A program made the position numbers and the translations under genes. Of a stretch of DNA of 29,693 nt, positions 1 through 29,693 are shown one piece after another. Location of the stretch: positions 1-29,693 of the IMG/VR virus record IMGVR_UViG_3300046822_000128. One strand, written 5' to 3'. Every line of letters starts with the position of its first letter. The stretch's first letter is position 1. Under the pieces are notes generated by a model, which was not told the DNA's origin, ran no database searches, and worked only from the letters and a program-made list of their open reading frames with translations. This DNA is from a virus.

Positions 1-99
1 TACCCCATTGATGACGACGAAGTCTTCATTGGACAAAAACAACGAGTTGGCGTTATTCACCAGTTGCTCAAAAAGCTGAAGGTCTTCGGCTCCGCTCAT
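1..99 (-). CDS. Partial phage gene at window edge, possibly tail-fibre related
   Basis: Only the first 33 codons are present, from an ATG at 99; the gene continues beyond the left edge. The start is supported by a GGAG ribosome binding site about seven bases upstream. The visible peptide begins MSGAEDLQLFEQLV and contains an FVVINGV stretch, which reminds me of the N-termini of small Pseudomonas phage tail-tip or fibre-associated proteins. That resemblance is from memory and weak. It follows the terminator at 113-138 and so begins a new unit after the tail tip genes. Being a gene is well supported; its function is not. Confidence 0.55.
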   Translation of the reverse strand, partial: MSGAEDLQLFEQLVNNANSLFLSNEDFVVINGV

Positions 100-112
100 A
101 AATACTCCAGGC

Positions 113-138
113 GAAAAAAAGCCCACTCAGTGGTGGGC
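113..138 (-). terminator. Intrinsic terminator after the tail tip genes
   Basis: GCCCAC (121-126) pairs with GTGGGC (133-138) over a six-base loop. On the minus strand the stem is followed by a run of seven T (complement of A at 114-120). It lies between the stop of the gene at 172-648 and the start of the edge gene. Confidence 0.85.
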
Positions 139-171
139 TGTAGAATTGAAAGTGATCAGTGGATCGAGCGG

Positions 172-648
172 TTATGTCGCGCTGGGCCATGACCTTGTGT
201 ACCAGCGTTCAAGTGAAGCTCGCAGTTCTGTGTTCATTACTCCCAAATCCATTCCGGTCATCAGGTCAAGCAGTTCTGCCTCCGTGATAACCGGCATTTC
301 GAAAAGTGAGAGGATAGCCGTGTACTTCCAGTGGTCGACACCAACAAGCTCAGGGCCTTTGTAAATCCCAGTGAACTGCGCTTGTGTAGGCATAAGCCCC
401 AACGGGCTTCTGAGTGGGCACATGAACCAATCGGCCCAGCCAATTCCCCATTTGCACCAACCTTCAAATAGACGAGCCTGCTTGGCATTGCACAGCCAGG
501 TCACCGCCACCTCAGTTGGCACGTTGCGGTACCGGCGGCGATTGCGCGCCCGCCCAGTCAAAAATGGCGTTCGCGCAATCGGATCGGTCGGCGTGAAGCC
601 GTAGCCATCACGCAATGGAAGCGGAATTCCATCAGGCATTGTCAGCAT
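172..648 (-). CDS. Conserved phage protein downstream of the tail tip protein
   Basis: A 158-residue protein with ATG at 648 and an AAGGA ribosome binding site just upstream, starting 12 bases after the TipJ stop. The N-terminal part is basic (GRARNRRRYRN near residue 33) and the middle is rich in tryptophan (WCKWGIGWADWF near residue 64). There is no signal peptide or membrane segment. I do not recognise a named family. Its place between the tip protein and a terminator suggests a tail-tip accessory or assembly protein, which is inference from position. Confidence 0.75.
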   Translation of the reverse strand: MLTMPDGIPLPLRDGYGFTPTDPIARTPFLTGRARNRRRYRNVPTEVAVTWLCNAKQARLFEGWCKWGIGWADWFMCPLRSPLGLMPTQAQFTGIYKGPELVGVDHWKYTAILSLFEMPVITEAELLDLMTGMDLGVMNTELRASLERWYTRSWPSAT

Positions 649-660
649 GTTCCGCAGTCC

Positions 661-3600
661 TTATGTGGGGGCGAAGTTATCGTCATCCGCATAAACACGC
701 GGGTCGTAATTGACGGCCTCCACGTCCGCCGAGTGGTCGCCAGGCTCGATTGAGGTAATCAGTACCGGGTAGCACCAGCGCGTGGTCTCGCCGAACAACA
801 GGTGGGGCGGATCAATATCCCAGGAAAGGTCAGGGACAAAGTCGAGCGTCGGAATGGCCAGGCGGAAGTCATCAACCCTTGATGCTGCCCAAGGACCGCT
901 GAGCGAACCATCTGGCCGGCGCAATGCCACAACATGAGAAGCCCCGGCAGTCCAGTTGAACTGCTCCGTGCTTTCCAAAATGACCGGCCCCATACCTTCC
1001 GTATAGTCAACAAGGATGGCTGACTGCCCGTAGCCAGGAATGTCATCGGCCACGGCGTCGTAGCTGAGATAGCCGCTGTTGAGCGCATCAAGCTCAGTGC
1101 TCCAGCTGTAGGTCTTGTTGCGGTAGACCTGGGCCCGCCGTAAACGCATACCGTAGCGCCAGGCTCTATCGCGGTTGGTTATCCCCTTCACTGTGACCGT
1201 CTGAACGGTGTTGCCAGCATCCCCTGGCAGCCGGCACGGGACCGGCTCTGTCGCGCGCGTCACCTCGTCGACGTACTTGATGTCCACGCCGTCATAAGCG
1301 TCCGGCTCGAGCAGCGTAAAGTTGCGCTTGAGCTCCTGGGTCATATTCTGCGGCGTGTACATGTGGCCGATCTGGGTCCGCGGCTCATCCCGAACTGGGG
1401 TAACCCGGCCACGCTCAAGAGTGAACTCGGCGAATCCAGCCAGCAGCGCGTCATTGAGGCACTCCTTGACTGTGCTGTCGTCCTCAACCCGGTAGTCGAA
1501 GTAATCGCCTCGACCACTCCAGATCGCGCCGTAGCGTGCCAACTCTTCGACATCCATATCGCCATCGGTACCGCCGACAGACTTCAGCACGTAGTTGACC
1601 CACGGCACGATGTCACGCGTCGGCGTCGGCACACTCCAGGCTCCCTCAACCAGCACCGGAAGCTTGCGGGTTGCTACCACGGAGACCTGGCTCTGTGATT
1701 GCGCAGAGAGTTTGTCGCCGCCACGCACGTATAGGGCCATGACTGTGCAGCCCTCGTACTTGGTCGGGGCCTTGTCGATACGGCCACGCAGGCCATACCA
1801 CTGGACCCGGTTGAACTTGAAGTTTTCTGGCGACTCTTCACCGATACGCCGAACCCGGACTTCGGGGCGGATGTAAGTCGGAGCCGTGATGACTCTGGTG
1901 TATCCCTGTTGGTCCGAGCTCATCGCTTCAAAACGGTAAGGTGCGCTGGTCCAGGCGCCGGCCGTAGCTGCATCGCGATACTGAACCTCGGCGCGAGCCC
2001 AGTGGGAGCGCTTGTTACCATTCTTTTCCGTGTAACGAACCAAGCCTTGCGGGAAGAAGAAGTCGACCTCAAACCGCCGGATGGTCTCCCCCTCTGGGCA
2101 GGCGTAGAACGGCCCTGCCCAATCGCCCTCAGTGGTTGAGCCGTCAAGCGCGATCGAGGCGGTGTTGGTTTCTATGTAGTCGAAGCCAAGCCAGCCCTCA
2201 TCCTCAGCACCGGTATCAGTCAGCCGAATGACGGTAATTGCAGAAGGGCCATGGCTCTCATCAACGTCCTCCGTGGCTTCGTCATCATCTACCGCGTCGT
2301 CCGAGACAGAGCTGATCCGATACCGCAGATCGCGATAACCGATGCAGGACCAAAGGGTGCCTGGTTGCAGGCCGATAACCGGCGCACCACCATCGTAGGC
2401 AAGCGTGATCTTGGCCGGTACCGCATCAGCTGCAGCAACCGTCTGCACGCCCGTGACGAATACTGGCGATGAGCCAAATACTGTCGACGTCGAACCGCCC
2501 AGGGACAGCGCGCTGCCGCTGTAAGGCGAGGCTGCTTCAGCGATCCTCAGGAAACCGCCCGAAGCGCTGGCCACTAGGCTTGAACCGGTCAGCTCAGCAT
2601 TCACGGCTACCACCAGCCCCGCGAGATCCGTCGCGGCCACGTCGAGATCCACGGTGAAAGTACTGGCCCCGCGGCTCACGCTGAAAGTCAGAGGGGTGAC
2701 GTCGAAGTCATACCGGGCAGGAGCAGAGTTACCGGTCACCCGGGATGCACTCCCAGCGACAGCCGGCACACCTGGCACGTACGGGTCATAGGTGGCCACC
2801 ACGTACTCACCAGCATTGGCGCCCGTGATTTCTATCTTCATGCCCACGAACGGGTCGAGCATCGGGACATGGTCACCGGTGATCACCGTCGCAGAACCGT
2901 CCGCCGGCGCAATGAAGAGGTATGGGTACATAACCTCAATGCGGGCAATCAGGCCGGCGGCCCAGCCGTGTGGGAACCAGCCGGCCGACGGTGGTACCGA
3001 GACCACGAACTCGCTGAACTGCACTGCTTCGGCAGTCAACTGCTGGTCGATGTCGGTGGTGGTAGTCAGGGTCAGGCCGGCGCTGCCGGTCGAGGTCGAG
3101 CCGACTTCGTCCGAGTTATGCCACCACAACCGTGCGGGCTCGGCCGCTACCGATTCGCCAGGGCCATAGATGGTGTAGCTGGCTGTGCTGCCGAGCGAAG
3201 CGATCGGAGTACCACCGATTCGCACCTGACCAGGTGGTATATCGAACTCCCCAACGCCTACGCACAACAGCATCTCGACCCACTGGACCTTTGGATCGCT
3301 GCCAAAGTACCGGCGAGTGGGCGTCAGGTAGTCGGGGAAAATTTCGTTCTTGCCAGAGCACTCACGAATCACGTCACCCAGCTTTACCTGGTTGGCAGTG
3401 GTTTTTGCCAGGCCCAGGCCTTTGCCGGCCCCATTGTTTGCCGAACTCGGTGTGGCCAGCGGCTTTTGGGTCAACATGACCACGGTGACAGCCACAATCG
3501 ACGCCACGATCGCCCAAGCCGCGATCTCCAGGCCCGTACCCTTTGGCTCTGGGTAGATGCGAACGGTATCAGCCGGGCCGAACTCAACCTTGCTCCAGCT

Positions 3601-3768
3601 CACGGGATCGATGAACAGCCCGTTGACTTCAATGCTGATCGGTGGCGACTCCAGGGCCTGGTAAGTCTTCACGCTTTCAGTCAGCCACGCTTCGATGGTC
3701 ATCACGCGATCAGTCTTGTAGCGCTCCAACGGCTGGCCTTCCAGCTTGCTCGGGTAGAGTTCGATCAC
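661..3768 (-). CDS. Host-specificity TipJ-type tail tip protein (lambda J-like)
   Basis: A 1035-residue central tail-hub protein, the type that forms the tail tip and contributes to receptor recognition. The start is a GTG at 3768, chosen because the N-terminal [12 protein letters not shown] segment looks conserved in this family; it overlaps the NlpC gene by 59 bases. Residues 1-75 look like a small ubiquitin-like domain. A hydrophobic segment follows at about 82-100 ([17 protein letters not shown]), then a J-like region beginning [18 protein letters not shown]. The middle has repetitive beta-rich, Ser/Thr/Gly-rich sequence. In lambda the order is K-I-J; here no separate I gene lies between the NlpC protein and this one, so the N-terminal part may be a fused I-like unit (inference). 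An alternative ATG lies at 3702. Confidence 0.9.
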
Positions 3769-4141
3769 GGTGATAGCTCACTGTTAGATATTGGTCTTGG
3801 AATTTGCGCAGCGGCTTGATGGTTGCGCCGGAGGACTTCATTTCCATGCCGTGAAGCCGGCCGTCAACCTCGACGATGACGGCGACATGGAAGCAAATGC
3901 GCCCACGCCAGACGCAGGCGATCGCGCCGATCTGCGGTTCGCAGCGCTCCATGGCGGCGGCGCCCTCATTCACCGCCCGGGTGAACTCCTTCGGCATGGT
4001 GTTGCGGACGTAGCCCCAGCTCGGTAGCAAGGGCAAGCCGTAGACTTCATGCCGGACCAGCCGGACCAAGCCCCAACAATCCAGCCGCGCATGGCTTCGC
4101 CCGCCATCCTCGTAGGAAGCGTTCAGGTATTTGTCGAACAT
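3710..4141 (-). CDS. NlpC/P60-type tail peptidase (lambda K-like)
   Basis: A 143-residue protein with the core of an NlpC/P60 cysteine peptidase. Cys22 lies in RLDCWGLV and His85 in FHVAVIV, spaced as expected for the catalytic pair. Such proteins sit at the tail tip and are thought to open peptidoglycan during DNA entry or to act in tip assembly. ATG at 4141 has a GAGG ribosome binding site. Its 3' end overlaps the start of the tip protein, consistent with coupled translation. It lacks the N-terminal Mov34/JAB domain of full-length lambda K, so it is a short, single-domain version. Confidence 0.88.
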
Positions 4142-4225
4142 GGATTACCTCGGTGCTGGGGAAATACCCAGTAACGCCGCAGAGCTGCCGCGTAGTAGCG
4201 TTGTGACCTCGTGCAGCAGGATTTG

Positions 4226-4260
4226 CCCCAGTCCGTTGCCTGCAAGCCCATGGACTGGGG
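4226..4260. repeat. Inverted repeat upstream of the plus-strand moron gene
   Basis: CCCCAGTCC (4226-4234) and GGACTGGGG (4252-4260) form perfect nine-base arms around a 17-base loop. It lies in the 158-base divergent gap between the NlpC gene and the plus-strand gene at 4300, 39 bases before that ATG. It has no T-run on either side, so it is not an intrinsic terminator. It could be an operator or a structured leader. Confidence 0.55.
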
Positions 4261-4299
4261 TACCGCCAATTTCGGCGTGGTTTAGGACCTGGAGGTCAA

Positions 4300-4560
4300 A
4301 TGAAGATTCGCGAAGTTCTCACCCAAGAACAGGTGGATGCCGCCCTTGTAGCCATAGCCCGCTGGGCGGACGGAGAAATTAACTCCGGCGAACTAAAGCA
4401 GCAGGTCAGCTACCAAGCCGCTGCAGCAGTTCAAAGAACCGGCCTTGCAAACATTTCAGCCACCCAGATGGTCGCGGGAAACTGGAGAATCAGAGTCAAG
4501 ATGTCACCAGCAATCATGCCGCTCGGGCGAGCACGGATTGAAGCCCTTATGAACAAATAG
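4300..4560 (+). CDS. Small plus-strand moron-like gene in the tail module
   Basis: An 86-residue protein on the strand opposite to all surrounding tail genes. Evidence that it is real: a strong GGAGG ribosome binding site six bases before ATG, and an intrinsic terminator directly after its stop. The sequence is mostly predicted helix with a basic C-terminal part and no membrane segment. I do not recognise the family. With the convergent minus-strand gene at 4574-4855 it separates the DUF1833 and NlpC genes, which normally adjoin, so both look like later insertions. It could be expressed from the prophage; no clear promoter was found. Confidence 0.65.
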   Translation: MKIREVLTQEQVDAALVAIARWADGEINSGELKQQVSYQAAAAVQRTGLANISATQMVAGNWRIRVKMSPAIMPLGRARIEALMNK

Positions 4561-4568
4561 GGAATGAC

Positions 4569-4597
4569 GGCCTCTATTGAGAGGCCATCTTTTCTTC
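4569..4597 (+). terminator. Terminator of the plus-strand moron gene
   Basis: GGCCTCT (4569-4575) pairs with AGAGGCC (4580-4586) around a four-base loop and is followed by ATCTTTTCTTC. The hairpin includes the stop codon of the convergent minus-strand gene. There is no T-run in the minus direction, so late tail transcription should pass it. Confidence 0.75.
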
Positions 4598-4855
4598 AAG
4601 TAGCTCGCGCGCCTTAACCTCGTTCTCAAGCTCTATCCAAAAGTCTGTTATCGCCTGATGGATCTCCCCAGCGGCTCCGGTTTCCTCGGACAAGTCCCAC
4701 CACCCCGAACGCAGCATTTCCGCCTTTTTTAGAACACTCCTCTCAAGCGTCAAAAGCCGCTCATTCTGGGCTATTAGCGCATCCAACTGAGAAAGCTGCT
4801 TGCCCTCTCCATAAGCAGCAATCACTCCTGCGCGCAGTTCGGTGTGCTCGTTCAT
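4574..4855 (-). CDS. Small coiled-coil protein, moron-like
   Basis: A 93-residue, largely helical and charged protein (MNEHTELRAG... to ...ELLEEKMASQ), with ATG at 4855 and an AGGAAG ribosome binding site. Heptad-like leucine and glutamate spacing in residues 20-50 and 70-90 suggests a coiled coil. No cysteine cluster, signal peptide or enzyme motif is visible, and I do not recognise the family. It starts 20 bases after the DUF1833 gene, so it can be read with the tail operon. Its end converges on the plus-strand gene at 4300-4560. It could be a tail accessory or a passenger gene. Confidence 0.65.
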   Translation of the reverse strand: MNEHTELRAGVIAAYGEGKQLSQLDALIAQNERLLTLERSVLKKAEMLRSGWWDLSEETGAAGEIHQAITDFWIELENEVKARELLEEKMASQ

Positions 4856-4874
4856 GTCTCTTCCTCTGGTTCGA

Positions 4875-5360
4875 TTAGATGTAGCGAAGGCAGGGCGCGA
4901 AGGCCAAGGTGTACTTGCGGCGGGGCCAGCCGAGGTTGATCAAGTCGAAATAGCCGGCGTTAAGTTGGACACTCGCCCCTTGCATGAACCCGTTCAGAAC
5001 CGTCATCCGATAGGGCCTTTCTGCCGGCGAGCTCAGGTCGGAGGAAATGAACACCCTGAATACCAGGCTGATCCTCGCCCTGGCATCGAGCGCCTTATCG
5101 ATCAGTTGCTGGGCCTCCCCCGTGACGTTGTCGATGGCGAAGGTCAGCGTCTGGTTGCCGCTGTTGTCCCGCTTGGGCAGCGCCACGGCAAAGCCCGATG
5201 CGGTGAACTTAACTGTCGCGCCGGTTTCGGTAGTCGCCGTGGTGTCGTCAAACCCATGGCAGAGGTAAATGGGCGCCGCCCACGCCGGACAGTTCAGCTC
5301 CAACGTGGGAATGATGACCGCCTTGCCGCCAGAGGCGTAAAGAGTTTCAAGTGCCGTCAT
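4875..5360 (-). CDS. DUF1833-type minor tail protein
   Basis: A 161-residue protein recognised as DUF1833-like from its overall sequence (LELNCPAWAAPIYLCHGFDD near the start, FRVFISSDLSSPAERPYRM in the middle). These proteins occur between tape measure and NlpC/tip genes, in the place of lambda L/M, and are taken to be tail-tip components. ATG at 5360 overlaps the tape measure stop as ATGA, implying translational coupling. The two small genes that follow it are an interruption compared with the usual tail order. Confidence 0.82.
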   Translation of the reverse strand: MTALETLYASGGKAVIIPTLELNCPAWAAPIYLCHGFDDTTATTETGATVKFTASGFAVALPKRDNSGNQTLTFAIDNVTGEAQQLIDKALDARARISLVFRVFISSDLSSPAERPYRMTVLNGFMQGASVQLNAGYFDLINLGWPRRKYTLAFAPCLRYI

Positions 5361-8344
5361 CGCCCCACTCTCTTCAGTCCATAGGTTTGCTCAAGGGTTT
5401 TAGCCATCTGGCCCTGGCCACGGATGTTGGATACCCACAGGTCAGTGATCTGCTTGCCGTCGGGACCGGTGCTGGTTTGCACCTGGCCGGCGCGGCTGGC
5501 ATCTTCATGGAGGTTCACGACGGTTCCACCAGAGGATGCTGGCGCAGGAGTAGATGAACCTGCCTTCGCACCGCCCGCCCCGACCGGAGAAACGTTGCCT
5601 TTGCGCAATGCCTCAACGGCGGCAACCCCGCCATAACGACGGATGTCGTCTTGGCTCCAAACCACCTCACCCTTGTGCACCTGGCCCGCCGGCTGGTCAC
5701 GACGACCGCTGCCGGTGTAACCGCCATCCATAAAGCTTCCACCTGCCAGGGCAAGTCCGCCCGCCAACCCAGTGGTGGTGGTAAGCGCCGTGGATGCTGG
5801 AACTGAGTTCGCACCAAGAGTCGCGAGGGAAACCATGGCAGCAGCCGGCGCCCATGCCGTCGCAGTAACAGCGGCCATGCCCACCGAAGCCGCCGTCGTA
5901 GAAGAACCAAGGGTATTGGCGATAACGGCATTAGCAGTCATCTGAATACCCATTTTTATCAACATCCGAAGTACGTCCTCTGCGATCCCTGACACCAATG
6001 TGGAAAGATCAAGAGAGCCAGTGGTCACGAAGTCATACAGTGAGTTCTCAAGACTTCCGAACGCATTCATGAACAGTGATTCGGTTTGCCCTGCTACATC
6101 AGAGGCTTGATCAAGCCAGTTACTCCATGCCTCTGATGCTCCCGCAGACCAACTCTGCTGGTAAGCATCCATCTGGTTGTAGTGGTCCTGCTGCATAACT
6201 AGACGCGCCGCAAGCCCCTCCTGAATGACCACGTTCTCTTTGTTAAATAGCTCTGATGTAATTTTGTTGGTATTGCGTTGCTCCAGAAGTGCAGCTGACT
6301 GCCTTGCATAATCTTGCTGAATCGCCAGATCCTGCTTTAGGCGTTCTCTCGCCTTACTCCCCATGCCCATACCCGTTAGGCTTGAATTCAGACCGTCTTG
6401 GGCTGTGGTCAACCGACTGCTCTGATTCGCCTGAAAAGCTGAGAGTTTCTGTACCTCATCAACTACGGTTCTACGAAGTGCCGCCTCTTTTTCAAGCTCC
6501 GCATTCTTTTTGAGTTGAGCGGAGATTAGGTCCTGGCTGGCCAGCAGCGACTTCTGGTCGGCGGTCAGTGTCTGCTTACCCTTGATATCAGCAAGCTGCT
6601 GCTCCCACTTGATCAGTGCCTGCGTCTGGGCGCCGAGCTTCTGGGTGGCGATTTCTTGGCCGTTGATCGAGGCATTCTGCTGAAGCAGCACGGCATTGGT
6701 CTGCCGGGCCGCGTCCAGCATCTTAAGGCCGGCGTTTTCGGTGTAAGCCTTGGTCTTCGGTGCCTTGGGCGTCTTGGGCTCCTTGAACTTGTCCCGAATG
6801 GCCTTTTCTGACGCTTCTGCGTCGGCCTGGGTGATCGTGTAGCCGGCCGCCCGCGCCGCATTAATGCGCTGCTGATCTTCGAGCAGGGCCTTGTTCAGCT
6901 TCTGCTCGCGAGTTCCTGCAGCCTCTACACTCTTCTGGAAGTCCTCGTAGGCTTTCTGCCCTTCGCGCTGGATGCGAGCATTTTCGCCCTCGGCCTTGCC
7001 CTGCTCAGTGAGTAAAAGCTTCTGCTTCTCCAGCATATTCAGCCGAGTTTGCAGGAACCTGGTCGAATCACTGCCTTCGCCGAGCGTATCGGGGAATACT
7101 TTTGCCGCGAAGCTGGTCTTGCGATCCTCTAGCAACTGTTTGGTATTGGCGATTTGCTCGTCGAGCGACTGCTGACGGCCGACGCCGAGCATTGCATCCC
7201 ATCCGCTTTTTGCTGCGCCAGTGATGGCATTCCAGGCGGTCTCGATAGTGCCCAGGCTTTCCTTAATGGTCTTGGCTCGATCTGCCAGCGCCTTAGCGTA
7301 GGCATCTTGGGCAATTGCTGCAGCCTGCTCCTTCTCGCCCATTTCTTGAGCGGCGCGCACCTGCTCATAAACCGAGGCGGTGAGGAAGTTGTATTTATCG
7401 TTGAGCGTGGCCAGCGTCTTGACCGGATTGTCAGCCAGGGCATCGAACTCGGCTACAGTGGCCGACACTGCTTTGCCGGTGACCTTCTCGAAACCGATGG
7501 CGGCCGTGGCGATCTGCTCGAAGCTGGAACTGGCGATCTTGCCGTTTGACGCCATCAAAGCCAGCGTCTCGGCCGCCTTACCGGTCGTGCCGACTGTTGC
7601 GCTGATAGTAGTCGCCATACCGGCCAGGGCCAGCGCCGACGTGCCCGAGGCGTTGCCGGTAGTGATGATCGCCTGCCGGAAGGCGTCCGCCTCTTGAGAG
7701 CCCTGATAGTAGGCCAGGCCCAGCGTGCCGACCGCAGCGGCTGCCACGGTGAACGGGTTTACCAGGCCGAGGACGTAGCCGCCCAGCGCCTTGGCTGCCG
7801 GGCCGGCTCCTCCGAACATATCTTTCAGCTGGCCGCCCTGCTGCAGGAATACGGTCAGCGGATTCTGGCCACCCTGGAGCGACACCGCTATGTCAGTGAA
7901 TTGTGCCGGCACACCGCGCAGGGCCGCCGCCGTCTGCTTAGCGGTGTTGCCAGTTCGGGTCAGCGAGTCGTCGAAGCTGGTAAGACCCTTGCGAGCCGTA
8001 TCGATCTTCGCCTTATATTCGTCATAAGTGGCGGTGTCGAGCTTTCCGGCCTTGCGATGCTTGGCTAGGTCCTGCTCTTGCTTGTCCAGTTCGCCCAGGC
8101 GGCGCACCACCGGGTCAATCTGGCCGAGTAACCGCTCAAGCTCGTCAGCCTCATCCTCGATGGACTTGGTAGCCTTTTCAGCGCCCTTTCCCATTTTCTC
8201 CATGCTGGCGCCTGCTTTATCTAGTGCAGGTTTTGTACGCAGGCCAGCCCCTTCCAACGCTTCGAGCGCCTTACGGGTGTCAGAAGCTTTCTGCTCAGCG
8301 TCCCGGCTGTCGATTTCCAGGACCAGGCGGGATGTTTGAGCCAT
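5357..8344 (-). CDS. Tail tape measure protein (lambda H-like)
   Basis: A 995-residue protein that sets tail length and occupies the tail lumen. The N-terminal 90 residues and a long central region (about 440-720) are charged helical coiled coil. A hydrophobic, Gly/Ala-rich block lies at about 185-215, and another at about 800-880. The C-terminal part has the GGYTGSG...PAGQVHKGEVVWS motif typical of lambda-family tape measure proteins. ATG at 8344 has a GGGAG ribosome binding site that directly follows a terminator. The stretch from about 5930 to 6530 is visibly more AT-rich than the flanks, which suggests mosaic exchange inside the gene. Confidence 0.95.
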   Translation of the reverse strand: MAQTSRLVLEIDSRDAEQKASDTRKALEALEGAGLRTKPALDKAGASMEKMGKGAEKATKSIEDEADELERLLGQIDPVVRRLGELDKQEQDLAKHRKAGKLDTATYDEYKAKIDTARKGLTSFDDSLTRTGNTAKQTAAALRGVPAQFTDIAVSLQGGQNPLTVFLQQGGQLKDMFGGAGPAAKALGGYVLGLVNPFTVAAAAVGTLGLAYYQGSQEADAFRQAIITTGNASGTSALALAGMATTISATVGTTGKAAETLALMASNGKIASSSFEQIATAAIGFEKVTGKAVSATVAEFDALADNPVKTLATLNDKYNFLTASVYEQVRAAQEMGEKEQAAAIAQDAYAKALADRAKTIKESLGTIETAWNAITGAAKSGWDAMLGVGRQQSLDEQIANTKQLLEDRKTSFAAKVFPDTLGEGSDSTRFLQTRLNMLEKQKLLLTEQGKAEGENARIQREGQKAYEDFQKSVEAAGTREQKLNKALLEDQQRINAARAAGYTITQADAEASEKAIRDKFKEPKTPKAPKTKAYTENAGLKMLDAARQTNAVLLQQNASINGQEIATQKLGAQTQALIKWEQQLADIKGKQTLTADQKSLLASQDLISAQLKKNAELEKEAALRRTVVDEVQKLSAFQANQSSRLTTAQDGLNSSLTGMGMGSKARERLKQDLAIQQDYARQSAALLEQRNTNKITSELFNKENVVIQEGLAARLVMQQDHYNQMDAYQQSWSAGASEAWSNWLDQASDVAGQTESLFMNAFGSLENSLYDFVTTGSLDLSTLVSGIAEDVLRMLIKMGIQMTANAVIANTLGSSTTAASVGMAAVTATAWAPAAAMVSLATLGANSVPASTALTTTTGLAGGLALAGGSFMDGGYTGSGRRDQPAGQVHKGEVVWSQDDIRRYGGVAAVEALRKGNVSPVGAGGAKAGSSTPAPASSGGTVVNLHEDASRAGQVQTSTGPDGKQITDLWVSNIRGQGQMAKTLEQTYGLKRVGR

Positions 8345-8361
8345 TACTTTTCTCCCGGCAT

Positions 8362-8385
8362 AAAAAAACCGCCAACTGGCGGTTT
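8362..8385 (-). terminator. Terminator of the lipoprotein moron
   Basis: AAACCGCC (8366-8373) pairs with GGCGGTTT (8378-8385) over a four-base loop. The minus-strand product ends in a T-run (complement of A at 8362-8368). It sits between the lipoprotein gene and the ribosome binding site of the tape measure gene, so late transcription must read through it to reach tape measure. Confidence 0.88.
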
Positions 8386-8398
8386 CTACTTTTATCGT

Positions 8399-8725
8399 TT
8401 AGCGGCCTAGCCGGACACCATCTGGGGCACTATTTAGCATGTTGTACTTTTCAACTTTTCCATCTTCGCTAAAAAGTACCGCAAGTATTTGTTGCTTCAT
8501 ATCCGTGCCGAAAGGACCCGCGTAGACGTACATCCAATTCATAGAAAGCTTTCCGTCAGACCCATAAGACTGAGAAGCTGGAGCACCAAAAATTTCATTC
8601 ATCTGCGCGATAGTCGTGGAGCCTAGTTGGATCTGCTCAATCTTGTCCTGAGTAATCTGCCTTCCGCTGCTGGCACATGCTGATAGCGCGAGCGCCATAA
8701 CAATGGCGACCATGATTTTCTGCAT
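8399..8725 (-). CDS. BamE/SmpA-like outer membrane lipoprotein (moron)
   Basis: The start chosen is ATG at 8725, preceded by AAAGGAGAG; a longer reading frame back to 8803 would bury the signal peptide. The 108-residue product has a lipoprotein signal (hydrophobic residues 4-14, lipobox L-S-A-C with Cys17). Ala at +2 predicts outer-membrane sorting. The mature part (KIEQIQLGSTTIAQMNEIFGAP, then a two-strand region) resembles the small SmpA/OmlA/BamE fold. It is not a structural tail protein by type. It has its own promoter (8754-8782) and terminator (8362-8385) and splits the chaperone and tape measure genes. A role in lysogenic conversion or superinfection exclusion is inference. Confidence 0.82.
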   Translation of the reverse strand: MQKIMVAIVMALALSACASSGRQITQDKIEQIQLGSTTIAQMNEIFGAPASQSYGSDGKLSMNWMYVYAGPFGTDMKQQILAVLFSEDGKVEKYNMLNSAPDGVRLGR

Positions 8726-8753
8726 TTCCACTCTCCTTTTGATAGATAGCCGC

Positions 8754-8782
8754 AATCTACCACCATCCAGAGTGACCACCAA
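8754..8782 (-). promoter_or_regulatory. Candidate promoter of the lipoprotein moron
   Basis: Read on the minus strand: TTGGTG (8777-8782), a 17-base spacer, then TAGATT (8754-8759). Each box matches the sigma-70 consensus only in part. The position, about 29 bases before the lipoprotein start codon with a good ribosome binding site between, makes it plausible. Confidence 0.45.
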
Positions 8783-8844
8783 AACCGAGCCAGGGCATGT
8801 CACATCGGCTGTTATTCTTCACTTTTTGTTTGCTCTATCGTATG

Positions 8845-9162
8845 TCAGGCGTCCTGATTGGCCAGACACGCCGCATCCAGAGAAAACATCACCTCATCGA
8901 TCTCATCGCGCGATAGTGGCGCTGGGTGAGCATCGAGCCAGTCCGATATCTCACGGCCAGAGAGCGGCAGCGGGAACGCCCCACCCATACCGACGATGAA
9001 TCGGCGCCCTCGACAAATATCCCTGAAGGTCCTCAGCAAGTATCTGGTTATGGGATCGGTGGGCGGTTCATCTGGAACAGGCATCTTTAGGCACTGGTAG
9101 ATCGCGCGCCTCTTTTCTGCCTGCCCGCCCCAGTCGGCTTCCCACTCGAAGCGGGCGATTGC
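8845..9162 (-). CDS. T-part of the tail assembly chaperone, made by -1 frameshift
   Basis: This frame is open from the slippery site at 9162-9168 to a stop at 8845. It adds 105 residues (AIARFEWEADWGGQAEKRRA... to ...AACLANQDA) to the first 137 residues of the gene at 9087-9572, giving a 242-residue fusion. An ATG at 9084 could start a separate 79-residue protein but has no good ribosome binding site, and the frame is open and protein-like upstream of it. This matches lambda gpG-T, where the T part recruits the tail tube protein onto the tape measure. The frameshift is inferred from sequence. Confidence 0.8.
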   Translation of the reverse strand, partial: AIARFEWEADWGGQAEKRRAIYQCLKMPVPDEPPTDPITRYLLRTFRDICRGRRFIVGMGGAFPLPLSGREISDWLDAHPAPLSRDEIDEVMFSLDAACLANQDA

Positions 9163-9572
9163 TTTCCCACAGTTTCTGCGCGTTCTTCAGCGGCCTGGCT
9201 CGACGTCAGCGCAGCCTCACGCAGTACGAACAGGAAGAACTGGACGTTGGTAGAGATCAGCTCAGCTGCAACGATCGGGTCGTACTTGAGTGTGTTGCCA
9301 TCAGCGTCCAGCACACCCTCCCAGCCCTTGATGATGAACTGGCCCAGCAACATCGCGTGGCTTTCGTGCTCGGTCTTCTCGCCTTCAACAACGCCCACTT
9401 GCCCCTCAGTAAATCGAGCGTCATTGCGCTGGATTCGACGGCGCTCACGCTCCAGGGCGACCTGGTACTCGGTGTTGTCGATGCCGGCGAGCAGCACCTT
9501 GGTGTCATCGTCGAATTTGGCCCAGCGATGCTGGGTGTTGACCGGCTCTTTCTTGGTCAGCTGCAAAGCCAT
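9087..9572 (-). CDS. Tail assembly chaperone (lambda G-like)
   Basis: A 161-residue protein with ATG at 9572 and a GAGG ribosome binding site. The N-terminal two thirds is a compact helical domain (DDDTKVLLAGIDNTEYQVALERERRRI near the start, ELISTNVQFFLFVLREAAL near residue 110). The last 24 residues are low-complexity and basic (SSGKPTGAGRQKRGARSTSA), which fits a terminal extension read when no frameshift occurs. It sits between the tail tube and tape measure genes, as lambda G does. Such proteins coat the tape measure during tail assembly and are absent from the virion. Confidence 0.85.
   Translation of the reverse strand: MALQLTKKEPVNTQHRWAKFDDDTKVLLAGIDNTEYQVALERERRRIQRNDARFTEGQVGVVEGEKTEHESHAMLLGQFIIKGWEGVLDADGNTLKYDPIVAAELISTNVQFFLFVLREAALTSSQAAEERAETVGKQSPASSGKPTGAGRQKRGARSTSA
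9162..9168 (-). other. Programmed -1 frameshift site GGGAAAG
   Basis: On the minus strand the heptamer GGGAAAG lies in the codon phase G-GGA-AAG after codons for AETV. It is the same heptamer and phase as in lambda G/T. Slipping one base back joins the frame to the open reading frame that ends at 8845. Without slipping, translation ends at the TAA at 9089-9087. Confidence 0.85.
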
Positions 9573-9595
9573 GATTGATCCTCAACGCCACGCCA

Positions 9596-9635
9596 ATAAA
9601 AGGGCCTCCCCGGCCGGCGTTTCACCGGAGAGGCC
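9596..9635 (-). terminator. Intrinsic terminator after the tail tube gene
   Basis: GGCCTCCCCGG (9603-9613) pairs with CCGGAGAGGCC (9625-9635) with one mismatch, followed on the minus strand by CTTTTATT. It lies between the tail tube gene and the chaperone gene, so it could lower expression of everything downstream relative to the tube protein. Confidence 0.82.
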
Positions 9636-9643
9636 GAAGGTGT

Positions 9644-10564
9644 TTACGGGATGACAGGGGCCGGAGTGCGGGTGATGGTCGGGGCCAGCTTCGCGACGGT
9701 GTAGTTCAGCGTTACCTCGATCAGGTCGCGCTTCCCGCCACTTGGCAGTTCGCCGTCAACTTCTACCGCAGGGAAGTCGAACTCGTACTTGTTGCCCAGG
9801 CTGTCAGTGATTGGGAACTCGATCGCCACCGGCAAGCGGGTGAAGGTGTTTTTCCAGATCTCCCAAGCTCGCTTCGACCAGGCCAGCGTGATGGTGCCGG
9901 TGATGGCCGCCTCGGTGGCGATCTGGGCTCCCGGCCCCAGCTTGGTGGTGCCAATGCACCGCTGGGCCTGCAGGCTGTTGTCCAGGTTGATGGTCATGGC
10001 TGAGACGCAGGCCACGCCTTCCAGCGACTCGCCGTCGACGAGGATGGTGCCCACGTTACTGTTCGACAGGAATGGCGTGGTGGTCGGCGCGCCAGGCGAT
10101 ACCGCGATCGGTGCCTCGCTGTCGGCATAGTCCAGGCACGCCATGTTGAAGGTGGCGGTGATCTTGCCGTCAGACGGGATGTCCAGCGCGAAGGTCGACA
10201 CATGGGCGCCCTTGAACACGCTGTAGACGCCAACGTCCATGAATCCCTTGGCGATGCTGAAGGTGTGACGTACATCGCCCACGGTCAGCACGTTGCCGGT
10301 CCAGTTTCCGTAGAAAGCGGCTTCGAGCAGCTTGTCGAACGATCCGTAGGACAGTTCCGCCGTCAGATCGCCGCCGATATCGGTGCTGGTGGCCACCGAG
10401 CCCTGGCTGATGCGTGAGTCGGTGATTTCATCGCTGACCGCAGTGTTTACCGTCGGCGTCAGTGCGTTACCGGTCAGTCGCAGGGTGTCCCACGCGCCGG
10501 CCGGGGTAACGCCGGGCGTCACCTCCGCGATGATGTGGCTTACAACCTTGGCTCCGCTCGACAT
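9644..10564 (-). CDS. Major tail tube protein
   Basis: A 306-residue, beta-rich protein (MSSGAKVVSHIIAEVTPGVTP...) whose N-terminal AEVTPGVTPA...LRLTGN pattern is typical of siphophage tail tube proteins. It builds the tube around the tape measure. ATG at 10564 has an AGGAGA ribosome binding site. Two Gly/Ser-rich turns and a C-terminal VEVTLNYTVAKLAPT strand region are visible. It is bracketed by intrinsic terminators on both sides (10590-10611 and 9596-9635), fitting a product needed in high amount. Placement between the tail terminator and chaperone genes supports the call. Confidence 0.88.
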   Translation of the reverse strand: MSSGAKVVSHIIAEVTPGVTPAGAWDTLRLTGNALTPTVNTAVSDEITDSRISQGSVATSTDIGGDLTAELSYGSFDKLLEAAFYGNWTGNVLTVGDVRHTFSIAKGFMDVGVYSVFKGAHVSTFALDIPSDGKITATFNMACLDYADSEAPIAVSPGAPTTTPFLSNSNVGTILVDGESLEGVACVSAMTINLDNSLQAQRCIGTTKLGPGAQIATEAAITGTITLAWSKRAWEIWKNTFTRLPVAIEFPITDSLGNKYEFDFPAVEVDGELPSGGKRDLIEVTLNYTVAKLAPTITRTPAPVIP

Positions 10565-10589
10565 AGTGGTGTCTCCTGATTGCGGGCAT

Positions 10590-10611
10590 AAAAAAACCCG
10601 CAGAGCGCGGG
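10590..10611 (-). terminator. Intrinsic terminator before the tail tube gene
   Basis: CCCGC (10597-10601) and GCGGG (10607-10611) form a short stem with a five-base loop, followed on the minus strand by seven T. It lies between the tail terminator protein gene and the tail tube gene. Confidence 0.8.
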
Positions 10612-10630
10612 CGGGGCTTTGTTCTTGGAA

Positions 10631-11026
10631 TCAGCCGGCGCGGAACCGGATGTTGACGTTAATTTGGTAGAAGCCTTCGAACTCGCCGGCGACCACTTGG
10701 CTGGCTTCCATGCACTCAAGGTCACCGGACATCCAGTAGGCGAAGTGCGCCTCAAGCGCGTCGGCCAGTTCGTTCAGGGCCTTGGTACCGGCTCGCTCTC
10801 TGGCGAAGCACTGGACGCTGATCTGCCCGGGCTTGCGGGTGTGTGGTCGGTCGGCAATGCCGGCCATGAAGGCCGAGGCGTACTGAATATTCAGCCGGCA
10901 CCAAAGGCCGGTCGCCGGTGGAGTGAACACTTCCGGCTGGTTCGGGTAATCGATCCGCGCTTGTTCGATGCCGGTGAAGGCAACCATGCGGCCGGTGATG
11001 AGCGCCCTGATCTGCTCAAAGGTCAT
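10631..11026 (-). CDS. Tail terminator protein (DUF4128-like)
   Basis: A 131-residue protein starting MTFEQIRALITGRM, the usual beginning of DUF4128-like proteins related to lambda gpU. These cap the finished tail tube and join it to the head. The C-terminal FYQINVNIRFRAG strand is also typical. ATG at 11026 overlaps the stop of the preceding gene as ATGA. It lies directly before the tail tube gene as expected for siphophages. Confidence 0.82.
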   Translation of the reverse strand: MTFEQIRALITGRMVAFTGIEQARIDYPNQPEVFTPPATGLWCRLNIQYASAFMAGIADRPHTRKPGQISVQCFARERAGTKALNELADALEAHFAYWMSGDLECMEASQVVAGEFEGFYQINVNIRFRAG

Positions 11027-11598
11027 TTGTAGGCCTCGGATACGCCGATGAACGCGAGGTCATAAACCCCTCCAGGTGCCTGAGTGGAATGCCCAAGCTC
11101 AAGCATCTCGCCGTAAGGGCTGTTGGTTTGGATGTAGATCACAGGGAACTGGCCGGACGCCTTGATCAACATTGAGCCCTTCTGGATCGTCTCAGCGCCA
11201 GAGGGGTCAACTCTATCGGTAACCGTCATGTCCGGGGCGCCGATTGAGACAAGGTGACTACCGCGGAACGTGCCGCCTATGTAGCCCTTTCCCGCCGCCT
11301 TGGCATCCACGAAGAAGTTCTCTTTCCGCTCACGCTGAGTCAGCTTCTTGAACTTCTTTCGACTGGTGTTACTGGCATTGCGCACATCGACGTTCGCGTC
11401 ATAGGCATCAGCCAGCGCCACGTTGCGCGACTTGAGCGCAATGTTGGCCTTCCACAGATCAGGATTGCCCACCGGTGACCGGTTGACGACCTCCGTAAGC
11501 ATCGATAGCGCGATAGCGCGGGCCATTTGGGTGATGTCCTCGCCGGCCTGGTCAGCAAACTCAGTGAGGCTGTGGCTCCATCCCGGCTTGGTGGTCAT
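11023..11598 (-). CDS. HK97 gp10-like neck / tail completion protein
   Basis: A 191-residue protein with the gp10-like features EVVNRSPVGNPDLWKANI (near residue 37) and NSPYGEMLELGHSTQAPGGVYDLAF (near the C-terminus). Proteins of this group, functionally like lambda Z, finish the neck so that tails attach to heads. ATG at 11598 overlaps the previous stop as TGATG, and a GAGGAAAG ribosome binding site precedes it. A basic stretch SRKKFKKLTQRERK lies in the middle. Confidence 0.83.
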   Translation of the reverse strand: MTTKPGWSHSLTEFADQAGEDITQMARAIALSMLTEVVNRSPVGNPDLWKANIALKSRNVALADAYDANVDVRNASNTSRKKFKKLTQRERKENFFVDAKAAGKGYIGGTFRGSHLVSIGAPDMTVTDRVDPSGAETIQKGSMLIKASGQFPVIYIQTNSPYGEMLELGHSTQAPGGVYDLAFIGVSEAYK

Positions 11599-11957
11599 CA
11601 GACTTTCCTCAACTGGATCTCGTAATGGGCGCCTGCCGGGTCCTTCTGGACGTTGACCACGTCGAAATCGTTGATCTTGTGGCCGATGTCCGGAACTCCG
11701 CCGATCGTTTCGTTGGTCAGCGCGATCAGCAACTGGTCGGTGGAGCGGATGTTCACGCCATCCACCCGATCCAGCTTGAACTCATCGAATACGCCGCGCC
11801 CGCTGTAGGCGATCACGACCGGGTCGGCACCGGTTTCACTGACCGGATCCCAGGTGCCTGGGAGAGTCGCGCCGCCGGTGAACGACTGCACCGCATCGGC
11901 CAGATCAGTGTCGAAGGCCTCGGCCAGATCAGCCTGTATCTCTTCGCGAATGCCCAT
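11598..11957 (-). CDS. Head-tail joining protein candidate
   Basis: A 119-residue protein with an acidic helical N-terminus (MGIREEIQADLAEAFDTDLADAV) and a beta-rich remainder ending YEIQLRKV. The layout fits small adaptor or stopper proteins of the head-tail connector (lambda FII or HK97 gp7 functional class). This assignment rests on position between the connector-like gene at 11961 and the gp10-like gene. ATG at 11957 has an AGGTGA ribosome binding site. No enzyme motif is visible. Confidence 0.72.
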   Translation of the reverse strand: MGIREEIQADLAEAFDTDLADAVQSFTGGATLPGTWDPVSETGADPVVIAYSGRGVFDEFKLDRVDGVNIRSTDQLLIALTNETIGGVPDIGHKINDFDVVNVQKDPAGAHYEIQLRKV

Positions 11958-11960
11958 GGG

Positions 11961-12350
11961 TCACCTGTACACGCTGAAAGCGAATGGGTTGCTGCGCCAT
12001 GGGGCCAGCAGGGCCAGCGCAAACTGCACGTCGCCGGGCTGGGCGATGAGCTTGCTGGTATCGAACGAGGCGAACGTCTTGCTGGTGGTGACCGAGCCGG
12101 CTTTTACCGTCTTGGCTTCGAGCGATCCCTCGGTCTGCTGCTGGTACAGCTTGCCCTCAGAGGCGACCTTAGCCAACTCGGCGCCGGCCTGCCTCACCTC
12201 ATCCGGGATGGAGTCCATATCGACGCCGACGAGGTTGAGCGAGTTCAGATAGGCATTCGCCTGCAACACGGCGCGGGCTTTCTTGTCATCTGGCGCCCAT
12301 GCTGAGCCCAGGATGGCGTCAACGTCCGCCACGGTGATGTAGGTAGCCAT
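11961..12350 (-). CDS. Head-tail connector, DnaT-like phage protein family
   Basis: A 129-residue protein beginning MATYITVADVDAILGSAWAP and rich in alanine helices (KKARAVLQANAYLNSLNLVG). This is the pattern of a phage family often labelled putative DnaT-like ssDNA-binding protein. Its constant place after the capsid gene and before neck genes makes a connector role more likely than DNA replication (inference). ATG at 12350 has a CGGAGG ribosome binding site, and its stop lies three bases before the next start. Confidence 0.75.
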   Translation of the reverse strand: MATYITVADVDAILGSAWAPDDKKARAVLQANAYLNSLNLVGVDMDSIPDEVRQAGAELAKVASEGKLYQQQTEGSLEAKTVKAGSVTTSKTFASFDTSKLIAQPGDVQFALALLAPWRSNPFAFSVYR

Positions 12351-12371
12351 CTGGCCTCCGCTTGAATGAGT

Positions 12372-12385
12372 GGGGCCGAAGCCCC
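12372..12385 (-). other. Stable intercistronic hairpin with a TTCG tetraloop
   Basis: On the minus strand GGGGC-TTCG-GCCCC forms a five-base GC stem closed by the very stable C(UUCG)G loop. No T-run follows. It sits between two head genes and may protect or process the mRNA. Confidence 0.5.
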
Positions 12386-12390
12386 GGGTG

Positions 12391-12975
12391 TTACGACTTA
12401 GGCAGCTCGTCTACCTGCTTTTGCAGCGACTCTTTCGAGGCGTTGGCGCGGTAGGTGACTTTGGCTGCGTCCAGCTTGGCTTTCAGTTCGGCCACATCCT
12501 TCGCTTCCTTGGATTCTTCCGTTTCCAGTCGGGCCTTGGCTGCTTGAGCGAGAAGATCGTCGACCTGCTTTTGCAGGGCCTTCACCTTCTCGGCCTCGCC
12601 GTCACGCTCGCTGCGCAAACTCTGCACGCCAGCATTGACCGCTTCGAACACCTGGAACAGGCGCCCGGCCACAGGGCCAAGCTCGCCTTCGGGGCGCACC
12701 AGCGCTTGATCAGCGAATGACTCGACGATCAGGCCGACGGTTTCAAGCTCGGCGCGGAAGGCGTCGATGTTGATGCTGGGGTTTCCGCCATCGATCATCA
12801 GCACCCGAGGCAGCTCCTTGATCGTTACTTCGGGCACATCATCTGCCGCACCGTCACGGCTTTCGGTAACGCTTGCGTCGACGATGCGCAGGCCGCTTGC
12901 TTTGGCGAGTGCCTTGACGTCTTCCTGGTACTGGTGGAATGGACCAGGCAGATACCAGATGTTCTTGTTACTCAT
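12391..12975 (-). CDS. Coiled-coil head protein with a HeH/LEM-like C-terminus
   Basis: A 194-residue protein with ATG at 12975 and a GAGGAC ribosome binding site. Residues 1-90 form a mixed domain (NIWYLPGPFHQYQEDVKALAK), residues about 110-165 are a charged coiled coil, and the last 30 (LKAKLDAAKVTYRANASKESLQ) resemble a HeH/LEM-type helix-extended-helix motif seen in phage structural proteins. It follows the major capsid gene. The family function is unknown to me; a capsid-associated or decoration role is inference. Confidence 0.7.
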   Translation of the reverse strand: MSNKNIWYLPGPFHQYQEDVKALAKASGLRIVDASVTESRDGAADDVPEVTIKELPRVLMIDGGNPSINIDAFRAELETVGLIVESFADQALVRPEGELGPVAGRLFQVFEAVNAGVQSLRSERDGEAEKVKALQKQVDDLLAQAAKARLETEESKEAKDVAELKAKLDAAKVTYRANASKESLQKQVDELPKS

Positions 12976-12994
12976 GATCGTGTCCTCGCCAAGC

Positions 12995-13009
12995 CGGGCT
13001 CAGGGCCCG
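12995..13009 (-). other. Hairpin after the major capsid gene
   Basis: CGGGC (12995-12999) and GCCCG (13005-13009) pair over a five-base loop, just downstream of the capsid gene stop. There is no T-run, so this is more likely an mRNA-stabilising stem than a terminator. Confidence 0.4.
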
Positions 13010-13024
13010 ACTCAGCTGTCAGGG

Positions 13025-13993
13025 TTACTTGGAGGCATCACCGATCAGAGCCACACCAGCGGTGTGCTTGATGCTGGTGGCGGTCTTGTCCCAGTTGGTA
13101 CCGGTCGCAAGTTCGGCGTCGGTTGGCGACTTGCCGCCGGTGGTGGTGTCCCAGGTGTAGCCCTTCAGGCCCAGGCCGAAGGTGTAGTCGGTTTGGAGCG
13201 TGGTTTCGATACGCTCCTTGCCGTTGGTGGTCTGGACGTTGCTGATGATGTCGCGGCCGTCGTGGACCAGCGCAGCGCCTTGCACCAGGGACAGGATAAT
13301 TTCCTTGTTCGGGGTGCCGGCCTGCATCAGCGCCGGTGCATCCGTCACAACGGAGATCTTGCCGAGGATGTCCACAACGCGGACGTTGCCCGCCTGGAAC
13401 AGCTGCTGCTGGTTCGCCAAGTTCTGGCCGACCAGCTTGTGGTAGCTGGTGCCCTGCATCACCTGGGTTACCAGGTTCTGGCTTGCGTCACCGAACTTCG
13501 CGTGAGCGTTGTTCAGCCCTGCGTAGGTGATGCCAGCGGTAGCCGACACATCGTTGACCGCAGCGGACTGGGCAGTGATCGCAGCAACCAGGGCAGCGAT
13601 CGCGGTGTTCAGCTGGTCCTTCAGCAGGATTTCAGCGAACGCACGGCTGGCGACTTCGATGCCTTGGGCGGTTGGTCGCTCCAGCCAGGTCATCTGCGAC
13701 GGCTCGTAGCGGATCGGACCGAAGCCACCGGCTACTTTCACCGAAGTGTTCTTCAGCTCGGTCAGGTCGGTAGCAGCGACAGTAGCGTTTGCGCTATAGC
13801 GGTCCACGCGGCGCTGAGCTGCCGCCAGAGTTTGGAAGAACGACTCTTGAAGAAAGTCGCCAGTGAAGCCGTCCGGGGACAGCACGATTGCACCACGGCT
13901 GGCAGCATTGAAAGCGGCCAGATACTGATCCAGCGTCTCGAGAGTTGCCGGCATGATGTATTCGTTGAAAACCTGCATTTGCGACAGGGACAT
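13025..13993 (-). CDS. Major capsid protein
   Basis: A 322-residue protein with ATG at 13993 and an AAGGAA ribosome binding site, lying directly after the scaffold-like gene. Features typical of a phage coat protein of the HK97 fold are the helical N-terminal arm (MQVFNEYIMPATLETLDQYLAAFNAAS), the long alanine-rich spine-like helix (AEILLKDQLNTAIAALVAAITAQ) and the C-terminal beta region (LQTDYTFGLGLKGYTWDTT). No protease cleavage site or separate protease gene is obvious. It assembles the procapsid with the scaffold and portal. Confidence 0.88.
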   Translation of the reverse strand: MSLSQMQVFNEYIMPATLETLDQYLAAFNAASRGAIVLSPDGFTGDFLQESFFQTLAAAQRRVDRYSANATVAATDLTELKNTSVKVAGGFGPIRYEPSQMTWLERPTAQGIEVASRAFAEILLKDQLNTAIAALVAAITAQSAAVNDVSATAGITYAGLNNAHAKFGDASQNLVTQVMQGTSYHKLVGQNLANQQQLFQAGNVRVVDILGKISVVTDAPALMQAGTPNKEIILSLVQGAALVHDGRDIISNVQTTNGKERIETTLQTDYTFGLGLKGYTWDTTTGGKSPTDAELATGTNWDKTATSIKHTAGVALIGDASK

Positions 13994-14004
13994 GAGTTAT
14001 TTCC

Positions 14005-14715
14005 TTACGATTGAGGGAGATCTGGGAACCGGCTTGCGATTGCAGCCGTCCGTTCCTCTTTGGTGCCGCCGATTTTTCCTTTTGCGGCCCCGCCGCCCTT
14101 ACCAGCACCGCCGGCCCCGCCGCCCGATGCCTTACTGCCAGCGATCAGCGGGCCGAAGGCCGGATCGTTGGTGAATTCTGCTTTCAACTCGTCCAGAGTT
14201 GCTGCCGAGAGCTTGCCGGAGGCATCCAGCACGACGACAGTTGGCTTGCCGTCTCGCTGCTCAACGCTCAGCCGGCGCTCGATATGAGGGAGCAATGCCT
14301 TGGCGCTGCCAGGGATAGCCAGAGTAGTGGCGATATCGGTAGCAGTACGGCCTACGGTCAGATCCCGGATCTGGCCCTGCAGGGCGCTATTCGTGCTTTC
14401 CAACTGACCCGACAGCTCAGCCTCACGGCGGGCGTACTTCTCGGACCAGGACTTCTCCAGTTCCTCGACGTTGCCGGATTTTCGGGCCAGTTCTTCGCGC
14501 TCCAGGCGCGCGGCCTCTTCAGCCTCGCGCGCCTTCTTCTCGGCCGCCTTCTTCTCGCCCAGAAGCTCGTCAACCTTGGCCTTAAGGCCGGTAACGTCTT
14601 CTTGTGCTGGCAAACCCTCGATGTTCAGGACGTACTTACCGCCCTTCTCGACGTACATGGATTGAACGGATTCGTCGACGCCTTCGAGGCTGTCCAGTTG
14701 GAATTTCAAGGTCAT
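14005..14715 (-). CDS. Capsid scaffolding protein candidate
   Basis: A 236-residue protein with ATG at 14715 and GGGAGA upstream. Residues about 40-120 are a strongly charged Lys/Glu/Ala coiled coil, the hallmark of scaffolds. Residues 120-190 are mixed. Residues about 193-215 are a Gly/Ala/Lys linker (GGGAGGAGKGGGAAKGKIGG), followed by a short conserved-looking tail with TAAIASRFPDLP. It lies immediately before the major capsid gene. Scaffolds guide procapsid assembly and leave before packaging. Confidence 0.8.
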   Translation of the reverse strand: MTLKFQLDSLEGVDESVQSMYVEKGGKYVLNIEGLPAQEDVTGLKAKVDELLGEKKAAEKKAREAEEAARLEREELARKSGNVEELEKSWSEKYARREAELSGQLESTNSALQGQIRDLTVGRTATDIATTLAIPGSAKALLPHIERRLSVEQRDGKPTVVVLDASGKLSAATLDELKAEFTNDPAFGPLIAGSKASGGGAGGAGKGGGAAKGKIGGTKEERTAAIASRFPDLPQS

Positions 14716-14758
14716 TGCTGTCTCCCAGAGACTTGGTGCAGGCCCTGCCTGCGGACAT

Positions 14759-14785
14759 AAAAAAGCCCCGCCGGATGGCAGGGCT
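14759..14785 (-). terminator. Intrinsic terminator before the scaffold gene
   Basis: AGCCCCGCC (14764-14772) pairs with GGCAGGGCT (14777-14785) with one mismatch over a four-base loop, followed on the minus strand by six T. It separates the head morphogenesis gene from scaffold and capsid genes. Confidence 0.82.
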
Positions 14786-14803
14786 GTTCAATCTTTCTGG
14801 TTG

Positions 14804-15847
14804 TTACATGCCTGCACGCTCAAAGGCCTGCGGCTCAAGGTCTTTCAACTGCTGCAGCGTGAGGGTCTTGCCGTTGTCGTCGATGAACTTGTCCAGGGTC
14901 AGCTCGCCCTTGCTGAACAGAGCATAGCGATTAGGCCCGAGCACCTCACGCTGGAAGGCGGCAGGCTGGCGAGCAAGCCAATCCTGATAGCTGGTCTTGC
15001 TCGACACAAGTTCAACGCCATCTGGGCCGATTGAGGGCCTGGTAGAGCCTGGAATCTCTCGCGCAAACTCATCCTTCAGCACCGGCACCAGCGTTGTTCG
15101 GCAACCCCAGTGGTACGGAGGCTTCGGACCGTCCAGCGGGATAATTGTCTGGTCGATGCTCATGCAGAACAGTGTTGTTTTCGAATCCAGCGTGGCGACC
15201 CTGCGCATCCCTTTGAGGATGTCGTCGTTCGCCTTCAGCGTCTCCACCCTGGCCGTGCTGGCGATATGGTTGGTCATAGTGCGAACCAGGGCTCCCGCCT
15301 GATCCTGCTGCAACTGGTGGATGCTGGTCAGGCGTCGGCTGATCTGTTGGCTGGTTTCGCCAAGCGATGATCCGATCTGAATCTCGCCGATGATCTCCGC
15401 GGCCTTCTTGGTTCCGAACTGGTCGAGCGCACCGCTGATGCTTATGCGCTGAATGCCCTTGCGAGCCTCCAACTCTAGCGGATCGACCAGCGCCGCAGCC
15501 GAAACCATTTCAGCCGACGGAACATTGAGCTGAACGACGGCGCGCACCACCTTTCCAAGCATGGTTGCGTTGAACCTGGCCTCGTATGTAGCGAAATCAC
15601 CAAGATCGAGCTGCGCCTGGCCCTTTAGGTCGTCGTAGATGCCGCGCAGATCGCCCTGGAGCGTTTCTATCTGTGAGGTGTAGCGCTTGGTCCCGTAAGC
15701 ACTCAGCCCATCCGAAACACGCTGCTTGGCCGTTTTTATTGCCCTGCTGAGGAATACAGCTACTCGCTTTAGGTTTCCGCCGGCGTAACGCTGGACGTAA
15801 ATCTGGTGTCGGGTAGCCGCGTCTTCGAGGAAGCCTTCATTGCTCAT
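14804..15847 (-). CDS. Phage minor head / head morphogenesis protein (SPP1 gp7, Mu F type)
   Basis: A 347-residue protein with a helical N-terminal region and the characteristic C-terminal motif: CMSIDQTIIPLDGPKPPYHWGCR at about residues 230-255, where Cys, His and Cys are conserved in the Mu F family. These proteins bind the portal and are carried in small numbers in the head. ATG at 15847 overlaps the portal gene by 11 bases. The C-terminal 80 residues (SYQDWLARQPAAFQREVLGPNRYALFSKGEL) match the pattern often found in these proteins. Confidence 0.87.
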   Translation of the reverse strand: MSNEGFLEDAATRHQIYVQRYAGGNLKRVAVFLSRAIKTAKQRVSDGLSAYGTKRYTSQIETLQGDLRGIYDDLKGQAQLDLGDFATYEARFNATMLGKVVRAVVQLNVPSAEMVSAAALVDPLELEARKGIQRISISGALDQFGTKKAAEIIGEIQIGSSLGETSQQISRRLTSIHQLQQDQAGALVRTMTNHIASTARVETLKANDDILKGMRRVATLDSKTTLFCMSIDQTIIPLDGPKPPYHWGCRTTLVPVLKDEFAREIPGSTRPSIGPDGVELVSSKTSYQDWLARQPAAFQREVLGPNRYALFSKGELTLDKFIDDNGKTLTLQQLKDLEPQAFERAGM

Positions 15848-17255
15848 CGCTTCCGCCTACTGGGGGCTGACTGGCCAGCTCCTCGTCGATCTTATCGTCA
15901 GTGCGATCAGCCTCAAGCACGCCGCCCTGACGAAGGTTGGTGCGCACATCCGACTTCGCGATGAAGCCCTGTTGCCAGAGCTGGACCTGGGCCAGGATGT
16001 CCTGGGCGGTCATGGTTTCGTCGAAAAACGCCTGATTGAGCCAGAACACGGTGCCCTTCTCGTCGGGCTCGCCAATCATGAAGCGCTCGGCGTCAAGAAT
16101 GGCGCGCTTAAGGGCTTCCGAAACGTTGCCAGCAATGGTGCCGAGAACGGAGTTATCCGAGCTATACCGGATGCGCACGGCCTCTGCTGTCTCAGCGCCG
16201 CCACCCTGCTGGACGATGCGGGCGCCGATCATGAGCATCTGCTCTTCTTTGTCCTTCATCAGCGTGCGGGCCAACTGGCTTTCGTCGGCTTGCAGCAAGA
16301 CTGCCGAACCGGTCTTGCCAAGCATGTGCCCGCGGCGCGAACCAATCTGCATTCCGTTTGGGTTGGCCTTTACGAACTCGTCGGCACTGATGTCGGTGGT
16401 GATGAACAGAGTAGGTTGCGAACTGATGAATCCGCTCTCTTCCACCGTGGCGCTATTGCCGTAGTGCAGGATGTTGACGTCGGCCAAGTCCTCAAGGGGC
16501 GACTTATCGATGCTGGCGTCGTTGTTCTGGGCCCCGTAGAAGCTGAACGGGATGTGGTCGAAATGCTGCCCGGACTTATCCGTTGGAGTGGTTTCTGTAT
16601 ACCCCTCGGCGCCCTCCTTGTAGACCCGCTGAACGTAACGGCCATCGATCAGCAGCAGGACACGGTTCTGGTTGTAGGTCTCGCGCGATAGTTCGGTCGG
16701 GTTGAACTCGTTTACGCACTCCTGGAGATTCACGTAAACCAGGCGCTTGACGCCGTCGATCACCTGCTCATCCCAGTCGATTATCGACAAGGCGTCGTAG
16801 AAGTGAATCAAGGCGCGCTTGGTGCTGAGGTCAGCCATCGACGAAACGCCGCTTTCGGACGTGACCGTAGGGAAGTCGACCAGAAACCCGCCACGCCCTG
16901 TATCCAGGCACTCGCCTACTGACTCTTTAGAGAGCTGTTCAAGGCTGGTGCCGTCGCCGCTGGCGTTCTCTTTCAGGTATTCAACCGCAGTCGGCAGCGA
17001 CAATTCAGCAGTTTTGCGGAACACTGCCCCCATCAGCCCGGTACGCGTGCGCCCGGTAATGTTGAGGAACATCGCCCGCTTCTTGTACTGCTTGTACCGA
17101 GCCTGATTCTCAGGTGATTTGTTCTCAGGGTCAGGCATCGGCAGGTATTCGTCGTGCTTGCGAACCTCGCGGGCACCAGCGACGCAACGCTTCACCAACT
17201 GCCAGCCAGCCAGGGCTTGTGCGTACTCTGCCCGGGGGATGCTGTGATTCGCCAT
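15837..17255 (-). CDS. Portal protein (DUF4055)
   Basis: A 472-residue protein with ATG at 17255 and a TGAGG ribosome binding site. The sequence is that of the DUF4055 portal group: YKQYKKRAMFLNITGRTRTGLMGAVFR near residue 54, the IDWDEQVIDG region near 158, and HFDHIPFSFYGAQNND near 232. The C-terminal helical part has the typical acidic end (DKIDEELASQP). It forms the dodecameric ring through which the terminase packages DNA. It follows the large terminase by seven bases. Confidence 0.9.
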   Translation of the reverse strand: MANHSIPRAEYAQALAGWQLVKRCVAGAREVRKHDEYLPMPDPENKSPENQARYKQYKKRAMFLNITGRTRTGLMGAVFRKTAELSLPTAVEYLKENASGDGTSLEQLSKESVGECLDTGRGGFLVDFPTVTSESGVSSMADLSTKRALIHFYDALSIIDWDEQVIDGVKRLVYVNLQECVNEFNPTELSRETYNQNRVLLLIDGRYVQRVYKEGAEGYTETTPTDKSGQHFDHIPFSFYGAQNNDASIDKSPLEDLADVNILHYGNSATVEESGFISSQPTLFITTDISADEFVKANPNGMQIGSRRGHMLGKTGSAVLLQADESQLARTLMKDKEEQMLMIGARIVQQGGGAETAEAVRIRYSSDNSVLGTIAGNVSEALKRAILDAERFMIGEPDEKGTVFWLNQAFFDETMTAQDILAQVQLWQQGFIAKSDVRTNLRQGGVLEADRTDDKIDEELASQPPVGGSDEQ

Positions 17256-17262
17256 ATTGGCC

Positions 17263-18750
17263 TCAGAAAGTGAAGGTGACAGGGATGTGGGTCATGGCTG
17301 CGCGCTTGGTCTTGGCCACTGCGAAGTAGCGGAAGGCGTCAGCCGGGTGGGATGCCCAGTCATGGAGCGGCCGGTCTTTCCAGCAGCCCTTCTTGTCGTC
17401 CCACTCTTTGCGGTAGTTCTCCAGTGCGGTGATACCCTCTTCGCACTTCGATTCGTCGAATGCGCAATGGGCCAGGATTTCACGCGCCTGGTCTATGCCA
17501 TCATCCACGCCGATCTTGGGTACAACCTGAAAGGTCATGCGGTAGTGATGGCCGTCGATCTCGTAGCCCTCACGGGCCATCTCGCGGCGAGTCTTGGCAT
17601 CGCTACTGAACTCGCGGTTGTCGATGTCGTGTGGGCCCCAGTGCTCGGAGTAAACGTAACCACGATCCTTCAGCACCTTCATATAGTGCCGCAGGCCTTC
17701 GCCGCTATTCTGGTAGAAGTCGATGACGTGAAACTCGGTGCCGACCTGACGCACGAACCAGATGGCCGTGGAGTCGCCTACGCCGATGTCCCAAAAGGTC
17801 ATCACTGGTAGGTGGCTGTTGTCCGGCAGCGCTCCGATGCGCTGGGAGGCGTAAAGCTTGGTGAACTGCCTGGCGTAGTAAGCACCCTCGATCGACTGCT
17901 GGAAGGCTTCGGCTGGAATCGACGGGTATTCCCGCTTCATGTCATCGCCGAGTGTCTTCTCCTTGGCCGCGTACCAAGCACGCTGCCCGTCGCTGGTGAC
18001 AACCTGGTGCTTGGCGTGCAGTTCGTTGAAGTAGTCGGTCAAGCGATCCGGAATGACCACGTCGGCTGAATCAAGGCTGTAGGCCTTGTTGTTCCACCAA
18101 CTGAAGAAGAAGAACTTCCAGTCGAGCAGGCCCAGCGGTACACCGGAGAGCTGTTGTCGCTCGGCTGACTGGCTGTAATCGAAGAAATAGCCGGCCCGAC
18201 CCTCAGCCGTCGATTCAATCGTGACGAAGCAATCGGTTGCAACAGCCTCAAAGGCGCCGGTGACGATCTCTCGGGCCTTGTGTGGGAACTTGGCGCAGAT
18301 CTTCCCGAACTCGGACACGTGCAGGTAGCGCAGCGTGCCACCCCGAAAGGAGGTGCTGACGTAGAGCGAGCCGCCCTTGCTGAACACCAACTCCCCCGCG
18401 GCGTCGTTGCTCGCAGGGTTCGCGGCGCGGATCTCTTTCGGCAGGTTGTCGTAAGCGTACTTCACCTTCTCCCGGAACAAGCGCTTGGCGTCGTTCAGGG
18501 TGTGGGCGATCAGTGCGCACTTGGCCGACTCGAACAGCGCCGCGTCCAGCTGGATGATGCAGCACTCGGTGGTGAAGCCAAGCTGCCGGGCCTTGAGGAT
18601 CAGGTTCCGCGTGTGCATCCCCTGGAAATACTCGATCTGCTCGTCCGTCATCCGGAAGCGGACCTTCTTGCCCTGCTTGTCGGTGATGAAGTACAGGTTG
18701 TTCAGTCGCCAGAACTTGTCCCGCAGCAGCTTCATGTGCTCGGGCTTCAT
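17263..18750 (-). CDS. Large terminase subunit
   Basis: A 495-residue DNA-packaging motor protein. The ATPase part has a divergent Walker A (ILKARQLGFTT, residues 51-61), a Walker B-like strand (YLHVSEFGK, 142-150) with Glu147, and coupling motif IESTAEG (178-184). The nuclease part begins at the TFWDIGVGDSTAIW strand with its conserved Asp, and has further acidic residues towards DWASHPADAFRYFA near the C-terminus. ATG at 18750 follows the small subunit stop by two bases, with AAGGA upstream. Confidence 0.93.
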   Translation of the reverse strand: MKPEHMKLLRDKFWRLNNLYFITDKQGKKVRFRMTDEQIEYFQGMHTRNLILKARQLGFTTECCIIQLDAALFESAKCALIAHTLNDAKRLFREKVKYAYDNLPKEIRAANPASNDAAGELVFSKGGSLYVSTSFRGGTLRYLHVSEFGKICAKFPHKAREIVTGAFEAVATDCFVTIESTAEGRAGYFFDYSQSAERQQLSGVPLGLLDWKFFFFSWWNNKAYSLDSADVVIPDRLTDYFNELHAKHQVVTSDGQRAWYAAKEKTLGDDMKREYPSIPAEAFQQSIEGAYYARQFTKLYASQRIGALPDNSHLPVMTFWDIGVGDSTAIWFVRQVGTEFHVIDFYQNSGEGLRHYMKVLKDRGYVYSEHWGPHDIDNREFSSDAKTRREMAREGYEIDGHHYRMTFQVVPKIGVDDGIDQAREILAHCAFDESKCEEGITALENYRKEWDDKKGCWKDRPLHDWASHPADAFRYFAVAKTKRAAMTHIPVTFTF

Positions 18751-18752
18751 GG

Positions 18753-19361
18753 TCAGGCGTCCTTCGATAGATCGTCCATCAGCTTGGACAGCTCGTCGGC
18801 ATCAGTGCCGCCGGATTTGGTGTCGAGGTCGTAGGCTTGGCGCTCCAGAGCAACCAAAGTCTTCAGAGTTTCGGCCATTTCCTTCATCGTCTTGGAGCGG
18901 CCCGGCAGATCAATGATCTTCTGGTACAGGTCGTTGCGCTTGTCCTGCCCGTTGTCGTCTTCGGAGCGCATCAACTCGCCCAGCTCTTCAAACAGATGGC
19001 GGTTGTCGGTCAGCCCTTCCAGCTCATCCAGCAGTTTGTTGGTCAGTCGACGGCCACGCGAGATGTCACCGCGGTGAGCCATACGGATGCTCGCAATTAC
19101 CTCGGCGTTGACCTCAATGATCTCCCGTTCGGTATCCGCTGTTTTGGTGGATACCTCAGTGGATACCGTGCGCTTGGATACCAGCGCATCGGCCTTCGCC
19201 TGGATCTTCGCCTTAAGGTCTCGCTCCCAGCCATCACGCTTTGCGCGCTTGTTGATAGCGCCGTGGGTGATGCCTTGGGTTGACGCGATCTCTCGGATGG
19301 AAAGCAACCCGGCCCGGTAGGCGCGTTCGATTGCCTCCCAGTCGGGTTGCTTGGTTGTCAT
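18753..19361 (-). CDS. Small terminase subunit
   Basis: A 202-residue protein starting MTTKQPDWEAIERAYRAG. The ATG at 19361 is chosen because the frame upstream (open to 19658) overlaps a plus-strand gene and reads as non-coding. Residues 15-45 are a helix-turn-helix (LSIREIASTQGITHGAINKRAKRDGW) for recognising the packaging site. A helical oligomerisation region and an acidic C-terminus (DADELSKLMDDLSKDA) follow, the latter probably contacting the large subunit. It lies directly upstream of the large subunit. Confidence 0.9.
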   Translation of the reverse strand: MTTKQPDWEAIERAYRAGLLSIREIASTQGITHGAINKRAKRDGWERDLKAKIQAKADALVSKRTVSTEVSTKTADTEREIIEVNAEVIASIRMAHRGDISRGRRLTNKLLDELEGLTDNRHLFEELGELMRSEDDNGQDKRNDLYQKIIDLPGRSKTMKEMAETLKTLVALERQAYDLDTKSGGTDADELSKLMDDLSKDA

Positions 19362-19377
19362 GGATTCACTCAGATAC

Positions 19378-19406
19378 TTGAAATAGTGGCGCGCTGGCGG
19401 TATTTG
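19378..19406 (+). promoter_or_regulatory. Candidate promoter for the plus-strand gene at 19435
   Basis: TTGAAA (19378-19383), exactly 17 bases, then TATTTG (19401-19406). Both boxes are close to sigma-70 consensus, and the start codon is 28 bases downstream. It lies between divergent genes. Confidence 0.55.
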
Positions 19407-19434
19407 TTTCGCGAGATGCAATGGAGATTGCAGA

Positions 19435-19629
19435 ATGTCCAATCGGTTTATTGTCGTAAACGCTCGACCAATCGAAGACCGCAGACGTCGCAATAGCGCT
19501 GATCCCCCCCATTGGAAGGTTCGCGGATATTTAATCTTGGATAGGCTGGATAACCAGAGGCTGCCGACTTCATACTCAACTCGGGCTGAAGCCCAAGAGG
19601 AATGCGACAGAAAAAATAGAAGCCTGTAA
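19435..19629 (+). CDS. Small plus-strand gene between lysis and terminase genes
   Basis: A 64-residue protein opposite in direction to its neighbours. Support for coding is a GGAG ribosome binding site nine bases before ATG, a good candidate promoter just upstream, and a protein-like pattern ending YSTRAEAQEECDRKN. It is strongly basic in the first third (EDRRRRN). I do not recognise a family. With its own promoter and isolated orientation it has the look of a moron expressed from the prophage. A hairpin at 19637-19658 lies just after its stop. Confidence 0.62.
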   Translation: MSNRFIVVNARPIEDRRRRNSADPPHWKVRGYLILDRLDNQRLPTSYSTRAEAQEECDRKNRSL

Positions 19630-19636
19630 TCCGTCC

Positions 19637-19658
19637 GTGCCGCACTCACCTGCGGCAC
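19637..19658. other. Strong hairpin between convergent genes
   Basis: GTGCCGCA (19637-19644) and TGCGGCAC (19651-19658) are perfect arms around a six-base loop. No T-run follows on either strand, so it is a weak terminator at best. It lies between the convergent stops at 19629 and 19661. Confidence 0.45.
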
Positions 19659-19660
19659 AC

Positions 19661-19915
19661 CTACCCTTCCCCGCTATCCAGTAACACATCAATCAGCTTC
19701 TGCTCACCCAGGCGCATGGCGCCTAGGCACTGCAGGTCATCACACTTAGGCCCAAGCCCGAACACGGTGACCTCGCCCTTTGGGCCGATCAGGGTTAGGG
19801 CGCCAACAGTGCAGTCCGGATGCTCGCCGGCATCGAGGTCATCGGCAATCTTGCGCAGGGTCTTGGCAGCATCGCGCCACCCCTCACGCTTGAGCTCAAC
19901 AATCTTCATGCTCAT
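19661..19915 (-). CDS. Small phage protein of unknown function
   Basis: An 84-residue protein. The start at 19915 is chosen because its ATG overlaps the previous stop as ATGA and has GGGTGA upstream. The N-terminal half is helical (KREGWRDAAKTLRKIADDLDAG), and the second half has strands and two cysteines (KCDDLQCLGAM). I do not recognise the family. It is the last of four tightly overlapping small genes that follow the holin, where an endolysin would usually be; it does not resemble one. Confidence 0.7.
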   Translation of the reverse strand: MSMKIVELKREGWRDAAKTLRKIADDLDAGEHPDCTVGALTLIGPKGEVTVFGLGPKCDDLQCLGAMRLGEQKLIDVLLDSGEG

Positions 19916-20100
19916 GCGGTCACCCGCTGTAGCCACTCTTCCACGATCCGGCGTACCACTGGCTCGGTCAGGATTGCTGAGGCCTTCTTGCCTTCAATCA
20001 CCGACTGGATCAGCTCACGCGGAAGGACGTGGGCACCATCACTGGCTACCACTATCAGGTGCGGGCGGTGGTCAGCAATGTCGAGGATGTCGGCAGTCAT
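19912..20100 (-). CDS. Small phage protein of unknown function
   Basis: A 62-residue protein beginning MTADILDIADHRPHLIVVASDGAHVLP. The ATG at 20100 overlaps the preceding stop as ATGA; an in-frame ATG at 20106 would add two residues. Neither has a strong ribosome binding site, so translational coupling is likely. The C-terminal part is helical (ILTEPVVRRIVEEWLQRV). No known motif is visible and no function can be proposed. Confidence 0.65.
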   Translation of the reverse strand: MTADILDIADHRPHLIVVASDGAHVLPRELIQSVIEGKKASAILTEPVVRRIVEEWLQRVTA

Positions 20101-20288
20101 TGGCATACCATTTGGTGGGTTTGTGCATGTGCGTGGCCGTGGAGCAATCCAACGATCAAGCCTTGAGGAAGCCCGGCGCCTTTGGCTGCGTCTACCGCCT
20201 TGGCGATGGAGCTATCCAGCTCGTTCAAGGCCTTGGTGATGTCCTGGCCCATGGGAAGCGCGTGACGCAACCGAGTGACGTTGCTCAT
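20097..20288 (-). CDS. Small phage protein of unknown function
   Basis: A 63-residue protein starting MSNVTRLRHALPMGQDITKAL, with ATG at 20288 overlapping the preceding stop as ATGA. The C-terminal part is His-rich (LLHGHAHAQTHQMV), giving a possible metal-binding cluster. The GLIVGLLHGHAHAQTH ending looks familiar from other Pseudomonas phages, but I know no function. It is one of four overlapping small genes behind the holin. Confidence 0.68.
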   Translation of the reverse strand: MSNVTRLRHALPMGQDITKALNELDSSIAKAVDAAKGAGLPQGLIVGLLHGHAHAQTHQMVCQ

Positions 20289-20497
20289 GCCTTGCCCCCG
20301 CAATGTGTCAGCTCAAACTCAAGAGGACCGATGTACAGACGCCGCACCCATGGATTGTTTGGCAAGCGCAAATAGTCGAGCCGCCACTTCCAAGGACGAA
20401 AGCCAATCAGAAAGTAACCGCTGCCGGTTATCCACGAAATGAACCAGCCATTGCCGTGATATGGGTCTACGAAACGCCCTCGCTTATTCAGCTTCAT
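20285..20497 (-). CDS. Small aromatic-rich phage protein
   Basis: A 70-residue protein with ATG at 20497 and a good ribosome binding site (CTGGAGTGAGC). The longer open frame to 20683 is rejected because it overlaps the holin. The sequence is rich in Trp, Tyr, Arg and Gly (WFISWITGSGYFLIGFRPWKWRLDYL), so a short membrane-associating segment near residues 18-33 is possible. It lies immediately after the holin. It could be a lysis accessory, but no spanin or endolysin feature is present. Confidence 0.68.
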   Translation of the reverse strand: MKLNKRGRFVDPYHGNGWFISWITGSGYFLIGFRPWKWRLDYLRLPNNPWVRRLYIGPLEFELTHCGGKA

Positions 20498-20507
20498 GCT
20501 CACTCCA

Positions 20508-20550
20508 GTGTCGCGACACAATTTGCTGATTCGCGAAACGTGTCGCGAAT
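20508..20550. repeat. Cluster of three TCGCGA palindromes after the holin
   Basis: A 12-base perfect palindrome GTGTCGCGACAC lies at 20508-20519. A second inverted repeat has arms ATTCGCGA (20529-20536) and TCGCGAAT (20543-20550) around six bases. Read on the minus strand, TCGCGACAC occurs twice as a direct repeat. The cluster fills the gap between the holin stop and the next ribosome binding site. Confidence 0.6.
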
Positions 20551-20882
20551 TAATCGGCCCTGCGGCCAGGTAGCTTGAAGTCGGTGACCCGATCAGCAAT
20601 GGAGCGGATCTTCTCCACACCCAGAAAGCCAACCCATCCGCCGACGAAGGTCGCCATGCTCTGGGGTAGCTGGAAGAACTCAAGCCCGCTGATGATCGTC
20701 AGGGCCAGGCCACCACAGATAGCGCCCTCCACGATCATCTGGCGCCGTGTGCCGCCACCGTAGGTGATTCGCAGAACAGCCATCGCGCAGGACAACGCAG
20801 CCGCATAGAGGATTGGCGAATGCTGGCTCAACCACGCAAGCGCCATCGCCCAGGTGTCTGGTTTGTCTGGCATGTTTGACAT
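20550..20882 (-). CDS. Lambda-type holin
   Basis: A 110-residue inner-membrane protein with three predicted membrane segments at about 23-41, 50-70 and 74-90, and a charged C-terminus (KIRSIADRVTDFKLPGRRAD). This is the layout of the lambda S class I holin. The start MSNMPDKPDTWAMALAW resembles lambda S, including two closely spaced Met codons that might give 110- and 107-residue forms. ATG at 20882 has a strong GGAGGA ribosome binding site. It times lysis by opening the membrane; the endolysin it would release is not in this window. Confidence 0.86.
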   Translation of the reverse strand: MSNMPDKPDTWAMALAWLSQHSPILYAAALSCAMAVLRITYGGGTRRQMIVEGAICGGLALTIISGLEFFQLPQSMATFVGGWVGFLGVEKIRSIADRVTDFKLPGRRAD

Positions 20883-20910
20883 CTCAGTTCCTCCCCGTCA
20901 GGGAGTTAGG

Positions 20911-20933
20911 AATAAAAATGGCCTGCGTAGGCC
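20911..20933 (-). terminator. Late leader terminator next to the holin
   Basis: GGCCT (20920-20924) and AGGCC (20929-20933) with a four-base loop, followed on the minus strand by ATTTTTATT. It lies about 30 bases upstream of the holin start. Confidence 0.65.
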
Positions 20934-20956
20934 TGGGCATTGCCCGAAAACAGAAA

Positions 20957-20978
20957 GGCCCCTGCGTATGCAGAGGCC
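20957..20978 (-). terminator. Middle late leader terminator
   Basis: GGCCCCTGC (20957-20965) pairs with GCAGAGGCC (20970-20978) with one mismatch and a four-base loop. The minus-strand continuation is TTTCTGTTTTC. Confidence 0.65.
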
Positions 20979-21243
20979 CTGAATAGGTGCGCTCGTCTTT
21001 CCGAGCTGTCCGCCAAAGACATTCACAACGCCGACGCCCCATTGCATCGGTCTCGATGATCCAGTCTCGCGCCACCCTGACAGCATGGTGAGGTAAGGGT
21101 GCGCGGGCTGCCGGTGTTTTGTCGTAGCACTGCACTTGCCGGCTTATCAGTGTCCAGGCCTTCCGTGAGGCCGCCCTGGCTGCGGTGATGGAGTCGGCGA
21201 CAGCAGCACTCCCAGCTCGGAGAATGGGTGTGGCTGTGCCGAA

Positions 21244-21275
21244 AACGAAAAAACCCGGCGCGATGGCCGGGTTTT
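21244..21275. terminator. First late leader terminator, bidirectional
   Basis: AAAACCCGGC (21250-21259) pairs with GCCGGGTTTT (21266-21275) over a six-base loop. On the minus strand it ends in TTTTTTCGTTTTC, and on the plus strand in TTTTCTT. It lies about 45 bases downstream of the predicted start site of the candidate late promoter, like lambda tR'. Confidence 0.88.
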
Positions 21276-21324
21276 CTTGGATCAGTGAGTAAGTTGCCGT
21301 AGGCAAAACTCTAACAGTGGCGAA

Positions 21325-21353
21325 ATCATGCCACGAGCCGCACGGGAACGCAA
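21325..21353 (-). promoter_or_regulatory. Candidate late promoter (pR'-like)
   Basis: On the minus strand TTGCGT (21348-21353), 17 bases, then CATGAT (21325-21330). It begins eight bases after the stop of the Q-position gene and is followed by three terminators and the holin. The boxes are moderate matches; the arrangement is the main support. Confidence 0.5.
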
Positions 21354-21360
21354 TAGGCCC

Positions 21361-21942
21361 TCATGCGGCCTCGCGCATTTCGTAAATTGCCGCCGCTATG
21401 GGACTCAGTGCGCGGCGGTCCAGATCCTCGCAGCACTCGAAGATCAGTTGCAGCACTCCACCCCAATCCCTCTCCCAGTTGCACGATTCCAGTCGCACGT
21501 CGTAGAACTGCCACATCCACGCCCGGAACTTCTCGGCGTTGGCGAGCGGGTCCTCGTTGGCCGACTGGCCACCTTGATGCATGTGCCGGTACCGGCGCAT
21601 CACACCCTTCACCACATACTCCAGCTTCTCGCGCTTGGCGGCCGTCATCCGGGGCGACTTGCCGACCACCATCAGGAACACGACCTCTTCGGCAGCTTCG
21701 CGGATGTCGTCGTTCTGCTCAGCGGCGTACATGAAGTCACCGAAGACGCGGATCTGCGGATGCAGCCGGGCGATTGCCGACTGGATATGCCCAGCCAGTG
21801 CCCCGTGTATCGCGTGGCTTGCCGTGGGCCCGCGCTCAGTGTTCTGCACCACCACACCCAGCTGAACTACATCAGAGGTCTGTCCGGGGGCCGGGTTGTA
21901 CTTGCAGTCATGCCACGCCTGGCGCGCTGAGTTGATCTTCAT
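21361..21942 (-). CDS. Q-position protein, putative late antiterminator
   Basis: A 193-residue protein with ATG at 21942 (ATGA overlap with NinG, AAGGGGAG upstream). The middle is basic (MTAAKREKLEYVVKGVMRRYRHMHQ near residues 98-122), and the C-terminal part is rich in Trp and acidic residues. I do not recognise a named Q family. The call is from position: last gene of the nin region, directly before a promoter-terminator leader and the holin, exactly where lambda Q lies. If right, it would load on RNA polymerase at the late promoter and let it pass the terminators. Confidence 0.65.
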   Translation of the reverse strand: MKINSARQAWHDCKYNPAPGQTSDVVQLGVVVQNTERGPTASHAIHGALAGHIQSAIARLHPQIRVFGDFMYAAEQNDDIREAAEEVVFLMVVGKSPRMTAAKREKLEYVVKGVMRRYRHMHQGGQSANEDPLANAEKFRAWMWQFYDVRLESCNWERDWGGVLQLIFECCEDLDRRALSPIAAAIYEMREAA

Positions 21943-22517
21943 GCCGCTCTCCCCTTCAGCTCTCTTGTTTTTGCCCGGTAGCCGGCGGTCATCGCCCTCA
22001 GCTCTTCGACGGTGTATTTCTTGGCCTCATGAGGGCCTTCCAGCCAATCCACGGCCTCGGCGCCGATCCGCGTCACCAGTGCTATGCGGTAGTTCACGAT
22101 GTTCCCAGACAGCTGGGTGTTGCACGGCGAGCACTGGCGGTGGCAATTCAGCGGCTCGAAGCGCAATGCTGGGTTGCTACCGACGGTGCGGTAATGGCCA
22201 GCGTCATACTTGCCCTGGTGGTGCCGGCCACAGCTGATGCATGGCAGCTCAGCGTCACGTTCACGCACCCAGGCGTTGAAGGCCTGCTGCGTGTCCTTGA
22301 GGTGATCCGCCCTGCTCTTCAGCTTCTCCTTGCGGACCTTGATCTCCCGGCGCTCAACCTGGGCCAACGACTTGCGCGCCTTCTCCTGGTTCACGTCTTT
22401 GATGGCAAGGCCACAGGTGTAGTTGCAGACCGCTTGGCCGAGGCGCTGCGGGACGAATGAGGCCCTGCACGCTGGGTTCTTGCAGGTCTTGGACTTGGGT
22501 TGTTTGGTGGCAAGCAT
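21939..22517 (-). CDS. ninG: NinG family recombination protein
   Basis: A 192-residue protein. ATG at 22517 overlaps the NinB stop as TGATG. Two zinc-binding areas are visible: Cys12, Cys17, Cys31 and Cys35 near the N-terminus, and Cys93, Cys96, Cys125, Cys129, Cys132 with nearby His residues in CISCGRHHQGKYDAGHY and LNCHRQCSPCN. The region between (40-80) is a charged helix (KEKLKSRADHLKDTQQAFNAW). This is the lambda NinG (Rap) pattern, a Holliday-junction-type nuclease helping phage recombination. Confidence 0.92.
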   Translation of the reverse strand: MLATKQPKSKTCKNPACRASFVPQRLGQAVCNYTCGLAIKDVNQEKARKSLAQVERREIKVRKEKLKSRADHLKDTQQAFNAWVRERDAELPCISCGRHHQGKYDAGHYRTVGSNPALRFEPLNCHRQCSPCNTQLSGNIVNYRIALVTRIGAEAVDWLEGPHEAKKYTVEELRAMTAGYRAKTRELKGRAA

Positions 22518-22933
22518 CAGTATCGCCCTCCCCAGTTGTCTTTCTGCGTCCAGCGCACCTGGTGCTCGGCGCCGAATGCATGCACCCACTCGATCAGCTC
22601 GGCGCACTGCTTCACGCTGAGCTTGCTGGTGCGCTCGTAGATGACATCGAAGCCATTACCGTCTACCGCCGGGATCATCTGCGGCTTGTCACCAGTCTCG
22701 CGCAGCCAGGCGGCCGTCAGCAGGCGCTTCCAGATCAGGACATCCCATTTCTTTCCAGCGTGTTCGACCTGGGCAGCGATATCGGCCAGGGCCGCGTGCA
22801 GGGCTTTGTTCTGCTCCCCGCTGCGGTCCACTTCGGTGATCGCCAGCTTCTTGGGTTTGGTCAAGTCCAGGCCAGCGATATGCCCCATTACCCGGGCGCG
22901 GTCTGATTCGTTGCGGATCGGGAGGCTGGTCAT
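22517..22933 (-). CDS. ninB: NinB family recombination mediator
   Basis: A 138-residue protein with a near-perfect AAGGAGG ribosome binding site before ATG at 22933. The core QNKALHAALADIAAQVEHAGKKWDVLIWKRLLTAAWLRETGD is diagnostic for lambda NinB (Orf), a DNA-binding recombination mediator that can replace RecFOR functions. The C-terminal half (SKLSVKQCAELIEWVHAFGAEHQVRW) also fits. It overlaps the following NinG gene by one base. Confidence 0.92.
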   Translation of the reverse strand: MTSLPIRNESDRARVMGHIAGLDLTKPKKLAITEVDRSGEQNKALHAALADIAAQVEHAGKKWDVLIWKRLLTAAWLRETGDKPQMIPAVDGNGFDVIYERTSKLSVKQCAELIEWVHAFGAEHQVRWTQKDNWGGRY

Positions 22934-23382
22934 GACTGCACCTCCTTGCCCAGGGCCGCGTCCAGCTGGAGGTCGAACTCGGCGTCGAATTCATCGGCGA
23001 GCACGTCAGCTTGCTTTAGGGCTGCAGATCGCATCCGGCGATACCGCTCAGCATCCTTGAGCAGCGCCTCGTTCTCGGCCTTGAGCTGGTCGCGCTGACG
23101 GATGTGTGCTGCTCGCTCTTTGAGTAAACCCTCCCTCCAAGCGACCAAGCGCTCGTTCTCGGTGATCAGGGCCAGGATAGTCGCAGGGTTTGCGGCGAGC
23201 ACCAGGTCCGCATAGTCCTTGTTCTGCGCCATGAATTCGGGGAATGACCGGTTCTGATGCACATCAAAGACGATGCCGTTGTCGTTGCGGATGAACAGCG
23301 CACCGTGGCTGCGCATGAATCGCAGCGGCTGATGCTGCTGGCACGCCTCGGCAGTCGCCTTCAAATCTCGAAAGTCATTCAT
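22930..23382 (-). CDS. Coiled-coil accessory protein in the nin region
   Basis: A 150-residue protein with ATG at 23382 overlapping the previous stop as ATGA. Residues 1-60 are mixed, a NPATILALITENERL motif lies near residue 65, and residues 80-125 are a charged coiled coil. The ending is acidic. The motif recalls Ea22-like early proteins of lambdoid phages, which vary strongly in length; this link is tentative. Its function is unknown. Confidence 0.7.
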   Translation of the reverse strand: MNDFRDLKATAEACQQHQPLRFMRSHGALFIRNDNGIVFDVHQNRSFPEFMAQNKDYADLVLAANPATILALITENERLVAWREGLLKERAAHIRQRDQLKAENEALLKDAERYRRMRSAALKQADVLADEFDAEFDLQLDAALGKEVQS

Positions 23383-23756
23383 TCGGAGAACTCCTTGAGC
23401 AGTTGGCGAGCGCCCATGACGGCACCCCTGTCGCCGGATGTGCGGCTAATGTCCTTGAGCCATTCCAGCATTCGGGTGTTCTGGGCTTTCAGGTCGACGA
23501 CCATGCCAAGCAAGTCATCGCCATCGGCGTTCATGTCGGCCTTGAGCGCTTTGCCAATCGCGCCCATGTCTATGCAGGCGGCAAGGAGCATGCGCTGATT
23601 GCGCTCCAGGTCAGCGATCATGGTTAGGACCGTTTCAGGGTCAACCTCTTCGTGGAACTGCTGGAGCGCACGCATTTCCTCGCTTTCATCGGCGAACTTG
23701 ATTGCGTCCTGGGCGGCGTATGCGGCGGCCTTCTGGAGTTCGGCGTAGTCGGTCAT
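23379..23756 (-). CDS. Helical accessory protein in the nin region
   Basis: A 125-residue helical protein starting MTDYAELQKAAAYAAQDAIKFAD. It has a VDPETVLTMIADLERNQ segment comparable to the NPATILALITENERL segment of the next gene, so the two may be distant relatives. ATG at 23756 overlaps the preceding stop as ATGA. The C-terminal RQLLKEFSE resembles the ELLKGISQ ends of two upstream genes. No enzyme motif is seen. Confidence 0.68.
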   Translation of the reverse strand: MTDYAELQKAAAYAAQDAIKFADESEEMRALQQFHEEVDPETVLTMIADLERNQRMLLAACIDMGAIGKALKADMNADGDDLLGMVVDLKAQNTRMLEWLKDISRTSGDRGAVMGARQLLKEFSE

Positions 23757-23781
23757 TGCGAAATCCCCTTCAGCAGCTCCT
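23753..23781. repeat. 29-base gene-junction repeat, copy 1
   Basis: This copy spans the NinX 3' end and the next start codon. It matches 24357-24385 with three mismatches. On the minus strand each copy encodes ELLKGISQ or its equivalent, a stop and an overlapping ATG. Confidence 0.7.
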
Positions 23782-24175
23782 TTGGCACGCTTACGGTTTC
23801 GCCAAGGGCTGAGGCGACGATGGCGCGGCAGGCGGCGATGAGGTGGGTTTTCCCGAACATCATCCGGTCGTCGATGTACATGCCGTTCTCATCGCAGAGC
23901 GCGGCACCGATGGTTTCTTGGTGCTCGCAGCAAAAGTCCAAGTGGTACTTCGAAACCAGCGGCCCGCCCTGGCTCCAGTCGGTGGACGGCGCATAAGAGG
24001 ACTTCAGCCATGAGCGGGGATCACTTGAATCGACTGCTATGCCGACAATCCAGCAACCCATGTCGGCAGTCGCATCGCGCATAACAAAGCCTTCCGGGTT
24101 TTCCACCTGAGCAACAGCCCAATCCAGCGCCACGCCCGACAGGTCTTGCGTCTTCACTTCTACGAATTCGCTCAT
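23753..24175 (-). CDS. NinX/DUF2591 family protein
   Basis: A 140-residue protein starting MSEFVEVKTQDLSGVALDWAVAQVE, with PSTDWSQGGPLVSKY in the middle and RMMFGKTHLIAACRAIVAS near the end. This is the pattern of the P22 NinX-like DUF2591 family, whose role is unknown. ATG at 24175 overlaps the previous stop. Its 3' end, ELLKGISQ plus stop, is almost the same at DNA level as that of the gene at 24357 (29-base repeat). Confidence 0.85.
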   Translation of the reverse strand: MSEFVEVKTQDLSGVALDWAVAQVENPEGFVMRDATADMGCWIVGIAVDSSDPRSWLKSSYAPSTDWSQGGPLVSKYHLDFCCEHQETIGAALCDENGMYIDDRMMFGKTHLIAACRAIVASALGETVSVPKELLKGISQ

Positions 24176-24360
24176 GCCCGCTTCTCCCCTGCTTCTGCGA
24201 TCAATGTCATGCGCTCCAGGCGCTCGGCGGCCTGATTGGGCAAGTTCACACCGTCTGCCTCATCCACCACCGGCATGCACACGAAATGGATCCCGTGCTT
24301 GACCAAAGCATTGGCCACTTCAAGGGCTTGGCGTAGCTGTGCTGGGTTTGCTCGTTTCAT
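24172..24360 (-). CDS. DUF1382 family protein
   Basis: A 62-residue protein, MKRANPAQLRQALEVANALVKHGIHFVCMPV at its start, which is typical of DUF1382, a small family found in early operons of Pseudomonas and lambdoid phages. No function is known. ATG at 24360 overlaps the previous stop as ATGA. With NinX it forms a two-gene unit flanked by the 29-base repeat. Confidence 0.83.
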   Translation of the reverse strand: MKRANPAQLRQALEVANALVKHGIHFVCMPVVDEADGVNLPNQAAERLERMTLIAEAGEKRA

Positions 24361-24385
24361 TGCGATATCCCCTTCAGCAATTCCT
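24357..24385. repeat. 29-base gene-junction repeat, copy 2
   Basis: This is the partner of 23753-23781. It spans the 3' end of the winged-helix gene and the DUF1382 start. The two copies flank the DUF1382-NinX unit exactly. Confidence 0.7.
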
Positions 24386-24860
24386 GCAACTGTTTCAGCT
24401 TGCCCACGGCCGCTGCGTTGGTTTCGCGCTCAGCCTCCACGGACAGCGCCACCTCTTCGATGCGACTGGCGAGCGCCTTCATGCGCTTGCTGAAGTCATC
24501 AGCCAGGCTCACGACTTCGCCGGAAAGGCTGGCCAGAACATCCAGGGCGCCTTCGGGCTTCTTGATCGAAACAACGGTTTGCTTGGCTGCCTGGGTCACG
24601 GCTTGCTCCTTGATTGTTTTGGGGGTCGCTGCATCACGCTGAAACTTGCCACCTACCGGCTCACGGATGAGGCCCGCTTCCTTGAGTTCGCCGAGGGCGC
24701 GGCGGATGGCATAAGGCGATGCGCCAGTGGCCTTGGCTGTGATGGCGGCACCGTGGATTTCGTGATTGCTCCAAGCCGCCTGGATGGGAACGAGGGTGAA
24801 CACCTTCTGTGCGATCGAGGACTGCCCGGCAAGAATCTGTTGTTGTCTGGATTCATTCAT
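24357..24860 (-). CDS. Winged-helix and coiled-coil protein after the helicase loader
   Basis: A 167-residue protein; the ATG at 24860 overlaps the helicase loader stop as TGATG. Residues about 28-75 look like a winged helix (WSNHEIHGAAITAKATGASPYAIRRALGELKEAGLIREP). Residues 110-165 are a long coiled coil. It may be a DNA-binding replication or regulatory accessory; I do not recognise a named family. A longer frame from 24893 is less likely. Confidence 0.7.
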   Translation of the reverse strand: MNESRQQQILAGQSSIAQKVFTLVPIQAAWSNHEIHGAAITAKATGASPYAIRRALGELKEAGLIREPVGGKFQRDAATPKTIKEQAVTQAAKQTVVSIKKPEGALDVLASLSGEVVSLADDFSKRMKALASRIEEVALSVEAERETNAAAVGKLKQLQELLKGISQ

Positions 24861-25666
24861 CAGAACCCCTCCTTGCCGCGCTGCGATTCCCACTCAAACG
24901 GAATGACGATCACCCCACCCTCCCGAAGCCTGTCTGCGCAACGCTCACCGATAGCCGTAGCCAATGCCTTCGCGTCGAGGTTGGAAACGATGACGGTGGG
25001 TCGGAGCTCTTCGTAGCGACCGTTGATGATGGCGAACAAGGTGGTCAACTCGAAGTCGCTGGGCTTCTCCTTGCTCACACCGATCTCGTCGAGGATCAGC
25101 AGCGAGGGGCTGATGAGGCTCGCGAGGATCTGGCTTTCGCTCTTGTCGCCGGTGTGGTCGTAGGTCGCACGGATGGCCTGCAGGACAGAACCGATCGTGC
25201 GGTACACGGCGGTGTCGCTCGACCTGGCCATGATCTCGTTGGCAATCGCCACGGACAGGTGCGTCTTGCCGGTGCCGGGCTTGCCCAGCAGCAGCAGGCA
25301 GCGACCAGCAGCGGCGATCTGCTTGAACTCGGCGGCGTACCGCATGCAGGTTTTCAGCGCCTTCTGCTGCTCGGCCGTGTCAGCGATGTATCCGGCGAAG
25401 GTCTTTCCCGCGAAACGCTTGGGGATCAGCGCGGCGCCCAGCTTCTCAGCCATCCGCATGCGCAGGGCCAGGGCTTCCTGGGCTTCGGCGCGAGCGGATT
25501 CTTCCTCGCGGCGGATTCGGCTGCACTCTGGGCACCCGGTCTTGAACTCGCGACCGAAGATCAGGTTCACCTGCTGCGAGAACTGGCCGTGGTCGTCGCA
25601 CACACCTGTGGTCTGCTGCGGCGCCGGGGTCGCGGCGGGCATCGAAACGATCTTGTCAGAACGCAT
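24860..25666 (-). CDS. DnaC-like helicase loader ATPase
   Basis: A 268-residue AAA+ ATPase from ATG at 25666, chosen because GGGAGG lies nine bases upstream; an ATG at 25675 abuts that site. Residues 23-48 hold a zinc-like set (Cys23, His26, Cys45, Cys48). Walker A GKPGTGKT is at 128-135, Walker B LLILDE at 189-194, a sensor VIVSNL at 225-230 and an arginine-rich RCADRLREG near 242. Such proteins load the host DnaB helicase at the phage origin. It overlaps the O-like gene by 11 bases, giving a lambda O-P-like pair. Confidence 0.9.
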   Translation of the reverse strand: MRSDKIVSMPAATPAPQQTTGVCDDHGQFSQQVNLIFGREFKTGCPECSRIRREEESARAEAQEALALRMRMAEKLGAALIPKRFAGKTFAGYIADTAEQQKALKTCMRYAAEFKQIAAAGRCLLLLGKPGTGKTHLSVAIANEIMARSSDTAVYRTIGSVLQAIRATYDHTGDKSESQILASLISPSLLILDEIGVSKEKPSDFELTTLFAIINGRYEELRPTVIVSNLDAKALATAIGERCADRLREGGVIVIPFEWESQRGKEGF

Positions 25667-26462
25667 AAGTGCCATCCTCCCGCTGGGTCAGGCCCGCGGT
25701 GTAGTCGCGATCAGCGAAGCCGTTGTGACGTGATTGCGGGAACTGGTGCACGTTGCTGGCAGACTTCACCTCGTCCTCCCAGCGCCTGCCGTTCAACCAG
25801 GTTGCTGGGTGCGGGACAAACTGGCCGCCGTCCTTGGTCCACTCGGTGCACACCACCTGCCTGGCCAAGCCTTCAGCGATCACTGCGAACAAGCCATCAG
25901 TGGCCTTGAGTTTCTTCCACGCCTTCTCCGCAGCAGCCTTGCCCTTCTTGTTCGGGTACAGCTTCCAGAACTTCGGGAACAGGTCATCGCTCGACGAAGT
26001 CGGCAATGCCGGAGGCGTTGACGGGTTGAGGGGATCAGCAGTCAGGGATCCGGAATCAGGAATCAGAGAATCAGCCGGAGCGCTTCCGAGAATGGCAGAA
26101 GTAGTTCCGCCAAAATCGGTAGTGATACAACCCTCTGATGCAGAAGGGATAACTGACTCCGGTTCATTACGATGCGGGTTCTGATGTTTGTCGAAGTTCT
26201 CGACCTGGATGAAGCGCTTCCCGCCGACGGTGTAGCGAGTGATGAATCCTTCAGATGCGAGCCAGGCCAGCAACCCTTCGGTATCGATGCCATCACGATA
26301 GGGAAACAGTTCACCCTTAATGCGCAGAGGGCGATCCTCAAGGCGCCCTGCCTTGTCAGCGAGCAGCCAGAGCCCTTCGAACAACAGCGTCAGCATTGGA
26401 TCGGCCACACCCAAGACTTCGTTCTTGAACAGGGCTGGTTTTATGTTTCTTGCGCGGGCCAT
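25656..26462 (-). CDS. Replication initiation protein (O-like, DnaT-like)
   Basis: A 268-residue protein. Residues 1-95 form a winged-helix-like domain (MARARNIKPALFKNEVLG... to ...FIQVENFDKHQNPHRNEPE). Residues about 105-155 are a low-complexity Ser/Pro/Thr linker. Residues 160-235 carry FWKLYPNKKGKAAAEKAWKKL and PHPATWLNGRRWEDE, a common C-terminal domain of phage replication proteins. ATG at 26462 overlaps the homing endonuclease stop as TAATG. An origin of repeats inside the linker, as in lambda O, was looked for but not seen. Confidence 0.85.
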   Translation of the reverse strand: MARARNIKPALFKNEVLGVADPMLTLLFEGLWLLADKAGRLEDRPLRIKGELFPYRDGIDTEGLLAWLASEGFITRYTVGGKRFIQVENFDKHQNPHRNEPESVIPSASEGCITTDFGGTTSAILGSAPADSLIPDSGSLTADPLNPSTPPALPTSSSDDLFPKFWKLYPNKKGKAAAEKAWKKLKATDGLFAVIAEGLARQVVCTEWTKDGGQFVPHPATWLNGRRWEDEVKSASNVHQFPQSRHNGFADRDYTAGLTQREDGTYAF

Positions 26463-27199
26463 TACGCGGACCTCAATGTTTGAGGCGCACGAAGAGAGCG
26501 CAGCCCGTTTTTTCGAGCTTCGTCTGTTGCGCCATGGTTGGGGTGGAAGCCAAAATCTGATTCGCCTTGCTTGCGAGCTGCAACGGCCGCATCAAAGCTT
26601 TTGAAGAAACCAAGGTTGATCCGCGCGCCGTTAACCTTGATGCGCGCTCTCCATCCTCCGTGGTCCTTGCACACGCCGGTTACGCCAGATGTGTTGTCGA
26701 CACGACGGTGCGAATTGCGTTGATTCTCCTGAACCGAGACCACCCGCAGATTCTCGATACGGTTGTCGTCCCGGACGCCGTTTACGTGGTCAATCTGACC
26801 AGTGGGCCAGTTGCCGTAAGAGAGCAACCAGACAACTCGGTGAACTCGGTATTTGACGTTATCAACCTTGAGGCACAAATAGCCGTGGCCGTCTGGAGAC
26901 CCAGCTGGCTCCCCAGGCATAGCTCGACGACCCCGCATGACGCGATTTATCAACACGCCGTCTTTCAGAATGAAAAGATCCCTGGCTTGACACACCGTGA
27001 GCATCGACTCGTTTTCGTCGCGCGCCACAATCAGTCGATTACGTTTTTGTGTCGCGGACTTTGTCAGGCCCTGTACATCGTTATTGGAGGTATGCATAAT
27101 CAGCCCACAGATGTTTTCGATGTATGCAGTTGAAAAGACCACCCGGCCAGGTGGTTTTTTTTCGCCTGCGGTTTTTTGGTTGTTATTCGCAGCCTTCAT
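26462..27199 (-). CDS. HNH homing endonuclease with AP2-like domain
   Basis: An open frame of 245 residues. The catalytic part contains YRVHRVVWLLSYGNWP, QIDHVNG and DDNRIENLR, the HNH_3-type nuclease core. It is followed by an AP2-like DNA-binding segment (SGVTGVCKDHGGWRARIKVNG... GFFKSFDAAVAARKQGE). These are free-standing mobile nucleases. The start is uncertain: ATG at 27199 has a superb AAAGGAGGG site and gives a 65-residue N-terminal extension over a terminator-like hairpin; ATG at 27097 or 27004 would give a more usual length. The first may be the remains of an older gene to which the nuclease was joined. Confidence 0.85.
   Translation of the reverse strand: MKAANNNQKTAGEKKPPGRVVFSTAYIENICGLIMHTSNNDVQGLTKSATQKRNRLIVARDENESMLTVCQARDLFILKDGVLINRVMRGRRAMPGEPAGSPDGHGYLCLKVDNVKYRVHRVVWLLSYGNWPTGQIDHVNGVRDDNRIENLRVVSVQENQRNSHRRVDNTSGVTGVCKDHGGWRARIKVNGARINLGFFKSFDAAVAARKQGESDFGFHPNHGATDEARKNGLRSLRAPQTLRSA
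27132..27162. terminator. Terminator-like hairpin behind the early regulators
   Basis: ACCACC (27138-27143) pairs with GGTGGT (27150-27155) over six bases. On the plus strand it is followed by a long T-run, and on the minus strand by CTTTTC. It lies between cro-side genes and replication genes, where lambda has tR1. It falls inside the N-terminal extension of the nuclease frame. Confidence 0.6.
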
Positions 27200-27425
27200 C
27201 AGTCCCTCCTTTTTCAGGCCCTTTTAAGTCCGGCGGTTGGTCGCGCCGGGGTATCGGAAGGTTTCGGAGTTTCCCGGCACCTTTTGGCCTGGTCTTCTCG
27301 AAAAAGCGCTCTGCTCCAAGCTTTGCGGCATAGTCGCCAGGCGTCATACCTGCGGCCTCAGCCAGTCGTTCAAGCTTTTCGTAGAGGCGCCCGTCGATCC
27401 CATGGCAGATCGTGGTTTCAGGCAC
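27183..27425 (-). CDS. Probable ribbon-helix-helix early protein
   Basis: An 80-residue protein started at the GTG at 27425, because AAAGGAGG lies at ideal spacing in front of it; the longer frame from 27506 overlaps the previous gene. Residues 4-45 (TTICHGIDGRLYEKLERLAEAAGMTPGDYAAKLGAERF) have the strand-helix-helix pattern of ribbon-helix-helix DNA-binding proteins. The C-terminal half is basic and Pro/Gly-rich. A regulatory role in the early operon is inferred. Confidence 0.68.
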   Translation of the reverse strand: MPETTICHGIDGRLYEKLERLAEAAGMTPGDYAAKLGAERFFEKTRPKGAGKLRNLPIPRRDQPPDLKGPEKGGTDEGCE

Positions 27426-27444
27426 GCAGCCTCCTTTAGGGCCT

Positions 27445-27639
27445 TCAGGCCGACATGTGTTTGCCGTTAGCATCCGTCTCAACGATGCTTTCCAGTTTTT
27501 CCTCAACGCACATGCGGACGAAAACAGCGAGCTGCAGCTTGTGCAGGCGAGCTACGGCTTTAAGTGCTTCATACGTTTCATCGTCATAGCGCGACTTGAT
27601 CTCCCGGTCTTTCAGGTGGCGTGTGTCGTCGTATGCCAT
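27445..27639 (-). CDS. Probable Arc/CopG-like ribbon-helix-helix protein
   Basis: A 64-residue protein with ATG at 27639 and AAGGAG upstream. Residues 10-50 (KDREIKSRYDDETYEALKAVARLHKLQLAVFVRMCVEEKL) fit a ribbon-helix-helix fold: a short strand with alternating residues and two helices. It lies directly after the Cro-like gene, 29 bases downstream, so both are transcribed from the early promoter. It may be a second early repressor. Confidence 0.7.
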   Translation of the reverse strand: MAYDDTRHLKDREIKSRYDDETYEALKAVARLHKLQLAVFVRMCVEEKLESIVETDANGKHMSA

Positions 27640-27668
27640 TGGTGAGGCTCCTTGTTTGTTCGAAAGGG

Positions 27669-27863
27669 TTAGGCGGCAGATTTTTGGGAGGGGAACGGAC
27701 GCTGCTCTTGGGCCGACAGGCTGCCGTCATCCTCGAGGGTCACGTACACATCGCGGCCTACTCGGATCGCCTTACTCAAGGCGCCTTGCGTACAGCCGAG
27801 CAACTGCGCGGCTTTCGTATGGCCGTGCTCTTTTGCAAATTCGGTAAGCGGGATACGGCGCAT
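27669..27863 (-). CDS. Cro-like repressor
   Basis: A 64-residue protein; ATG at 27863 is chosen for its GAGGAC site and because MRRIPLTEFAKEHG is the usual start of such proteins. A GTG at 27890 would add nine residues. The helix-turn-helix is TKAAQLLGCTQGALSKAIRVGRDVYVTL, as in lambda Cro. It is the first gene of the minus-strand early operon and is divergent from CI across an operator region of about 110 bases. It should repress CI and favour lytic growth. Confidence 0.88.
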   Translation of the reverse strand: MRRIPLTEFAKEHGHTKAAQLLGCTQGALSKAIRVGRDVYVTLEDDGSLSAQEQRPFPSQKSAA

Positions 27864-27894
27864 GGCGTCGTCCTCTACATAGATTTTCACGTCA

Positions 27895-27924
27895 AGTATG
27901 ACCGCCGGTATTGTTGATAGTCAA
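27895..27924 (-). promoter_or_regulatory. Candidate early promoter PR for the Cro operon
   Basis: On the minus strand TTGACT (27919-27924), 18 bases, then CATACT (27895-27900). It lies about 30 bases before the Cro start and is overlapped by operator 1. Confidence 0.6.
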
Positions 27925-27932
27925 TACCGGCG
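27903..27932. promoter_or_regulatory. Operator 1, near-perfect long palindrome
   Basis: CGCCGGTATTG (27903-27913) and CAATACCGGCG (27922-27932) are perfect 11-base arms around an eight-base centre. It covers the -35 box of the early promoter. The half-site CGGTATT is the likely repressor contact. Confidence 0.78.
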
Positions 27933-27954
27933 ATATTGGTTAAGCAAATACCGC
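27931..27954. promoter_or_regulatory. Operator 2, imperfect palindrome
   Basis: Half-sites CGATATT (27931-27937) and AATACCG (27947-27953) repeat the operator 1 half-site with one mismatch. It overlaps the -35 box of the repressor promoter, so it probably controls CI transcription. Confidence 0.6.
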
Positions 27955-27963
27955 AGGTAATAT
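27936..27963 (+). promoter_or_regulatory. Candidate repressor maintenance promoter PRM
   Basis: TTGGTT (27936-27941), 16 bases, TAATAT (27958-27963). The predicted start site is only a few bases from the CI ATG at 27973 and there is no Shine-Dalgarno, so the CI mRNA may be nearly leaderless, as in lambda. Confidence 0.6.
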
Positions 27964-27972
27964 GATCCGCTG

Positions 27973-28785
27973 ATGAAAAAAGACTCCCGAAGGCTTCCTC
28001 TCTCTGATTGGCAGCTGCAAGACAGCGAGCGGCTCAAGGCGATCTTTCAAGAGAAGCGCGGCGCCCTCAAGCTCACCCAGGAAAAGATTGCCGCCGAACT
28101 TGGTGACGGCGTCACCCAGGGGGCTGTCAGCCACTTCATGAACGGGCGAACCGCTCTGAGCATCAAGGCAGCAACGGTCTTCGCCAGAATGCTTCAGGTT
28201 CCGGTATCAGAGATCAGCCCTACCCTGGCTACTCAAGTGCAGAAGATGGCGTCCTCGCTGGATGGAGGTCGAGATGTACCTCCATCGACTCTCACGTCAA
28301 AAGAGGCCGCAAATACGCCCATCCCTGCCGGCGAAGATATTCACGAGCCAACCGATGAGCGTTATGCGTTTATCCCTCAGTACTCGGCTCGCGCGGCTGC
28401 GGGGGGCGGGCACGATAATCCGCACGTCGAGATTCGAAGCACCCTGGCTTTCAAAAAAGAATGGCTACGCGTTAAAGGGCTGAATCCCAAGAGCCTGAAG
28501 GTTATCTACGCCGACGGCGACAGCATGTGGCCGACAGTAAGCGACCATGACGTGCTGCTGGTAGACGAATCGCGGATCGAGCCAACAAGCGGCCATATCT
28601 ATGTGCTGGCGAGCGCCGACAAGGGCGTCATCGTGAAGCGCTTGATTCAAGCGGTGTTGGGCAACTGGATCATCCGTAGCGACAACGAGGACAAGGGCGC
28701 ATTTCCTGACCAGGTCTTGTCGCGCAGTGAGATCAACGAGCATCGAATTATTGGCCGGGTAGTCTGGCGTGGCGGGGATTTGTAG
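27973..28785 (+). CDS. CI repressor with S24 (LexA-like) self-cleavage domain
   Basis: A 270-residue repressor. Residues about 33-82 are an XRE-type helix-turn-helix (LTQEKIAAELGDGVTQGAVSHFMNG), then a linker to about 130. The C-terminal S24 peptidase domain has catalytic Ser184 in DGDSMWPT and Lys222 in VIVKRL. The expected Ala-Gly cleavage site is A143-G144 in ARAAAGGG. RecA-stimulated self-cleavage would induce the prophage on DNA damage. No ribosome binding site precedes the ATG. It maintains lysogeny by binding the operators at 27903-27954. Confidence 0.93.
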   Translation: MKKDSRRLPLSDWQLQDSERLKAIFQEKRGALKLTQEKIAAELGDGVTQGAVSHFMNGRTALSIKAATVFARMLQVPVSEISPTLATQVQKMASSLDGGRDVPPSTLTSKEAANTPIPAGEDIHEPTDERYAFIPQYSARAAAGGGHDNPHVEIRSTLAFKKEWLRVKGLNPKSLKVIYADGDSMWPTVSDHDVLLVDESRIEPTSGHIYVLASADKGVIVKRLIQAVLGNWIIRSDNEDKGAFPDQVLSRSEINEHRIIGRVVWRGGDL

Positions 28786-28791
28786 GAGCTG

Positions 28792-29034
28792 ATGATGGGA
28801 CTCACCAAACCCAACCAAGACCTGAAGCGCGACCTCCAGGGCGTTGCCTCCGACCTGAAATGGTCCGCCGTCGAGCTGCTGCGAATCGCTGAGCGGCTGA
28901 GCCTGGCCGGCAATGAGGCGGACGCCCAAGCTGTGCTTAAGATGTGCACCGTGTTTCATGCCAGTGAGGATCGGCTGACTGCTTATGCAGATGAAGTCGT
29001 GGGCGGGAGGATTGTGCGAGGGAAGGATGGGTAG
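28792..29034 (+). CDS. Small helical protein downstream of CI
   Basis: An 80-residue protein, six bases after the CI stop and so probably co-transcribed with it in the lysogen. A GGAG site precedes two adjacent ATG codons (28792 and 28795). The sequence is amphipathic helix throughout (DLKRDLQGVASDLKWSAVELLRIAERLSLAGNEADAQAVLKM). I do not recognise the family. Expression with the repressor hints at a role in the lysogenic state, which is inference. Confidence 0.7.
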   Translation: MMGLTKPNQDLKRDLQGVASDLKWSAVELLRIAERLSLAGNEADAQAVLKMCTVFHASEDRLTAYADEVVGGRIVRGKDG

Positions 29035-29061
29035 GCCTAAGCCCAAGACAGTGAGGAAAAC

Positions 29062-29090
29062 TCGACTAAAAAGAGGTCGGTGCGTAGACT
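29062..29090 (+). promoter_or_regulatory. Weak candidate promoter for the right-edge gene
   Basis: TCGACT (29062-29067), 17 bases, TAGACT (29085-29090). Each box has four consensus matches. It lies 44 bases before the right-edge gene. Confidence 0.3.
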
Positions 29091-29133
29091 AAATGTCAAA
29101 GTGAGAGGGGGCTGACCTGCGGGTTGAGGGTAC

Positions 29134-29693
29134 ATGGAGCGAATAGATTTCAATCAAGGCAGGATCGCCTGGTGCTGCGACGATAGCGGGATATCGCTAC
29201 CAAATCTTGCTCTCGAGACAGGCATCTCTGATGCGACTCTCGGAAAGGCAATGTCTGAGGGACGCGGCCTTACCTTCAATCAGCTTAAAAAAGTTGCAGA
29301 TTATTTCGGGCGCGGCATTCTCTTCTTTATGGAGGAAGGGCCTGCAGACCCTGTAAAGGTCCACACTGCAGCATTTAGAAGTATTGCAAACCAGAAGCCA
29401 GCTATTTCGGCGAAGCTACGCGCACTGATCGAGCGCGCAGAGCGTCAAAGAGATATCTATCTCGGCCTCCGCGAAGAAATAGGTTTAGATGATGCCTTAG
29501 GGTTTTCGCCACCGTTGGTATCAACGAACGCACGCGAAGCAGCAAAAACTACAAGAGCGTGGCTAGGTCTATCAAACGAAAATACGTTTGAACAGTATCG
29601 CGCAGCCGTAGAGCGCAAAGGCATTTTGGTATTTAGAAGCAATGGATACAACGGCCAGTGGCAGATAGCAAAAGATAACCCTGTTCTTGGATT
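29134..29693 (+). CDS. HTH plus ImmA/IrrE-like protein, truncated by window end
   Basis: The frame is open from ATG at 29134 (GAGGG ribosome binding site) to the edge, 186 codons. Residues 1-65 look like an XRE-type helix-turn-helix (ISLPNLALETGISDATLGKAMSEGRGLTFNQLKKVADYFG). The following FMEEGPADPVKVHTAAFRSIANQKP and REAAKTTRAWLGLSNENTFEQYRAAVERKGILVFRS are patterns I associate with phage-borne ImmA/IrrE (COG2856) proteins. The HExxH zinc protease motif would lie beyond the edge and is not seen. Base and codon use (ATA, AGA, AAA) are more AT-rich than in the neighbours, so this looks like an acquired accessory gene. Confidence 0.72.
   Translation, partial: MERIDFNQGRIAWCCDDSGISLPNLALETGISDATLGKAMSEGRGLTFNQLKKVADYFGRGILFFMEEGPADPVKVHTAAFRSIANQKPAISAKLRALIERAERQRDIYLGLREEIGLDDALGFSPPLVSTNAREAAKTTRAWLGLSNENTFEQYRAAVERKGILVFRSNGYNGQWQIAKDNPVLG

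Follow-up and report, generated by a model that had tools for sequence, protein, structure and literature searches.

The leader that separates the gene at 21361-21942 from the holin gene is, at a probability that we put at about 0.88, a Q-type late-gene control region, and the product of that gene is its antiterminator, belonging to a family that is not annotated as Q. The window analyzed here is the whole 29,693-nt stretch of an IMG/VR virus record, which by its content comes from a Pseudomonas phage or prophage. On its minus strand, ninB and ninG are followed by the 193-aa gene, the leader and a lambda-S-type holin gene. From the +1 position at about 21318 to the holin start codon at 20882 the leader measures 437 nt, and it carries the promoter, the terminator T1, a Proteo-phage-1 RNA, the terminator T2 and a weak third hairpin, in this order. 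A sequence-only reading of this DNA had described a candidate promoter directly after a gene in the Q position, three tandem terminators in a leader of roughly 440 bases, and the logic of lambda pR'-tR'. All its coordinates are correct, and every feature that it named is present, on the minus strand. What it overlooked is the RNA that lies between the first two terminators.

Table. Features of the late-gene control region in the window (positions are those of the whole stretch)
Feature	Position	Strand	Description
Candidate Q-type antiterminator (193 aa), encoded after ninB and ninG	21361..21942	-	phrog_3373, E 4e-77; no Pfam
Late promoter	21325..21353	-	-35 TTGCGT 21353-21348; 17-bp spacer 21347-21331; -10 CATGAT 21330-21325
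Spacer element TCCCGYRCGGCT (-29..-18), candidate site for Q binding	21336..21347	-	conserved in 85 distinct modules
-10-like element TAGAGT at +6..+11, candidate sigma-dependent pause element	21308..21313	-	A2/T6 conservation
Small conserved hairpin TTGCC-TAC-GGCAA in the initial transcript	21294..21306	-	near-invariant across modules
T1 (tR'-like)	21249..21276	-	11-bp stem, -17.2 kcal/mol, z -3.8
Element recurring after terminators, with CACACCCATTCTCCGAGCTGGGAGTGCTG at its end	21190..21243	-	core in 64 loci
Proteo-phage-1 RNA (RF03044)	21106..21185	-	85.1 bits against the Rfam cut-off of 42
P0	21185-21182/21174-21171	-	pair counts
P1	21179-21175/21158-21154	-	pair counts
P2	21152-21148/21132-21128	-	pair counts
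P3	21143-21139/21114-21110	-	pair counts
T2, about 130 nt past the RNA	20956..20979	-	10-bp stem, -19.4 kcal/mol, z -5.2
Third hairpin (20933-20920), weak, with a T-run	20911..20933	-	5-bp stem, -8.3 kcal/mol, z -2.8
Lambda-S-family holin gene, first of the late genes	20550..20882	-	PF05106, E 5.6e-31

The protein was assigned to phrog_3373, which carries no functional annotation. The sequence-only reading had suggested a profile search against Q families. None of 52 family members matches PF06530 or any other Pfam Q model at E up to 1, a PDB sequence search with the family profile gave no match, and an NCBIfam search returned nothing useful for the family. With a limit of E 1, weak matches to phrog_304 (anti-termination protein Q-like) were obtained for 23 of the 52 members, the best at E 3e-4; the protein of the window is not among the 23. 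The earlier idea of a family not linked to Q by sequence holds for the Pfam models. The predicted structure of the window protein (pLDDT 79.5, pTM 0.75) is all-helical with a disordered N-terminal segment at residues 17-40, and its best viral Foldseek match is a protein annotated as antitermination Q (probability 1.00, E 5.7e-3). The fold of the Q class (lambda Q, 21Q, 82Q, AlpA) combines an exit-channel ring at the N-terminus with a C-terminal helix-turn-helix. Among the PDB matches listed for this model, AlpA ranks third by E-value and has the highest probability and TM-score. For the model of a distant subfamily, AlpA (probability 0.51) and, in second place, lambda Q (7ubn_Q, probability 0.89) are the top two of 350,542 PDB chains. 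The E-values of these Q-class PDB matches range from 0.99 to 2.5, so that none is significant, and the TM-scores are 0.3-0.5. The identification as Q is based on the weak phrog_304 matches, the predicted folds, and the presence of PF06530 Q proteins in the same slot upstream of the same RNA in other Pseudomonas prophages (L245 and L260). No description of phrog_3373 as an antiterminator was found in the literature searched; the antitermination mechanism is already known, and the family appears undescribed in this role.

The control region was compared over 109 loci that encode members of this gene family, drawn from IMG/VR, from Pseudomonas genomes and from phage records. A promoter-T1 module was found downstream of the family gene in 101 of these loci. 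It consists of TTGCGT or TTGACT, TCCCGYRCGGCT plus five bases, a -10 hexamer (mostly CATNAT or TACCNT), CCA with the +1 on the A, a -10-like hexamer and TTTTGCCTNCGGCAA; the promoter is followed by the -10-like hexamer, the small hairpin and then T1. In the window, the +1 was placed at about A21318 from sequence, and a consensus promoter scan did not list this promoter, which is too weak for it. Sequence conservation drops on both flanks of the module, and the module is kept in about 16 loci where an extra 200-600 bp, in several cases an ORF, lie between the family gene and the promoter. The spacer core served as the search key for collecting the modules and its invariance is therefore partly by construction, so only the remaining parts of the module, including the -10, the -10-like element and the hairpin outside that key, count as independent evidence. 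The spacer mostly has an SCGGCT core in families whose proteins are roughly 41-48% identical to that of the window, and other spacers are found in several subfamilies (L173-L176, L178-L182, L184). Some groups with different spacers share the early transcribed part. A spacer that differs by subfamily beside a shared early transcript would be expected if each protein had its own site and the adjoining pause element could be exchanged, and co-inheritance with the adjacent gene accounts for part of this pattern. No conserved direct repeat of the kind known from 21Q was seen by eye in the spacer.

The -10-like hexamer occurs in seven forms (TAGAGT, GAGTAT, GATAAT, TAGTAT, AAGTAT, TAGCAT, TAGGGT), and its A2 and T6 are kept in all 83 distinct sequences. 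Recognition of the -10 element by sigma depends chiefly on these two positions. Given a -10-like hexamer at +6..+11, a pause would be expected near +20/+21 (21299/21298). Directly after this candidate pause element lies the hairpin TTGCC-N3-GGCAA, whose conservation equals that of the promoter; another subfamily has the variant TTCGCC/GGCGAA.

An intrinsic terminator is present within +26..+150 in 84 of 89 distinct leaders, compared with 4 of 89 random positions. The hairpin ends at +56..+72 in these 84 leaders and is formed by 60 different sequences. The other five have no T1 directly behind the promoter and carry other sequence there, in several cases apparently an ORF. A stricter terminator scan of the window leader returned three stems, namely T1, T2 and a false one at 21338-21308, where 0.49 would be expected from shuffled sequence; it did not recover the third hairpin, and the consensus terminator scan did not list T1. 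The false stem lies inside the promoter and was rejected as a terminator. Sub-threshold Rfam matches over T1 (rnk_pseudo, Leu_leader, PsrR1) look like terminator resemblances and were rejected too. T1, the tR'-like stop, stands above chance. T2 is common to many RNA-bearing loci. The third hairpin lies immediately ahead of the ribosome-binding site of the holin gene. Relatives differ at this place: L071 and L077 carry a stronger terminator, L108 has an identical weak hairpin, and others have none. The three tandem terminators of the sequence-only reading reduce to two strong ones, T1 and T2, and a weak third hairpin, and are better seen as one tR'-like T1, a T2 linked to the RNA cassette and one weak hairpin. 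The proposed pR'-tR' logic has gained support beyond gene position from the conserved spacer and the candidate pause elements over about 100 loci.

The module and the gene family are closely linked. A pattern search of 199 Pseudomonas genomes yielded 21 module matches in 20 genomes, compared with none for the reversed pattern in the same genomes. Twenty of the 21 copies are located directly behind a phrog_3373 gene. The exceptional copy lacks a phrog_3373 gene over the 4.6 kb that precede it, is accompanied by a degraded RNA copy and looks like a prophage remnant. The phages phiPSA1 and Medea1 have ninG, the family gene and then the same module. Since the module usually adjoins the gene, part of this linkage could be plain co-inheritance. 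Overall, phrog_3373 is present in 48 of the 199 sampled Pseudomonas genomes and gave no match in a sample of other Gammaproteobacteria. Taken together, conserved cis-elements, gene-module linkage, fold matches and weak Q-like PHROG similarity point to the 21361-21942 protein as the antiterminator that the sequence-only reading had suspected.

The Proteo-phage-1 RNA was found in 57 of the 101 modules. Base pairs were counted in 62 distinct sequences. In P0 (columns 1-4 with 12-15), each of the four pairs shows double changes, and 98.4% of the cells are paired. P3, which joins GCCGG in the P2 loop to CCGGC downstream, has 99% paired cells and double changes in two pairs; its covariation support is thinner, as it hardly varies. 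The entire structure is 97.6% paired, compared with 21-41% when slid. As P0 and P3 cross other helices, the RNA forms a double pseudoknot, and covariation supports this structure. Both pseudoknotted helices are additional to the nested structure line that cmscan prints for RF03044. The folding energy is ordinary (z -0.08), so the case for the structure rests on covariation. RF03044 was detected in 51 of the 199 sampled Pseudomonas genomes at E up to 0.001, with 46 over the family cut-off; it had no match anywhere in a sample of other Gammaproteobacteria, which is not sufficient to establish its absence there. The RNA occurs with Q-position genes of at least three families (phrog_3373, phrog_3412 and PF06530) and in a few other contexts. 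In L257 and L262, copies are located among apparent head genes, outside any late leader.

The position of the RNA relative to the terminator bears on how it is made. Among 87 distinct loci, 56 have an intrinsic terminator that ends at most 60 nt before the RNA, always at a distance of 16-33 nt, compared with 4 of 214 random positions; in several other loci a tRNA gene ends just before the RNA. An RNA directly behind T1 leaves no room for a promoter outside the terminator and would be made only by polymerase that has passed T1. Independent transcription as a small RNA from its own promoter between T1 and the RNA would agree with the Rfam type of the family (Gene; sRNA) and with the wider 63-nt gap in the window, yet we consider it unlikely, as most loci with the RNA start it 16-33 nt past the terminator and the consensus scan of the window leader lists no such promoter. 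A further possibility is that the RNA is a working part of late antitermination, binding the antiterminated polymerase just after the first terminator and keeping it termination-resistant over the long late operon, and that it can serve Q families that are not related to each other. Its location between the two strong terminators would allow a role of the HK022 put type, in which an RNA suppresses downstream termination in cis by itself, and we regard this broader idea as distinctly doubtful.

Two other explanations concern the protein itself. It could be a DNA-binding activator of the late promoter, whose binding to the spacer boosts initiation while the terminators are incidental. Such an activator would agree equally well with a conserved site flanked by -35 and -10 hexamers that are both weak; however, the invariant A2 and T6 of a -10-like element in transcribed DNA, the terminators in 84 of 89 leaders (hairpin end at +56..+72) and the fold matches to Q proteins would all be left unexplained, and AlpA acts as an antiterminator rather than an activator (PMC7969949). 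This makes a role as an activator very improbable. The gene might also be no regulator at all, with an autonomous promoter, attenuation at T1 and readthrough brought about by a host factor or by a cis-acting RNA like HK022 put. The put RNA works without a phage protein (PMC9378689), and a structured RNA stands behind T1 in 57 of 101 modules. But this RNA, being downstream of T1, cannot help polymerase to pass T1, 44 of the 101 modules have no such RNA within 2.6 kb, and the module stays with the gene, so that we give a non-regulatory gene only the slimmest of chances.

On the preferred reading, that of a Q-type antiterminator, we infer the following for protein binding, the pause, loading on polymerase, readthrough and the time at which the RNA is made. 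RNA polymerase would initiate at about 21318 and pause near +20, when sigma re-binds the -10-like element at +6..+11. The 21361-21942 protein would recognize the spacer element between the -35 and the -10 and load on the paused polymerase, which would then ignore both strong terminators and the weak hairpin after them and continue into the lysis genes and the structural genes. If the protein is lacking, termination at T1 would release the majority of transcripts with a length of about 70 nt. Proteo-phage-1 would be part of the transcripts that extend beyond T1, and its synthesis from this leader is accordingly expected in the late phase and in dependence on antitermination.

The late leaders carry additional elements. 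The recurrent post-terminator element has the form CGTTTTCGGCTCCACCACACCCATTGCTCC[CG]AGCTGGGAGTGCTG with a near-palindromic core; it follows a T-rich stretch, usually a recognizable terminator, in 40 listed loci of the 64, and its role may be that of a boundary for recombination or of an RNA element. In 11 modules, tRNA genes are located within 2.6 kb behind the promoter, and they also occur in the leader of phage Marin. The late-leader tRNA genes (Asn, Met, Thr, Ser, Gly) include those at L007 3385-3621 and in L012, L014, L020, L023, L051, L094 and L103. Some Stx phages have tRNA genes between Q and stx, a comparable cargo arrangement. We regard the region that follows the promoter as a site of exchangeable cargo, which takes up non-coding RNAs such as Proteo-phage-1 and tRNAs.

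Upstream of Proteo-phage-1, the Q position is also occupied by other proteins. A second unannotated family, phrog_3412, was observed there in seven loci (L241, L244, L247, L249, L256, L263, L003), and in L244 and L256 a TTGACA promoter with CATCCTGTCATTCC is located behind its gene; phrog_3412 is probably another Q-type family. In phage Solano (L004, 1898-2437), a phrog_9068 protein is encoded upstream of Proteo-phage-1 and the holin, which makes phrog_9068 a candidate for a further Q-position family.

Two elements are required by Q proteins, a binding site within the promoter and a -10-like sequence at which a sigma-dependent pause arises (PMC6606751, PMC9371919, PMC7969949), and AlpA has the same loading requirements at the lysis genes of P. 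aeruginosa (PMC7969949). The alpB promoter is similar to the one described here in having a site, here a candidate one, between the -35 and the -10, a -10-like sequence at the transcript start (PMC7969949, PMC9371919) and a downstream intrinsic terminator; the targets, presumed in the present case, are lysis genes, and AlpA is among the best fold matches of the family models, at E-values that are not significant. The differences are the site itself (GGGACG), the place of the -10-like sequence (-1..+5 instead of +6..+11), the location on the chromosome rather than in a phage late operon, and the lack of detectable sequence similarity. With phage 21 Q (PMC6606751) the region shares a late operon and the combination of a promoter Q-binding element, here a candidate, with a -10-like element; the 21Q site consists of two direct 6-bp repeats, no conserved direct repeat was seen here, and the proteins show no detectable sequence similarity. 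The order nin - Q - promoter - terminator - holin S is that of lambda, whose Q likewise has no detectable sequence similarity to the window protein, and the present leader differs in its length and in its two strong terminators and structured RNA. The PF06530/phrog_79 Q proteins of Pseudomonas phages are a different protein family from phrog_3373 that occupies the same slot after ninB and ninG, with a promoter and a terminator before the holin, as in the order ninB - ninG - PF06530 Q - promoter - terminator - holin of phage YA3 (PMC7326022).

A family without a functional name thereby gains a specific candidate function, with its DNA site, pause element and terminator marked. The Rfam RNA RF03044 gains a context, behind the terminator in late leaders, and a fuller secondary structure. 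The candidate also adds to a picture in which antiterminators without sequence similarity share the same loading logic.
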